Source of the DNA: Synechocystis sp. PCC 6714
GTDB taxonomy: Bacteria > Cyanobacteriota > Cyanobacteriia > Cyanobacteriales > Microcystaceae
Reading direction: 5' to 3'
DNA: 64,000 bases
Assembly (NCBI RefSeq): GCF_000478825.2
Contig: NZ_CP007542.1
Location: 372,001-436,000 of the forward strand
Shown here: piece after piece, positions 1 through 64,000 of the stretch
Layout of the letters: the number at the start of each line of letters is the position of its first letter
How positions within the stretch are numbered: position 1 is the first letter of the stretch
Position numbers and translations under genes: made by a program
Notes under the pieces: generated by a model
Databases searched by the model: none
Told to the model about the DNA's origin: nothing
Seen by the model: only the letters and a program-made list of their open reading frames with translations

Positions 1-1
1 A

Positions 2-745
2 GGCCTGGTGGACGTGGCGATCGTGCCGGTGGAGAACTCAACGGAGGGGGGCATTGCTATTACCTTGGATTGTCTGTGGTCGGCGGATAATCTCAAAATA
101 CAGCAGGAATTGGTGCTCCCCATCACCCATGTTTTGCTCAGTCGGGGCCAATCTTTAGCCAATCTAAATCGCGTTGTGTCCCATCCCCAAGCCCTGGGGC
201 AATGTCAGAAATGGTTGACCGCCCATCTTCCCCAGGTCAGTTTAGTACCCGCCAATTCCACCACCGAAGCGATTCAAATTATCGGTGACGATCCCACCTC
301 AGCGGCGATCGCCTCTCCCCGGGCTGCCACCCTGTTTGATCTTCCTGTACTACAAACTAATATCCAGGATTACCCCGACAACTGCACGCGCTTTTGGGCA
401 GTCAGTTCAGAGGGCCATCTAAATGGCAGTCACACCACCCTCGCCTTTAGTGTCCCCCGCAATGTGCCCGGAGCCTTAGTTAGCCCTTTACAACTGTTGG
501 CCCAGAGGAACATTAACCTAAGTCGCATTGAATCCCGCCCCACCAAACGGTCATTGGGAGAATATGTCTTTTTTATGGACTTAGAGGCAAGCCAAACAGA
601 ACCCCGACTGCGGGAAGCCCTTGGACAGTTAAAACAATACACAGAAGTGCTGAAAATTTTTGGCAGTTACCCCACAAAAGTTCTACAATTGGCTGACCTC
701 CAGCATTTCCATCCACCGGGTTGGCCTGCAAGTTATTCCCCGTGA
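2..745 (+). CDS. pheA: Prephenate dehydratase, 3' part (5' end outside window)
   Basis: This enzyme converts prephenate to phenylpyruvate in phenylalanine synthesis, in the cytosol. The reading frame is open from base 2, so the N-terminus lies upstream; the GTG at base 8 is an internal codon. The visible part starts in the PVENSTEGG motif of the catalytic domain and contains the NCTRF motif, whose Thr-Arg-Phe is the family's active-site signature. A C-terminal ACT domain follows, with GALV and ESRP motifs known to bind phenylalanine for feedback inhibition. An NblB-like gene follows on the same strand after about 40 bases; I recall the same adjacency in Synechocystis PCC 6803. The product is sure; only the start is missing. 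Confidence 0.95.
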   Translation, partial: GLVDVAIVPVENSTEGGIAITLDCLWSADNLKIQQELVLPITHVLLSRGQSLANLNRVVSHPQALGQCQKWLTAHLPQVSLVPANSTTEAIQIIGDDPTSAAIASPRAATLFDLPVLQTNIQDYPDNCTRFWAVSSEGHLNGSHTTLAFSVPRNVPGALVSPLQLLAQRNINLSRIESRPTKRSLGEYVFFMDLEASQTEPRLREALGQLKQYTEVLKIFGSYPTKVLQLADLQHFHPPGWPASYSP

Positions 746-784
746 CCCCCTACCATTGCCTTTGACCTTCCCGATCAAGTTTTT

Positions 785-1447
785 ATGAGTGACCTCCTCA
801 GCCAGATCCAAACATTGCTCAGCTCAGAAGATTTTAGCGATAAAGTCCGGGGTTTAAATCAACTGCGAGTCCTGGAGCCGGCCGAGGCATTCCCCCTGCT
901 CAAGCCCCTGGTCAAAGATGCCAATCCTCGCATTCGTTATGCAGCAGTCAGTCAGTTGGACCCTGTGGGCAATGCGGATCTGGAGCAAGCCCTCGAACTA
1001 CTGCGAGATCGCCTCTTCAACGATCCTGAAATTGATGTGCAATCGGTGGCGGCGGATGTGATCGGCGGCCTAAAACTGACAGCGGCCTACCCTGATTTGC
1101 AAAGGGCCTATGAAGAAACTCCAGAATGGTTATTGCAGATGAGTATCGTGGCCACCCTGGGGGAAATGGGCGACAGCCGGGGCTTTGACTTACTCAAAAT
1201 TGCCTTGAGTTCCGAAAATAGTTTAATTAGAACCGCGGCTATCAGTGCCCTGGGGGAACTGGGTAACCCTGAAGCATTTCCCCTGTTGGTGCCCCTGGCC
1301 CAGGACGAAGACTGGCAAGTACGGTACCGCTTGGCCTTGGCAGTGGGTCATTTAAACCATCCCGATCGCCAGAATTTACTGCAACAGTTAGCCCAAGACA
1401 GGGCGGAGCAGGTGGCCAGCACTGCCCGGGAGTTGTTGGGCATCTAG
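785..1447 (+). CDS. HEAT-repeat protein, NblB / phycobilin lyase-like
   Basis: The 220-residue protein consists almost entirely of HEAT-like helical repeats of about 30 residues, with recurring patterns such as PLVKDANPRIRYAAV, SENSLIRTAAISALGELG and DEDWQVRYRLALAVG. This architecture is shared by the CpcE/CpcF bilin lyases and by NblB, which takes part in phycobilisome turnover. Length and composition match the NblB-type paralogues of Synechocystis better than CpcE or CpcF. No catalytic motif is visible, as expected for a scaffold-type protein. It lies 40 bases after pheA and may be cotranscribed. The exact role (lyase, bilin detachment or other) cannot be settled from sequence. Confidence 0.8.
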   Translation: MSDLLSQIQTLLSSEDFSDKVRGLNQLRVLEPAEAFPLLKPLVKDANPRIRYAAVSQLDPVGNADLEQALELLRDRLFNDPEIDVQSVAADVIGGLKLTAAYPDLQRAYEETPEWLLQMSIVATLGEMGDSRGFDLLKIALSSENSLIRTAAISALGELGNPEAFPLLVPLAQDEDWQVRYRLALAVGHLNHPDRQNLLQQLAQDRAEQVASTARELLGI

Positions 1448-1459
1448 GTCAAGTTGGCT

Positions 1460-3130
1460 TTAGGACTGGACATTGTCGGCCGATCTAAACACAGGGCAGT
1501 GGCCATCCCCCCTTACCTGTAGACCCATGAGGGGGGACTCGGGATTACGGCAATGGTAATGCTGAAAATATAGGCAATTGGTGCAACAATCACCGTCGGC
1601 CAGCCCCCTAATGGTTTGGGATTGCCTCAGCAATTCCCTTTGGCTAATGCCCCTTAAAATCAATTCTTCCCCTTGCCAACGGGCTTGTACAATGCCAGTT
1701 TCACCAAACTTGGCCCAACGGGAATTTTCCATAATTTGTCCGTCCAGGTGAATAGCTACTTCCCCCAGGTGATGGACATTTTTGTCGGGCTCCAATTCAT
1801 GGATTTCCCCCTCATAAATTTGTGGTAGGGGTGGTGTGGGCTGGACAAATCGATCGCCAATGGGTAGGGCTACCCAGTTGCCAGCGGCGGGGGAATGGAG
1901 TTGGTAGCGGCTTTGTAACTCCTCCAGGCTAGTGAGGTCTTCGATGTTCGAGCGTTCTCCATGGACAAAGACCAAATGTTGGGGGCGGAGATTGTGGATT
2001 AACTGGGTTGTATTGCGCCCATCACTGTGGTCCGCTAAGAGATAATCTGCCAATTCGTATTGGGGAAACTGTCCCAGATTTTCCCAGGCAAAATTGACTA
2101 AACAATCCGGTAATTCCACCAACCGGGGCAAAAATACCGTCCACAATCCTGGCAGGGCCGGTGGGCTAGGCCAAGCTCCAGGCCAACTTTCTGTCACGAC
2201 TAAAGAAGGGGAGGATAATGACAATTTTCCTTGGGGGCCATCAAGGGGACGGAGATGGGGATAGACTTTATCGTCCCAAAACAGGGGTTGATGTTGGGCA
2301 AAATTGCGGACATTGTCCGGCAGATAGGCCAAAATTTCTTGGTAAGCATCACAGCCCCCAGCTACCCCCTTCCCGGCCCAAAGATTGACCTGACGGCCTG
2401 TAAATTGGTGATGAGTCCGCAGCAGCTTAAGAATTTCCTGGGCTAAGCCCAAGGGGGGCACCGGCAGGAGAATATTTCTCCCCTTCGCTAGTACCGCTTC
2501 GATCGCCTGGATGAATTGTTTTTCCTGTTGGCGACGGTGGGGTAAACGGCGACTGCCATACTGTCCTTCGAGGATTAGCACATCAGGCCTTAAGCCCCGC
2601 AATTGGGCTAGGGCTAGGCCATCCACCAACTGCAAATGGGACAGACAATAATCCCCGGTATAGACCACTCGGTAAAGGCGATCGCCGTTGTGGTACTCCA
2701 GCAAAACCAACGCCGCTCCGGGGAGATGACCTGCGGGCATTAATTCCACTTTTAAATTGGGCAAAATCTCCTGGGGCGATCGCCAGGGCAGAACTTGGGA
2801 AAATACAGGCACGTCAACGCCGAGCCAATTTAGGGGCAATAACCTTTGGGTAACCCCACTGGTCAAAATGGGAATGTGGGGAAATTGTTGATGTAACTGC
2901 CACAATCCCAGGGCATGGTCCCCATGGGCATGGCTACACACAACCAGATCTATGGCCCCAGGATCTCTTTTCCGTAGGGGGGTCAAATCCGCCAAGCCAC
3001 AGTCCAACAGGATCCTGTAGGGTCCCAAATTCAACTCTAGGCAAACTCCCCCATCCCGGTGACCTACTCCATAGGGGAAAAAAGATATATCAGCCAACGG
3101 TTTTCCCTGGGTCGGCACGGAAAAAGTCAT
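1460..3130 (-). CDS. Metallo-beta-lactamase-fold protein with beta-CASP-like region
   Basis: The 556-residue protein starts with a metallo-beta-lactamase fold. The zinc motif HAHGDH lies at about residues 67-72 and a second conserved TGDY segment near 160. A later segment with YGSRR and an Arg/Gln-rich helix, followed by a HSDGRN motif and FVHGE, resembles the beta-CASP family of nucleases (CPSF73, RNase J-like). The C-terminal 100 residues carry several cysteines (CCTNCLYFQHYHC) that could bind metal. It therefore probably acts on RNA or DNA, but this is inference from fold and motifs. It is convergent with the NblB-like gene, 12 bases apart. The ATG at 3130 follows a GGTTCC context without a strong ribosome binding site. 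Confidence 0.75.
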   Translation of the reverse strand: MTFSVPTQGKPLADISFFPYGVGHRDGGVCLELNLGPYRILLDCGLADLTPLRKRDPGAIDLVVCSHAHGDHALGLWQLHQQFPHIPILTSGVTQRLLPLNWLGVDVPVFSQVLPWRSPQEILPNLKVELMPAGHLPGAALVLLEYHNGDRLYRVVYTGDYCLSHLQLVDGLALAQLRGLRPDVLILEGQYGSRRLPHRRQQEKQFIQAIEAVLAKGRNILLPVPPLGLAQEILKLLRTHHQFTGRQVNLWAGKGVAGGCDAYQEILAYLPDNVRNFAQHQPLFWDDKVYPHLRPLDGPQGKLSLSSPSLVVTESWPGAWPSPPALPGLWTVFLPRLVELPDCLVNFAWENLGQFPQYELADYLLADHSDGRNTTQLIHNLRPQHLVFVHGERSNIEDLTSLEELQSRYQLHSPAAGNWVALPIGDRFVQPTPPLPQIYEGEIHELEPDKNVHHLGEVAIHLDGQIMENSRWAKFGETGIVQARWQGEELILRGISQRELLRQSQTIRGLADGDCCTNCLYFQHYHCRNPESPLMGLQVRGDGHCPVFRSADNVQS

Positions 3131-3201
3131 GGAACCCTGGCGATCGGCCCCGGGGGCAAAGCAACATCAATCACAATCAACGGCCCCTGGCGCATGGGGC
3201 A

Positions 3202-3324
3202 CTAATGGGCGGAACCGTTACCATCGTACTTATCCGTGTCGTAATAACCATTTTTGGTACCGAAAAAGAGACAGGCTAGGGTAAACACCGCCGTTAGACC
3301 AATGAGAATCAATTTAACGTCCAT
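3202..3324 (-). CDS. ndhP: Small one-helix membrane protein, probable NDH-1 subunit NdhP
   Basis: This 40-residue reading frame has one hydrophobic helix (about residues 4-22) followed by a short hydrophilic tail with NGYYDTDKY and the end GSAH. Length, single N-terminal helix and the Tyr/Asp-rich tail fit my memory of NdhP, the small subunit of the thylakoid NAD(P)H dehydrogenase-like complex NDH-1, but I could not align it. The reading frame is intact from ATG to TAG and follows gene-like codon use. No strong Shine-Dalgarno sequence precedes the ATG. It lies upstream of the metallo-beta-lactamase gene on the same strand, 71 bases apart. That it is a real small membrane protein is likely; the name is moderate. 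Confidence 0.55.
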   Translation of the reverse strand: MDVKLILIGLTAVFTLACLFFGTKNGYYDTDKYDGNGSAH

Positions 3325-3553
3325 AAAGTTGCATCGAAAACAAAGCAAGGTCGCCCCCATCGTAACTTGTTTCCCCAGGGGGAGTGAAATTTTGCCGCCA
3401 ATTTCTCCCCCAGGTCAAGGGAAAACCATCTTTGAGCGCCGCCACCGTGAATTAGTGGTCAAATCGATTTACCCCATGCCAATTTTCAAGGCGTGGTAGA
3501 GGGGGAAATTACCCACACCGATGACATCGAATAAGCACTAATAGTTGAAATCA

Positions 3554-4369
3554 CTAACTGGCAATGACCCGATTGACCAAAGCCATCACATCGCTGCGGC
3601 TCAATTTTTCCTTGCCCAGGGCCAACACATCCAATGTGCCATAGGCCAAGGTTAGGGGGATTTTACAAAAATTTAGGGCCGGGCCGTGGGGCAATGATTT
3701 CGTATATTGGTCCGCTAAAGCTAAGTTATATCGGGCATACTTATGCATATCTGCCAGTTCCCAGCCCTGGGGAAAAAAGCTCACCCCCCGTTGGCGATCT
3801 TCCTTGTAGTTACGGACAATGTTAACCGCCTGGAGTCCCCGACCAAAACCAATGGCATGGGAACGGTTCGTTTGGGTGCCATCGTGCCAAGCCCATAAAT
3901 CCGATAGCAGTAGACCAACGGCCCCCGCCACACTGAAGGTGTATTGGTCTAACTCATTTTCTGTTTTGATTTGCCAGTTATGGATGGCCCAAAAAGCCAT
4001 GCGGTCGGACATGGCCGCGGTGGCATCCCACACCCTGGGGGCAATGCTTTCGGGGGCTAACAGAGCCCATTCCCCCACCCGCAAAGTTACCTCCGGCAAT
4101 AAATTTTTGTAGGAGTCTAATCCCCGGAGAAAATCCTCACTTTGGGAATGTTCCGTAGCACTCTGGAGATTGAGGCTAATTTGGTTGAGAATTCTTGCCT
4201 TAGTCTCCGCATCCAGGTCAGGGTGGTCTTCCACTTCATCGATCGCCCGCATGCAAAGATAGGCAGAGGCCACTGCATCGAGAAGCTGATCAGGCAAAAT
4301 GCTAATGGGAATGTAGAATGTCCGACTGGTTTCTTTCAAAACCTTAAGGGCATTGCGACGTAGGCTCAT
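3554..4369 (-). CDS. Squalene/phytoene synthase family protein
   Basis: This family joins two prenyl diphosphates head to head to give squalene, phytoene or a related product. The protein has 271 residues from the ATG at 4369, chosen because an AGGAG box sits 8 bases upstream; an in-frame start at 4390 would add 7 residues but lacks such a site. The first acidic motif is DEVED (in CMRAIDEVED) and the second is in NYKEDRQRG, the two Mg-diphosphate binding sites of the family. The FYIPI segment near the N-terminus is also typical. It is shorter than crtB phytoene synthases and lacks the C-terminal membrane helix of many squalene synthases, so the exact product is open. The neighbours give no pathway hint. 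Confidence 0.8.
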   Translation of the reverse strand: MSLRRNALKVLKETSRTFYIPISILPDQLLDAVASAYLCMRAIDEVEDHPDLDAETKARILNQISLNLQSATEHSQSEDFLRGLDSYKNLLPEVTLRVGEWALLAPESIAPRVWDATAAMSDRMAFWAIHNWQIKTENELDQYTFSVAGAVGLLLSDLWAWHDGTQTNRSHAIGFGRGLQAVNIVRNYKEDRQRGVSFFPQGWELADMHKYARYNLALADQYTKSLPHGPALNFCKIPLTLAYGTLDVLALGKEKLSRSDVMALVNRVIAS

Positions 4370-4667
4370 GCAATCAACTCCTGACACCAAAAATTTAAGC
4401 GGACTCTCAACTTACCTATTCAGGTCTGTAATGCTGGGTAATAGGTTCCGGTGGTGTTAGGGGAAATTTTTTCCTGCTCCATCACCCCAAGGATTCTACT
4501 ATCTTTGACTGCCAATGCCCTGACCCAGGTAAATTGAGCAAAACAATCTCCCCATTCTATTACGGCTTTGCGGGTGCGCCACAGACAAATCAGGGCCAGG
4601 GGCTACAAACCATTGCTTTCCCTCAATGATCCCCGGTTTTTAGCCATCCGCCGTCAATCCAAACCCT

Positions 4668-5786
4668 ATGGCTAAGCTCAGTCTCGGTTCCCGTCTTTTC
4701 CTGTCCCACATGCTGGTAATGCTAGTGGGGCTAGGCAGTTTCGTTTCCATGGCAAAGATCTCTTCCCCCCGCATGTTCATCCTGCGCCTAGAAGAATTGG
4801 AAAGTCAAGGATTTATCACTGTCCGCTCCGCCAAAACCTATCTGATTCGGGGCTTTGAAACGGCCTGGAACCGCAGTTCCCTCTGGGCAATTATTTTTGG
4901 TGCCAGCGCCGCCGGGGGGTTAAGCTTCCTAGCCGCAGACCGGATTATGCAACCCCTCGATCGCCTAAAATTAGCTACGAAAAATTTGGCAGAGGGGGAT
5001 TTACAATCCCGGATGCTCCCCAGTGATATTCCCGAATTGGATGAGTTGGGACAGAGTTTTAACCGGATGGCGGATAGCTTGGAAAATGTGGAACAACAAA
5101 GGCGGGAACTGGTAAGCGACTTAACCCATGAGCTTAGATCACCTTTAACGGTGGTGCGGGGTTATCTGGAAGAGTTGGCAGAAGGCAGAATTACAGCGGA
5201 CCCGGAATTGTATCAACGGTTGGTGGGAGAAACCCGACGCTTGGAACGACTGACGGTGGATTTACAGGAATTGTCCAAAGTGGAAGCGGGTTATTTATCC
5301 ATTCAACGGCAACCCTTGGATCTTTATCCGCTATTGGTAAAACTACAGCAACGGTTTGCGGATCAGTTATTGGAGGATGGCCCGGAATTAATACTCATTG
5401 CCGAACCTTCTCTCCCAACAGCGTTAGCGGATCCTGACCGCACGGAGCAAATTTTGGTTAATTTAATTGGTAATGCAGTGCGCTATACCCCCAGCGGCTC
5501 CATCCTCATCAATGCTCATCTTGGTAAGGATAGGAAGAATAAAGAAAAGGGAAATTTACTCTGGGTGACCGTTGCTGACACGGGCATTGGCATCGCCGAG
5601 GAGGATTTGCCCTACATTTTCGAGCGGTTTTGGCGGGCGGATAAATCCCGTTCCCGTTACTCCGGAGGCACTGGCCTGGGGCTGGCGATCGCCAAACGAT
5701 TGGTGGAGTTACAGGGGGGCAGTTTGATTGTCACAAGCACCTTGGGGGAAGGGAGTGAGTTTAGCTTTTCCCTGCCTTTGGTTTGA
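4668..5786 (+). CDS. Sensor histidine kinase (HAMP, HisKA, HATPase)
   Basis: The 372-residue protein has an N-terminal hydrophobic helix (about residues 10-28), a short extracytoplasmic loop, a second membrane helix (about 70-92) and a HAMP linker. The dimerisation and phosphotransfer domain carries the H-box SDLTHELRSPL with His154. The ATP-binding domain shows the N-box (LVNLIGNAVRYTP), G1 box (DTGIGI), F-box (FERFWRAD) and G2 box (GTGLGLAIA). This is a BaeS/ResE-like membrane sensor kinase that would phosphorylate a response regulator; no regulator gene lies next to it. The sensing loop is too short to suggest a ligand. I recall that Synechocystis has several orphan Hik kinases of this size but cannot assign a number. 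Confidence 0.9.
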   Translation: MAKLSLGSRLFLSHMLVMLVGLGSFVSMAKISSPRMFILRLEELESQGFITVRSAKTYLIRGFETAWNRSSLWAIIFGASAAGGLSFLAADRIMQPLDRLKLATKNLAEGDLQSRMLPSDIPELDELGQSFNRMADSLENVEQQRRELVSDLTHELRSPLTVVRGYLEELAEGRITADPELYQRLVGETRRLERLTVDLQELSKVEAGYLSIQRQPLDLYPLLVKLQQRFADQLLEDGPELILIAEPSLPTALADPDRTEQILVNLIGNAVRYTPSGSILINAHLGKDRKNKEKGNLLWVTVADTGIGIAEEDLPYIFERFWRADKSRSRYSGGTGLGLAIAKRLVELQGGSLIVTSTLGEGSEFSFSLPLV

Positions 5787-5853
5787 ATTCTATGTTCCCT
5801 AAACCCCTTGGCAAAGGTAATGTAGAGTGGTGGTTTGGCATTACTCCAATATT

Positions 5854-8367
5854 ATGCACAAGAAATCAAAAGCCCAATTGCAGGATTATCTCAAAGATTT
5901 AACTGCACTGGGGGACGCTTCATCAGAGCCAATGGAGGCCAACCATGGCGGCCCCCAAGGGAAAAAGGAGGAAGAAGCAGAAACAAATTCTTCCCCAAGA
6001 AAAAGGCTGTCCTTGCCCAATTTATCTAGTCCTTCCTTGGGAGCAGAAGCGGAAAATTCAGACGGTGTGGAGCAACCGGAATCCACCTATCTATCGGTCC
6101 CATTGGGCCGAAGTAATCAGACCAATGTAGCCATCGCCCCACTAAACTCGGATTACATTGCCCCAGAGGAATTGGACGATCAACCCAGGGGCTTTTTGGG
6201 CAGTAAACGCTGGCTCTGGTTGGGAGGTATATTGATACTGTTGATAGGCGGCACCGCCATTACTTTGCCCAAAGCACTGCAAATGGTGAACAGCTGGCGA
6301 CAGGAAGCCCAACTTAAGGCCTACGAGCAGGAACAACATCAGGACTCGGAGGTGTTGCGTTTGGCCTTGTTATCTCCAACGGAACGGCGGGCTAGGCTGG
6401 AGGCGATCGCCAACCAAGAGGAATTATCCCTGGAAAGAAGTCGGGCTCGGTTTTTGTTAGCAGGGGATTTATTAACGGAATTTGAAGGGGGCCCTGCCAT
6501 CCGCATGCTGGAAGGATTGGAAGTGCAATATCCAGTGTTAGCGCCCTACATTTTGCTGATGCGGGGCCGGGGTTATCAACTAAGCAATGAAAATGACCAA
6601 GCCCAGGCCACCTGGCAAAGTATTTTGGATAAATACCCCGATTCCCCCGTGGTGGTTAACGCCCTGGAAAATTTGGGTAGTTTGAATGAAGTCTATTGGC
6701 AACAGGCGATCGCCGACCATCCCGGCCATCCCCGCACCCTGGCTATTCTCCACCAGCAACTGGAAACTGACCCCAATGCTTTGGAAATTCAACGGCAAAT
6801 TTTGCAAAACCATCCCACCGATGGCCGCACCGCCGCAGTCATTAGCAATTTATTGGCTAATCATCCAGGGGAATTGACCCCGGAAGATTGGCAAGCCGTG
6901 GGGGATAATTTTTGGCACCGCCGCATCTACAATCAGGCGATCGCCCCCTATGAAAAGGCCCCGGCCAATGCCCGTAATCTTTATCGCCTAGCCCGGGCCC
7001 AACAGATTAGTAAGCTGGACAATGAAGCGAAGGAAAATTATCGTCAATTAATTGCCACCTATCCCGACAGCGAAGAAACAGCGTTAGCTCTGCGACGTTT
7101 AGCCGAACTGGTTCCCCCCCCCGAAGGGGTGCAATATTTGGAACAGTTGGAGCAACAATTTCCCGACCAGGGGGCCTCTGCCTTAGCGGCCCGCATAGAT
7201 CTATTGGCAAAATTTGACACCAACCAAGCCCAACAGGCCCGCCAAATTCTGCTGCAAAAATACTCCAACTCCGATGCAGCGGCCAATTATCGGTGGCGCC
7301 AGGCCCAGGAGTTTGCTAAAGCGGGCAATTACAGCGAAGCTTGGCGTTGGGCCAAGGAAATTGCCAACCAAAATCCCCAAAGTGACATTACCCCCAAAGC
7401 TATTTTTTGGATCGGTAAATGGGCCCAACAACTGGGGCGATCGGCTGATTCTAAGGCCGCATTTGAAACGGTGTTGGCTAAATATCCCCAGTCCTACTAT
7501 GCTTGGCGATCGGCAGTCTTACTAGGTTGGCAGGTGGGGGACTTTAACTCGGTGCGTTTCCTCAATCCCCCGGTCACCGTGCCGGATCAACGGCCTTTAC
7601 CCCCGGCCGGTTCCCCCACTTTTCGAGAACTATACCGTTTAGCCCAGGATCAAGAGGCGATCGAACTGTTCAATGCGGAAATTCGGGCCCGGGTGGAAGA
7701 GAAAGCCACACCGGAGCTAACGGTCAATGAAGGTTTTACGGAAGCTTTGCTCAAACTGACCCAACAGGAGTATTTACAGGGCATTAACCAAGTCTTGAAT
7801 TTGCGGAATCCTGAGAACCCGGAGCAGAGGAAACAATGGGAGGAATTGCGTGCCACCAGAGAATATTGGCAGACTCTTTTTCCCTTTCCTTACCAACAAC
7901 TAATTTTTGAGTGGTCAGAAAAACGTCAGGTCAATCCCTTTTTGGTCACAGCCTTAATTCGTCAGGAATCCCGCTTTGAAAAGGATATTCAATCCCCTGT
8001 GGGGGCAACAGGGTTAATGCAGATAATGCCGGCCACAGCGGCATGGATTGCACCCCAAATTGGTCTGCAGCAATATTCCCTCACTGATCCCACCGATAAC
8101 GTCAACATGGGCACTTGGTATTTTGACCACACCCATAAAACCTATAACAATAATTCTGCCTTGGCGGTGGCTAGCTATAACGCCGGGCCGGGCAATGTGG
8201 CCAAATGGCTACAGGAATTCAATAACGCTGACCCTGATCTATTTGTGGAACGCATTCCCTTTGCGGAAACCAAGGGTTATGTGGAGTCCGTATTTGGTAA
8301 TTATTGGAATTATTTACGCATTTATGACCCGGATGTGGAGAAGTTGATGGGACAATTGGGTCGTTGA
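5854..8367 (+). CDS. Membrane-anchored lytic murein transglycosylase with TPR-like repeats
   Basis: The enzyme should cleave peptidoglycan glycan strands in the periplasm. From the ATG at 5854 it has 837 residues; an in-frame GTG at 5827 is a less likely start. A hydrophilic N-terminal tail is followed by one membrane helix (about residues 118-137) and about 500 residues of helical tetratricopeptide-like repeats (for example NDQAQATWQSILDKYP). The C-terminus is an SLT domain with ALIRQESRF, where Glu705 is the predicted catalytic acid, then GATGLMQIMPATA and ASYNAGPGNV, the three standard motifs of Slt70-type enzymes. The order, repeats then SLT domain, matches Slt70. It follows the kinase gene on the same strand by about 65 bases. 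Confidence 0.9.
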   Translation: MHKKSKAQLQDYLKDLTALGDASSEPMEANHGGPQGKKEEEAETNSSPRKRLSLPNLSSPSLGAEAENSDGVEQPESTYLSVPLGRSNQTNVAIAPLNSDYIAPEELDDQPRGFLGSKRWLWLGGILILLIGGTAITLPKALQMVNSWRQEAQLKAYEQEQHQDSEVLRLALLSPTERRARLEAIANQEELSLERSRARFLLAGDLLTEFEGGPAIRMLEGLEVQYPVLAPYILLMRGRGYQLSNENDQAQATWQSILDKYPDSPVVVNALENLGSLNEVYWQQAIADHPGHPRTLAILHQQLETDPNALEIQRQILQNHPTDGRTAAVISNLLANHPGELTPEDWQAVGDNFWHRRIYNQAIAPYEKAPANARNLYRLARAQQISKLDNEAKENYRQLIATYPDSEETALALRRLAELVPPPEGVQYLEQLEQQFPDQGASALAARIDLLAKFDTNQAQQARQILLQKYSNSDAAANYRWRQAQEFAKAGNYSEAWRWAKEIANQNPQSDITPKAIFWIGKWAQQLGRSADSKAAFETVLAKYPQSYYAWRSAVLLGWQVGDFNSVRFLNPPVTVPDQRPLPPAGSPTFRELYRLAQDQEAIELFNAEIRARVEEKATPELTVNEGFTEALLKLTQQEYLQGINQVLNLRNPENPEQRKQWEELRATREYWQTLFPFPYQQLIFEWSEKRQVNPFLVTALIRQESRFEKDIQSPVGATGLMQIMPATAAWIAPQIGLQQYSLTDPTDNVNMGTWYFDHTHKTYNNNSALAVASYNAGPGNVAKWLQEFNNADPDLFVERIPFAETKGYVESVFGNYWNYLRIYDPDVEKLMGQLGR

Positions 8368-8504
8368 CAAGGACTGCAATTTGCAAAAGGCTATCAAAAA
8401 CTATTGAGAAAATTGAAAAACTCAGCTTTAGAAAACCATTGGAGCTGGTTTAAGCAGTTCGTTGGAGCCTGGGCAAACTAAAAATCTAAAAATCGACCAA
8501 GGGT

Positions 8505-9293
8505 TCAAAAATCTTCCTGGGCGATCTTTTGCCGTTGTCTCTGCTGTTGGGGAATGGATAGGGGTTCCCTATGGCCCGAGAAGCCATGGCACTGCTGGAG
8601 CAAATACAAAGCAGACTTTTGTAAAGATGACTCCTGTTTCACTTCCAGAAAAGCTTGCAGATATAGTACTAATTCCCTCTGCTCATTGGGGGTCAAAGCT
8701 TGCCGAGCCTGCCATTGCTGTAGGTGCCGCAGGGCAATGAGTTTCTGCAGGCGATCGCCATGGGCCAGGTAATGTAAACAATGGTCAAAATCGGAGATGG
8801 GGACAGTTAATAACTTAGGGGAGGAAAGTTTTTGCCGTTGCCACAGTAAAAGCCCCACCGTGGCGAGGGAACCTAAGCCTTGCAAAATAATCCCCGTCGC
8901 CAACCAAGGATTTTCCACCTCCGACCAAACCATGGTGGCCATATAGCTGCCCACAGCGGTTAATCCGCCACTGCCACCGGCCAAAATCAATGAACTTTGA
9001 GGCCCTGAGAAAAGCTCCCGCCAATGCTTAGCCTGAATTTCCTGGCGATGGGTCAACAACCAATAAACCAAGCGCATACTGCCAATACCTAACCCTGTGG
9101 CGAGAATCAGCCGCCATTCCGTTGCCCACAGCATAGTAAGTAAAAAGGCACCGCCACTCCAGGGGCCCCAACGATAGAGCAAACGCTGGTACGATCTTCC
9201 CCTGCCCAGGGCTTTAACTTCTGTGAGCAAAAACTGACCGGCAGATTTCACCGTCGTAGCCGAATTTTTGGGGGGAAACCAAACCTGGGTCAC
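8505..9293 (-). CDS. Conserved cyanobacterial membrane protein of unknown function
   Basis: I do not recognise a named family. The 262-residue protein has four hydrophobic segments: two adjacent ones at about residues 45-80, one at 100-120 and one near 130-150. A hydrophilic C-terminal third follows, with a helical stretch (LHYLAHGDRLQKLIALRHL) and a basic, Gln-rich end. No catalytic motif is visible. Codon use resembles the neighbours. It is convergent with the transglycosylase gene, with about 140 bases between the stops, and divergent from the IMPase-family gene, sharing an 80-base promoter region with it. Confidence 0.7.
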   Translation of the reverse strand: MTQVWFPPKNSATTVKSAGQFLLTEVKALGRGRSYQRLLYRWGPWSGGAFLLTMLWATEWRLILATGLGIGSMRLVYWLLTHRQEIQAKHWRELFSGPQSSLILAGGSGGLTAVGSYMATMVWSEVENPWLATGIILQGLGSLATVGLLLWQRQKLSSPKLLTVPISDFDHCLHYLAHGDRLQKLIALRHLQQWQARQALTPNEQRELVLYLQAFLEVKQESSLQKSALYLLQQCHGFSGHREPLSIPQQQRQRQKIAQEDF

Positions 9294-9372
9294 AGCAAAT
9301 TCCTGCGATATGTGATGATGGCCATATTGCCCTTGTCAGGCAGTCTATTTACTATATCAATCAAGATTCGAC

Positions 9373-10179
9373 ATGGAGACTTTTTGGCCAGAGGTTTTGG
9401 GCTTCTGTCAGTCCGCCACAAAGGCGATCGCCACAGAGCTAGTGGCCCAATCCGCAAAAATACCTGCCCAGCGCAAAGCCGATGGTAGTTTAGTCACCGC
9501 CGCCGATCAATGGTCAGACCGGGAGTTGCGCCAACGCATTGCCGCCCAATTTCCAGACCATGGGGTGCTAACGGAGGAAACTGCCCATATTTTCCCTGCC
9601 AATGATTGGTGCTGGATTGTCGATCCCATTGATGGCACGACCAATTTCACCCGAGGTATTCCCATTTGGGGCATTTCCCTCGGTTTACTGTATCGGGGGA
9701 CGCCGGTGTTTGGCTTTCTCCATTTTCCTCTGCTAAACCAATCCTTTTGGGGTTATTGGCTCAAAAATTCTGGACTAACGGGCCCCCACGGAGCTTTTCT
9801 CAACGGGGAACCCATCCAGGTAAGTGATGCGGAACCAAGCCAAAATCATCTGTTCAATCTCTGTGCCCGGAGCTCCGCCCTTTTGACCAATCCCTTTCCC
9901 TGTAAATTGAGATTAATTGGGGTTAGTAGCTACAACATTGCCCTTGTGGCCCTGGGGGCGGCCCTGGGGGGAACGGAAAAAACACCGAAAATTTGGGACA
10001 TTGCCGGAGCTTGGCCTATTCTGCTGGCCGCTGGGGGGGAATTTCTCTGCCTCCGCCCCGAACCATTGTTTCCCCTAATCCCTGGACAAGATTATGGCGA
10101 TCGCCCCTATCCCTGCATTACTGCTAGCTGTGGGGAGCTAATGCAACAATTTAAGGGTTTGGTTTTGGCAGTTGGGTAA
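9373..10179 (+). CDS. Inositol monophosphatase family phosphatase
   Basis: The 268-residue cytosolic enzyme belongs to the Mg-dependent, lithium-sensitive phosphatase family. The metal-binding signature DPIDGTTNF is intact, preceded by the TEET motif, and the second signature near the C-terminus (WDIAGAWPILLAAGGE) is present. KADGSLVTAADQ near the N-terminus is also typical. Family members hydrolyse inositol phosphate, histidinol phosphate, fructose bisphosphate or 3'-phosphoadenosine phosphate, and the motifs do not separate these. Length is normal. The divergent membrane protein upstream and convergent HAD gene downstream give no functional link. Confidence 0.9.
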   Translation: METFWPEVLGFCQSATKAIATELVAQSAKIPAQRKADGSLVTAADQWSDRELRQRIAAQFPDHGVLTEETAHIFPANDWCWIVDPIDGTTNFTRGIPIWGISLGLLYRGTPVFGFLHFPLLNQSFWGYWLKNSGLTGPHGAFLNGEPIQVSDAEPSQNHLFNLCARSSALLTNPFPCKLRLIGVSSYNIALVALGAALGGTEKTPKIWDIAGAWPILLAAGGEFLCLRPEPLFPLIPGQDYGDRPYPCITASCGELMQQFKGLVLAVG

Positions 10180-10327
10180 AATATTGCTTAATATCACCCC
10201 ATATTGCTCAATTTTTTCATACTCTCTATGCCAGCTCCCAAAAAGCTAGTTATCCTTTTTTTCCGCCACAATCCTGTTAAAAACTTTTCGATATTTTCAC
10301 CTAGTCAGTTAGAAACTAAAACCAGGG

Positions 10328-10963
10328 CTAAGTGGCGATCGCCAAAATGTCTGCCAATTGAGTCAACCGATAATCCACTGGCAAATCCGCTGGGAGGGAA
10401 CCATAGCCATACTCGGCAAAAATGCTCACAGCACCACAGGCCTGGCCCATACGAATGCCCACCTCTGCATCTTCCACATGCAGAAGAGTTTGATAATCAT
10501 AGGGAGCCAATAATTCCTGCAAGTAACGGGGATCGGGCTTTGCAAATTGGGAATCATCAGCAGCGTGCATTCCTTCAATGGCTGACCATAAGCCCACTCC
10601 TTTTAGGGCGGCTGTTTGGGTACGACGATCGCCAGAAGTACAAGCTAGAATTCGATAACCCCGTTGTTTTAAACTTTGTAAAACAGTTGCTGCCTGGGGC
10701 ATAGGCGCAGCTAGTCTAGGCAAATTTTCAATGTAAAAAGGTTGGACAAAATCTCGAAAAATACGTGCCCCTTCTTCCGCTGGACAGCCCAATTTTTCCA
10801 GCATCAGGGAAGCTTTAAGGCCCACTAGGGAAATTAATGTTTGGCGATCGGGTTTGGGCAAACCCAATTGTTCAATGCCATAGGCAAAGGCCTGATAGTT
10901 AGCTTCTTCCGAGTCGATCAACACTCCATCTAGGTCAAAAACAATGATTTTTGTGCTGGCCAT
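10328..10963 (-). CDS. HAD-superfamily hydrolase, phosphoglycolate phosphatase/PGMB type
   Basis: A cytosolic phosphatase of 211 residues from the ATG at 10963 (an ATG three codons upstream is also in frame). The four HAD motifs are visible: FDLDGVLIDS with the nucleophilic and acid-base aspartates, CTSGD (motif II), the lysine in AKPDPRY (motif III) and HVEDAEVGI (motif IV). The helical cap between motifs I and II is of the C1 type seen in phosphoglycolate phosphatase and beta-phosphoglucomutase. Substrate cannot be assigned. It lies upstream of truB on the chromosome but is separated from it by a foldback repeat. I recall a similar neighbour of truB in Synechocystis. Confidence 0.85.
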   Translation of the reverse strand: MASTKIIVFDLDGVLIDSEEANYQAFAYGIEQLGLPKPDRQTLISLVGLKASLMLEKLGCPAEEGARIFRDFVQPFYIENLPRLAAPMPQAATVLQSLKQRGYRILACTSGDRRTQTAALKGVGLWSAIEGMHAADDSQFAKPDPRYLQELLAPYDYQTLLHVEDAEVGIRMGQACGAVSIFAEYGYGSLPADLPVDYRLTQLADILAIAT

Positions 10964-10991
10964 AATGATCAATTAAATAAAGAATATTAGA

Positions 10992-11086
10992 TATAGTCAT
11001 TTCAAATAATTGCGAGACTGCTTAAGTCTTTATTGACAAGCTTTTCGGTGAATTTGAATGTCTCAGTCTTACTAAAAACGACTATA
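10992..11086. repeat. Diverged copy of the 95-bp foldback repeat
   Basis: The segment starts TATAGTC and ends GACTATA. Inside are CGAGACT, AAGTCTTTA, an AAGCTTTT core and GTCTCAGTCTTACT, in the same order as the better conserved copies at 12.2-12.4 kb and 59.5 kb. Its length, 95 bases, equals theirs. It sits between the HAD gene and truB, has no reading frame and looks like a non-autonomous foldback element that has diverged. Confidence 0.55.
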
Positions 11087-11135
11087 CTTTGTGGACTTAG
11101 ATTATGCAAAGAAATAATTCTCACTAGGGATAGTT

Positions 11136-12032
11136 TCAATCACCATTGAAGACAACTTTAGGACGCAATACGGTGCCATGGTCTTCTGGGGTAACAATGG
11201 CAACGCCTAAGCATTTTACTGGGGGTAACTCCGTAGTGATCAGCACTGGTCCAATGGGCAAATCCGGTAGCGGTAGTCTTTGGCCATGGAACCACCTTTT
11301 TGCCAATTCAGTATCCAATTGAACTGTGGGTAAATGATTTAGTGCCTGTTGAGGAGATAGCAGCGGAATATTTCTCCCTTCAGCAACTAATTCTTCCAGC
11401 CCCCCTAGGGTCACACTATTAGCTAAATTCAGGCCGCCACTTTGTTGCCGCACTAAACCTGCCAACGTGGCCCCCACCCCTAGGCGATCGCCGAGATCTC
11501 TAGCTAAAGCACGGATATAGGTGCCTTCTCCACAGGTAACTTGTAAATCCAATTCTGGCTGATCTCCCGATCGCCAATCGAGTACTTGCAAATTACTGAT
11601 TTCTACTATGCGACTGGGCACATCTTGGGTAATGCCAGCCCGGGCTAATTCGTACAATCGTTTTCCATTAATCTGAATCGCACTGTATTGGGGCGGTATC
11701 TGCTCAATGTTACCCAGAAAAGTTGGTAAAACTCGTTCTATATCGGTTAGGGTCAAATCTTGGACAATGTTATTTTCTAATATCTGCCCAGCTAAATCGT
11801 CACTGTCAGTGCGTATTCCAAAACGAATAATGGCCTGATATTGCTTTTCCCTCGGCAAATAGGGCAATAACCGGGTAGCTTGTCCCACCGCCATGGGCAA
11901 TACTCCTTCAGCTAAAGGATCTAAGGTACCTCCATGACCCACCCGTTTTTCCCTCAATAGACGGCGCACTTTAGCCACACAGTCATGGGAAGTAAGTTGC
12001 AAAGGTTTATGGAAATTGAGGAAACCAAACAT
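11136..12032 (-). CDS. truB: tRNA pseudouridine-55 synthase TruB
   Basis: TruB makes pseudouridine at position 55 in the T-loop of tRNAs. The 298-residue protein has the family signature at the N-terminus: [10 protein letters not shown], then [16 protein letters not shown] with the catalytic aspartate in GGTLDPLA. It also has the [11 protein letters not shown] and [21 protein letters not shown] motifs and, further on, [12 protein letters not shown]. Length is normal and the C-terminal domain seems complete. The start ATG at 12032 is directly in front of the first motif. Foldback repeats lie on both sides of this gene. Confidence 0.96.
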
Positions 12033-12188
12033 AAAAATAATCGTTGCTGAGGTTAGGAGTTGAACTAGTGGCCAGCAAAAACCTTAGTAGTTCTTCGTAG
12101 GATTGTAATCATAGCCATTTTTACTAAACATCAACTATTTAAAGCAAAATAATATTGTCTTCTATAACGATTATCAAAAATTTGCAGT

Positions 12189-12276
12189 TATAGTCAATCA
12201 AAGTAAGATTGAGACAACCAAAGTCTTTACCAAAGAAGCTTTTAGCTCTGGTCAGTGTCTTACTTTTAATTATACT
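12189..12276. repeat. Foldback repeat, copy adjoining a second copy
   Basis: The segment starts TATAGTCAATCAAAGTAAGA, continues through AAAGTCTTTACCAAAGAAGC and ends near GTGTCTTACTTTTAATTATA. The left end reads as an imperfect inverted repeat of the right end. The final TATACT is also the first bases of the next copy, so the two copies abut and this one is a few bases short of the usual 95. Confidence 0.7.
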
Positions 12277-12365
12277 CAATTCAAATAAGATTGAGACGAC
12301 TAAAGTCTTTACCAAAGACGCTTTTAGCTTTAGTCGGTGTCTTACTTTCAGTTAAATCAACTATA
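12271..12365. repeat. Foldback repeat, 95-bp copy
   Basis: This copy begins TATACTCAATTCAAATAAGA, contains GAGACGACTAAAGTCTTTAC and ends at ACTATA. It is nearly identical to the copy at 59.48-59.57 kb through its central 60 bases. Imperfect terminal inverted repeats (AAGATTGAGAC on the left against GTGTCTTACTTT on the right) allow a hairpin. No protein is encoded. Confidence 0.75.
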
Positions 12366-12454
12366 AATCAACTATAGTTTATGGGTAGGATTGGTGGGCC
12401 GAGTAAATGCTAAAGTCTGTCCTTTAAGCGCATCGAATAAACCTGTTAATTTTA

Positions 12455-13582
12455 TCAACGTCCTAGGGTTAGCTCTTCTTTTTTGCCCAAAATACCTTGG
12501 GGTCGCCATACCATCAATACCATTAAAATTAGACCGATGATCATAACCCGTAAAGCCCCGGTCTGACTTTGGTCTAAAAACGCAATTTGGGGTAGGTAAA
12601 AACGAGTGAGGGAGTCATAGGCCCAAAAAATAATTGTTCCCAACAGGGTACCTGCATTACTGCCGGCTCCCCCTAGCACCACAATAATCCAAGCGTTAAA
12701 AGTCAATAAGGTATCGAAATTATTAGGGTAGATACTGGTCAATTGCCAGGCAAATAATGCCCCAGCTAAACCGGCGATCGCCCCACCGGCCATGAAAGCC
12801 TGTAACTTATACCAAAAAACATTTTTGCCCAGGGCCCGGGGAATTTCTTCATCTTCCCGGATGGCTTTGAGAATTCGCCCCCAAGGGGAATGCACCCAAA
12901 ATTCCAGGGCGGCATAGGTAATGGCCAAGAGGGTTAAAGCTAACAGCATTAAGCCTGCTTTACCAGAGTAGTTGTATAGGGAAATAACACCAGGAATATA
13001 AGCGATTAAGATCAAAATGCTGGCAATACCTCCCCAAATGAGCAAAGCTAAAGGCTTGCGGGGCTGATAACTCTTATCTTGAATTTTTTTGCCTTCTTTC
13101 CATTGTCTTAACAGATTTTTAATCAAAATACCTTCTGCATAGATAGCGAGAATCGTTAGCCAAAGAACAAAAACAATCCGGCTCAATAGGGTGGGGTTAA
13201 AATCCATCGGCCAGGGGAAACTTTGCACCCCAAAAGTTCCCTGGGTTAACCATTCTTCATTATTGGCAATAAGGCGAATAAGTTCAGAAACGCCAATGGT
13301 GACGATCGCCAGATAATCTTCCCTCAACCGCAGGGTAGAGGTGCCAATGAGCAGGCCCAATGCCATGGCTAATCCCATCCCCACCAACACCGCCAGGGGA
13401 ATGGGCCAACCCCGTAAACTGAGTAAAGTGGTGGCGTAGGCTCCCAGGGTCATAAAGGCCACATGGCCAAAATTAATCAGTCCAGCAAAGCCCCATTGCA
13501 AATTCAAGCCCAGGGCAAAAATGCCGTAGGTGGCGGCGGAAGTGATCAAAAAAATCAGATAGCCAAAATTCATAGGATTCAA
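12455..13582 (-). CDS. natC: Branched-chain/neutral amino acid ABC transporter permease, LivM family
   Basis: This is one of two inner-membrane permease subunits of an amino acid uptake ABC transporter. The 375-residue protein has about 8-10 hydrophobic helices, the LivM signature near the N-terminus (LNLQWGFAGLINFGHVAFM) and the EAA-like cytoplasmic loop WGRILKAIREDEEIPRALGKN, which contacts the ATPase. A hydrophilic insertion of about 40 residues (KEGKKIQDKSYQPRK) lies mid-protein and is longer than in E. coli LivM. The other subunits are not in the window, which is usual for Synechocystis, where I recall the Nat genes being scattered and natC following pyrH and frr. It lies 86 bases after frr on the same strand. 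Confidence 0.88.
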   Translation of the reverse strand: MNPMNFGYLIFLITSAATYGIFALGLNLQWGFAGLINFGHVAFMTLGAYATTLLSLRGWPIPLAVLVGMGLAMALGLLIGTSTLRLREDYLAIVTIGVSELIRLIANNEEWLTQGTFGVQSFPWPMDFNPTLLSRIVFVLWLTILAIYAEGILIKNLLRQWKEGKKIQDKSYQPRKPLALLIWGGIASILILIAYIPGVISLYNYSGKAGLMLLALTLLAITYAALEFWVHSPWGRILKAIREDEEIPRALGKNVFWYKLQAFMAGGAIAGLAGALFAWQLTSIYPNNFDTLLTFNAWIIVVLGGAGSNAGTLLGTIIFWAYDSLTRFYLPQIAFLDQSQTGALRVMIIGLILMVLMVWRPQGILGKKEELTLGR

Positions 13583-13667
13583 GGGAGCAATGATTTTCGG
13601 CCAAGATGTCTAGTTTGGTTTTGACCACCACTGAGGGCCGGTTGGTTCCTTTGGTTAGGTTCAGTCG

Positions 13668-15018
<1,351 letters not shown>

Positions 15019-15131
15019 TCAAAAATACCCAGTCCTGCCCTGGCAAGGGATAAGCTATTGACTCCCCCAGAAAAATACCCGCAACTTAGTGGTGATTTAG
15101 TGGCGATCGCCATCTCGTCGAAAAGCAATAC

Positions 15132-15479
15132 TTAATCAGCGAAAATCCAAGTGGATAGATTCTTTGTAACTTTCTCCAATCTGTCGGGGGAAATTTCGCC
15201 TACTTTGCCAAGTAATATACTTTTTGAGACCACAGCTAAGCGAGAAACTCTGATAACACTTTCTGACTTTAAACCTGTTTGTTTAAAATCAGGATCATTG
15301 GGAGTAATAATTTCATCCAGACTAGGTATTTATTGACCCGTTTTAGTGGAGATCATGCAAACAAGCCAATCATCATAGCCATTGCATACAAATTTGATCA
15401 AAAGAGCAAGACGCAACTTTCCCACAACAAGATCCGTTTGGGGAAACTTAAACAATACTATTTGCCCTGCTATTGCCAT
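15132..15479 (-). pseudogene. MazF/PemK-family toxin with one premature stop
   Basis: Reading from ATG 15479 gives a 115-codon frame interrupted only once, by TAA at 15330-15332 (codon 50). The first half carries GQIVLFKFPQTDL and YDDWLVCMIS and the second half DEIITPNDPDF, SVIRVSRLAVV and LGKVGEISPDRL. These correspond along their length to the MazF/PemK-type toxins common in cyanobacteria, which cut RNA. Both halves are in the same frame and nothing else seems lost. The start overlaps the end of the antitoxin frame by 10 bases. It is probably a recently inactivated gene; readthrough or a sequencing error cannot be excluded. Confidence 0.7.
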
Positions 15480-15673
15480 TTCTCAATCAGATCAGCTTCG
15501 GTGTATTTAGGTAAATCATCATTTTCCAGGTTTCTCATAGATTGTTCCAGGGAAAATTGATTCTACTGTTCATTCGCTTCTAGTTCTTGCGTAATGAGTG
15601 AAGCTAGTACTTCTTGTTGTTCTGAGGATAAATTCTTGATTTTTGCAATCACCCCTTCAAGTAGTTCTGTCAT
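15470..15673 (-). pseudogene. Antitoxin partner of the MazF-type toxin, one premature stop
   Basis: From ATG 15673 the frame has 67 codons and one internal TAG at 15563-15565 (codon 37). The N-terminal half (MTELLEGVIAKIKNLSSEQQ) resembles small cyanobacterial antitoxins that begin with an LPxxxQ-type helix. The second half ends with PKYTEADLIEKWQ, an acidic tail like those that bind the toxin. The true stop overlaps the toxin start, as in functional operons. The 36-residue fragment before the TAG could still be made but would lack the toxin-binding tail. Confidence 0.6.
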
Positions 15674-15906
15674 AATAAAAAGCCTCAAGCTATTGTTGAT
15701 GTAACCATTTTAATGTATTTAATATGGTTTTATTTCTCAATAAACTAGGTGAATAATTTCGTAGATTACCATGCTTTTTATTATAGGGGCATTGCTTATT
15801 TGAAATTTCACTTAAAAATTGTCAAATCTCTGGGCAACTAGGAAAATGATTCAGTCCCCCTTACAATGGATGAGCAGTTTTGCCCATATCCCTAAAGCTA
15901 GTCTGA
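15674..15906. other. AT-rich intergenic region between TA remnant and clpB
   Basis: This divergent region should contain the promoters of clpB and of the decayed toxin-antitoxin pair. No CIRCE element (TTAGCACTC-N9-GAGTGCTAA) is visible, so HrcA control of this clpB is not indicated. I see no gene. Confidence 0.5.
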
Positions 15907-18606
15907 ATGCAACCTACTGATCCAACCAAATTTACTGAACAAGCCTGGGACGCCATTGTTAAATCCCAAGAAGTGGCCCGTCGTTATAAGAACACAAATT
16001 TGGAAGTGGAACATATTCTGCTGGCGTTGTTGGAGCAGGATAAGGGCTTAGCCGCAAGGATTTTCCAGCGCGCCGGGGTGGATGGCGAGGGTCTGAGGCA
16101 ACAGTTGGAAATTTTCACCAATCGACAACCCAAACAGGCTTATGTAGAACAGCTTTACCTTGGACGTAGCTTAGATGTGATGCTAGACCGGGCCGATGCC
16201 GCCCGCAGTAGTTGGGAAGATAAATTCATTTCTGTTGAACATCTATTGATGGGTTTTGCAGAGGATGACCGGATGGGTCGTAAAACCTTACGTACATTTA
16301 ACCTTGACCCCCAGGATTTGGAACTGGCCATCAAAGCGATCCGGGGTTCCCAAAAGGTGACGGAGCCCAACCAGGAAGAAAAATATGAAGCGTTGGACAA
16401 ATACGGGCGAGATTTAACAGAACAGGCTCGCCAAGGTAAATTAGATCCTGTTATTGGTCGGGATGAGGAAATCCGGCGAGTAATTCAAGTCCTGTCCCGG
16501 CGTTCCAAAAATAATCCCGTGTTAATTGGAGAACCGGGGGTGGGCAAAACGGCGATCGCCGAAGGGCTGGCCCAAAGGATTATCAATGGCGACGTACCAG
16601 AATCATTAAAAAATCGGCAGTTAATTTCCCTGGATATGGGTAGTTTAATTGCCGGGGCGAAATATCGGGGGGAATTTGAAGAAAGACTGCGGTCAGTGAT
16701 GAAGGAAGTGACCAATTCCGACGGCCAAATCATTCTTTTCATCGATGAAGTCCATACCGTAGTGGGGGCTGGCGGTCGCGAAGGTTCCGGTTCCATGGAT
16801 GCAGGCAATTTGCTCAAACCCATGTTGGCCCGGGGTGAACTGCGCTGTATTGGCGCCACTACGTTGGATGAATACCGCAAAAATATTGAGAAAGATCCTG
16901 CTTTAGAAAGAAGATTTCAACAGGTTTATGTTAAACAACCCAGTGTTGAAGATACCATTTCCATTTTGCGGGGATTAAAAGAAAAATATGAAGTACACCA
17001 TGGCGTAAAAATTACCGATTCTGCCCTGGTGGCGGCGGCTACCCTTTCCCATCGTTATATTCAAGACAGATTTTTGCCTGATAAAGCCATTGATTTAGTC
17101 GATGAAGCGGCCGCTCGCTTAAAAATGGAAATTACTTCTAAGCCTGTGGAATTGGAGGATATTGATCGCCGGCTAATGCAACTACAAATGGAAAAATTGT
17201 CCCTGGAAGGGGAAGAAAAACGTCCCGGTTTAGGGGCCGACAAATCATCCAAAGAAAGACTAGAAAAAATTCAACAGGAAATTACTGAATTAGAGGGTCA
17301 GCAGCAAGAATTATCAGGACAATGGCTTTCCGAAAAGCAAATGTTAGAGGAAATTAATATCCTCAAGGAAAAGGAGCAGGAACTAAGGCTACAGGTGGAA
17401 AAAGCCGAGCGGGCCACCGATTGGGAAAAGGCGGCCAAAATTAAATATGGAGAATTGGAAGTCCTCCAACATGACATCGAAGAAAAGGAAAGTAAGTTGC
17501 TGGAAATCCAAGGATCCGGCAATACCCTTTTGCGGGAACAGGTAACAGAGTCGGACATTGCCGAAATTGTCGCCGGTTGGACGGGCATCCCCATGAATCG
17601 TCTGATGGAAACGGAACGGCAAAAGCTATTGCAATTGGAAGGACATTTACACCAACGGGTGATTGGACAAACGGAAGCGGTGGCGGCGGTATCTGCGGCC
17701 ATTCGCCGGGCCAGGGCAGGCATGAAAGATCCCAGTCGTCCCATCGGTTCTTTTCTGTTTATGGGGCCCACCGGAGTAGGCAAAACGGAATTAGCCAGGG
17801 CCTTGGCCGGATTTTTGTTTGACAGCGAAGAAGCCATGGTGCGCATTGACATGTCCGAATATATGGAAAAACATGCCGTTTCCCGTTTGATTGGTGCTCC
17901 TCCTGGTTATGTGGGGTACGAAGAAGGGGGGCAATTGTCGGAAGCTGTGCGCCGTCGCCCCTATTCTGTGGTGCTTTTAGATGAAGTAGAAAAAGCCCAT
18001 TTAGATGTGTTCAATATTCTTTTGCAAGTGTTGGATGACGGCCGCATCACCGATTCCCAAGGGCGGGTAGTGGATTTCCGCAACACCATTATTGTGATGA
18101 CTAGTAATATTGGCAGTGACCATATTCTCAATCTTTCCGCCGACGATGCCGATTACGACAAGATGCAGAAACAGGTGATGCAATCTTTGCGGAAACATTT
18201 CCGTCCAGAATTTCTGAACCGCATCGATGATTTAATCATTTTCCATACGTTAAAACGGGATGAACTACGTCGCATTGTCGTCCTACAAATTAAACGCATT
18301 GAGAAGTTATTGGATGAACAAAAAATTACTTTGTCCCTATCAGATTCAGCGTTGGATCACATCGTCAGTGCTGGCTACGATCCCACCTACGGGGCAAGAC
18401 CGTTAAAACGAGCCATTCAGCGACAGCTGGAAAATCCCATTGCCACCAAAATTTTAGAGAATGTATTTGTGGCCGGGGATAAAATTCTGATTGATTGTCT
18501 AGATAATCAATTGAGCTTCGACAAAGAAAAAGAGCCAGAACCACCATCAGAGGGGCCAGGAGAAAACCTTACGACAATGGAACATCAACAAGAGATCAAA
18601 TGTTAA
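15907..18606 (+). CDS. clpB: ATP-dependent chaperone ClpB
   Basis: ClpB is a cytosolic hexameric disaggregase that works with the DnaK system. The 899-residue protein has a ClpN domain (about 1-150), a first AAA+ module with Walker [10 protein letters not shown] at about residues 208-216 and Walker B LFIDEVH, a long coiled-coil middle domain (about 410-540) and a second AAA+ module with GPTGVGKTE at about 619-627. The C-terminal domain is followed by an acidic, Pro/Glu-rich tail of about 30 residues that ordinary ClpB lacks. The middle domain separates it from ClpC. Synechocystis has two ClpB proteins; the N-terminus with [17 protein letters not shown] suggests the second, less stress-linked paralogue, but this is from memory. 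Confidence 0.95.
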
Positions 18607-18765
18607 TAGAACTTTAATACTTTGATAAACCTTGCTTAAAGACTTTTTCTTCGGAAATGAGCCTTCAGTGTTTCCACTCATTAACTCACCTATTAGATTC
18701 CGTATTAACCTCTAATTTGTTTGGGAAATATCGCGGGAAAATGCCGCAAACCTCTCCAAAATCGA

Positions 18766-18794
18766 TTGACAGTAAGGGGGGTATCCCCTACGCT
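18766..18794 (+). promoter_or_regulatory. Candidate sigma-70-type promoter for UDP-glucose dehydrogenase
   Basis: A perfect -35 box TTGACA at 18766-18771 is followed, after 17 bases, by a -10-like TACGCT at 18789-18794. The ATG of the dehydrogenase gene lies about 75 bases downstream of the likely start point. The spacer holds a GGGG/CCCC inverted repeat, which might affect promoter use. Confidence 0.45.
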
Positions 18795-18872
18795 TATGCT
18801 TATTTTCCGGCCTCCGGTCAAGCGGGTCAGCCTCAGCAATTGATCAACAATCCATTTATTTAGAACAAATCA

Positions 18873-20234
18873 ATGCGTGTTTGTGTTATCGGAACGGGGT
18901 ATGTGGGTTTAGTCACCGGGGTTTGCCTGGCCCACATTGGTCATCAAGTTATTTGCGTTGATAACAACGAGGAAAAGGTCAAGCTGATGCGGGCCGGCCA
19001 GTCTCCCATCTACGAGCCGGGACTATCGGAGTTGATGGTGGCCAATATGGGCAATGGCCGTTTAATATTCACCACAGATTTGGGCAAAGGGGTCCGGGAA
19101 AGCGAAATTCTTTTCATTGCCGTGGGTACCCCCGCCTTGGCGGACGGTTCCAGCGATACCCGTTATGTGGAAGCGGTGGCCCGCAGTATTGGGGAGCATT
19201 TAGACAGCAAGTACCGGGTGATTGTCAATAAATCCACGGTGCCCATTGGTTCTGGGGATTGGGTGCGTATGATTGTTACTGAAGGCAATGAAACCCATCA
19301 ACAACAAACGGGCCAGGCGATCGCCATTAACTTTGATGTGGTCAGTAACCCGGAATTTTTGCGAGAAGGGTCGGCGGTTTACGATACGTTTAACCCGGAC
19401 AGAATTGTGCTAGGGGGCAATAATCCCCAGGCGTTGGCGTTGATGCGGGAACTTTACACCCCTCTGATCGAACGCAAAGTGGGCGAAAATCCTGACCTGC
19501 CGCCGGTACCGGTGGTGATGACGGATCTTAGTTCGGCGGAAATGATCAAATATGCGGCCAATGCTTTTCTAGCGACAAAAATTAGCTTTATTAATGAGGT
19601 GGCCAACATCTGTGACCGGGTAGGGGCAGATGTGACCCAGGTGGCCCAGGGCATTGGTTTAGATTCCCGCATCGGTAGCAAATTTCTCAGTGCGGGCATT
19701 GGTTGGGGGGGGTCCTGTTTTCCCAAAGATGTCTCTGCCTTAATTCACACTGCCAAAGACTACGGTTACACCACTTCAATTTTGAATGCGGTGGTGGAAG
19801 TAAACCAAGTGCAACGGCTGATTGTGGTGGAAAAGCTACAGCAGGAGTTAAAAATTCTCAAAGGTAAGGTGATTGGCCTGTTGGGGCTGACCTTTAAGCC
19901 GGATACCGATGATATGCGGGATGCTCCGGCTTTGAATATCATTCAACAACTGAACCGTTTGGGGGCCAAAGTTAAGGCTTATGATCCCATTGTCTCCCAG
20001 TCTGGGGTGAGCCACGGTTTATCGGGGGTGCAAATTGAGTCGACCCCAATCATGTTGGCGGATCAGTGTGATGCGTTAATTTTGGTGACGGAATGGCAGG
20101 AATTTTTGAAGCTAGATTTTCTTGCCCTGGCCGGCCGTATGCACCAAGCTGTAATCATTGACGGTCGTAATTTCCTCGATAAACAGGCCTTACAACGGGC
20201 CGGATTCCGTTACCTGGGTATTGGCCGTAGTTAA
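18873..20234 (+). CDS. ugd: UDP-glucose 6-dehydrogenase
   Basis: This cytosolic NAD-dependent enzyme oxidises UDP-glucose to UDP-glucuronate, a precursor of exopolysaccharide and envelope sugars. The 453-residue protein starts with a Rossmann motif GTGYVGLVTG, followed by DNNEEKV. The catalytic cysteine is Cys282 in GGSCFPKD. The central helix with EMIKYAANAFLATKISFINE and the C-terminal NAD-linked domain (GLTFKPDTDDMRDAP, DGRNFLD) are complete. Length is normal. Related UDP-ManNAc dehydrogenases are possible but the motifs favour UDP-glucose. Confidence 0.92.
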   Translation: MRVCVIGTGYVGLVTGVCLAHIGHQVICVDNNEEKVKLMRAGQSPIYEPGLSELMVANMGNGRLIFTTDLGKGVRESEILFIAVGTPALADGSSDTRYVEAVARSIGEHLDSKYRVIVNKSTVPIGSGDWVRMIVTEGNETHQQQTGQAIAINFDVVSNPEFLREGSAVYDTFNPDRIVLGGNNPQALALMRELYTPLIERKVGENPDLPPVPVVMTDLSSAEMIKYAANAFLATKISFINEVANICDRVGADVTQVAQGIGLDSRIGSKFLSAGIGWGGSCFPKDVSALIHTAKDYGYTTSILNAVVEVNQVQRLIVVEKLQQELKILKGKVIGLLGLTFKPDTDDMRDAPALNIIQQLNRLGAKVKAYDPIVSQSGVSHGLSGVQIESTPIMLADQCDALILVTEWQEFLKLDFLALAGRMHQAVIIDGRNFLDKQALQRAGFRYLGIGRS

Positions 20235-20309
20235 GCAGTGGGCATTCCAGCGATCGCCAAATCGCCAAATCCTCTAGAATTAAACCGCCAACGGAGATTT
20301 TGGGGACAA

Positions 20310-22424
20310 ATGCTGGTGGGAATGGGACGTAAGCTACGGCGGAGCATTGGTGGGATTCTACTATTCCTCCTAGCTTTGGGGTTGGGATTAACTAATCCGG
20401 TGTGGGCTAATGATAAAACGGAAATTTTGTGGGATAGCTGGGGCATTCCCCATATTTTTGCCCCCAATGAAACCCAACTGATGGAGGCGTTCGGCTGGGC
20501 CCAAGCCCAGAACCATGGGGATTTACTGCTCACTTTATACGGAGAAGCTAGGGGTAAAGCGGCGGAGTATTGGGGCATTGATTACCTTGATAATGACCAG
20601 TATGTGCAAACTATGGATATTCCCCGGCGATCGGAGGGGTGGTTAAATGCCCAAACGCCGGCCATGCGTAGTGATCTGGAAAGTTTTGCCCAGGGTATAA
20701 ACAACTATTTTCAGCAACATCCCGACTTCAGTAATGGAAGTTTGCGCCAAGTGTTACCCATCACCGCCCAGGATGTGGTGGCCCATGTGCAGAGGTTATT
20801 GTTATTTGAATTTGTCACCAGTCCCCAAACCATTGCTAGCCTAGCCCGGCAAATACCAGAAGCTAACGTACCCATTGCGTCTAATGCCTGGGCGATCGCC
20901 CCCAAAAAATCCCAGTCGGGTCATACCTTATTGCTGACCAATCCCCATTTACCTTGGAGTGGTCAGTTTCGTCTCACCGAAGCGCAATTGGTGGCCTCGG
21001 GCCTGGATTTAACCGGAGCAGCTTTTGTGGGGACCCCTGTGCCGGCTATGGGTTTTAACAATGATTTGGGTTGGAGCTTAACGGTCAACTATCCCCATAA
21101 CGTGGGCAAATATGCCCTTACTTTGGCCGAAGGAGGCTATGAATGGGATGGAGAAATTAAACCCTTCGATCGCCGTATTAATCAGGTCAAAATTCTCCAG
21201 GGCAATGGCAGTTACCAAACCTTGCAATGGGAAACCCTAGAAAGTGTGGCGGGGATTGTGGTGGCCCAGCGGGGAGGCAATGCTTACACCATAAAAATTC
21301 CTGGTTTAGACCGCAGTGGTACCATCGGCCAATTTTTGCAAATGGGTAAAGCCGAAACCCTGGAACAATTCGAGGCCGCTTGGCAAGGGCAACAAATTCC
21401 TATGTTTAACGTGCTTTACGGCGATCGCCAGGGGAATATTTTTTATTTGTACAATGCTTTAACCCCCGTCCGGGAAGGTAATTGGCAAGATTGGGAGCGT
21501 TTGCAGCCTATTAAGGGCAGTAAGGATTTAAATACTGATTATTATCCCTATGAACAATTGCCGAAGCTAACTAACCCCGCCAGTGGTTGGCTACAAAATA
21601 CCAACGATCCCCCTTGGACTAGCACTTTTCCCCCGGAGTTAGATCCGGCGGATTATCCCCCTAGCTTGGCCGCGCCAGATTTGGGTTTTGCTCCTTCCCT
21701 CCTCCGGACCCAGAGGTCAATTAAATTATTGGAAAATACCGCTTCCCTAACTTTTGAGCAATTTAAGCAAAAAGTGCTTAACAGCCAGATGGAACTAGGT
21801 GATCGCATTGTGCCCCTGTTGGTGTCGGCCGCTAAAGCCCTGGCTAATCCCATCGGCATTGAAGCGGCGGAAGTGCTCCAAGCTTGGGACAAACAAGCTA
21901 ACCCCGACAGTCGAGGAGCGGTGCTGTTTATGCTTTGGGCTCTCACCATTGGGGCTGATAACGTGCTGGGGGGAACTTGGAATCCCGCGGATCCCCTCCA
22001 TAGCCCCAGCGGTATGGCGGACATTAACAAGTTCATGGCCGTGCTGGAAGGGGTAGCGGCCCAGGTGAAATTTCTCTACGATGATTTGGCGGTCAGTTGG
22101 GGAGAAGTGGTGCAAATGCAAGCCGGCAATTTTACTGCCCCTGCCAACGGAGCCCCCAGTAACTTGGGCAGTTTTCGGGTCTTGACCCTCAGCACCATTG
22201 CCAACCAAAGATTCCAAGCGGTGGCCGGAGACACTTACCTAAGCTTAGTGGAATTTGCCGATCGCCCTGGGGCCCAAAGCATTTTGGTTTATGGCAATGC
22301 CAGCCAGCCCGATTCCCCCCATAACGGCGACCAGTTAGAGCTTTACAGTAAAAATCAACTGCGCCCAGTGTGGCGATCGCCAAAGGAGATCAGGGCCCAT
22401 CTGGAAAAGGAAGAAATTCTCTAA
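20310..22424 (+). CDS. Penicillin acylase family Ntn-hydrolase, secreted
   Basis: This is an N-terminal nucleophile amidase that would cut itself into alpha and beta chains. From ATG 20310 it has 704 residues and begins with basic residues and a hydrophobic signal segment ending NPVWA, so it is exported. An in-frame GTG at 20238 would add 24 residues in front of the signal and is less likely. The alpha chain has WDSWGIPHI and [12 protein letters not shown]. The predicted beta-chain start is Ser191 in SNAWAIAPK, followed by [10 protein letters not shown]. Family substrates include penicillins, cephalosporins and acyl-homoserine lactones; the sequence does not decide between them. It lies directly before tmk. 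Confidence 0.88.
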
Positions 22425-22441
22425 AACTGGGAAAAACAATC

Positions 22442-23080
22442 ATGGCGGCATTATTTATTGTCCTAGAAGGCATTGATGGGTCAGGAAAAACTACCCAAGG
22501 CGATCGTTTATTGGCCTATTTTCACAACAAAGAAATTCCAGCAGTGCTTAGCCCAGAACCCACCAATGGGCCGGTGGGCAGCTTAATTCGCCAAGCTTTA
22601 CAGGGAAATTTATTTGCCTACAATGATCCCCAACAGTTTGAAGCCCAGATGGGTTATCTATTCGCCGCCGATCGCCATTACCATCTCTACAATCCGGTGG
22701 ACGGGGTACGAGCAAAATTGGCCCAGCAATGCCACGTGATCACTACCCGTTACTATTTTTCTTCCCTCGCCTATAATTGCCACACAGAAGCGGATTGGCA
22801 ATTTGTCCAAAGGTTAAATGAATCCTTTCCCCAGCCGGACTGTGTAATCTATCTAGACCTCCCCGTGGATTTGGCCCTACAACGCCTTGGCGATCGCCAA
22901 CAATTGAGCAACCAAGCTCCCAGAGAGTGTTACGAACAACGGGAAAAATTAATCAATGTCCACCGCAATTACGGCAGAATTTTTGACCATTACCAGGGCC
23001 AACTTTGTCGTCTGGATGCCAGCCTGTCAGTGGAGCAACTACACCAAGCCATTATCACCAAAGTTGAGGAAATGCTGTGA
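22442..23080 (+). CDS. tmk: Thymidylate kinase
   Basis: Tmk phosphorylates dTMP to dTDP. From ATG 22442 the protein has 212 residues, the normal length; the in-frame upstream extension overlaps the acylase gene and was rejected. The P-loop is [11 protein letters not shown] at about residues 9-19, the DR(Y/H) segment is in AADRHYHL, and YYFSSLAY and [10 protein letters not shown] correspond to the dTMP-binding and Walker B-like regions. The stop codon overlaps the start of the CHAT gene by four bases (GTGA), suggesting coupled translation. Confidence 0.95.
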
Positions 23081-24468
23081 GTAGATTTCGCCCTAGGTTC
23101 CGGTTTACCTTTAGCCCATCATTTTCACGGTGGGGACGGCTAGTGTCAGGAATAATCCTCGGCCTACTGCTTTTCATCGCATTGGCCCCCTGGGTGCAAG
23201 CTCAAATAAAATTTCCCCGACCAACTCTGGTGAGTTTACAGCCCCGTAGTGCCCTCAATGTCCAACAGGTAAATGAGCTAACCACCGACCTTGAAAGTAA
23301 ATGGGCGGGAATTTACGAAAACTATTTCCAAGAAGATTTTTCCAGTTTAGGCTTGACCACGGAGCAAATTGGCCAAAAATTAGCCTCCCTTCAACAAGAA
23401 ACAGGGAAAAAAGCGGCAATTTTCTGGATTAATCCCGAAGAAGACGGCGTTTCCATTTGTCTGTTGACCGGCGATCGCCCCACGGTGGGGGTAAAAGTGC
23501 TAGATACGGACGACCAAAGCCTGATGGCCACTGTGGAAATGTTTTCCCTACAGGTGAGTGATCCCCGCAACCAGGATTATCGGCAAACGGGCAAAAAACT
23601 ATACGATTGGCTGATTGCCCCGGTAGCAGAGCAACTCGTAGCCAACAACATTGACACCATAATTTTTTGTGTGGGCCCTCGACTGCGTTCCCTGCCCTTT
23701 GCGGCCCTGTACGACGGGGAAAAGTTTTTAGCAGAGAAATATGCCATCAGCCGCATTCCTGGTTTTAATCTGACGGAGTGGGAGTCCACCGACCTCAGCG
23801 AAGCAAAAATTCTGGCCATGGGTTCTTCAGAATTTATTGATGCGGAACCATTACCAGGGGTAGCGCTGGAAATTGCTAACATCACCCCCCAACCTTGGCC
23901 CGGGGTTACCATGCTTAACCAGGAATTTACAGTGCAAAATCTCCAATCGGCCCGCCAACGGCAAGGGTTTCCCTTGGTGCATCTGGCCACCCATGCGGAA
24001 TTCAATGCCGGTTCCCCCGCTGATTCCTACATTCAATTTATCAACAGTCGTTTAAATCTCAAGGAAATTAGGAGCTTGCAATGGCAAGATCCCCCCGTTG
24101 ATCTTTTGGTGCTCAGTGCTTGCACCACGGCCTTGGGTAATCCCCAGGCGGAATTGGGTTTTGTCGGCTTGGCCCTACAATCGGGAGTCAAATCAGCCCT
24201 GGGCAGTTTATGGCGGGTGAGCGACCTGGGCACCATGGCCTTGATGAGTGAATTTTATTGGCAATTAAAAGCTAAATCCTTCAAGGCCCAAGCTCTGCAA
24301 CAGGCCCAAATCAGGATGATCAATGGGGAAATTAACCTCGATGCTGGAGAATTGCACACTTCCCGGGGGGCGATCGCCGTGGAGGACGAATTATTAACTT
24401 TGAGAAATCCCGAACTTTCCCATCCCTACTATTGGGCCAGTTTTTCCCTCATTGGTAATCCTTTTTAG
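23077..24468 (+). CDS. Secreted CHAT-domain cysteine protease
   Basis: CHAT domains are caspase-like clan CD proteases. The 463-residue protein starts with a basic stretch and a strong hydrophobic helix ending WVQAQ, predicted to be a signal peptide cut near residue 42. The CHAT domain fills the C-terminal half: HLATHAEF holds the predicted catalytic His306 and [11 protein letters not shown] the catalytic Cys349, followed by [16 protein letters not shown], a typical substrate-pocket segment. The middle region (about 60-200) matches the helical front part of many cyanobacterial CHAT proteins, but no TPR array is present. The GTG start overlaps the tmk stop. A periplasmic role, possibly in processing other exported proteins, is inference. 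Confidence 0.85.
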
Positions 24469-24545
24469 AAGCTCCGGGTCAAAGGTTTAATGTCCTTCTG
24501 TTTGACTGGGTTAAGTGTTACTAGTTCCTACTAATTCCTAATTCT

Positions 24546-25355
24546 ATGACCGCCACTGCCCCCATTCTTCAAGCCCTAGAAAAATTAATTGCCGTGGTGG
24601 CCCAACTTAGATCGCCGGAGGGGGGATGCCCTTGGGATTTGGCCCAAACCCAGCAAAGTTTGATTCCCTACGTGGTGGAAGAGGCCTACGAAGTGGTCCA
24701 TGCTCTGCAAAGCCAGGACCAAACGGCGATCGCCGAAGAATTGGGGGATTTACTGCTCCAGGTGGTACTACAAGCCCAGGTGGCCCGGGATTTGGGCCAT
24801 TTCGATTTGCAACGGGTGGCAGAAGGCATCACCGAAAAATTAATCCGTCGCCATCCCCATGTTTTTGCTGGGGTGACAGTGGCCAATGCGGAGGAAGTCA
24901 GGGCCAATTGGCAAGTGATTAAAGCTGAAGAAAAAGGGCTAAATGCTAACCAATCGGAACTTTTAAGTACAAAACTGGAACGCTATAACAGTACCTATCC
25001 CCCCCTGATGGCCAGTGCTAAAATTTCGCGTCAAGCAGCAGCAGTGGGTTTTGAATGGCCCGACATAGATGGAGTATGGGCTAAATTTAGCGAGGAGTTG
25101 GATGAGTTTAAACAGGCTTTGATCACGGAAGATAAGGAGCATCAACAAGCAGAATTGGGGGACTTACTGTTCACCCTAATTAACCTGGCCCGTTGGTACA
25201 ACTTGGACGCTTCCCTAGCTCTCCACGGCACTAATCAAAGATTTATTCAACGGTTACAATTGATGGAGCAATTTGCCGATCGCCCCTTGGATGAATACGA
25301 TCTAGGGGAGTTGGAACTGCTCTGGCAGAGGGCAAAAAAACAACTTAACCAATAA
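24546..25355 (+). CDS. mazG: Nucleoside triphosphate pyrophosphohydrolase MazG
   Basis: MazG hydrolyses nucleoside triphosphates to monophosphates and pyrophosphate, cleaning non-canonical nucleotides and affecting ppGpp level. The 269-residue protein has two MazG folds. The first shows LRSPEGGCPWDLAQT, VVEEAYEVVHAL and EELGDLLLQVV, whose acidic residues bind magnesium. The second repeats the pattern with FSEELDEFKQAL and AELGDLLFTLINLARW. KLIRRHPHVF is also characteristic. Length fits the two-domain type of E. coli MazG. It follows the CHAT gene by about 80 bases. No connection to the toxin MazF remnant at 15 kb is implied by the name. Confidence 0.95.
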   Translation: MTATAPILQALEKLIAVVAQLRSPEGGCPWDLAQTQQSLIPYVVEEAYEVVHALQSQDQTAIAEELGDLLLQVVLQAQVARDLGHFDLQRVAEGITEKLIRRHPHVFAGVTVANAEEVRANWQVIKAEEKGLNANQSELLSTKLERYNSTYPPLMASAKISRQAAAVGFEWPDIDGVWAKFSEELDEFKQALITEDKEHQQAELGDLLFTLINLARWYNLDASLALHGTNQRFIQRLQLMEQFADRPLDEYDLGELELLWQRAKKQLNQ

Positions 25356-25528
25356 ATTGACCAGATTGACCAAGTTGGTTGGGTTAATTTTTCTGGAATT
25401 AATTGCCCCTTATCTCCCCGTCGTCAATTTTCTCCAATTCCAGAATTGCCCTGTTGCCCCCCTGACCCTGGCGATCGCCTGTTACGGTAGAAAGTTCAAT
25501 GGTGAGAAATTGAGGGGAATTTTTAAAG

Positions 25529-26608
25529 ATGGATATCACCGAAGCAGACCTAATGTGGGCTGTGGAACAAGAATATTTATCCGCCGAGCAGGCACAGCAA
25601 TTGTGGCAGGCCTGGACAAAGTACAAGGGTCTGCCTGCCACAGAAGGGGAAAGTACGGTTAATGACTCTCCACCCTTACAATTCGACTTTGCCAACGTGG
25701 CTTTCTACTTTGGCGCCCTGATTGTCATTGTGGCCATGGTTTTTCTCGGCACCTTAGTCTGGGACGCCCTCGGGGGATTTGGTCTGTTCACTGTGGCGGT
25801 GTTATATGCCGGGGTTTTGACTGTAGTGGGTCACTGGCTTTATTTCCGGCAAAAATTAACCGTCCCCGGTGGTTTATTAATTACCATTGCTGTCTGGATG
25901 ACTCCCCTCGCCATTTATGGGTTGCAACAGGGCTTTGGCTTAATTTCCCTCGAAGACCCCTCTGTTTACCGCAATTTACCCACTTGGTTAATGAGCGGTC
26001 GTTTTCCCCTGGCCATGGGTACCATTATTGTCAGTTTATTAGCTTTACGATTCATTCACTTTCCCTTCCTCACCTTTCCCCTTGCCTTCTGTCTCTGGTT
26101 TCTCTCCATCGATATTCCTCCCCTAATTTATGGCGATGCCGTTAGTTTTATCACTGCGGCCCGCATCACCCTTGGCTTTGGCATTGTCTGTTTGGCGATC
26201 GCCTATGGGGTGGATTTGCGCTGGCGACGGAGTCAAGGAGATTACAGCTTTTGGCTTTATCTTTTTGGACTGATCAGTTTTTGGTTTAGCCTTTTGGCCA
26301 CAGGGGAAGACACGGAATGGTACCGACTACTCTTTTGCTTAATTAATCTGGGCTTAATGGCTTTGTCAATTTTGCTCAAACGACGGCTGTTTATGGTGTT
26401 TGGCGTAATGGGGGTATTCGGTTACATCAGTTATTTAGCTTTCCAAGTTTTTGCCGATTCCATCTTGTTCCCCTTTGCCCTGTCTGCCCTTGGTTTAGCC
26501 ATTATTGCCGTTGGTGTGCTTTATCAAAAACACTACCGCTCTGTGGAAGCATATTTTGACGACCTACTGCCTCCCTACTGGCGCAATTTTCTTCCCCGGG
26601 AACGTTAA
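25529..26608 (+). CDS. DUF2157-type multi-helix membrane protein
   Basis: The 359-residue protein starts with a short soluble helical part (AVEQEYLSAEQAQQLWQAWTK) typical of the DUF2157 N-terminus. It continues with about nine hydrophobic helices from residue 52 onward. No catalytic motif is visible. The function of the family is unknown. The start ATG 25529 is preceded by GAGGGGAA at suitable distance. It lies 170 bases after mazG. Confidence 0.75.
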   Translation: MDITEADLMWAVEQEYLSAEQAQQLWQAWTKYKGLPATEGESTVNDSPPLQFDFANVAFYFGALIVIVAMVFLGTLVWDALGGFGLFTVAVLYAGVLTVVGHWLYFRQKLTVPGGLLITIAVWMTPLAIYGLQQGFGLISLEDPSVYRNLPTWLMSGRFPLAMGTIIVSLLALRFIHFPFLTFPLAFCLWFLSIDIPPLIYGDAVSFITAARITLGFGIVCLAIAYGVDLRWRRSQGDYSFWLYLFGLISFWFSLLATGEDTEWYRLLFCLINLGLMALSILLKRRLFMVFGVMGVFGYISYLAFQVFADSILFPFALSALGLAIIAVGVLYQKHYRSVEAYFDDLLPPYWRNFLPRER

Positions 26609-26810
26609 TTTCGCCATGGGATATTTATTTCTATCTGAAGATTCAGTTAAATTCTTAACATTCATAAACTCTTTGTCGATAGTGTTACCGCCCTTTCATC
26701 AGTCTAGGTGGTAAAACGAAGATAATTACGACAAAAAACTTGGTCTCCTCAGGCAATTATCATCCCCTTAAGCTTGTTAAATAAACAACAGAAATCCCTC
26801 AATAGCTGAG

Positions 26811-26948
26811 GACTGCAAATCACAGTCAGCCAACGCTTTGACTATCTTTGCCGCTGGCCTAGCGGTGTCAGTCTGCGGAGCAACCTTAAGACCCAAACAG
26901 AGTAGATCTGCGGAGGCAGGTGCTATGGAGCAGAAACCTAAATCGTGA
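26811..26948 (+). pseudogene. tnpB: C-terminal fragment of TnpB (IS605 OrfB)
   Basis: In the frame ending with TGA at 26946-26948 the translation reads KSQS, then ANALTIFAAGLAVSVCGA and TLRPKQSRSAEAGAMEQKP. This matches the usual TnpB ending, where a zinc finger with two CxxC pairs is followed by NAxxNILAAGLAVSVCG. The second CxxC piece seems to be deleted between KSQS and ANA. There is no start codon or RuvC region, so this is a non-functional remnant. Confidence 0.7.
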
Positions 26949-26990
26949 GGTTTAGGAATTCTCTGGTTAAAGCCAGAGTGAGGATGTCAA
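26850..26990 (+). ncRNA. Possible omega-RNA (reRNA) scaffold of the TnpB remnant
   Basis: TnpB nucleases use an RNA that begins within the 3' part of tnpB and ends at the right end of the element, with the guide coming from the flanking DNA. Here the 3' part of that scaffold is preserved with three hairpins: CCGCT/AGCGG near 26851-26865, CCTAAA/TTTAGG at 26937-26956, and CTCTGG/CCAGAG at 26961-26978. The end GAGGATGTCAA is followed by flanking DNA (TTAGTGTCTATG...). Whether it is transcribed is not known. Confidence 0.4.
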
Positions 26991-27151
26991 TTAGTGTCTA
27001 TGTTATTGATGTAGAGTTCCTCAATTACAGCACCATAGGCACTCGAAGGATCTAATCGACGGGTAACCTAGAGCCAGGTTTTGGAGCACTGCGGCGAATC
27101 TTGGTAGAATTCAGAGGTTAGTTTCGCTGTAATCATCAATTAGAGAAATAC

Positions 27152-27718
27152 ATGGGTGGACAGACGCTCGCAGAATCTTCCCAAATTTTGCGCCAAGAGG
27201 TATTGGGAGCCCGTCGCTTCAGCAACGTTTTCTGGGCTGGAATTTCCAGCATTGGTGGTGTGGGCTTTCTTCTGGCCGGTCTTTCGAGCTACCTTGGTCA
27301 GAATCTTTTGATTGTTAGTGACACCAGTGGGATACAGTTCATTCCCCAGGGAGTCGCTCTGCTCTTCTATGGCGTAGCGGGTAGCATCGTCGCAGGTTAT
27401 CTCTGGTTGACCATGGCCCTGAACGTGGGCAGTGGCTACAATGAATTCAACAAACAGTCTGGTAAGGTAACGATTTTTCGTTGGGGCTTCCCCGGCAAAA
27501 ATCGCCGCATCGAATTGGTCAATGAAATTGCCGATGTCCAGGCAGTCAAAGCGGAAATCAAAGAGGGAGTCAACCCTAAACGGTCCTTATATCTCAAAGT
27601 TAAACAGCGGCGGGACATTCCCCTCACCAGGGCCGGACAACCCATTTCCCTTTCCCAGTTGGAAAATCAGGGGGCCGAGCTAGCTCGCTTTCTGGAAGTT
27701 CCCCTGGAAGGTTTGTAG
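27152..27718 (+). CDS. ycf4: Photosystem I assembly protein Ycf4
   Basis: Ycf4 is a thylakoid membrane protein that assists photosystem I assembly. The 188-residue protein has the family length and two hydrophobic helices (about residues 25-45 and 65-90). These are followed by the soluble domain with FRWGFPGKNRRIEL, the conserved loop after helix two, and the C-terminal LENQGAELARFLEVPLEGL. The start ATG lies close after a TAGAGAAATAC leader. A lipoprotein cyclophilin and an agmatinase-family gene follow on the same strand; I recall the same order in Synechocystis. Confidence 0.95.
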   Translation: MGGQTLAESSQILRQEVLGARRFSNVFWAGISSIGGVGFLLAGLSSYLGQNLLIVSDTSGIQFIPQGVALLFYGVAGSIVAGYLWLTMALNVGSGYNEFNKQSGKVTIFRWGFPGKNRRIELVNEIADVQAVKAEIKEGVNPKRSLYLKVKQRRDIPLTRAGQPISLSQLENQGAELARFLEVPLEGL

Positions 27719-27778
27719 GTAACTTTGGGATAAAGCCCCCACCAGCGATCACGGAGATTATCGGGAGATTAGACTTTT

Positions 27779-28528
27779 ATGCGGATTTTAGCCAATATTA
27801 ACCGAGCCACTTGGTTTGTGGGTGTTTTTTTTGTAGTCAATATTCTACTCACTGCCTGTAACCAACCTTCTGCCAATTCTTCGGCCCAACCTTCCCCTAC
27901 GGAAACCGGTAGTCCAGCGGCCCAATTGGCCATGGATAATTACAAGGACTACAAACCCCGCCTGAATGGCAAAGCTACCGTGGAAATGATGGTTAACGGC
28001 AAGCCGATCATCGTTGAAGTGGATGGGGAAAATGCTCCCGTGACTGCTGGCAATTTTGTTGATTTGGTGGAACAGGGTTTCTACAACGGTTTAGTTTTCC
28101 ATCGGGTGGTGGATGGCTTTGTGGCCCAGGGGGGAGACCCCAAAGGTGACGGCACGGGGGGTTATGTGGATAAAAATACCCAACGTCCCCGCAATATTCC
28201 TTTGGAAATTAAAATTGACCCGTCAGTGGAAAATGCTCCGGAAGAACCGCTGTACGGTCAGCCGGTGGGGCAGCAGGGCGGTTATAGCAGTCCCCCGGTG
28301 GTGCTTCCCCATAAAACCGGCGCAGTGGCCATGGCCCGTTCCCAAATGCCTGATTCTGCTTCTTCCCAGTTTTATTTCACCCTCTCTGACGAAACGAGCT
28401 TCCTAGATGGCGACTATGCCGTATTTGGTTACGTCACCCAGGGCATGGACGTGGTACTAAATATTAAACAGGGCGATAAAATCCAATCGGCCAAAGTGAT
28501 TGAAGGACAAAATAATTTACAGAGATAG
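27779..28528 (+). CDS. Cyclophilin-type peptidyl-prolyl isomerase, lipoprotein
   Basis: The 249-residue protein starts with a hydrophobic signal and a lipobox LLTAC, so Cys27 should be lipidated and the protein anchored in a membrane facing the periplasm or thylakoid lumen. A Ser/Pro-rich linker leads into a cyclophilin domain: [49 protein letters not shown] and [14 protein letters not shown]. The catalytic Arg is in FHRV. A roughly 45-residue insertion between the GDP motif and the MARS motif (with Gln/Gly-rich QPVGQQGG) is longer than in cytosolic forms. It lies 60 bases after ycf4 and ends one base before the next gene. Confidence 0.92.
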
Positions 28529-29449
28529 ATGGATAGTTTCACCGCATTTTCCTCTGGGCCCAAACAATTTCTAGAGTCCGAGGCCACTACCCCCTACGCT
28601 GATGCCGCTGTGGTGGTGGTGCCCATTCCCTACGAGGCCACCACGTCCTACCGTAAGGGCTGTCAGTATGGCCCAGGGGCGGTGCTGGAAGCCTCAGACC
28701 AGTTGGAAGCCTACGATGAAGAGTTGGCCACTTCCCCTTGCCATGATTTGGGCATTTACACCTGTGTGCCTTTGGCGGATAGCAATAAACATCCTGCCCT
28801 GGAAGGGGAAGCCATGTTGAGCGAAGTTTGTGATGGCATTGTGCCTTTTTTGCGGGATGGTAAATTTGTTGTGGCGATCGGTGGGGAACACGCTATCACC
28901 ACTGGGGTAGTGCAAGCGATGCAAAAGGTTAATTCAGATCCGTTTACGGTGGTGCAGATTGATGCCCATGGGGATATGCGCTATGAGTTTGAGGGGTCCC
29001 GTCATAACCATGCTTGCGTGATGCGCCGGGTACTGGAGTTGGGTTTGCCTACTCTGCCGATCGCCATCCGGGCCATTTGCCAGGAAGAGGCGGAGTTAAT
29101 TAAGGAAAAAAATATTCCTGTGTTTTGGGCTAGGGAAATGGCCGATAATCCCCACTGGATTGACCAGGCGATCGCCAGCATTGCCACGGATAAGGTTTTC
29201 CTCACCATTGATATGGACGGTTTTGATCCAGGTTTCCTGCCGGGGGTAGGTACCCCAGAACCCGGGGGGCTGGGTTGGTATGATGGGTTGAAATTTTTCC
29301 GTCGTCTTTTTCAAACTAAGCAGGTGATTGGTTGTGACTTGATGGAACTGGCCCCGGTGCAAGGCTCGGTTGTATCAGAATTTTCCACTGCTAAATTGGC
29401 CTATAAATTAATGGGGTATTGGGGAGAATCCCAACGAAGAAAGTCTTAA
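28529..29449 (+). CDS. speB: Agmatinase/arginase family ureohydrolase
   Basis: The family hydrolyses guanidino compounds such as agmatine or arginine, using two manganese ions (nickel in some members). The 306-residue protein has all metal motifs: GGEHAITTG, VQIDAHGDMR, SRHNHACVMR and TIDMDGFDPGFLPGVGTPEPGG. Agmatinase (polyamine synthesis) is the usual call for this branch, but cyanobacterial members also include guanidine hydrolases, and substrate cannot be read from the motifs. The ATG directly follows the stop of the cyclophilin gene without spacing, so the two are almost certainly cotranscribed. Confidence 0.88.
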   Translation: MDSFTAFSSGPKQFLESEATTPYADAAVVVVPIPYEATTSYRKGCQYGPGAVLEASDQLEAYDEELATSPCHDLGIYTCVPLADSNKHPALEGEAMLSEVCDGIVPFLRDGKFVVAIGGEHAITTGVVQAMQKVNSDPFTVVQIDAHGDMRYEFEGSRHNHACVMRRVLELGLPTLPIAIRAICQEEAELIKEKNIPVFWAREMADNPHWIDQAIASIATDKVFLTIDMDGFDPGFLPGVGTPEPGGLGWYDGLKFFRRLFQTKQVIGCDLMELAPVQGSVVSEFSTAKLAYKLMGYWGESQRRKS

Positions 29450-29469
29450 GTCTGTACTCAATACATAAA

Positions 29470-30384
29470 TCAGGACAACAGGGGCTTAATGGTTTCCGTC
29501 ACCGATTGGGCCAAGCTTGGCAAATGGTAGCCTCCCTCTAGACCCAACAGCAGATAGGGACAGATTTCCAGCAGATGGCGGCTCATCATGGCGTAGTCTT
29601 TAGGGGTCAAATTCATGTAGGCCAGGGGATCAGCCTGATTGGCATCATAACCCGCACTAACCAGCAATAAATCTGGTTTAACCTGCCGTAAAAAAGGTAA
29701 CACCTGGTCTGCAAAGGCCCGTTGGTAAACTTTGCCGCCACCGCCGGGGGCGAGGGGAAGATTGAGCACATTATTATATTTGCCCCGATCGCCGGCCTGA
29801 CCCGTACCGGGGTAACAGGGAAACTGGTGTAGGGAACAATAGAAAATTTGGGGGTTATTTTCCACTAATGCTTCAGTGCCATTGCCGTGGTGTACGTCCC
29901 AATCCAAAATCGCCACCCGGTTTATTCCTGGCTTAGTCAAAGCGTAATGGGCGGCGATCGCCGCATTGTTGAGCAGACAAAAGCCCATGCCCCGGTCCCT
30001 TTCCGCATGGTGCCCTGGGGGACGGGCCAGCACAAAGGCCGATTCCCGCTGATTTAAGCAATGGTCAACCCCATCTAGCCAAGCCTGCACTGCCAAGCGA
30101 GCCACATCATAGCTCTGGGGAGAAACAGGAGTATCAGCATCAAGGGAACCACCACCACTCTGGGCTAATTTTGCCAACTCGCTTAAATACCCCTGGCTAT
30201 GGCATTGGAGAATGTACTGGTCTAACCCCGGCTGGTCGAGGGAAGGTCTTTGCCAATGGAGATAATTGGCCCCTGGCATTTGACGCAACGCACTGGCGAT
30301 CGCCGTCAGCCGGGCAGGACACTCCGGGTGAGTGGGGCCGGTGTCGTGGTGTAAAAACTCTGCGCTGTAAATAATGGCAACCAT
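29470..30384 (-). CDS. Histone deacetylase/acetoin utilisation family amidohydrolase
   Basis: This zinc amidohydrolase family removes acetyl or other acyl groups from amines. In bacteria it acts on acetylpolyamines, acetylated proteins or acetoin-related substrates. The 304-residue protein has HPECPARL near the N-terminus, RPPGHHAERDRGMGFCLLNNAA with the paired catalytic histidines, and DWDVHHGNGTE with metal ligands. VSAGYDANQADPL and LEGGY further on complete the site. Length is normal. It is convergent with the agmatinase-family gene, 20 bases apart; a link through polyamine metabolism is possible but only inferred. Confidence 0.92.
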   Translation of the reverse strand: MVAIIYSAEFLHHDTGPTHPECPARLTAIASALRQMPGANYLHWQRPSLDQPGLDQYILQCHSQGYLSELAKLAQSGGGSLDADTPVSPQSYDVARLAVQAWLDGVDHCLNQRESAFVLARPPGHHAERDRGMGFCLLNNAAIAAHYALTKPGINRVAILDWDVHHGNGTEALVENNPQIFYCSLHQFPCYPGTGQAGDRGKYNNVLNLPLAPGGGGKVYQRAFADQVLPFLRQVKPDLLLVSAGYDANQADPLAYMNLTPKDYAMMSRHLLEICPYLLLGLEGGYHLPSLAQSVTETIKPLLS

Positions 30385-30526
30385 GGTGGGAGGAGGGTGA
30401 AATGGAGCGGAGAAAGCAGGGCAAAAAGTTTGGTAAACCCCTCAGCCATTGCCCCAGGGCCATAACCCACCAATGCTATTCTAGGTAGAGTATTGAGCCA
30501 AATTTAAGATCGAGGCAGTTTAGGCT

Positions 30527-30634
30527 ATGCAAGTTAATAATCTCGGCTTTATAGCAAGTATTTTATTCGTGTTGGTGCCAACGGTTTTCCTGTTGATCCT
30601 GTTTATTCAAACTGGTAAGCAAAGCGAAAGCTAG
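30527..30634 (+). CDS. psbM: Photosystem II protein PsbM
   Basis: PsbM is a single-helix subunit at the dimer interface of photosystem II. The reading frame encodes 35 residues starting [14 protein letters not shown], with one hydrophobic helix and a short end GKQSES. Sequence and length match PsbM of cyanobacteria directly as I know it. A strong hairpin terminator follows at 30669. The gene stands alone between the divergent HDAC-family gene and the convergent universal stress gene. Confidence 0.96.
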
Positions 30635-30668
30635 GGCCCAGTTAACCATTGCCAAACGGAACAGAGTC

Positions 30669-30697
30669 TGGGGCGGAATTGATCCAGCCCCTTTTTT
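30669..30697 (+). terminator. Rho-independent terminator of psbM
   Basis: A stem GGGGC (30670-30674) pairs with GCCCC (30687-30691) across a 12-base loop and is followed by six T residues. It lies 35 bases after the psbM stop codon. Confidence 0.75.
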
Positions 30698-30748
30698 CTG
30701 TGCCAATTTTCCTCTGAATTTCGGCAAATACTCACTTTAAAGTCGGAC

Positions 30749-31603
30749 TTAAATTCCCTCTTTGCGGGCCAGGAGCACTGGACAGGGAGCATTAACCCGA
30801 ATGTAATCCGACAGGGAAGTGCCCAACAGTCGGTCTAAATCCGGCAAGCTCTTGGCAATGGAAGGTCGGCGATCGGGCGAACCCAACAGCATCAGATCAA
30901 CGTTGTAATCCTCCGCCAATTCACACAGCTTTTCCCCTGGTTTACCCCCCGTTACCGTAGAACGATAGGCAATGCCCAAACGTTTCGCCTTGGCGATCGC
31001 CGGGGCCAGTACGGGATTTTCTTCAATTTCCTGGCGGGAAAGGGGCAATAAATCCGGTTTGAGATCAGGGTTTACCCGGGCAAGGATTAATTCTCCTTCG
31101 GGGTAGTCCCGCAAAAGAGCCAGGGCTAGATCCAGCGCATATTCCGCCGCCGCCGATTTATCCAGAGCCACCATGACCCGTTTAATCCGTTTAACGTAAA
31201 CATCATCCTTCACCAACAGCATGGGGTGATTGGTCAGTTGAAACACATACTGACTAACGGAATTTTCCAAAATGGCTTCCAATCGTTTCAGGCCCCGGGA
31301 ACCCATAATGATCAAATCCGCATCGATTTCATTGGCCACGTCACACACCACTCCCTTGGGATCCCCCTGGCGCAACATGGTGGAAACTTTACTGGGGTCA
31401 ATGGCCACCTCCTGCATCAGATCCGCCAGAATTTTGCCCCCCTCAGCCCATTTTTCCGTGAACGCCTCTGTGGTTATTTGGGGCGGCACCACGTGCAAAA
31501 TTGTGATGGATGCCTTTTGCACCGCTGGAAAATCCATCATGGCCTTGAGCATTTCTTGGGTTTGGCTGGTGCCGGAGTCTGCGTATAAAATTTTTCTAAG
31601 CAT
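30749..31603 (-). CDS. Tandem universal stress protein
   Basis: The 284-residue cytosolic protein consists of two UspA domains. The first (about 1-140) ends with DADLIIMGSRGLKRLEAILENSVSQYV, containing the GxRG-x9-GS-type ATP-binding loop. The second (about 145-284) carries VDLMLLGSPDRRPS and a C-terminal CPVLLARKE. In the second domain the loop is altered (GSPDRR), so nucleotide binding there is less certain. The molecular role of such proteins is not fixed. It is convergent with psbM. Confidence 0.9.
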   Translation of the reverse strand: MLRKILYADSGTSQTQEMLKAMMDFPAVQKASITILHVVPPQITTEAFTEKWAEGGKILADLMQEVAIDPSKVSTMLRQGDPKGVVCDVANEIDADLIIMGSRGLKRLEAILENSVSQYVFQLTNHPMLLVKDDVYVKRIKRVMVALDKSAAAEYALDLALALLRDYPEGELILARVNPDLKPDLLPLSRQEIEENPVLAPAIAKAKRLGIAYRSTVTGGKPGEKLCELAEDYNVDLMLLGSPDRRPSIAKSLPDLDRLLGTSLSDYIRVNAPCPVLLARKEGI

Positions 31604-31807
31604 GATAATTGAGTTCCTTGAATCGGTTCAGGGAGAGCCCCACCGTGCCGTGGAAAATGGTAATGGTAAGCTCTCCTCGGTTAAGCCTTATCCCTTCAGA
31701 ATAAGGCCAATGCAAGCGGAGAAATTTAACGACTTGTTGCGGACTTTCTCAGCCTTGGCAGACTTTGATTTCAAGGCGATCGCCAACGTAATGCCAACGG
31801 GGGCCAC

Positions 31808-31813
31808 TATAAT
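31808..31813 (+). promoter_or_regulatory. Candidate -10 box upstream of the MTH1187-family gene
   Basis: A perfect TATAAT lies 49 bases before the ATG at 31862. No matching -35 box is visible at 17 bases. This is a HIP1-rich, non-coding stretch, so it is a plausible promoter for the small downstream gene. Confidence 0.4.
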
Positions 31814-31861
31814 CGAGGACAATTCAAGATTGTCGCCAGCCGTTTCCGACCACTTAAAACC

Positions 31862-32167
31862 ATGAACGTCATCGTAGATTTATGCGTAGTACCCTTAGGT
31901 GTAGGGGTTTCCGTCGGTCAGTATGTGGCCGCCTGCCAAAAAGTATTAATTGAAGCGGGACTGAAACATACCATGCACGCCTACGGCACCAACATCGAGG
32001 GGGATTGGGACGAAGTTTTTGCGGCCGTTAAAGCCTGCCATGAAGCAGTACACGCCCTGGGAGCCCCCCGCATCACATCCAGTATGCGTTTCGGCACCCG
32101 TACCGATCGCCCCCAGACCATGGAAGAAAAGGTCCAAAGCGTGGAAAACTGGCTGGAAAATTCCTAA
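31862..32167 (+). CDS. MTH1187/YkoF-type thiamine-binding family protein
   Basis: This 101-residue protein belongs to the small ferredoxin-like-fold family once called DUF77, some members of which bind thiamine. Recognisable features are the start VIVDLCVVPLGVGVSVGQYV, the segment HAYGTNIEGDWDEV and the end RITSSMRFGTRTDRPQTMEEK, all family landmarks. It is complete and of normal length. The role in the cell is unknown; a link to thiamine salvage is suggested only by the family. It precedes the pseudouridine synthase by about 90 bases. Confidence 0.85.
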   Translation: MNVIVDLCVVPLGVGVSVGQYVAACQKVLIEAGLKHTMHAYGTNIEGDWDEVFAAVKACHEAVHALGAPRITSSMRFGTRTDRPQTMEEKVQSVENWLENS

Positions 32168-32258
32168 GCTCTGGTTTCGCAACTTTTAGCCGGTGCTTAG
32201 GGCAACCAATGTTTCTGGCCGTAACACAGGCCCTCGGGGCCATCAAATCCAATAAATT

Positions 32259-33008
32259 ATGGCTGAACGTATTCAAAAATTACTCTCCCAGTGGGGCATT
32301 GCCTCCCGTCGCCATGCGGAGGAAATGATTCTGGCGGGGCGGGTCAGTGTCAATGGCAAAGTGGCAAAGCTGGGGGATAAAGCCGATCCCCAACGGGATT
32401 TTCTAGCTGTAGATGGAAAACAAATTAAGGCTGATAATCGCCCCCGGGACATTTACTTACTGATCAACAAACCGAGAGATGTGCTGTCCACCTGTGATGA
32501 TCCCCAGGGCCGGAAAACGGTGCTAGATCTACTTCCCCAGGATTTACAGCGGGGCAAAGGTTTGCATCCCGTCGGTCGGTTAGACCGCAATTCCACCGGC
32601 GCTCTCCTCCTTACCAACGATGGAGAGTTAACCCTACGGCTGACCCATCCCCGCTACCATTTGCCCAAAACCTATGACGTGTGGTTAGAGGGCAATCCCA
32701 GTGACGAAGATTTAGAACAATGGCGATCGGGCATGGTGCTGGATGGCAAAAAAACTTTACCGGCCACCTTGGAAGTAATTTCCGAGACCAAAGACCGGAT
32801 TCACCTATTAGTTACCCTAACGGAGGGACGCAACCGCCAAATTCGTCGCCTGGCCGAAGAGTTGGGGCTCACCGTGTTAAAGCTCCATCGTCGCACCATC
32901 GGTCCCCTACAGTTAAATACCAGGGGAAAAGTGTTGGGCAGTGGACAATTTCGTTTTCTTAGCCCCGCGGAAATTCGACTATTGAAAAAACAAGTTAATC
33001 TCCGGTAG
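32259..33008 (+). CDS. 16S/23S rRNA pseudouridine synthase, RsuA/RluB family
   Basis: The enzyme makes pseudouridine in ribosomal RNA. The 249-residue protein has an N-terminal S4 RNA-binding domain ([20 protein letters not shown]). The catalytic domain follows with [20 protein letters not shown], where the Asp in GRLD is the nucleophile. [18 protein letters not shown]-like [17 protein letters not shown] is the third family motif. It is closer to RluB/RsuA than to RluA types because of the S4 domain and the GRNRQIRR motif. Which rRNA position is modified cannot be decided. Confidence 0.93.
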
Positions 33009-33061
33009 GCTCCGCACAATTGTATTATTATTGTTGTTGAGTTCCCCTATTTTTCCCCACT

Positions 33062-33586
33062 ATGACCCGTGCCAAATTATTGCAACCAGACCTAGTCTTG
33101 GGCAAAACCATTGTGGAGCTGTCGCCGGCCATTCTCGATCGCCATGGACTGAGGGGGCTAGTGTTGGATGTGGATGAAACCCTGGTGCCTTTTCGGGGGG
33201 ATCGGGTTTCCGAGGAGCTCCAGGCCTGGATTGATCCCATTAAGGCCAAGCTGCCCATTTGGTTAGTGAGCAACAATATGAGCGAGTCTCGCATTGGGGG
33301 AGTGGCCCAAACCCTGGATTTACCTTTTCTTTATGGGGCGGCCAAACCGTCTCGCCGTAAACTGCGCCAAGCCATTGCAGAAATGCAGTTGCCGGTGGAA
33401 TCCGTTGCCATGGTGGGCGATCGCCTCTTTACCGATGTGCTAGCGGGGAATCGCTTGGGCATGTTCACCATTTTGGTGGAGCCAATGGAGTTACCCGGTA
33501 AACCCCTCTACCCCTGGTCGATCAGAAACATAGAGGTTTGGCTGTCGCAAAAATTAGGGGTTACTTTAAAGGGTATTTTCGAATGA
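33062..33586 (+). CDS. YqeG-family HAD phosphatase
   Basis: The 174-residue protein is of the HAD subfamily IIIA (YqeG type; related plant proteins dephosphorylate phosphatidylglycerophosphate). HAD motifs are LVLDVDETLVPF (motif I), WLVSNNMSESR (motif II), KPSRRKLRQ (motif III lysine) and VAMVGDRLFTDVLAGNRLGM (motif IV). The length and the position of the motifs fit YqeG. A role in phosphatidylglycerol synthesis is plausible, since thylakoids depend on this lipid, but is inferred. It follows the pseudouridine synthase by about 50 bases. Confidence 0.85.
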   Translation: MTRAKLLQPDLVLGKTIVELSPAILDRHGLRGLVLDVDETLVPFRGDRVSEELQAWIDPIKAKLPIWLVSNNMSESRIGGVAQTLDLPFLYGAAKPSRRKLRQAIAEMQLPVESVAMVGDRLFTDVLAGNRLGMFTILVEPMELPGKPLYPWSIRNIEVWLSQKLGVTLKGIFE

Positions 33587-33959
33587 GTTGCCCCACCGCT
33601 AAGGGGAACAAAATCTGATTGCCAGTGGTTTTTGGCGTCAACCCCCCTCGGTTATAACCTTGTTACAAAACTTAATCAGAAATAATTATGAGAATTATAA
33701 AGAGAATCTTAAATATAGCGGCGATCGCCTGGGGATCAGCCATAATTGATCCAACGAAATAACAAGGGGTCACCTTTATAAAGACCCTTAACATAATAAA
33801 AACGATGGGGATCAGGTCATTTTGGCTTGATCCCTTTAAAATTGCGCCAATTTAGCTGAAGAATTATTCTTTGGATTTTCTTCCACTGGCCAGCCCAAAA
33901 ATGTCAAGAAAAGCAAATAAAGTTGGGGAACAATTGTCAGCCATAATCCACGGTCAACG
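33587..33959. other. Intergenic region between YqeG-type and DUF3769 genes
   Basis: The 370 bases lie between convergent genes. They contain two hairpins noted as possible terminators and one HIP1 site. No gene, tRNA or repeat was found. Confidence 0.5.
33807..33840 (+). terminator. Possible hairpin terminator between convergent genes
   Basis: GGGATCAGG at 33808-33816 pairs with CTTGATCCC at 33826-33834 (one G-T pair), followed by TTTAAAA. An additional weaker hairpin AAGGGGTC/GACCCTT lies about 40 bases upstream. Either could end transcription from the YqeG-type gene; the region 33587-33959 holds no gene that I can see. Confidence 0.5.
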
Positions 33960-36371
33960 CTAGCGGATTATCCCTTGGGTGACGGGGCGAATATCACTAC
34001 CATCGAAGGTGCCGGGGTTACCGCTCCAGTTGAAGTCACTGATGCGGAGGTTGATCGAGCCCACCTGGAGTTGGGGGTTGTAGCGCAGTTGAATGTTGTA
34101 GGTACGGCGGCTATATTCCAATACGTAATCGGTGCTGATTTCTTCGTTGGCAGTCAGACTATAGGCACCCTGCACCCCAAACCGCAGTGGGCCGTAAATC
34201 TGTTGGGTTAGCCCAAAGCTAACTATCTCCGTGTCAGCAAAACGGTCGAAGAAAAATGGTGATGCATCGCCCCGAATACCCTGGGAATAGGCAATGTTAA
34301 AGCCGGTGTAGTCAAAATAGGGTTTGGAGAAATTGCCAAATTGTCCGGAAAAACCGACGGTGCCGGTGAGGGAAGGTTGGGTACTGCCATCGCCGTAATA
34401 ACTGCCTACGCCGGTAATGCCAGTGTTAAAAACCACATAGGGCACCACCACATTGGGGGTATAGCGCAGACCTTCCTCCGCAGTGGGGGGGAGAGCTTCT
34501 CCGGCCCAAAGCACGAAGTATTTAGTCAGGGAAGCCGCTCCCTGTAAACGCATCAGAGTAACTAGGTTGTTGCCGCTGGCAGGGTTAATTAATTCCTGGC
34601 GATCGGTGCTGGCTTCCACACTTTGGATCGAGGCTTGGTAGTTGAGGGCGAAGCTAGGGTCTTCAAAGGGATAGATGGTGGGCGAAACCATAATGGCCCC
34701 CACACTACTTTGCACTGTTTGGAAGCCGAGGGAGCCATTGTATAAACGCTCACGGTAGTTATATTCAAACCTTAGATCGTAAGGATTAGCTAAATCCCCC
34801 AGCTTATTTTGCACCGCCAATTTAGCTCGCAGGGAATCGTCAATGGCGTCTAAATTAAGGTTGGAGAAGTTGAGGGTATTAAGTAAATTAACCCGTTCGT
34901 TAAAGTTGACATTCAGCTCCGTGATTAAACCAAAGGCGGCGGGACATAGGGCACAAACCTCCGCATCACTCTGGTTAGCTAGGGGAAAAGCGTCGGGGAA
35001 AAAGACTTTTTGCACCAGGTATTGGGGTTTGACCTGAAAAGTGACATTTTCCGTGTCGATGGGGGTGAAATTCCCCTGGACGTATAAGCCACCCCGGTCT
35101 TCCCCGTCATAACCAATGCTGATCAATCCCGGTTGGCGGTCACGGCGATCGATGGTGAGGCGGTCTTGGAACGGCAAGGATGTTTTTTGATCTAGCAGCA
35201 CCCGGGAACCGGTCAGTTTTAATTCATCTACTTCCGGGGCCACATTGTAGTAATCAGCGGTTTCCGCCTGCACCTCCAATTCAGGGGGATTAAAGGGATC
35301 ATTGGTGATGCGGACTTTTTTGGCCCGCCAACCATCGGCGTCGAAGTCTACTTGCTCTGCTTGGAAACGGAGGCGATTGACTTGGCCACCGGTATCCGTT
35401 TGACTGGCACTCTGGGCCCCCGGGGTACTCGCTCCAATGCCGGCCCGAAAGCCTTCTTGTCCCACCACATTGGTGACTGGTTGGTTGATGGCTAGGCGAT
35501 CGTTCAAGCTTTGGTTGGAGACAATGGGGTTGCCAAAGTCGACGGGGACGGTTTGGGCAAAATCCCGGCCGGTGCTGGGCTGGTAGATTTCGCCGTTGGC
35601 ATCGTAAATCACCCCTTGGTTAAGGACAAAGAAGTATTCAAATCTTTGCCCCTGGAGAATTTGTTCCCCCCGTTTCAAGGTGACATTCCCCTCAGCTACC
35701 GCAAACCGATCAGGCAAATTAACCCGCAGGCGATCGGCTAGGAGTAGTCCATTGGCAAAACGCATGGTGACGTTGCCGGTGGCGGTGACCACTTCCCGGT
35801 TGCTATCAAATTCCTGGTGATCGGAAATTAACTCGATTACTTCTGGAGCAATACTTACTTCATCTTGCTCGGTGGCTGGAATGGGGGAGCTATCCAGGAA
35901 TTGATTTTGCTCTGGATTATTCTCCGTGACTGCCGGGGCAGGAGATGGTTCTGGCTCAATTTCGAGAATTTCACCGATCGCCTCTTGCCCAGCTTCAATG
36001 TCAATTTCCTCTGTGCTGGTGGGCCCTGTGATCACCTCTAATTCTGATTCACTGGGGGCGGTGATGGTGTATTCACGAATTTCTCCGTCCCGAGACTGGC
36101 TGATAATTTTTTTTGCCGTACCAATGGGAACCCCCACTGATTGGCCTCCAACTGTGGTGCTTGTGGCAATGGGGGGACTTCCCAGGATAAAACTGGAATT
36201 GGGGTTGGGGTAAAGATCCTTAGCCGATGCCTGGGCGATCGCCGGGTCTGCCAAGGGAGGGGTGGACGAGGAGGAAGGCGCCCCGTCAGTTGCCAGCATT
36301 TCTTCAGTCTCCCTCGGACTGATCACTTCAATGGGTACCGGAGGAGGGGGAGGGGAAACAATAGGGGGCAT
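33960..36371 (-). CDS. DUF3769 outer-membrane beta-barrel protein, LptD/OstA-like
   Basis: The 803-residue protein has a Pro/Glu-rich N-terminal region (about 1-180) and an OstA/LptA-type beta-jellyroll segment around residues 185-260 (REVVTATGNVTMRFANGLLL, FAVAEGNVTLKRGEQ). A long C-terminal part with alternating hydrophobic residues and aromatic ends (IQLRYNPQLQVG) is typical of an outer-membrane barrel. This is the arrangement of the cyanobacterial LptD-like DUF3769 family, thought to insert lipopolysaccharide at the outer membrane. No signal peptide is visible from ATG 36371, and a stop codon (TAA) directly precedes it in frame. psbI follows upstream on the same strand. Confidence 0.8.
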   Translation of the reverse strand: MPPIVSPPPPPVPIEVISPRETEEMLATDGAPSSSSTPPLADPAIAQASAKDLYPNPNSSFILGSPPIATSTTVGGQSVGVPIGTAKKIISQSRDGEIREYTITAPSESELEVITGPTSTEEIDIEAGQEAIGEILEIEPEPSPAPAVTENNPEQNQFLDSSPIPATEQDEVSIAPEVIELISDHQEFDSNREVVTATGNVTMRFANGLLLADRLRVNLPDRFAVAEGNVTLKRGEQILQGQRFEYFFVLNQGVIYDANGEIYQPSTGRDFAQTVPVDFGNPIVSNQSLNDRLAINQPVTNVVGQEGFRAGIGASTPGAQSASQTDTGGQVNRLRFQAEQVDFDADGWRAKKVRITNDPFNPPELEVQAETADYYNVAPEVDELKLTGSRVLLDQKTSLPFQDRLTIDRRDRQPGLISIGYDGEDRGGLYVQGNFTPIDTENVTFQVKPQYLVQKVFFPDAFPLANQSDAEVCALCPAAFGLITELNVNFNERVNLLNTLNFSNLNLDAIDDSLRAKLAVQNKLGDLANPYDLRFEYNYRERLYNGSLGFQTVQSSVGAIMVSPTIYPFEDPSFALNYQASIQSVEASTDRQELINPASGNNLVTLMRLQGAASLTKYFVLWAGEALPPTAEEGLRYTPNVVVPYVVFNTGITGVGSYYGDGSTQPSLTGTVGFSGQFGNFSKPYFDYTGFNIAYSQGIRGDASPFFFDRFADTEIVSFGLTQQIYGPLRFGVQGAYSLTANEEISTDYVLEYSRRTYNIQLRYNPQLQVGSINLRISDFNWSGNPGTFDGSDIRPVTQGIIR

Positions 36372-36601
36372 TTAAATCGACGAGCTAAACGCCAACGCTA
36401 ACATTTGCTTTGGGTGGACTGAGATAAAGCTAAAGCTAACTGGGCTTGGTTAACAAGGGGGACGATCAATTGCCAGAAATCGTTTCGTCTGTGGCCCCAG
36501 TGACAAAAAACTCTCCGGTGGAGGAGAGCAGTCAGGTTCCAATCTACCCTTGGGGTAAAAATTAGTCCAGGGAAAGAAAGGGAAATTTTTTTAACCAGAG
36601 T

Positions 36602-36718
36602 TTATTCAAAATCTTTGCGGCCAGGGTTCCGGGTGGGGTCACTGGAGAGGAAGCCAAAGATGAACAGGGAAATAAACAGGCCGACAACGATATAAACAGC
36701 AATTTTAAGGGTTAACAT
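36602..36718 (-). CDS. psbI: Photosystem II protein PsbI
   Basis: PsbI is a single-helix subunit bound near D1 in photosystem II and enters early in assembly. The frame encodes 38 residues: a start [15 protein letters not shown], one hydrophobic helix, and the tail [14 protein letters not shown] that is nearly invariant in PsbI. An AAGGAG box lies 5-6 bases upstream of the ATG at 36718. It lies about 230 bases upstream of the DUF3769 gene on the same strand. Confidence 0.97.
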
Positions 36719-36868
36719 AAATTCTCCTTGTTAAATGCAAAGGCGTGACAAAGCTCAACTGACAAAAAATTTTGGCGCAAAAATCATTATACCTTGCCTA
36801 CTCTACCCCATTTCGGTCTAGGCTTTGGGAGAATGGCAGGGCAATTTTTGCCACTGACGAGGCTAACC

Positions 36869-37444
36869 ATGGGCTTTAACAATCTTGATCATTTATTAGC
36901 TCTTCTCGGGCGATCGCCCGAGTGGGAAAAACTGCGTCGCTATCAATTAGTGCAGAAAGCTTGGCAAAAAGTAGTTGATCCCCGCCTGTGGGAATGTACC
37001 AAGCCCCTGGGCATTCAACGGGGGGTGCTGACAGTGGCGGTCATTTCCCCGGCCCTGGCCCAAAATCTCCAACTCCAGCGCACTAATCTTCTGGCCAAAC
37101 TGAATCGGGAGTTGCCAGAACCGCTGACTGATCTGCGGCTTTCCCCCCTCCATTGGCATCAACAACATCCGGGTCGACAACCGGAAGCCTCCGCCCCCAT
37201 GGGCCGTCCTGTCCCTCCTGCCATTGGCGATCGTCCGCAGAAGCCCACCAACGCTGAGCAAGCTCTGGAGCAATGGCTCACAACACTGAAAAAACGGGCC
37301 CAAGTTTTGCGGGAATGTCCCCAATGTCACAGTGCAGTTAATCCGGGAGAAGTAGAGCGTTGGGGACGTTGTCGTGCCTGCGCTAGGCAACCCTGGCAGG
37401 AAATTCTTTCCCAGTCTCGACCGGAAAAGGATGGGCGCCATTAG
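36869..37444 (+). CDS. DciA-like (DUF721) protein with C-terminal zinc ribbon
   Basis: DciA proteins bind and load the replicative helicase DnaB in bacteria lacking DnaC or DnaI. From ATG 36869, preceded by a GAGG box, the protein has 191 residues. An upstream in-frame start at 36794 was judged less likely. The N-terminal DUF721 domain (about 1-100) has KAWQKVVDPRLWECTKPLGI and GVLTVAVISPALAQNLQL, typical of the family. After a Pro-rich linker the C-terminus has CPQCHSAVNPGEVERWGRC and CRAC, a four-cysteine zinc ribbon that most DciA proteins lack. DNA or protein binding by this ribbon is inferred. Confidence 0.75.
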   Translation: MGFNNLDHLLALLGRSPEWEKLRRYQLVQKAWQKVVDPRLWECTKPLGIQRGVLTVAVISPALAQNLQLQRTNLLAKLNRELPEPLTDLRLSPLHWHQQHPGRQPEASAPMGRPVPPAIGDRPQKPTNAEQALEQWLTTLKKRAQVLRECPQCHSAVNPGEVERWGRCRACARQPWQEILSQSRPEKDGRH

Positions 37445-38005
37445 CTTGCTTCATGGCTGGAAAACTAGTCTAAAAATATTGCTATTTTTAATCTATAGGT
37501 CTAGAACATCTTAATCTAACATTTTGATTTCCTTCATCACAAAGTCAATTCTGCCCAATCCCTTAGTTATTAGGTTAGACACTGCGGGGTTTATATCTAA
37601 GTAATAATCCTATCCTGATTGGACTCCTTTGTTTAGATCCCAGAGGTTGATCTAAATATTCTTACGAGTTTTCCCCTTTATAGATTGCCAATGCTTATAG
37701 AACGGCAGTTTTTGTGAAAATCAAAAATTTCCACCATTTGACATTTTTGCAGATATCAGTGAATACTTTGAATTTTTTTTGGGTAGAATGGTAGAAGTGT
37801 CGGTAAACACGGAGAGATGATAATTACCCTTAAGGGATTAGCCCTGGGTATTTTGGCTTATTTTCTGAGCCCGTCGTCCTAATTACGTTTAATAGCTTAA
37901 TTAAATTTTCCTGGGGTTTTCCTGCCTCAATAAGCTTCCATTGTATTCACCGCCGCTTGAATCCTAAATAATTGCCCAATTTTTTCGAGTCTCTCAATTC
38001 CCAAT
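37445..38005. other. Long AT-rich region upstream of the giant gene
   Basis: The 560 bases hold no reading frame of gene-like quality, tRNA or repeat that I can find. A perfect -35 box TTGACA occurs near 37738, with a weak -10 (AATACT) 18 bases later, and a long T run follows near 37773. A leader of 200 bases or more would precede the giant gene if this is its promoter. No obvious Shine-Dalgarno box lies just before ATG 38006. Confidence 0.45.
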
Positions 38006-41000
38006 ATGCATAACTCGACTTTGTTCGTCCTGGACTCCCGTGTATTCCATGGGGGTCTACTTCGGGCGGCGGTTAAGCCAGAAATTACGACCATAACTCT
38101 GGATTTCAACCAAGATGGTCTCCGGCAGATTAGCCAAGCCCTGGGAGAACAGAGCAGTATTAATTCTTTGCATATTCTTTGCCATGGTTCCCCTGGTTGT
38201 CTTCACTTAGGTAATGGTCATCTAGGTTTGGATAATTTGGCCCACCGCAGTGAGGAACTAAGGGAATGGTTTGCTGGGGTTGAGTGTCCCCAAATATTTC
38301 TCTATGGCTGCAATGTGGCCGCCGGTGATGCCGGTACGGAATTTGTCGAAAAGTTAGCTGGGTTAACTGGGGCTGGTGTTTCCGCTTCCACCACGGCGAT
38401 CGGGCACCAGGCTCTAGGTGGTGATTGGTATTTAGATTTTCAAACGGGTGATATTATCATGGAAAATATTTTCTCTGCTTCTGAATTAGCGGCTTATCCT
38501 GGGGTGTTGGACGGCAACGGGAAATGGTCTTTATTTGACCTAGTAGATTTCTCTGGTATTTACACCGAGCGACTCGATGCCCTGCAATTACTAGTACAAG
38601 AACAACTTTCCAGCTTTTTTGCCCAATCCGACTATCTCACGCAGTTAGCCATTCCTTTTAGTGCCACCGCTGGTGATGGCTGGATGGGTAATGCAGAGTC
38701 TTTGCGTTCTACCATTTTGGATGGAAATTACCAGATCCGTTTGGAAGTGCGATCGGGCGCTGAATTACAGGGGGCATTGGGAGCCTACAGCGCGGCTGGA
38801 ACCACTGGTACCCCGACCATTTATTTGAATAGCGATTGGTTTGCCACTGCCAACCAAGAGCAAATTGTTGCTGTTTTGCTCGAAGAAATTGGCCATGATT
38901 TCGACCAAATTTTAAATAATGGAGCTGATAGCCGAGGCGATGAAGGGGAAATATTTTCCAATTTAGTGTTGGGTAATGAGTTTGATTTGGGGGGACTTCA
39001 GCAAGAGGGCGATCGCAAGGTTCTTACTATTGATGGGCGATCGGTAGTGGTAGAAACTGCCCTTCCTGCCGTTGGCTCTATAGGTCTTGCGGCAAATACT
39101 TGGCAAAACCTCAAAGCAGGAAATGACCCAAATAAAGCTTCTGATGGAAGTTGGACTGCTAATTCCGCCGATCTTGTCGGTTCAGCTGCAGAACCCTATA
39201 TTCAAATTAAATACGATGCTGACGAGGTAGCCTTTAAGATCAGAGCGGAACCCCAGTCCGGCTCATTCAAAGCCCTGATAGGTGTTTTTATTGACATAGA
39301 TGGTGACGGCTCCCCTGATTTTACCGTTGAGTTAAATGTTGATAACTCTAATCAAGCTCCTTCCGGATACACAGTTGGCGCTTTTAATTTTATTCCCATC
39401 ACCGTCGGCACAGGTCCTACTGCTAATACCAGTCCTAGTACTACAGTTATTCCTGCAGCCAATACAAATACTTACTTTGCCTTAAATACAAGCAATGTTG
39501 TTGCTGGAGTGTTTGGTTCTGGTGCCGCCGCCGGTATACCGGTTGATGTAGACAATGACTCTACTAATGAAAACTACTACGTTTTTAAATTTAGTCTTGC
39601 TGATCTTAACACTTTCATTAATGGCCTATCCACAGCGTATAAAAAACCGACAATTCTCAACCCTTCTCAATGGAATGCAGCGGCGTTAACTGCCTCCAAC
39701 AGTTTAAATTCCATCAATGGAGATGTCGGTGGTGGCGCTTTCACTCAAAACACTCTGTGGACAGATATTTTTGGTATAAATAGTGGCCCCGTCCTTTCAA
39801 TACCCAGTACCCTCAACTATACAGAAAACCAGACTGGAACAGCAATAAACACGAGCATCACTGTTGCTGACTCGAATAACACAACTTTAAGCAGTGCCAC
39901 GGTATCTATTACCAGCAATTTCCAATCAGGACAAGACACCCTAGCCTTTACCAACAATAATTCCACCACTTTTGGTAATATTTCTGCCATTTATGATTCT
40001 TCAACTGGGGTTCTAACCCTAACATCTGCTGGCTCCACTGCGACTCTAGCTCAATGGCAATCAGCCCTTCGAGCAGTAACCTACAGCAACAATAGTGAAG
40101 CACCCAGTACTTCTGCGAGAACCATCTCTTATCAGATTAATGACGGCCAAAATAATAACAATCTCAGCAACATAATCACCAGTACGGTCAATGTAACAGC
40201 CGTTAATGATGCGCCGGTCAATACCCTGCCGGCAACGTTCAGCGTAAATGAGGACACAAACTTAACCTTGACCGGTTTGTCCATCAGCGATGTAGATGCT
40301 GGAACGGGCGATGTAACCGTAACACTGTCGGTCAATTCAGGGACTTTATCTGCATCGTCATCAGGAAATGTCACAGTAAATAACTCTGGGACTAGTTCTA
40401 TTGTCCTCACTGGTACAGTTGCCAATATCAATACATTCCTTACTGGCTTTGCCCCTGTTTTTGCTCCCAGCGCTAACTTCAACGGTGCTGTTACCCTCAC
40501 CATGGTCACCAATGATGGCGGTAATACAGGAGGTGCAGCACTATCTGATACTGACACCTCAACTATTACCGTCAATTCCGTCAACGATGCGCCAATCAAT
40601 ACCCTGCCAGGCACGTTCAGTGTAAATGAAGACACTAACCTAACCTTGACCGGTTTGTCCATCAGCGATGTAGATGCTGGAACAGGCGATGTAATCGTAA
40701 CACTGTCGGTCAATTCAGGGACTTTATCTGCATCATCATCAGGAAATGTCACAGTAAATAACTCTGGGACTAGCTCTATTGTCTTAACTGGCACAGTTGC
40801 CAATATTAATACATTCCTTACTGGCTCTGCCCCTGTTTTTGCTCCCAGCGCTAACTTCAACGGTGCTGTTACCCTCACCATGGTCACCAATGATGGCGGT
40901 AATACAGGAGGTGCAGCACTATCTGATACTGACACCTCAACTATTACCGTCAATTCCGTCAACGATGCGCCAATCAATACCCTGCCAGGCACGTTCAGTG

Positions 41001-44000
41001 TAAATGAAGACACTAACCTAACCTTGACCGGTTTGTCCATCAGCGATGTAGATGCTGGAACAGGCGATGTAATCGTAACACTGTCGGTCAATTCAGGGAC
41101 TTTATCTGCATCATCATCAGGAAATGTCACAGTAAATAACTCTGGGACTAGCTCTATTGTCTTAACTGGCACAGTTGCCAATATTAATACATTCCTTACT
41201 GGCTCTGCCCCTGTTTTTGCTCCCAGCGCTAACTTCAACGGTGCTGTTACCCTCACCATGGTCACCAATGATGGCGGTAATACAGGAGGTGCAGCACTAT
41301 CTGATACTGACACCTCAACTATTACCGTCAATTCCGTCAACGATGCGCCAATCAATACCCTGCCAGGCACGTTCAGTGTAAATGAAGACACTAACCTAAC
41401 CTTGACCGGTTTGTCCATCAGCGATGTAGATGCTGGAACGGGCGATGTAACCGTAACACTGTCGGTCAATTCAGGGACTTTATCTGCATCATCATCAGGA
41501 AATGTCACAGTAACTGGTTCTGGAAACAGCTCTATTGTCTTAACTGGCACAGTTGCCAATATCAATACATTCCTTACTGGCTCTGCCCCTGTTTTTGCTC
41601 CCAGCGCTAACTTCAACGGTGCTGTTACCCTCACCATGGTCACCAGTGATCAAGGTAATACCGGCTCAGGGGGCTCACAATCCGATACTGATACCTCAAC
41701 TATCACTGTCAATGCCGTCAATGATGCTCCCTCTGGTGCTGACAAGACGGTCAACACCACAATAGGTAACACCTACACATTTACGGTTGCAGATTTTGGA
41801 TTTAGTGATTCTAATGATAATCCTGCCAATAACTTCCAATCCGTAATTATCACAAATGTTCCCCAAGGTTTAACTTGGAATAATGGAACAAATGACATTG
41901 CCGTAACAGAAGCACAAGAAATTAACTTTGCTGATATAACAGGCGGAAAATTAAAGTTCACATCCAATACTGTTTCAACGCCATTGTTCTTCTTCCAAGT
42001 CAAAGACGACGGCGGTATCTCTAATGGTGGACAGAATACCGATCAAAGTCCTAACACTATGACAATAAGTGTGGCGAGTTCTGACACAACCCTTCCCACT
42101 GTTATCAGTATCCTCCGTAACAACCCAACCTCAGAGATAACCAATGCTGACTCGTTAACCTTTCAAGTTACGTTCTCTGAAAATGTTCAAAATGTTGATG
42201 CAAGTGACTTTACCCTTAGTGGAACCGGTATAACTGGCGCCACCATTAGCAATGTTTCTGGTAGTGGAAGTGTTTACACCGTAACCGTCACAGATATTGC
42301 CAATAATAATGGAACCGTCAATCTTGACTTTGCCGGTGGACAAAATATAGAAGACATCGCCAACAATGCTCTGATCAATACTGTTCCTACAACTGATGAG
42401 CAATACACTTTAGACAACACCGCACCGAGTGCCCCAGTTGTAACGATTACGGAAGATGCCAACAATGATGGGTTCATCAATGGTGGGGAATTGAATGGGC
42501 TAGTAGATGTATCGGTGGCGCTACCAGGAAATGCCGTAGCCGGGGATAGCCTGACCATCACCGATGGCACCACCCCCCAGACCATAGTCTTAACCGCCGC
42601 CCAAATCAGTGCTGGGGTAGTAACCACCCAGGTAGCAGTACCCGCCGAAGGTGCCACCCTGACGGTGAGCGCCTTTGTGACGAATATTGCCGGCAACCAA
42701 GGAGCCAATGGTAGCGATAGTGCCGTACTAGATACCACCGCACCGAGTGCCCCAGTTGTAACGATTACGGAAGATGCCAACAATGATGGGTTCATCAATG
42801 GTGGGGAATTGAATGGGCTAGTAGATGTATCGGTGGCGCTACCAGGAAATGCCGTAGCCGGGGATAGCCTAACCATCACCGATGGCACCACCCCCCAGAC
42901 CATAGTCTTAACCGCCGCCCAAATCAGTGCTGGGGTAGTAACCACCCAGGTAGCAGTACCCGCCGAAGGTGCCACCCTGACGGTGAGCGCCTTTGTGACG
43001 GATATTGCCGGCAACCAAGGAGCCAATGGTAGTGATAGTGCCGTACTAGATACCACCGCACCGAGTGCCCCAGTTGTAACGATTACGGAAGATGCCAACA
43101 ATGATGGGTTCATCAATGGTGGGGAATTGAATGGGCTAGTAGATGTATCGGTGGCGCTACCAGGAAATGCCGTAGCCGGGGATAGCCTAACCATCACCGA
43201 TGGCACCACCCCCCAGACCATAGTCTTAACCGCCGCCCAAATCAGTGCTGGGGTAGTAACCACCCAGGTAGCAGTACCCGCCGAAGGTGCCACCCTGACG
43301 GCGAGCGCCTTTGTGACGAATATTGCCGGCAACCAAGGAGCCAATGGTAGTGATAGTGCCGTACTAGATACCACCGCACCGAGTGCCCCAGTTGTAACGA
43401 TTACGGAAGATGCCAACAATGATGGGTTCATCAATGGTGGGGAATTGAATGGGCTAGTAGATGTATCGGTGGCGCTACCAGGAAATGCCGTAGCCGGGGA
43501 TAGCCTAACCATCACCGATGGCACCACCCCCCAGACCATAGTCTTAACCGCCGCCCAAATCAGTGCTGGGGTAGTAACCACCCAGGTAGCAGTACCCGCC
43601 GAAGGTGCCACCCTGACGGTGAGCGCCTTTGTGACGGATATTGCCGGCAACCAAGGAGCCAATGGTAGCGATAGTGCCGTACTAGATACCACCGCACCGA
43701 GTGCCCCAGTTGTAACGATTACGGAAGATGCCAACAATGATGGGTTCATCAATGGTGGGGAATTGAATGGGCTAGTAGATGTATCGGTGGCGCTACCAGG
43801 AAATGCCGTAGCCGGGGATAGCCTGACCATCACCGATGGCACCACCCCCCAGACCATAGTCTTAACCGCCGCCCAAATCAGTGCTGGGGTAGTAACCACC
43901 CAGGTAGCAGTACCCGCCGAAGGTGCCACCCTGACGGTGAGCGCCTTTGTGACGAATATTGCCGGCAACCAAGGAGCCAATGGTAGCGATAGTGCCGTAC

Positions 44001-47000
44001 TAGATACCACCGCACCGAGTGCCCCAGTTGTAACGATTACGGAAGATGCCAACAATGATGGGTTCATCAATGGTGGGGAATTGAATGGGCTAGTAGATGT
44101 ATCGGTGGCGCTACCAGGAAATGCCGTAGCCGGGGATAGCCTAACCATCACCGATGGCACCACCCCCCAGACCATAGTCTTAACCGCCGCCCAAATCAGT
44201 GCTGGGGTAGTAACCACCCAGGTAGCAGTACCCGCCGAAGGTGCCACCCTGACGGTGAGCGCCTTTGTGACGGATATTGCCGGCAACCAAGGAGCCAATG
44301 GTAGTGATAGTGCCGTACTAGATACCACCGCACCGAGTGCCCCAGTTGTAACGATTACGGAAGATGCCAACAATGATGGGTTCATCAATGGTGGGGAATT
44401 GAATGGGCTAGTAGATGTATCGGTGGCGCTACCAGGAAATGCCGTAGCCGGGGATAGCCTAACCATCACCGATGGCACCACCCCCCAGACCATAGTCTTA
44501 ACCGCCGCCCAAATCAGTGCTGGGGTAGTAACCACCCAGGTAGCAGTACCCGCCGAAGGTGCCACCCTGACGGTGAGCGCCTTTGTGACGAATATTGCCG
44601 GCAACCAAGGAGCCAATGGTAGCGATAGTGCCGTACTAGATACCACCGCACCGAGTGCCCCAGTTGTAACGATTACGGAAGATGCCAACAATGATGGGTT
44701 CATCAATGGTGGGGAATTGAATGGGCTAGTAGATGTATCGGTGGCGCTACCAGGAAATGCCGTAGCCGGGGATAGCCTGACCATCACCGATGGCACCACC
44801 CCCCAGACCATAGTCTTAACCGCCGCCCAAATCAGTGCTGGGGTAGTAACCACCCAGGTAGCAGTACCCGCCGAAGGTGCCACCCTGACGGTGAGCGCCT
44901 TTGTGACGGATATTGCCGGCAACCAAGGAGCCAATGGTAGTGATAGTGCCGTACTAGATACCACCGCACCGAGTGCCCCAGTTGTAACGATTACGGAAGA
45001 TGCCAACAATGATGGGTTCATCAATGGTGGGGAATTGAATGGGCTAGTAGATGTATCGGTGGCGCTACCAGGAAATGCCGTAGCCGGGGATAGCCTGACC
45101 ATCACCGATGGCACCACCCCCCAGACCATAGTCTTAACCGCCGCCCAAATCAGTGCTGGGGTAGTAACCACCCAGGTAGCAGTACCCGCCGAAGGTGCCA
45201 CCCTGACGGTGAGCGCCTTTGTGACGGATATTGCCGGCAACCAAGGAGCCAATGGTAGTGATAGTGCCGTACTAGATACCACCGCACCGAGTGCCCCAGT
45301 TGTAACGATTACGGAAGATGCCAACAATGATGGGTTCATCAATGGTGGGGAATTGAATGGGCTAGTAGATGTATCGGTGGCGCTACCAGGAAATGCCGTA
45401 GCCGGGGATAGCCTGACCATCACCGATGGCACCACCCCCCAGACCATAGTCTTAACCGCCGCCCAAATCAGTGCTGGGGTAGTAACCACCCAGGTAGCAG
45501 TACCCGCCGAAGGTGCCACCCTGACGGTGAGCGCCTTTGTGACGGATATTGCCGGCAACCAAGGAGCCAATGGTAGTGATAGTGCCGTACTAGATACCAC
45601 CGCACCGAGTGCCCCAGTTGTAACGATTACGGAAGATGCCAACAATGATGGGTTCATCAATGGTGGGGAATTGAATGGGCTAGTAGATGTATCGGTGGCG
45701 CTACCAGGAAATGCCGTAGCCGGGGATAGCCTAACCATCACCGATGGCACCACCCCCCAGACCATAGTCTTAACCGCCGCCCAAATCAGTGCTGGGGTAG
45801 TAACCACCCAGGTAGCAGTACCCGCCGAAGGTGCCACCCTGACGGTGAGCGCCTTTGTGACGGATATTGCCGGCAACCAAGGAGCCAATGGTAGTGATAG
45901 TGCCGTACTAGATACCACCGCACCGAGTGCCCCAGTTGTAACGATTACGGAAGATGCCAACAATGATGGGTTCATCAATGGTGGGGAATTGAATGGGCTA
46001 GTAGATGTATCGGTGGCGCTACCAGGAAATGCCGTAGCCGGGGATAGCCTGACCATCACCGATGGCACCACCCCCCAGACCATAGTCTTAACCGCCGCCC
46101 AAATCAGTGCTGGGGTAGTAACCACCCAGGTAGCAGTACCCGCCGAAGGTGCCACCCTGACGGTGAGCGCCTTTGTGACGGATATTGCCGGCAACCAAGG
46201 AGCCAATGGTAGTGATAGTGCCGTACTAGATACCACCGCACCGAGTGCCCCAGTTGTAACGATTACGGAAGATGCCAACAATGATGGGTTCATCAATGGT
46301 GGGGAATTGAATGGGCTAGTAGATGTATCGGTGGCGCTACCAGGAAATGCCGTAGCCGGGGATAGCCTAACCATCACCGATGGCACCACCCCCCAGACCA
46401 TAGTCTTAACCGCCGCCCAAATCAGTGCTGGGGTAGTAACCACCCAGGTAGCAGTACCCGCCGAAGGTGCCACCCTGACGGTGAGCGCCTTTGTGACGAA
46501 TATTGCCGGCAACCAAGGAGCCAATGGTAGTGATAGTGCCGTACTAGATACCACCGCACCGAGTGCCCCAGTTGTAACGATTACGGAAGATGCCAACAAT
46601 GATGGGTTCATCAGTGGTGGGGAATTGAATGGGCTAGTAGATGTATCGGTGGCGCTACCAGGAAATGCCGTAGCCGGGGATAGCCTAACCATCACCGATG
46701 GCACCACCCCCCAGACCATAGTCTTAACCGCCGCCCAAATCAGTGCTGGGGTAGTAACCACCCAGGTAGCAGTACCCGCCGAAGGTGCCACCCTGACGGT
46801 GAGCGCCTTTGTGACGAATATTGCCGGCAACCAAGGAGCCAATGGTAGTGATAGTGCCGTACTAGATACCACCGCACCGAGTGCCCCAGTTGTAACGATT
46901 ACGGAAGATGCCAACAATGATGGGTTCATCAATGGTGGGGAATTGAATGGGCTAGTAGATGTATCGGTGGCGCTACCAGGAAATGCCGTAGCCGGGGATA

Positions 47001-50000
47001 GCCTAACCATCACCGATGGCACCACCCCCCAGACCATAGTCTTAACCGCCGCCCAAATCAGTGCTGGGGTAGTAACCACCCAGGTAGCAGTACCCGCCGA
47101 AGGTGCCACCCTGACGGTGAGCGCCTTTGTGACGAATATTGCCGGCAACCAAGGAGCCAATGGTAGTGATAGTGCCGTACTAGATACCACCGCACCGAGT
47201 GCCCCAGTTGTAACGATTACGGAAGATGCCAACAATGATGGGTTCATCAATGGTGGGGAATTGAATGGGCTAGTAGATGTATCGGTGGCGCTACCAGGAA
47301 ATGCCGTAGCCGGGGATAGCCTGACCATCACCGATGGCACCACCCCCCAGACCATAGTCTTAACCGCCGCCCAAATCAGTGCTGGGGTAGTAACCACCCA
47401 GGTAGCAGTACCCGCCGAAGGTGCCACCCTGACGGTGAGCGCCTTTGTGACGAATATTGCCGGCAACCAAGGAGCCAATGGTAGCGATAGTGCCGTACTA
47501 GATACCACCGCACCGAGTGCCCCAGTTGTAACGATTACGGAAGATGCCAACAATGATGGGTTCATCAGTGGTGGGGAATTGAATGGGCTAGTAGATGTAT
47601 CGGTGGCGCTACCAGGAAATGCCGTAGCCGGGGATAGCCTGACCATCACCGATGGCACCACCCCCCAGACCATAGTCTTAACCGCCGCCCAAATCAGTGC
47701 TGGGGTAGTAACCACCCAGGTAGCAGTACCCGCCGAAGGTGCCACCCTGACGGTGAGCGCCTTTGTGACGGATATTGCCGGCAACCAAGGAGCCAATGGT
47801 AGTGATAGTGCCGTACTAGATACCACCGCACCGAGTGCCCCAGTTGTAACGATTACGGAAGATGCCAACAATGATGGGTTCATCAATGGTGGGGAATTGA
47901 ATGGGCTAGTAGATGTATCGGTGGCGCTACCAGGAAATGCCGTAGCCGGGGATAGCCTAACCATCACCGATGGCACCACCCCCCAGACCATAGTCTTAAC
48001 CGCCGCCCAAATCAGTGCTGGGGTAGTAACCACCCAGGTAGCAGTACCCGCCGAAGGTGCCACCCTGACGGTGAGCGCCTTTGTGACGAATATTGCCGGC
48101 AACCAAGGAGCCAATGGTAGTGATAGTGCCGTACTAGATACCACCGCACCGAGTGCCCCAGTTGTAACGATTACGGAAGATGCCAACAATGATGGGTTCA
48201 TCAGTGGTGGGGAATTGAATGGGCTAGTAGATGTATCGGTGGCGCTACCAGGAAATGCCGTAGCCGGGGATAGCCTAACCATCACCGATGGCACCACCCC
48301 CCAGACCATAGTCTTAACCGCCGCCCAAATCAGTGCTGGGGTAGTAACCACCCAGGTAGCAGTACCCGCCGAAGGTGCCACCCTGACGGTGAGCGCCTTT
48401 GTGACGAATATTGCCGGCAACCAAGGAGCCAATGGTAGTGATAGTGCCGTACTAGATACCACCGCACCGAGTGCCCCAGTTGTAACGATTACGGAAGATG
48501 CCAACAATGATGGGTTCATCAATGGTGGGGAATTGAATGGGCTAGTAGATGTATCGGTGGCGCTACCAGGAAATGCCGTAGCCGGGGATAGCCTAACCAT
48601 CACCGATGGCACCACCCCCCAGACCATAGTCTTAACCGCCGCCCAAATCAGTGCTGGGGTAGTAACCACCCAGGTAGCAGTACCCGCCGAAGGTGCCACC
48701 CTGACGGTGAGCGCCTTTGTGACGAATATTGCCGGCAACCAAGGAGCCAATGGTAGTGATAGTGCCGTACTAGATACCACCGCACCGAGTGCCCCAGTTG
48801 TAACGATTACGGAAGATGCCAACAATGATGGGTTCATCAATGGTGGGGAATTGAATGGGCTAGTAGATGTATCGGTGGCGCTACCAGGAAATGCCGTAGC
48901 CGGGGATAGCCTGACCATCACCGATGGCACCACCCCCCAGACCATAGTCTTAACCGCCGCCCAAATCAGTGCTGGGGTAGTAACCACCCAGGTAGCAGTA
49001 CCCGCCGAAGGTGCCACCCTGACGGTGAGCGCCTTTGTGACGAATATTGCCGGCAACCAAGGAGCCAATGGTAGCGATAGTGCCGTACTAGATACCACCG
49101 CACCGAGTGCCCCAGTTGTAACGATTACGGAAGATGCCAACAATGATGGGTTCATCAATGGTGGGGAATTGAATGGGCTAGTAGATGTATCGGTGGCGCT
49201 ACCAGGAAATGCCGTAGCCGGGGATAGCCTGACCATCACCGATGGCACCACCCCCCAGACCATAGTCTTAACCGCCGCCCAAATCAGTGCTGGGGTAGTA
49301 ACCACCCAGGTAGCAGTACCCGCCGAAGGTGCCACCCTGACGGTGAGCGCCTTTGTGACGAATATTGCCGGCAACCAAGGAGCCAATGGTAGCGATAGTG
49401 CCGTACTAGATACCACCGCACCGAGTGCCCCAGTTGTAACGATTACGGAAGATGCCAACAATGATGGGTTCATCAATGGTGGGGAATTGAATGGGCTAGT
49501 AGATGTATCGGTGGCGCTACCAGGAAATGCCGTAGCCGGGGATAGCCTGACCATCACCGATGGCACCACCCCCCAGACCATAGTCTTAACCGCCGCCCAA
49601 ATCAGTGCTGGGGTAGTAACCACCCAGGTAGCAGTACCCGCCGAAGGTGCCACCCTGACGGTGAGCGCCTTTGTGACGGATATTGCCGGCAACCAAGGAG
49701 CCAATGGTAGTGATAGTGCCGTACTAGATACCACGCCCACCGATGTTGTGCCCCTGGACATCACCAATGAAACTGACACCGGGGCCGATGACCTATTAAC
49801 TAATAATGGCAACCCGGAACTGACTTTCACCGGTGAGCCGGGATTAGAGATTATTCTCAGGGGTCCTGACGGTAACCCCGTTAACCCAGATGCTTACGAA
49901 GTAGTAGAAACCCCCGGCGCGAATCCCGGTGATCCTTCTACCTACACCGTTAAATTGATTGACGCTGACCCGTCTGACCCAGATAGTGATCCGTTTGGGG

Positions 50001-53000
50001 ACTTTTTCAATGGCGCTACAACAGGCAATGGGGCAAATACCGGTGATGGCATTTACACCATCACAGCAACGGATAGCGCGGGCAACAGTTCTGATGTGGG
50101 TCAATTTGAGATTGACACTAATGCTCCTAGTTCTCCCGGTGGTGGTGGCAATGGCTCATTAGACATCGGTGCCCCGACAGATAGTGGAGCCGATGACCTA
50201 TTAACCAATAATGGCAACCCAGAACTGACTTTCACCGGCGAGCCGGGATTAGAGATTATTCTCAGGGGTCCTGACGGTAACCCCGTTAACCCAGATGCTT
50301 ACGAAGTAGTAGAAAACCCCGGTGCCAATCCCGGTGATCCTTCCACCTACACCGTTAAATTGATTGACGCTGACCCGTCTGACCCAGATAGTGATCCGTT
50401 TGGGGACTTTTTCAATGGCGCTACAACAGGTAATGGGGCAAATACCGGTGATGGCATTTACACCATCACAGCAACGGATAGCGCGGGCAACAGTTCTGAT
50501 GTGGGTCAATTTGAGATTGACACTAATGCTCCTAGTTCTCCCGGTGGTGGTGGCAATGGCTCATTAGACATCGGTGCCCCGACAGATAGTGGAGCCGATG
50601 ACCTATTAACTAATAATGGCAACCCGGAACTGACTTTCACCGGTGAGCCGGGATTAGAGATTATTCTCAGGGGTCCTGACGGTAACCCCGTTGACCCAGA
50701 TGCTTATGAAGTAGTGGAAACCCCCGGCGCCAATCCCGGTGATCCTTCCACCTACACCGTTGAATTGATTGACGCTGACCCGTCTGACCCAGATAGTGAT
50801 CCGTTTGGGGACTTTTTCAATGGCGCTACAACAGGTAATGGGGCAAATACCGGTGATGGCATTTACACCATCACAGCAACGGATAGCGCGGGCAACAGTT
50901 CTGATGTGGGTCAATTTGAGATTGACACTAATGCTCCTAGTTCTCCCGGTGGTGGTGACAATGGCTCATTAGACATCGGTGCCCCGACAGATAGTGGAGC
51001 CGATGACCTATTAACCAATAATGGCAACCCGGAACTGACTTTCACCGGTGAGCCGGGATTAGAGATTATTCTCAGGGGTCCTGACGGTAACCCCGTTGAC
51101 CCAGATGCTTACGAAGTAGTGGAAACCCCCGGCGCGAATCCCGGTGATCCTTCTACCTACACCGTTAAATTGATTGACGCTGACCCGTCTGACCCAGATA
51201 GTGATCCGTTTGGGGACTTTTTCAATGGCGCTACAACAGGTAATGGGGCAAATACCGGTGATGGCATTTACACCATTACGGCAACGGATACTGCGGGCAA
51301 CAGTTCTGATGTGGATCAATTTGAGATTGACACTAATGCTCCTAGTTCTCCCGGTGGTGGTGGCAATGGCTCATTAGACATCGGTGCCCCGACAGATAGT
51401 GGAGCCGATGACCTATTAACTAATAATGGCAACCCGGAACTGACTTTCACCGGTGAGCCGGGATTAGAGATTATTCTCAGGGGTCCTGACGGTAACCCCG
51501 TTGACCCAGATGCTTACGAAGTAGTGGAAACCCCCGGCGCGAATCCCGGTGATCCTTCCACCTACACCGTTAAATTGATTGACGCTGACCCGTCTGACCC
51601 AGATAGTGATCCGTTTGGGGACTTTTTCAACGGCGCTACAACAGGCAATGGGGCAAATACCGGTGATGGCATTTACACCATCACAGCAACGGATAGCGCG
51701 GGCAACAGTTCTGATGTGGGTCAATTTGAGATTGACACTAATGCTCCTAGTTCTCCCGGTGGTGGTGGCAATGGCTCATTAGACATCGGTGCCCCGACAG
51801 ATAGTGGAGCCGATGACCTATTAACCAATAATGGCAACCCAGAACTGACTTTCACCGGCGAGCCGGGATTAGAGATTATTCTCAGGGGTCCTGACGGTAA
51901 CCCCGTTAACCCAGATGCTTACGAAGTAGTAGAAAACCCCGGTGCCAATCCCGGTGATCCTTCCACCTACACCGTTAAATTGATTGACGCTGACCCGTCT
52001 GACCCAGATAGTGATCCGTTTGGGGACTTTTTCAACGGCGCTACAACAGGCAATGGGGCAAATACCGGTGATGGCATTTACACCATTACGGCAACGGATA
52101 CTGCGGGTAACACGTCCGAAGTGGGTCAATTTGAGATTGACACTAATGCCCCTAGTTCTCCCGTTGTTGGTGGCGCCGAACTTTTGGCGGTTAATGACCA
52201 AGCAACCGTAGTCATTGGCGATCTGGGCTTTGGCTCTGTCAATATCAACGTCTTAACCAATGACCGAGGAACTGGCATCCGCATTACTGATCTCACCCAA
52301 CCCCTTAAGGGCACAGCGGTGCTGCGGGATAATGGCACTCCTAACAATGGCAGTGACGACTTTGTTGTCTATCACATCCATGAGGAATTGCTAGATTTAC
52401 GCTCGGCCACAGGCCCTGTACGCGTAGATATCAGCGATATCTTCAGCAGTGCCAGCTATAACAATTCTGTCGGTTTTTACCAAGTTTTGGATCATTACGG
52501 CACCATTCTTGATCCAACTTCTGGGCGACTTCTAACCCCGGCGGATCCGGAATACAGAAATGTAGCCCTGGCTAGTGCTGTTCCTGGACTACAAATCAGT
52601 AAGAACAACCCCGTTCAGTCCATCGAACTACCCGGAGGCGCTATTTATGCTCCGTTCCTGACTTCTGACCAAGGCAACGGCCAAGTGAATCACTTCTTCT
52701 CCCTCATTGACGCTAATGTCGGTCAGGTTGACTATGTTCGTTTTGCCAATGGCACCTATAGCTTTGAAGACAGTTCCTTTGGCGATCGGGATTTCAATGA
52801 TCTGCGATTTGACATTAACATTGCTCCCCAAGACAATTTTAGCTCTCCAAACCTTGGCATCGGTAGTAACGGAGGTGTTTTCTCTCCCGGAGGACTCCTA
52901 GATCAGTTTTCCTACACCATTACGGACGTTAATGGGGCAAGGCAGACGGCCAACGTTGCCATTGACCATCGAGAAAATCTCAAATTCACCATGATGGAAG

Positions 53001-54412
53001 TGGATGGAGATTTCAAAAATGAGGTGGTTATTTTCAAGGTGGATGATGCCCAGGGAATTATCAACGGCATTGCCCCCGGAGAATCAGGTTATTTAGAAGC
53101 CGCATTGCAAAATGGCCAGGTAATATTCACCGGCGTGAGTAATCGGACCCAGCTTTTTGACCAACCTTTGACCCGCATTATGGATGAATCTGAAGTCGGC
53201 GATAATTTTGGCTTCCTGTTAATCCAGAATAATTCCCTTGATATGGTGCTCAGGGAGCAAACCACCGGTGCCATATCCACGCCGATTTTCTTCAGTCAGG
53301 CGATCGCCAATGGCAATCAAATCCAACAAATCTTGAGTAGTGATGGGCAGGGGATAATTGTTGCCTGGGAAGACATGGGCCAGGGGGGAGACGGTGACTT
53401 CAACGACTTTGTTTTTAAGGTGGAACTAACCGATCAACCATTGCCCTTAGGCGCAACCTACCAAGGCGGTTCCCAAGCTGAAATCTTTTTCAATGGGAAC
53501 AACCAAAGTATTCAAATGGGTATGGAGATTCAGGCAAATAGTGCCTTCCAAAATACCGTTGGCTTCTATGTGGTTGAAAATGCCCAGGGCAGCATTCTGG
53601 ATTACAGCACTGGTCAACGTCTCAACCCTGGGGATGCCGACTATGCCCAGGTGGCAGTGCAACAACGGCTAGCCCTCGCTTCCAACGGCCAACCCATCGG
53701 ATTGGAACTAAGTCCAGGGCAAATCATTGCTCCGTTCCTGATCGCCAATGCTACGGAAAATCAGTTTCTGACCGCTAATCCCAATAATGTTGCCATTGAT
53801 GGATTGCCAGTGGCATTTTTCCCCTACATCAACGCCAATGGCGACAAAATAGACCATTTCCGGTTACTAGCAGACAATACCTTTGGGGTGGAAGATTCCC
53901 TGGGCGGCGGCGATTTTGACTATAACGACGTGTTGATCAAAATCAATCAAACACCGTTTAACCAAGAATTACTGGATCTCCGTTCCCAGAATGGCCCGGT
54001 AAGTATTGGGCTGACAGAAATCACCAGCGATGCTTCATTTGGTCTCTCCATTGGTTTTTACCGGGTGGAAAATCAGTTTGGTGCCATCACCGATCCCCTA
54101 ACGGGACAAATTCTTAATCCCACTGATAGCAACTATCAAAGCGTAGCACTGCAAAACAGCGCCGCTCAATTCACCGTCACCGCCGGCACCACCACCCAGC
54201 TATTACAACTGGTCGGAGGAAGCTTATTTGCTCCTTACTTCACCGTCAGTCAGTCCGACGGCAATGTGTTTAATTACTTCTCCTTCCTGGGGGCTAACCC
54301 GGATCAAGCTGACCATATCCGCTTCTTGGACAATACCTTCCAGTTTGAAGATACTTTTGGGGGAGGGGATATGGACTTCAATGACCTCCAGTTCCGAATT
54401 AACGTCCAATAG
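38006..54412 (+). CDS. Giant 5,468-residue repeat protein, probably secreted, calcium-binding
   Basis: The order of modules is: DUF4347 (about residues 1-170) with His60 in LCHGSPG and Cys102 in LYGCNVAAG; a segment with LLEEIGHDFDQIL (about 291-303); a region with DIDGDGSPDF; a cadherin-like domain; four 126-residue cadherin-like repeats (734-1237); two further Ig-like domains; 23 repeats of 106 residues (1472-3909); six repeats of 135 residues (3916-4725); and a C-terminal part with DUF4114-like modules ending in D-F/Y-N-D motifs. There is no classical signal peptide and no RTX nonapeptide array. Such proteins in cyanobacteria are surface or matrix components; export by type I secretion is probable but unproven. 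An RND pump follows 255 bases downstream. Confidence 0.9.
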   Translation: MHNSTLFVLDSRVFHGGLLRAAVKPEITTITLDFNQDGLRQISQALGEQSSINSLHILCHGSPGCLHLGNGHLGLDNLAHRSEELREWFAGVECPQIFLYGCNVAAGDAGTEFVEKLAGLTGAGVSASTTAIGHQALGGDWYLDFQTGDIIMENIFSASELAAYPGVLDGNGKWSLFDLVDFSGIYTERLDALQLLVQEQLSSFFAQSDYLTQLAIPFSATAGDGWMGNAESLRSTILDGNYQIRLEVRSGAELQGALGAYSAAGTTGTPTIYLNSDWFATANQEQIVAVLLEEIGHDFDQILNNGADSRGDEGEIFSNLVLGNEFDLGGLQQEGDRKVLTIDGRSVVVETALPAVGSIGLAANTWQNLKAGNDPNKASDGSWTANSADLVGSAAEPYIQIKYDADEVAFKIRAEPQSGSFKALIGVFIDIDGDGSPDFTVELNVDNSNQAPSGYTVGAFNFIPITVGTGPTANTSPSTTVIPAANTNTYFALNTSNVVAGVFGSGAAAGIPVDVDNDSTNENYYVFKFSLADLNTFINGLSTAYKKPTILNPSQWNAAALTASNSLNSINGDVGGGAFTQNTLWTDIFGINSGPVLSIPSTLNYTENQTGTAINTSITVADSNNTTLSSATVSITSNFQSGQDTLAFTNNNSTTFGNISAIYDSSTGVLTLTSAGSTATLAQWQSALRAVTYSNNSEAPSTSARTISYQINDGQNNNNLSNIITSTVNVTAVNDAPVNTLPATFSVNEDTNLTLTGLSISDVDAGTGDVTVTLSVNSGTLSASSSGNVTVNNSGTSSIVLTGTVANINTFLTGFAPVFAPSANFNGAVTLTMVTNDGGNTGGAALSDTDTSTITVNSVNDAPINTLPGTFSVNEDTNLTLTGLSISDVDAGTGDVIVTLSVNSGTLSASSSGNVTVNNSGTSSIVLTGTVANINTFLTGSAPVFAPSANFNGAVTLTMVTNDGGNTGGAALSDTDTSTITVNSVNDAPINTLPGTFSVNEDTNLTLTGLSISDVDAGTGDVIVTLSVNSGTLSASSSGNVTVNNSGTSSIVLTGTVANINTFLTGSAPVFAPSANFNGAVTLTMVTNDGGNTGGAALSDTDTSTITVNSVNDAPINTLPGTFSVNEDTNLTLTGLSISDVDAGTGDVTVTLSVNSGTLSASSSGNVTVTGSGNSSIVLTGTVANINTFLTGSAPVFAPSANFNGAVTLTMVTSDQGNTGSGGSQSDTDTSTITVNAVNDAPSGADKTVNTTIGNTYTFTVADFGFSDSNDNPANNFQSVIITNVPQGLTWNNGTNDIAVTEAQEINFADITGGKLKFTSNTVSTPLFFFQVKDDGGISNGGQNTDQSPNTMTISVASSDTTLPTVISILRNNPTSEITNADSLTFQVTFSENVQNVDASDFTLSGTGITGATISNVSGSGSVYTVTVTDIANNNGTVNLDFAGGQNIEDIANNALINTVPTTDEQYTLDNTAPSAPVVTITEDANNDGFINGGELNGLVDVSVALPGNAVAGDSLTITDGTTPQTIVLTAAQISAGVVTTQVAVPAEGATLTVSAFVTNIAGNQGANGSDSAVLDTTAPSAPVVTITEDANNDGFINGGELNGLVDVSVALPGNAVAGDSLTITDGTTPQTIVLTAAQISAGVVTTQVAVPAEGATLTVSAFVTDIAGNQGANGSDSAVLDTTAPSAPVVTITEDANNDGFINGGELNGLVDVSVALPGNAVAGDSLTITDGTTPQTIVLTAAQISAGVVTTQVAVPAEGATLTASAFVTNIAGNQGANGSDSAVLDTTAPSAPVVTITEDANNDGFINGGELNGLVDVSVALPGNAVAGDSLTITDGTTPQTIVLTAAQISAGVVTTQVAVPAEGATLTVSAFVTDIAGNQGANGSDSAVLDTTAPSAPVVTITEDANNDGFINGGELNGLVDVSVALPGNAVAGDSLTITDGTTPQTIVLTAAQISAGVVTTQVAVPAEGATLTVSAFVTNIAGNQGANGSDSAVLDTTAPSAPVVTITEDANNDGFINGGELNGLVDVSVALPGNAVAGDSLTITDGTTPQTIVLTAAQISAGVVTTQVAVPAEGATLTVSAFVTDIAGNQGANGSDSAVLDTTAPSAPVVTITEDANNDGFINGGELNGLVDVSVALPGNAVAGDSLTITDGTTPQTIVLTAAQISAGVVTTQVAVPAEGATLTVSAFVTNIAGNQGANGSDSAVLDTTAPSAPVVTITEDANNDGFINGGELNGLVDVSVALPGNAVAGDSLTITDGTTPQTIVLTAAQISAGVVTTQVAVPAEGATLTVSAFVTDIAGNQGANGSDSAVLDTTAPSAPVVTITEDANNDGFINGGELNGLVDVSVALPGNAVAGDSLTITDGTTPQTIVLTAAQISAGVVTTQVAVPAEGATLTVSAFVTDIAGNQGANGSDSAVLDTTAPSAPVVTITEDANNDGFINGGELNGLVDVSVALPGNAVAGDSLTITDGTTPQTIVLTAAQISAGVVTTQVAVPAEGATLTVSAFVTDIAGNQGANGSDSAVLDTTAPSAPVVTITEDANNDGFINGGELNGLVDVSVALPGNAVAGDSLTITDGTTPQTIVLTAAQISAGVVTTQVAVPAEGATLTVSAFVTDIAGNQGANGSDSAVLDTTAPSAPVVTITEDANNDGFINGGELNGLVDVSVALPGNAVAGDSLTITDGTTPQTIVLTAAQISAGVVTTQVAVPAEGATLTVSAFVTDIAGNQGANGSDSAVLDTTAPSAPVVTITEDANNDGFINGGELNGLVDVSVALPGNAVAGDSLTITDGTTPQTIVLTAAQISAGVVTTQVAVPAEGATLTVSAFVTNIAGNQGANGSDSAVLDTTAPSAPVVTITEDANNDGFISGGELNGLVDVSVALPGNAVAGDSLTITDGTTPQTIVLTAAQISAGVVTTQVAVPAEGATLTVSAFVTNIAGNQGANGSDSAVLDTTAPSAPVVTITEDANNDGFINGGELNGLVDVSVALPGNAVAGDSLTITDGTTPQTIVLTAAQISAGVVTTQVAVPAEGATLTVSAFVTNIAGNQGANGSDSAVLDTTAPSAPVVTITEDANNDGFINGGELNGLVDVSVALPGNAVAGDSLTITDGTTPQTIVLTAAQISAGVVTTQVAVPAEGATLTVSAFVTNIAGNQGANGSDSAVLDTTAPSAPVVTITEDANNDGFISGGELNGLVDVSVALPGNAVAGDSLTITDGTTPQTIVLTAAQISAGVVTTQVAVPAEGATLTVSAFVTDIAGNQGANGSDSAVLDTTAPSAPVVTITEDANNDGFINGGELNGLVDVSVALPGNAVAGDSLTITDGTTPQTIVLTAAQISAGVVTTQVAVPAEGATLTVSAFVTNIAGNQGANGSDSAVLDTTAPSAPVVTITEDANNDGFISGGELNGLVDVSVALPGNAVAGDSLTITDGTTPQTIVLTAAQISAGVVTTQVAVPAEGATLTVSAFVTNIAGNQGANGSDSAVLDTTAPSAPVVTITEDANNDGFINGGELNGLVDVSVALPGNAVAGDSLTITDGTTPQTIVLTAAQISAGVVTTQVAVPAEGATLTVSAFVTNIAGNQGANGSDSAVLDTTAPSAPVVTITEDANNDGFINGGELNGLVDVSVALPGNAVAGDSLTITDGTTPQTIVLTAAQISAGVVTTQVAVPAEGATLTVSAFVTNIAGNQGANGSDSAVLDTTAPSAPVVTITEDANNDGFINGGELNGLVDVSVALPGNAVAGDSLTITDGTTPQTIVLTAAQISAGVVTTQVAVPAEGATLTVSAFVTNIAGNQGANGSDSAVLDTTAPSAPVVTITEDANNDGFINGGELNGLVDVSVALPGNAVAGDSLTITDGTTPQTIVLTAAQISAGVVTTQVAVPAEGATLTVSAFVTDIAGNQGANGSDSAVLDTTPTDVVPLDITNETDTGADDLLTNNGNPELTFTGEPGLEIILRGPDGNPVNPDAYEVVETPGANPGDPSTYTVKLIDADPSDPDSDPFGDFFNGATTGNGANTGDGIYTITATDSAGNSSDVGQFEIDTNAPSSPGGGGNGSLDIGAPTDSGADDLLTNNGNPELTFTGEPGLEIILRGPDGNPVNPDAYEVVENPGANPGDPSTYTVKLIDADPSDPDSDPFGDFFNGATTGNGANTGDGIYTITATDSAGNSSDVGQFEIDTNAPSSPGGGGNGSLDIGAPTDSGADDLLTNNGNPELTFTGEPGLEIILRGPDGNPVDPDAYEVVETPGANPGDPSTYTVELIDADPSDPDSDPFGDFFNGATTGNGANTGDGIYTITATDSAGNSSDVGQFEIDTNAPSSPGGGDNGSLDIGAPTDSGADDLLTNNGNPELTFTGEPGLEIILRGPDGNPVDPDAYEVVETPGANPGDPSTYTVKLIDADPSDPDSDPFGDFFNGATTGNGANTGDGIYTITATDTAGNSSDVDQFEIDTNAPSSPGGGGNGSLDIGAPTDSGADDLLTNNGNPELTFTGEPGLEIILRGPDGNPVDPDAYEVVETPGANPGDPSTYTVKLIDADPSDPDSDPFGDFFNGATTGNGANTGDGIYTITATDSAGNSSDVGQFEIDTNAPSSPGGGGNGSLDIGAPTDSGADDLLTNNGNPELTFTGEPGLEIILRGPDGNPVNPDAYEVVENPGANPGDPSTYTVKLIDADPSDPDSDPFGDFFNGATTGNGANTGDGIYTITATDTAGNTSEVGQFEIDTNAPSSPVVGGAELLAVNDQATVVIGDLGFGSVNINVLTNDRGTGIRITDLTQPLKGTAVLRDNGTPNNGSDDFVVYHIHEELLDLRSATGPVRVDISDIFSSASYNNSVGFYQVLDHYGTILDPTSGRLLTPADPEYRNVALASAVPGLQISKNNPVQSIELPGGAIYAPFLTSDQGNGQVNHFFSLIDANVGQVDYVRFANGTYSFEDSSFGDRDFNDLRFDINIAPQDNFSSPNLGIGSNGGVFSPGGLLDQFSYTITDVNGARQTANVAIDHRENLKFTMMEVDGDFKNEVVIFKVDDAQGIINGIAPGESGYLEAALQNGQVIFTGVSNRTQLFDQPLTRIMDESEVGDNFGFLLIQNNSLDMVLREQTTGAISTPIFFSQAIANGNQIQQILSSDGQGIIVAWEDMGQGGDGDFNDFVFKVELTDQPLPLGATYQGGSQAEIFFNGNNQSIQMGMEIQANSAFQNTVGFYVVENAQGSILDYSTGQRLNPGDADYAQVAVQQRLALASNGQPIGLELSPGQIIAPFLIANATENQFLTANPNNVAIDGLPVAFFPYINANGDKIDHFRLLADNTFGVEDSLGGGDFDYNDVLIKINQTPFNQELLDLRSQNGPVSIGLTEITSDASFGLSIGFYRVENQFGAITDPLTGQILNPTDSNYQSVALQNSAAQFTVTAGTTTQLLQLVGGSLFAPYFTVSQSDGNVFNYFSFLGANPDQADHIRFLDNTFQFEDTFGGGDMDFNDLQFRINVQ
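40205..41716 (+). repeat. Four tandem 378-bp (126-residue) cadherin-like repeats
   Basis: The units start with NDAP at 40205, 40583, 40961 and 41339. They share FSVNEDTNLTLTGLSISDVD, FAPSANFNGAVTLTM and DTDTSTITV. Units two and three look identical in protein. They resemble VCBS/cadherin-like repeats of adhesins, where Asp and Glu residues at the ends bind calcium between domains. Confidence 0.9.
42419..49732 (+). repeat. 23 tandem 318-bp (106-residue) Ig-like repeats with an EF-hand-type loop
   Basis: Exactly 23 units of 318 bases fill 7,314 bases without indels. Each begins TAPSAPVVTITEDANNDGF and contains DANNDGFINGGE, a match to the EF-hand loop pattern DxNxDGxIxxxE (three units have S in place of N at position 9). 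The rest of the unit (VALPGNAVAGDSLTITDG) resembles BapA-type bacterial Ig-like domains. Differences between units are only a handful of single bases. The gene name is unknown. Confidence 0.95.
49751..52180 (+). repeat. Six tandem 405-bp (135-residue) repeats
   Basis: The units recur every 405 bases and share GADDLLTNNGNPELTFTGEP, LRGPDGNPVNPDAYEVVE, ADPSDPDSDPFGDFFNG and DGIYTITATD. They are joined by a short Gly-rich linker (SSPGGGGNGS). The many acidic residues suggest calcium binding. Each looks like an Ig-like domain of the Big_13 kind, but I cannot name the family with certainty. Confidence 0.9.
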
Positions 54413-54666
54413 TCATTAGTCAGTAGACAAAGGAAAGATTAGCCCTGGATTTTCTGCTTAGGCGGATCCGGGGCTAGGCTGATTTTGGCAAATTTGAAGA
54501 AACTATGGGGATTGGCTCCATTCTCCAAAAAAAACCTTAAGATGATTGGGATCTTTGACGTTTTGGGTATTCCCATCCCCGGCGATCGCCATTGGGGAAG
54601 CTTTTTGGGATTTTACCGTCAGTGAGTTCGTAAGTCCGGTTTGCCTTTCCGTAGCCCCCCAGGTTT

Positions 54667-57600
54667 ATGTTGCTGAGTATCTCCAACGTTTTCATCAAAA
54701 ACCCCGTGCTGACCACGGTGTGCACCATCGTTATCATCCTCATCGGGGCGATCGCCTTACCTCTGTTGCCCCTGGCCAAATTACCGGACATGGCCCCCAA
54801 ACAGGTGCAGGTGACCACCAACTATGTGGGTTCCGATGCCCAAACCGCGGTGGATAACGTCACCACGGTACTAGAACGACAGATTAACGGTACGGAGCAG
54901 GTCATCTACATGAACTCCTACACCGACAACACCGGCACCAGCACCATCAACGTCTATTTTCCGGTGGAAATGGACCGCAACATTGCCCAGGTCTTGGTGC
55001 AAAACAACGTCTCCATTGCCGCGTCCAGCTTGCCGGAAGTTGTTAACCGCCAGGGGGTAACAACCCAGACCCAGTCCCCCTCCGTCACCATTGCCTATGG
55101 GGTTTATTCCGAAAATGATGACCAAGGAAAACCCATCTACGACGATGTTTTTGTCAGCAACTTTGTGGACCGGGTGCTACTGGACGAAATTAAACGGATT
55201 GAGGGGGTAGGCTCCGCCGCCATCATTGGAGCGTCCGAATATGCGATGCGGTTTTGGTTAGACCCCGACGCCCTAGCCGCTAGGGATTTAACCGCCTCAG
55301 ACGTCCTTGATGCCATCCGTAACCAAAACGTCCAAGTGGGGGTAGGGGGGGTTAACCTACCACCGGTGACGGACCAACAACGTTTCCAGATTAATGCCCG
55401 GGCCCTAAGCCGTTTTACCACCCCCGAAGAGGCGGAACAAATTGTGGTCAAAGTAGGGGAGGACGGTGGTCTCATCCGCATTAAAGATGTGGGAAGGGCC
55501 ACCATCGGTACCCAAAACTATATTCAGACCGCCCTATTTAACAATGCCCCAGCAGTGGCTTTTGTTATCTACCAATTACCCGGCACTAACGCCCTAGACA
55601 CCGCCAACATGGTCAAGGAAAAAATGGCCGAGTTGCAACCCATGTTTCCGCCGGGGTTAAACGCGGATGTGGCTTTGGATAACACTTTGTTTGTAACTGC
55701 TTCCCTAGAGGAGGCGGTGATGACCCTAGTGGAAGCCATTTTGCTGGTAATTCTGGTAATTTTTATCTTTCTGCAAAACTGGCGCACCACTTTGATTCCT
55801 GCCCTAGCCATCCCCGTTTCCCTCATTGGGGCCATGGCCTTTGCTTTGGCTTTCGGTTTTAGCTTGAACCAATTAACCCTCTTTGGGGTCATCCTGGCCA
55901 CAGGGCTAGTGGTGGATGACGGCATTCTGGTGGTGGAGGCGATCGAAGTTAAATTAGACCAGGGCATGAAACCGTTTCAAGCAGCCCTGGATGCCATGGG
56001 GGAACTGACGGGGGCAGTAATTTCCACTTCCTTGGTGTTGATGGCGGTGTTCATTCCCGTCACCTTTTTCCCCGGCACCACCGGCATTGTCTATAAGCAA
56101 TTTGCCGTCATTATGGCTTCAGCTGTGGCCGTTTCCACCTTTAATGCCATTAGCTTTTCCCCCAGTATGTCCGCCATTCTCATGCGTCGTAAACAGGCGT
56201 CCCATGGGCCCCTTGCTTGGTTTTTCAATTTGTTTAACCGAGGGTTCGACTGGATGAAAGAGCGGTACGGGGACGTCATCGCCATGGTATTGAAGGTGAG
56301 ACTGTTAGCCATTCCCATCTACATCGCCAGCATTGCCCTCACTGCCTTTGTTTACAACATGACCCCCACTGGATTTATCCCAGAAGAAGACCAAGGCTAC
56401 TTCTTCATGCTAGGCAATTCTCCGGCGGGGGTTTCCATTGAATACACCAAGGATGTGATTTCCCAAGCCACCGAGATTGTGGCTGCCCGGGAGGAAGTGG
56501 AACACGTGCTGGGTATGGGGGGGTTCAGTTTTCTGGGTAATGACAGCAGCAAATCCCTCTTTTTCGTCAAGCTAAAAAATTGGGATGAGCGTCCGGGGCA
56601 AAAGGGTTCTGTCTTCGGTCTTTTAGCCCAAATTAATCGGGAATTAGCCCAAAAAATCCCCGATGCCCAGGTATTTGCGGTTAACGCTCCCCCGGTGGAT
56701 GGCTTAAGTAGCACCGGAGGCCTTGATTTTTATATTCAAAATCGGGGTGGTATTCCCCTGGGCAACTTCTTGGATTACGTCCAGCAATATATGGAGAAAT
56801 TGCGCCAGGAGCCAGCCCTAGATCCCCGGACGGTTTTCACTCAATTTACGTTTAATGCTCCCCTGTTGGAAATTGGGGTGGACCGGGAGAAAGCCAACGC
56901 CCAAAATGTCGATATTTCCGAAGTTTTCAGCACCATTGGCACTTATATGGGGTCGAACTATATTAACCAGTTTGTTTTGGAAGGACGACTCTACCAAGTC
57001 TATGCCATGGCCGATGGGCAGTTCCGTTCCAATCCCCGGGACATTGGCCGCCTTTATGTCCGTTCCCGCACTGGTGCTTTGGTGCAATTGAGTAATCTGA
57101 TCGATGTTAAGCAAACCACCCACCCACCCATTCTGACCCACTTCAATATTTACCCCGCTGTGGATGTGCAGGCATCCCCCGCCGCCGGTTACAGTACGGG
57201 CCAAGCGATGGAGGCCATGGAACGTTTATCCCGGGAATTATTCCCGGAATCCATTGGTTATGCTTGGTATGGCACAGGCTACGAAGAACTGCAATCGGCT
57301 GGGGCGGCACCGATTATTTTCGGTCTAGCTTTCATTATGGTGTTTCTGGTACTATCTGCTCAGTACGAGAGCTATGTGGATCCGGCCATTATTATGATGA
57401 CGGTGCCCCTTGCCATCTTGGGGGCCATGGGGGCCATTCTCCTGCGGGCCAATTTCATGGTGGCTACTAAGATGGTGTGGCCAGCGGTGAACAATAACGT
57501 CTATGCCCAGGTGGCATTGGTGATGTTGATTGGTCTAGCCAGTAAAAATGCCATTTTGATTGTGGAATTTGCCAACCAAGCCATGGACTTGGGCATGAAG

Positions 57601-57918
57601 ATTCCCCAGGCGGCGGCCTTTGCTGCGAAAGAAAGGATGCGACCTATTTTGATGACGGCCATTTCCGGGTTAGTGGGTTTTTGGCCGTTGGTGATTGCTT
57701 CTGGGGCTGGGGCCATGAGTCGTTGGTCTTTGGGCACAGCTATTTTTGGAGGGTTCTTAATTTCCACAGTGCTGAGTTTGTTCCTAGTGCCTGTGCTCTA
57801 TACCCTTGTTAAAGAGGCTGAAGCTCGCTTTTTGAAGGGGGAAAAGGGGGAAGATGGTTCTAATCCGCCTCCTTCCTCCGGGGAAGATAATGGGGAGCCT
57901 GTCACTAACCCCAGCTAG
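54667..57918 (+). CDS. RND-family efflux pump, HAE1/AcrB type
   Basis: This inner-membrane proton-driven transporter exports drugs or hydrophobic compounds. The 1,083-residue protein has the family layout: an N-terminal helix, a large periplasmic domain, TM2-6, a second periplasmic domain and TM8-12. The proton relay aspartates are in GLVVDDGILVVEA (TM4). The start MLLSISNVFIKNPVLTTV is typical. The C-terminal tail is hydrophilic (EKGEDGSNPPPSSGED). No membrane fusion protein or TolC-type gene lies next to it, although such pumps need both. It follows the giant gene by 255 bases; this could be its own unit. Confidence 0.93.
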   Translation: MLLSISNVFIKNPVLTTVCTIVIILIGAIALPLLPLAKLPDMAPKQVQVTTNYVGSDAQTAVDNVTTVLERQINGTEQVIYMNSYTDNTGTSTINVYFPVEMDRNIAQVLVQNNVSIAASSLPEVVNRQGVTTQTQSPSVTIAYGVYSENDDQGKPIYDDVFVSNFVDRVLLDEIKRIEGVGSAAIIGASEYAMRFWLDPDALAARDLTASDVLDAIRNQNVQVGVGGVNLPPVTDQQRFQINARALSRFTTPEEAEQIVVKVGEDGGLIRIKDVGRATIGTQNYIQTALFNNAPAVAFVIYQLPGTNALDTANMVKEKMAELQPMFPPGLNADVALDNTLFVTASLEEAVMTLVEAILLVILVIFIFLQNWRTTLIPALAIPVSLIGAMAFALAFGFSLNQLTLFGVILATGLVVDDGILVVEAIEVKLDQGMKPFQAALDAMGELTGAVISTSLVLMAVFIPVTFFPGTTGIVYKQFAVIMASAVAVSTFNAISFSPSMSAILMRRKQASHGPLAWFFNLFNRGFDWMKERYGDVIAMVLKVRLLAIPIYIASIALTAFVYNMTPTGFIPEEDQGYFFMLGNSPAGVSIEYTKDVISQATEIVAAREEVEHVLGMGGFSFLGNDSSKSLFFVKLKNWDERPGQKGSVFGLLAQINRELAQKIPDAQVFAVNAPPVDGLSSTGGLDFYIQNRGGIPLGNFLDYVQQYMEKLRQEPALDPRTVFTQFTFNAPLLEIGVDREKANAQNVDISEVFSTIGTYMGSNYINQFVLEGRLYQVYAMADGQFRSNPRDIGRLYVRSRTGALVQLSNLIDVKQTTHPPILTHFNIYPAVDVQASPAAGYSTGQAMEAMERLSRELFPESIGYAWYGTGYEELQSAGAAPIIFGLAFIMVFLVLSAQYESYVDPAIIMMTVPLAILGAMGAILLRANFMVATKMVWPAVNNNVYAQVALVMLIGLASKNAILIVEFANQAMDLGMKIPQAAAFAAKERMRPILMTAISGLVGFWPLVIASGAGAMSRWSLGTAIFGGFLISTVLSLFLVPVLYTLVKEAEARFLKGEKGEDGSNPPPSSGEDNGEPVTNPS

Positions 57919-58018
57919 CAAGATCAGGGGCCAGCAACCTAGACTAGAAAGTAAAGCCAATGGCTTTGGGGCAACTTAAATTATGGAATTTTCTAGCTTG
58001 AGGGGGAGGCATTAACCT

Positions 58019-59383
58019 ATGGCGATCGCCACTATTAATCCGGCCACGGGCCAAACGGTGCAGACTTTCAGCGCCCATGGTCCGGCAGAAGTAAATGCCA
58101 AACTGGATTTGGCCCAGGAAACATTCCAAAGTTTTCGTCATTTATCCTTTGCCCAACGGGGTCAATGGTTACGGCAGGCGGCGGATATCCTCGAACAACG
58201 GCAGGAACAATGGGCTGCCCTAATGACGTTGGAAATGGGTAAACCAATCCAACAGGCGATCGCCGAGGTGAAGAAATGTGCGCTGGTCTGTCGTTTTTAT
58301 GCCGATCAGGCCGAGGAATTCCTGGCCGATGAAATGGTACCCACCGATGCCAGTCAGAGTTTTATTGCCTACCAACCCCTGGGGGTGATTTTGGCGGTGA
58401 TGCCCTGGAATTTTCCTTTTTGGCAAGTGTTTCGTTTTGCGGCCCCCGCTCTGATGGCCGGTAATGTGGCCCTGCTCAAACACGCTTCCAACGTTCCCCA
58501 ATGTGCTCTGGCGATCGCCGAAATTTTCCAAACCGCAGGCTTTCCCGAGGGAGCTTTTCAGACTTTATTAATTGGAGGAAAGGCGGCCAGCGAGTTAATG
58601 GCCGACGACCGCATCCAAGCAGGAACCTTAACGGGCAGTGAACCGGCCGGAGCTAGTTTCGCCAGCGCCGCCGCAGGGCAAATTAAAAAAACTGTGTTGG
58701 AATTGGGCGGTTCCGACCCCTTCATCGTCCTCGAAGATGCCAACCTGGAGGAAGCCATCAAAACAGCGGTGCCAGCCCGGATGCAAAATAATGGTCAATC
58801 CTGCATTGCCGCCAAAAGATTCATTGTCCAAGCCAGTATTGCCCAGGAATTTTTTCAGCGTTTAACGGAGAAATTTCAAGCTCTCCAAGTGGGCGATCCG
58901 AACCTAACAACCACTGATATTGGTCCCCTAGCCACCCCGGACATTCTGGCCGACATAGTTGAGCAAGTAGACCAGACCATTACCGCTGGGGCCCGATGCT
59001 GGTGTGGAGGTAAGCCCTTAGACCAGCCTGGAAACTTTTACCCCCCCACTTTGCTCACCAATATTCCCCTCCATGCCCCCACCTATCGCCAAGAGTTTTT
59101 TGGTCCCGTCGCTCTAGGATTTACCGTCAATAATTTAGAGGAGGCGATCGCCCTAGCCAATGACATTCCCTTTGGTTTAGGGGCCAGTGCGTGGACAAGT
59201 AACCCGGAAAATCAACAAAAACTAATCCGGGGCATAGAAGCCGGGGCTGTATTTATTAACGGTATGACCAAATCCGATCCCCGCATTCCCTTTGGCGGCA
59301 TTAAACGTTCCGGCTTTGGGCGGGAACTGGGACGCATGGGCATTTTAGAGTTTGTCAACGCCAAAACTGTTTGGATTGCTTAG
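58019..59383 (+). CDS. gabD: Succinate-semialdehyde dehydrogenase
   Basis: This NAD(P)-dependent aldehyde dehydrogenase oxidises succinic semialdehyde to succinate and can close the cyanobacterial TCA variant. The 454-residue protein has MPWNFPFWQVFR, VLKHASN-like LLKHASN for cofactor binding, the catalytic glutamate in LELGGSDPFI and the catalytic Cys262 in NGQSCIAAKRF. It also has FGPVALGF and PFGGIKRSGFGRELG near the C-terminus. The length matches the GabD/Sad branch of about 455 residues. The start ATG overlaps a HIP1 site (ATGGCGATCGCC). It lies 100 bases after the RND gene. Confidence 0.9.
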   Translation: MAIATINPATGQTVQTFSAHGPAEVNAKLDLAQETFQSFRHLSFAQRGQWLRQAADILEQRQEQWAALMTLEMGKPIQQAIAEVKKCALVCRFYADQAEEFLADEMVPTDASQSFIAYQPLGVILAVMPWNFPFWQVFRFAAPALMAGNVALLKHASNVPQCALAIAEIFQTAGFPEGAFQTLLIGGKAASELMADDRIQAGTLTGSEPAGASFASAAAGQIKKTVLELGGSDPFIVLEDANLEEAIKTAVPARMQNNGQSCIAAKRFIVQASIAQEFFQRLTEKFQALQVGDPNLTTTDIGPLATPDILADIVEQVDQTITAGARCWCGGKPLDQPGNFYPPTLLTNIPLHAPTYRQEFFGPVALGFTVNNLEEAIALANDIPFGLGASAWTSNPENQQKLIRGIEAGAVFINGMTKSDPRIPFGGIKRSGFGRELGRMGILEFVNAKTVWIA

Positions 59384-59476
59384 TCCACCACCACTTTCAA
59401 ATCGCTACCAAAATAGCATCGTTTTGTTGATGAAAAATCCCTTTTAGCATGGTGAATCTAAATCATTTAGTTCAAA

Positions 59477-59571
59477 TATAGTCAATCAAAATAACATTGA
59501 GACGACTAAAGTCTTTACCAAAGACGCTTTTAGCTCTGGTCAGTGTCTTACTTTCAATTAAGTCAACTATA
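59477..59571. repeat. Foldback repeat, 95-bp copy
   Basis: This copy runs from TATAGTC to ACTATA. It shares GAGACGACTAAAGTCTTTAC and the following CAAAGACGCTTTTAGC with the copy at 12.27-12.37 kb. The ends form an imperfect inverted repeat. It sits between gabD and the truncated DUF1349 gene. Confidence 0.8.
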
Positions 59572-59616
59572 AATTTCACCACCACTTGAGCGAATGGAGT
59601 TGATACCAATAGGAAG

Positions 59617-59973
59617 ATGACTCTGATGCAATGGCTGAATGTCCCCTCCAACTGGAAACAATTAGGCGATCGCTTAATCGTTAAAACCGCTCCCAAAAAA
59701 GATTTCTGGTGTATTACCCACTATGGATTTATCCGTGACAATGGCCACTTTTATTTCGATACTGTGAGCACCGACTTTGTTGTGGAGGTTAAAATTCGTG
59801 GCAGCTACCAGGATCTATACGACCAGGCGGGCATTATGCTCCGGGTCGATGAGAAGCACTGGATTAAAACTGGCAAAGACTTCCATGAGATGGGCCAGGC
59901 TAAAATCATTCCGATTAGTCTATTCTTTCTTATTCCCACTGAAAAGCCGCCATGGATAATGTGCCATAGGTAA
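59617..59973 (+). pseudogene. C-terminally truncated DUF1349 protein
   Basis: The first 90 or so residues match the beginning of DUF1349 proteins (LamG/concanavalin-like fold): QWLNVPSNWKQ, KDFWCITHYGFIRDNGHF and YDQAGIMLRVDEKHWIKTG. After KTGKDF the expected continuation, of about 80 residues, is missing and the sequence becomes unrelated until the stop at 59973. The end overlaps the 3' end of the convergent dioxygenase gene by 44 bases. This looks like a deletion that joined the fragment to the neighbouring gene's 3' flank. Confidence 0.65.
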
Positions 59974-60709
59974 ATCCCCGGTGAATTCTTTGACCTTGAG
60001 GTTGAGAAGCGGCTCCCATCGCTACAAATAGGGGCAAAAAATGTTCCGGAGTCGGATGGTTCCGCTGGGCTTCGGGGGCAGTTTGTTCATAATTAAGCAG
60101 GGTTTGGCGATCGCCGTTTTCAATGGCGTCCACTAACCATTGGTCAAAACTGAGCGTATAGTCCAAGGGGGCGGAATCTTTGCCATAACGGCGAAATCCA
60201 TACAAGTCATGGGTCGCACTGCCGCTGCCCAGGATAAGAACACCTTTTTGCCTCAATTTTTGCAAAGCCTGGCCAATTTTCCAGTGATACTCTGCATTTT
60301 GACTTGGTTGAAGCGATAGCTGAATCACCGGAATATTAGCTTCTGGATACATTAACTTTAGGGGAACCCAAACTCCGTGATCAAAGCCCCGGCTGGGATG
60401 CAACTGGGCCGGAAAACCAGCATTTGTCAAAGCGGCGATCGCCTGATTCGTAAAAATCTCAGAACCAGTGGCGGGATAATTTAATTGATAAAGTGCTTCA
60501 GGAAAGCCAAAGAAATCATAAATCGTTTGACGTTGGGGATTAAATGTCACCAATGGTTCCGGGGTTTCCCAGTGGGCAGAAATGCAAATAATGCCCTTGG
60601 GTTGAGGAATTTGTTGGCCCAATGCCATGAAAAATTCCGTAGTCTCATCCTTTTCTAAAATCAAACTTGGCGCACCATGGGAAATAAATATGGTTGGAAG
60701 TAAGGCCAT
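59930..60709 (-). CDS. DODA-type extradiol dioxygenase (LigB superfamily)
   Basis: The family opens catechol rings such as 4,5-DOPA using an active-site metal. From ATG 60709 the protein has 259 residues, the normal length; an in-frame extension to 60763 is less likely. The metal ligands are seen in ISHGAPSL (His near residue 9), ISAHWE (His near 45), FDHGVWVPL and SGSATHDL. A conserved Pro-rich LLPTIF start is typical. The physiological substrate in cyanobacteria is unknown. It is convergent with the truncated DUF1349 gene and divergent from the GNAT gene. Confidence 0.88.
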   Translation of the reverse strand: MALLPTIFISHGAPSLILEKDETTEFFMALGQQIPQPKGIICISAHWETPEPLVTFNPQRQTIYDFFGFPEALYQLNYPATGSEIFTNQAIAALTNAGFPAQLHPSRGFDHGVWVPLKLMYPEANIPVIQLSLQPSQNAEYHWKIGQALQKLRQKGVLILGSGSATHDLYGFRRYGKDSAPLDYTLSFDQWLVDAIENGDRQTLLNYEQTAPEAQRNHPTPEHFLPLFVAMGAASQPQGQRIHRGFTYGTLSMAAFQWE

Positions 60710-60865
60710 AGGGTATCGAGAATAAATTCCCAGCAAGGAACATGGAAGAGCTGATGAGGGCAATTAATTTTGCCCCATTTAGATATTTTACCGCCGGAAT
60801 ATTTGATCCCAGCCCTTCGGCAACCTGGAAATGGAGCACAGTCTCCTCGGAGTAAAAAATTTTTG

Positions 60866-60871
60866 TATAAT
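60866..60871 (+). promoter_or_regulatory. Candidate -10 box for the GNAT gene
   Basis: A perfect TATAAT, preceded by TTTTTG, lies 35 bases before ATG 60906. No convincing -35 box is visible, so this is a weak call. Confidence 0.4.
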
Positions 60872-60905
60872 TCCGGGAACGGTATTATTTCCTTACCCCG
60901 CCTGA

Positions 60906-61490
60906 ATGGTTAAGTCCGCATCTACTCCTCTCCTATCCATTGCAATTCGTGCGGCCACAGTGGAAGACATCCCGCCCCTGGCTAATCTATTGCTCAAAAG
61001 TTTCCATCCACCCCAAAATTGGCTAATGTGGAGCTATCCCTTCTTGCGGTTGGGCATCAGTGAAGATTTGCGACTACGGATGCGGAATGGGGACAGTGCT
61101 TACCACTGTTTGATCGCAGTCAACTCCGACAATGGAGAAATCATCGGCACTGCGGAAGTTTCCCTCAAGCACTGGTTTACCCGGCCCAAAACCACCGCCT
61201 ACATCTCCAACCTGGCCGTTAGTCCCCAACACCGTCGCCTGGGCATCGCTAAGCAGTTAATTCAAAAATGTGAAGCCATCGCCGATCAATGGCAATGCGG
61301 CCGCCTTAGTCTCCATGTGATGGAAAATAACCTAGGGGCCCAAAATCTCTATCAAACCCTGGGATTTATCTACCAAGAGGCGGAATGGAGTTGGCGGGCC
61401 TGGCTATGGCAAAAACCCCGGCGTTTACTATGGGAAAAAATTCTCACTACGGAAGTTCTTTGTCCCACCCCCATTCACCAAAGCCCCTGA
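60906..61490 (+). CDS. GNAT-family N-acetyltransferase
   Basis: The 194-residue protein carries the GNAT fold. After an N-terminal segment (AIRAATVEDIPPLANLL) comes the acetyl-CoA binding motif A, NLAVSPQHRRLGIAKQLIQKC, with the Q/RxxGxG/A pattern in QHRRLGIA. Motif B lies in LHVMENNLGAQNLYQTLGF. The substrate is not known. The gene ends with TGA whose last base is the A of the next gene's ATG (TGATG), so the two are coupled. Confidence 0.88.
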   Translation: MVKSASTPLLSIAIRAATVEDIPPLANLLLKSFHPPQNWLMWSYPFLRLGISEDLRLRMRNGDSAYHCLIAVNSDNGEIIGTAEVSLKHWFTRPKTTAYISNLAVSPQHRRLGIAKQLIQKCEAIADQWQCGRLSLHVMENNLGAQNLYQTLGFIYQEAEWSWRAWLWQKPRRLLWEKILTTEVLCPTPIHQSP

Positions 61491-61924
61491 TGACTCCCGC
61501 CGAGGCACTGTTGGGGCATCTGCAAAATAAGCAATGCCTGGTGATCAATCCCCGTCGCCGCAATGGGGTCATTTTGATCAAGCCCTACCACGCTGAATTT
61601 GCCGGCCCTGGCGCTTTTGTCGGGGGAGATTTAGACGAGGATGTAACCCTCTGTTATCCGGTAGGCAATCTCTCTTGGTTGCCCTCTGCTTCCCCCACCG
61701 AACAAATTAAGGCCTATCTAATCCGTCGACAATGGACTGTACTACTCAAACAAATTGTCGATAATCCCATTCCCATGGAAAGGGCCCAAGTAATTCTCAA
61801 TCAGTTAGAAAATTGGTTCGATGACCGCACCGTTGCTTTTCTACCGGATTCCGCCGTGGCTTCCCTAGTGGGGGTTCTTCCTTCTACGGTAAGGGGCGCT
61901 CGTCCCAATGCCACAGTTTTTTAG
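61490..61924 (+). CDS. Small conserved cyanobacterial protein, function unknown
   Basis: The 144-residue protein starts at the ATG that overlaps the GNAT stop. A longer in-frame start at 61385 lies inside the GNAT gene and was rejected. It is soluble and has no recognised motif, though segments such as NPRRRNGVILIKPYHAEFAGPGAF and SAVASLVGVLPSTVRGARP look conserved in style. No membrane helix is visible. The overlap suggests cotranscription with the acetyltransferase. Confidence 0.65.
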   Translation: MTPAEALLGHLQNKQCLVINPRRRNGVILIKPYHAEFAGPGAFVGGDLDEDVTLCYPVGNLSWLPSASPTEQIKAYLIRRQWTVLLKQIVDNPIPMERAQVILNQLENWFDDRTVAFLPDSAVASLVGVLPSTVRGARPNATVF

Positions 61925-62509
61925 GCGCAGGTCAAGGGGCAACTTTAGCCACTGACAAACATGGCAATGAAAATAATTATTGTTATCATCAATGGTGCCA
62001 TAGAGCCGCGCTCTACCTCCGAATTTGAGGGGTTTTAGTGGATCTTTTGGACTGTAAATGTGATCGAACCAGTAATTTTTCCGGGGAGAAAATATAGTTT
62101 TCAGCCGAATAATTTTGCTTCAATAACCTGAAGTTAATTGGAGGTTAAGGTTCTGTTAAGCAAAGCTTAAGGGGCAGATGACACTTATAAACATGTTTTA
62201 TGAATAAGCTATTGGCGCATAAGTCCGGAGTGGATTTGGGTGAAAACTCTAGGGGACAGCAAGCAATTGGTGGCGAAATTGCTAGGCAAAAAGCTTTTCC
62301 CACAAGGATTATACGTTTTTTGCATCGCTCTATACACAGCACCCTTGGAATTGTTTGGGATAGATGCTAAAATCCCGGGTGAGGAATTTTTTGGTCTTTA
62401 CTTGATCAAGAAAAAGGTTAATAAACTAAGTTTCAACTACGATTGAATTTATCAATTTGTCAGTTGTGACTAGCTTGATTACTGTCATCGGTGTGAGGAT
62501 CCCCTTGTT
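61925..62509. other. Intergenic region upstream of the porin gene
   Basis: This 585-base region holds no gene that I can defend. A reading frame at 62240-62446 has no family resemblance and no ribosome binding site. A GAGGAT box lies about 9 bases before the porin ATG and an imperfect palindrome (ATAAACATGTTTTAT) near 62186 could be regulatory. AT content is high between 62160 and 62460. Confidence 0.45.
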
Positions 62510-64000
62510 ATGAATAAGTTAACCAGTCATTTACTGAAGCTGTTTCCGTTGGCCCTAGGTAGCTCCTTGGCCGTTGTTCCTGGCGCCATGGCCCAGTCCA
62601 CAGGTGAGTTGGCTACCCCTGGAGATTTCCCCAAAATTAATTATCAGGGTGACAGTCTGGAACTGATGCGTCGTCGTCAGAATGCCGGCACCTTCAATGC
62701 GGCTACCCCAGATATCACCGATATGTCCCAGGTGACCAGTGTGTCCGAGTTGCGGGATGTGCAACCCACCGCCTGGGCCTATGAAGCATTGAAAAGTTTG
62801 GTAGAACGCTACGGTTGTATTGTCGGTTACCCCGACCGGACTTTCCGGGGTGATCGGGCTCTATCCCGTTGGGAATTTGCCGCTGGTTTAAACGCCTGTA
62901 TGAACGTAATGGAGCGTTTAATCCAGGAGAACGTGGCGGTTTTACGGGAAGACATTGATAAACTCAAGCGCTTAATGCAAGAGTTTGAAGCTGAATTGGC
63001 CGCCCTCGGCGCCCGCATTGATAACCTGGAAACTCGTACTTCCTTCCTAGAAGATCACCAATTTTCCACCACCACCAAGCTGAATGGGGTCGCCGTTTTT
63101 GCTTTGGTTGACCAGTGGGGTGGGGACAAAGCTGTGGATTGGCGGCAACAGGACAATATTGACAACTTTGGGGCGGCGGCCCCCGCTCCCGTGGAAGAAA
63201 ATGCGACCCTCTCCAGTCGGGTTCGTTTAAACTTCGACACCAGCTTTACCGGTAAAGACTTACTGCGTACCCGTTTGCAGGCTGGCAGTGTACCCAACTT
63301 GTCTGGTCCCACCGGTACCAACATGGCCCGTCTTGCCTTTGACGGTTCCAGCCCGGACAATAACGTTGACATCAACAAATTGTTCTATCGCTTTCCCATG
63401 GGCAACCTGACCACCTGGATTGGGGGTGTGGGATTAGCGTTGGATGACGTATTTAAAACCTACAATCCCTATCTGGAAAGTGGAGACAGCGGTGCATTGA
63501 GCCGCTTTAGCCGCTATAATCCCTTCGTAAACCGGGGTCCTGAGGGAACTGGTGGGGCGTTGCGCTATAAATTCAATGACATTTTCACCGTCAGTGCCGC
63601 TTACTTGGCTGACACCGCCCAATCCAGCAACCCCTCCGATGATGTTTTTGAGAGCCCCAATGGAAGAAACACTTTCAAAAGTGGTAATGGCTTCTTGAAT
63701 GGTAGCTATAGCACAGGGGTTCAGTTTGATATCAAACCAGTTGATAACTTCAGCTTTGGTATTTCTTACTTGCACAAGTACTACAGCCAAGGTGATGTTA
63801 ACTTGACCGGTAGCACCGGTAGCCGCATTGCCAGTAATCCCTTCTACCAGGCGGCCACTACCATGGATACCTATAACCTCCAAGCTACCTGGCAGATCAC
63901 CGACAAGTTTAATCTTTCCGGTTGGTTTGGTTACGCCAATGCCACAGCCCAAGGTTTCAACACCGGCAATAATCCCCAAAATCGTGATGGTTTAGGCGCT
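62510..64000 (+). CDS. SLH-domain OprB-type porin, 3' end outside window
   Basis: This outer-membrane protein should form pores for small solutes. The first 497 codons are visible and the frame remains open at the window end. A signal peptide with GAMAQ (about residues 26-30) is followed by an SLH domain (VSELRDVQPTAWAYEALKSL, GYPDRTFRGDRALSRWEFA) that binds the cell wall. A coiled coil (VLREDIDKLKRLMQEFEAEL) follows, then the OprB-type barrel beginning near residue 185. This layout is standard for major cyanobacterial outer-membrane proteins. ATG 62510 was chosen for its GAGGAT box. Confidence 0.92.
   Translation, partial: MNKLTSHLLKLFPLALGSSLAVVPGAMAQSTGELATPGDFPKINYQGDSLELMRRRQNAGTFNAATPDITDMSQVTSVSELRDVQPTAWAYEALKSLVERYGCIVGYPDRTFRGDRALSRWEFAAGLNACMNVMERLIQENVAVLREDIDKLKRLMQEFEAELAALGARIDNLETRTSFLEDHQFSTTTKLNGVAVFALVDQWGGDKAVDWRQQDNIDNFGAAAPAPVEENATLSSRVRLNFDTSFTGKDLLRTRLQAGSVPNLSGPTGTNMARLAFDGSSPDNNVDINKLFYRFPMGNLTTWIGGVGLALDDVFKTYNPYLESGDSGALSRFSRYNPFVNRGPEGTGGALRYKFNDIFTVSAAYLADTAQSSNPSDDVFESPNGRNTFKSGNGFLNGSYSTGVQFDIKPVDNFSFGISYLHKYYSQGDVNLTGSTGSRIASNPFYQAATTMDTYNLQATWQITDKFNLSGWFGYANATAQGFNTGNNPQNRDGLGA

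What the first reader, a model, noticed from the sequence alone, without database searches (positions are those of the whole stretch)
15132..15673. Decayed toxin-antitoxin pair with one stop in each gene
On the minus strand an antitoxin frame and a MazF/PemK-type toxin frame overlap by 10 bases as in functional operons. Each has exactly one premature stop (TAG at 15563, TAA at 15330), with otherwise continuous frames. Joint inactivation is notable: losing the antitoxin first would be lethal, so the toxin stop probably came first. The module falls below usual ORF size cut-offs.
Basis: partly seen in the sequence, partly recalled or inferred. Interest (0 to 1): 0.6.

Follow-up and report, generated by a model that had tools for sequence, protein, structure and literature searches.

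The report
Dead PemK/MazF toxin-antitoxin gene pair
A bacterial toxin gene and its antidote gene, sitting together between two housekeeping genes of a cyanobacterium, have each been broken by one stop codon; intact relatives exist in other cyanobacteria, so this is an ordinary, fairly recent case of a toxin-antitoxin pair decaying.

Summary
On the minus strand an antitoxin-like frame (15673-15470) and a PemK/MazF-type toxin frame (15479-15132) overlap by 10 bp. Each has exactly one internal stop (TAG 15565-15563, TAA 15332-15330) and no frameshift. It is not chance: the toxin frame matches Pfam PemK_toxin (E 1.3e-10), and intact pairs 71-77% identical with the same overlap exist in three genomes of the same family. 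The antitoxin stop falls on a Trp present in every intact relative examined. The window branch has dN/dS about 0.10 (0.05-0.22), so the pair was maintained until recently. At the same clpB-pyrH gap one sibling species keeps a far more decayed copy, and another has a HicAB pair with nearly the same boundaries, so the gap is a turnover site for such modules. "Toxin stop first" is supported only indirectly: six relatives have a broken toxin beside an intact antitoxin, none the reverse. Best reading: a recently inactivated PemK/MazF pair with a small DUF2281-like antitoxin, a known phenomenon. Low interest.

The parts
15470..15673 (-). Antitoxin pseudogene frame (67 codons plus stop; ATG at 15673-15671)
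   Evidence: homologous to intact 67-72 aa antitoxins that overlap intact toxins by the same 10 bp in G008, G009 and G034
15563..15565 (-). In-frame TAG, codon 37 of the antitoxin, at a position that is Trp in the intact relatives examined
15132..15479 (-). PemK/MazF-type toxin pseudogene frame (115 codons plus stop)
   Evidence: PF02452 E 1.3e-10; 71-77% aa identity to the closest intact relatives
15330..15332 (-). In-frame TAA, codon 50 of the toxin
15408..15410 (-). Codon 24 of the toxin: Leu where all 15 intact relatives aligned have Pro (second probable lesion)
15470..15479 (-). 10-bp overlap of antitoxin end and toxin start, shared with cyanobacterial relatives
15025..15833 (.). Variable slot between the divergent genes clpB (15907, +) and pyrH (-); boundaries approximate, and nearly the same in sibling species G003 (decayed PemK pair) and G004 (HicAB pair)
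15711..15816 (-). Stretch just upstream of the antitoxin that is homologous to the start of a 60-aa ORF next to the remnant in G003; not found in G004
   Evidence: local score 63 against a maximum of 51 in 500 shuffles

Best explanation
The locus is a chromosomal type II toxin-antitoxin pair of the PemK/MazF (mRNA interferase fold) class, with a small DUF2281-like antitoxin, that became non-functional recently by point mutation. Shown: one nonsense codon in each frame, no frameshift, and an extra change at an invariant toxin Pro. Shown: the antitoxin fragment keeps only the N-terminal 36 residues and loses the conserved C-terminal segment. Shown: the toxin fragment keeps 49 of 115 residues and so loses more than half of the MazF-like domain. 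Inferred: the C-terminal segment is the toxin-binding part, as in MazE-type antitoxins, so neither product works. Inferred: the toxin was lost first (by the Pro change or the stop), after which the antitoxin was no longer needed and drifted. The module was probably acquired into the clpB-pyrH gap before the split from sibling species G003, where it has decayed much further and by different mutations.
For: Coordinates and stops. PemK profile. Intact pairs in G008, G009 and G034. AlphaFold model of the intact G008 relative, pLDDT 89, with MazF/EndoA/YdcE structures as its best PDB matches (TM 0.7-0.8, E about 1e-6). Invariant Trp and Pro at lesion sites. Window-branch dN/dS 0.10, 95% 0.05-0.22, meaning long constraint and recent loss. 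Same-slot, more decayed copy in G003 with a different stop codon at the same Trp position, a second stop, a lost toxin start and a large deletion of the toxin. HicAB with nearly the same boundaries in G004. Broken toxin with intact antitoxin in L040, L053, L054, L055, L056, L057; the reverse in none.
Against: The antitoxin itself reaches no curated Pfam cut-off, only distant members do. The order of the two stops cannot be read from one genome. The kinship of the window and G003 copies is unresolved by tree (AU p 0.40 both ways), so independent insertion is not excluded. No expression data. Both stops could in principle be assembly errors, and no second strain was available.
Confidence: 0.9

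Rival explanations
1. Sequencing or assembly error, or a mutation fixed in one laboratory culture: the species' pair is intact and working.
For: Low dN/dS on the window branch, only two stops and no indels; no second genome of the species could be examined.
Against: Two independent stops plus a third change at an invariant residue are hard to get from random errors in 542 bp; the genome is 99.99% complete in 4 contigs; the sibling copy at the same site is also dead.
Confidence: 0.06
2. The stops are read through or recoded, and the pair is functional and held silent.
For: The frames are otherwise continuous and were constrained until recently.
Against: No relative with an intact pair has a stop at either site; the invariant toxin Pro is also changed; G003 has lost most of the toxin.
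Confidence: 0.02
3. The pair is dead, but the antitoxin stop came first; loss of translational coupling through the 10-bp overlap silenced the toxin, which then decayed.
For: The 10-bp overlap is conserved; an early stop upstream of an overlapping start could lower toxin translation (inference).
Against: Six relatives show broken toxin with intact antitoxin and none the reverse. Chance of 6 of 6 is 0.016 at equal odds, about 0.06 if weighted by gene length, and weaker still if some of the six share one event.
Confidence: 0.2

Closest known systems
PemK/MazF family type II toxin (PF02452), e.g. B. subtilis EndoA/YdcE and M. tuberculosis MazF-mt3
   Same: Profile match of the window frame; weak sequence-profile match of the subfamily to EndoA (E 0.006); fold of an intact relative matches MazF structures
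   Different: The window copy is truncated after codon 49 and has Leu at the invariant Pro
Intact pairs in Snowella sp. ULC335bin1 (G008/L010, L039), G009 and G034
   Same: 76-77% nucleotide identity over the full pair for G008 and G009; the same 10-bp overlap and gene order in all three
   Different: Open frames; different flanking sequence (the similarity stops at the ends of the pair)
PemK-DUF2281 pairs, e.g. on a Synechococcus elongatus UTEX 3055 plasmid (NZ_CP033063.1)
   Same: PemK toxin beside a small DUF2281-type gene; antitoxins of distant members pass the DUF2281 cut-off
   Different: The window antitoxin and its closest relatives do not pass the DUF2281 cut-off
Decaying chromosomal ccdO157 of E. 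coli and other degenerating chromosomal modules (reviewed in PMC7167474 and PMC2654758)
   Same: Chromosomal toxin-antitoxin pairs lost by nonsense mutations and deletions
   Different: Different families and host

Membership tests
PemK/MazF type II toxin | Profile match above curated cut-off | tested here: met
   PF02452 41.9 bits against cut-off 23.1, reading the frame with X at the stop
PemK/MazF type II toxin | MazF/CcdB-like fold | tested here: met
   Model of the intact relative L010 matches many MazF structures; the window copy itself was not modelled
PemK/MazF type II toxin | Uninterrupted coding frame | tested here: not met
   TAA at codon 50; hence a pseudogene of the family, not a working member
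PemK/MazF type II toxin | mRNA cleavage and growth arrest on expression | not testable with these tools
   needs experiment
Type II toxin-antitoxin operon | Small upstream antitoxin gene adjoining or overlapping the toxin start | tested here: met
   10-bp overlap in the window and in six cyanobacterial relatives (L010, L011, L012, L040, L056, L057)
DUF2281 antitoxin | Profile match above curated cut-off | tested here: inconclusive
   Window frame no match, G034 E 0.05 below cut-off; distant members L044, L045, L047 above cut-off
Long-dead pseudogene | Relaxed selection (dN/dS near 1) over its branch | tested here: not met
   Branch average 0.10, 95% 0.05-0.22; the stops are therefore recent relative to the branch

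The most novel reading that the evidence does not exclude
The clpB-pyrH gap in this genus is a preferred landing slot where different toxin-antitoxin modules replace one another, and the antitoxin is knocked out repeatedly at the same Trp codon by independent mutations in sibling species.
Probability: 0.2. Interest if true: 0.3.

Novelty: new member of a known kind. Interest (0 to 1): 0.17.

Why it matters
It is a clean snapshot of an early stage of toxin-antitoxin decay, with a later stage at the same locus in a sibling species and intact relatives elsewhere, so the usual order of loss (toxin before antitoxin) can be tested by comparing more isolates. It also shows that short, broken modules are missed by ORF cut-offs.

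Tried and rejected
Plasmid DNA search: no match. Phage protein search: no match. PADLOC and NCBIfam: no usable match. Antisense ORFs over the pair (15151-15336 and 15279-15560, +): the matching antisense reading in relative G009 is full of stops (L011), so treated as chance. Promoter scan: 7 promoter-like sites against 3.0 (sd 2.0) in shuffles, not informative. Tree of window and G003 copies: unresolved. Same Trp codon hit in both species: the chance that two random nonsense mutations in this antitoxin share a codon is about 4% under a 2:1 weighting of transition paths, mildly unusual and not pressed. One Pfam query (protein 8) was mistyped and is not used; one search replaces it. The ccdO157 decay paper itself is not held, so it is cited through the two reviews.

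Full report
OBSERVATION. The two minus-strand frames are present exactly as described. The antitoxin-like frame runs 15673-15470 and the toxin frame 15479-15132, overlapping by 10 bases. Each has a single internal stop: TAG 15565-15563 (codon 37) and TAA 15332-15330 (codon 50). No frameshift separates the toxin frame from intact relatives. Neither frame leaves a piece of 50 aa or more in the ORF list.

IDENTITY. The toxin frame, read with X at the stop, scores 41.9 bits against Pfam PemK_toxin (cut-off 23.1, E 1.3e-10). Intact homologues lie in G008 (77% aa), G009 (77%) and G034 (71%) of the same family of cyanobacteria. G008 is evidently the Snowella bin ULC335bin1, since its 18448-bp contig matches that of locus L039 in length and place. 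More distant relatives occur in several other phyla. For G008 and G009 the nucleotide match spans the whole pair at 76-77%. An AlphaFold model of the intact G008 toxin from 15 relatives has pLDDT 89 (the best of five models; the others were 52-69), and its best PDB matches are MazF structures. Sequence alone reaches B. subtilis EndoA only weakly (E 0.006). The antitoxin family is small and poorly covered: the window frame and its close relatives pass no curated cut-off, while distant members next to the same toxin subfamily pass DUF2281. A DUF2281 gene is also annotated beside a related PemK gene on a Synechococcus plasmid.

LESIONS. The antitoxin stop falls on a position that is Trp in every intact relative examined. 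It leaves the N-terminal half and removes the conserved segment that ends in the toxin overlap. The toxin stop leaves 49 of 115 residues. The toxin also has Leu at position 24, where all 15 intact relatives aligned have Pro, so the toxin may have been damaged before its stop arose; this is inference.

TIMING. Between the window and intact relatives the toxin differences are concentrated in third codon positions (21, 9 and 42 at positions 1, 2 and 3 against G009). The window branch has dN 0.095, dS 0.90 and dN/dS 0.10 (bootstrap 0.05-0.22). The pair was therefore under purifying selection for nearly all of that branch and was inactivated recently. Synonymous divergence is high and the antitoxin is short, so this is an estimate for the two genes combined.

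LOCUS IN SIBLING SPECIES. The module sits between the divergent genes clpB (+) and pyrH (-). In G003 (pyrH 93% identical) the same gap holds a 210-bp remnant of the same module, 73-74% identical to the window. Its antitoxin has a different stop codon at the same Trp position and a second stop, the toxin start codon is lost, and the toxin is cut off after about 20 codons. In G004 the gap instead holds a HicA (E 1.6e-10) and HicB-like pair. The outer boundaries are nearly the same in all three (about 15025 and 15833 in the window). G001 and G002 have other genes upstream of pyrH, with no clpB match in the stretches examined. A further stretch, 15711-15816, is shared by the window and G003 only (score 63; maximum of 500 shuffles 51), which favours one old insertion followed by separate decay. 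A tree of the 206-bp overlap cannot decide between shared descent and separate acquisition. Third-position divergence of the module between the two species (0.45) lies in the upper tail of neighbouring genes (median 0.31, 95th percentile 0.46).

ORDER OF LOSS. In 22 related loci examined, six have a toxin frame broken early with an intact antitoxin (L040, L053, L054, L055, L056, L057), and none has an intact toxin with a demonstrably broken antitoxin. L042 lacks an ATG for the full antitoxin but its frame is open; L058 has a broken toxin and an incomplete antitoxin and was not counted. The six are not all independent, the loci were found through the toxin, and longer genes are hit more often, so this is moderate support. 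A second PemK gene of the window's own genome (C1:1757338-1757655) also has a stop near its C-terminus beside an open antitoxin frame, the same pattern.

COMPARISON WITH THE LITERATURE. Degeneration of chromosomal toxin-antitoxin loci by nonsense mutations and deletions is established (PMC7167474, PMC2654758, both citing the ccdO157 work). In Synechocystis PCC 6803 and 6714 such loci are highly mobile between close strains, and PemK pairs with small hypothetical antitoxins are known (PMC4963859).

VERDICT. The feature is ordinary.

Noticed in passing
G000:C1:1757338-1757655 (locus L067): A second PemK-type toxin of the same genome has an in-frame TGA at codon 95 of about 115, at a site that is open in its relatives, beside an open 71-aa antitoxin frame.
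   Followed up: partly
L085 about 2020-2470 (G004, clpB-pyrH gap): A HicA/HicB-like pair occupies the same gap, with nearly the same boundaries, in a sibling species.
   Followed up: yes
L084 about 934-1116 (G003): A 60-aa ORF (MNYEVIVLACQQLNY...) of no known Pfam family lies next to the decayed module; its first bases have a counterpart in the window at 15711-15816.
   Followed up: partly
L007 1501-1603 and downstream (G009): The N-terminal half of the antitoxin family is also found in front of a different small downstream gene, which suggests modular swapping of antitoxin domains.
   Followed up: no
L040 3001-3345; L056 and L057 3001-3100: Nostocales relatives have an intact antitoxin with a toxin broken by a stop at codon 72 (L040) or ended after 32-33 codons (L056, L057).
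   Followed up: yes
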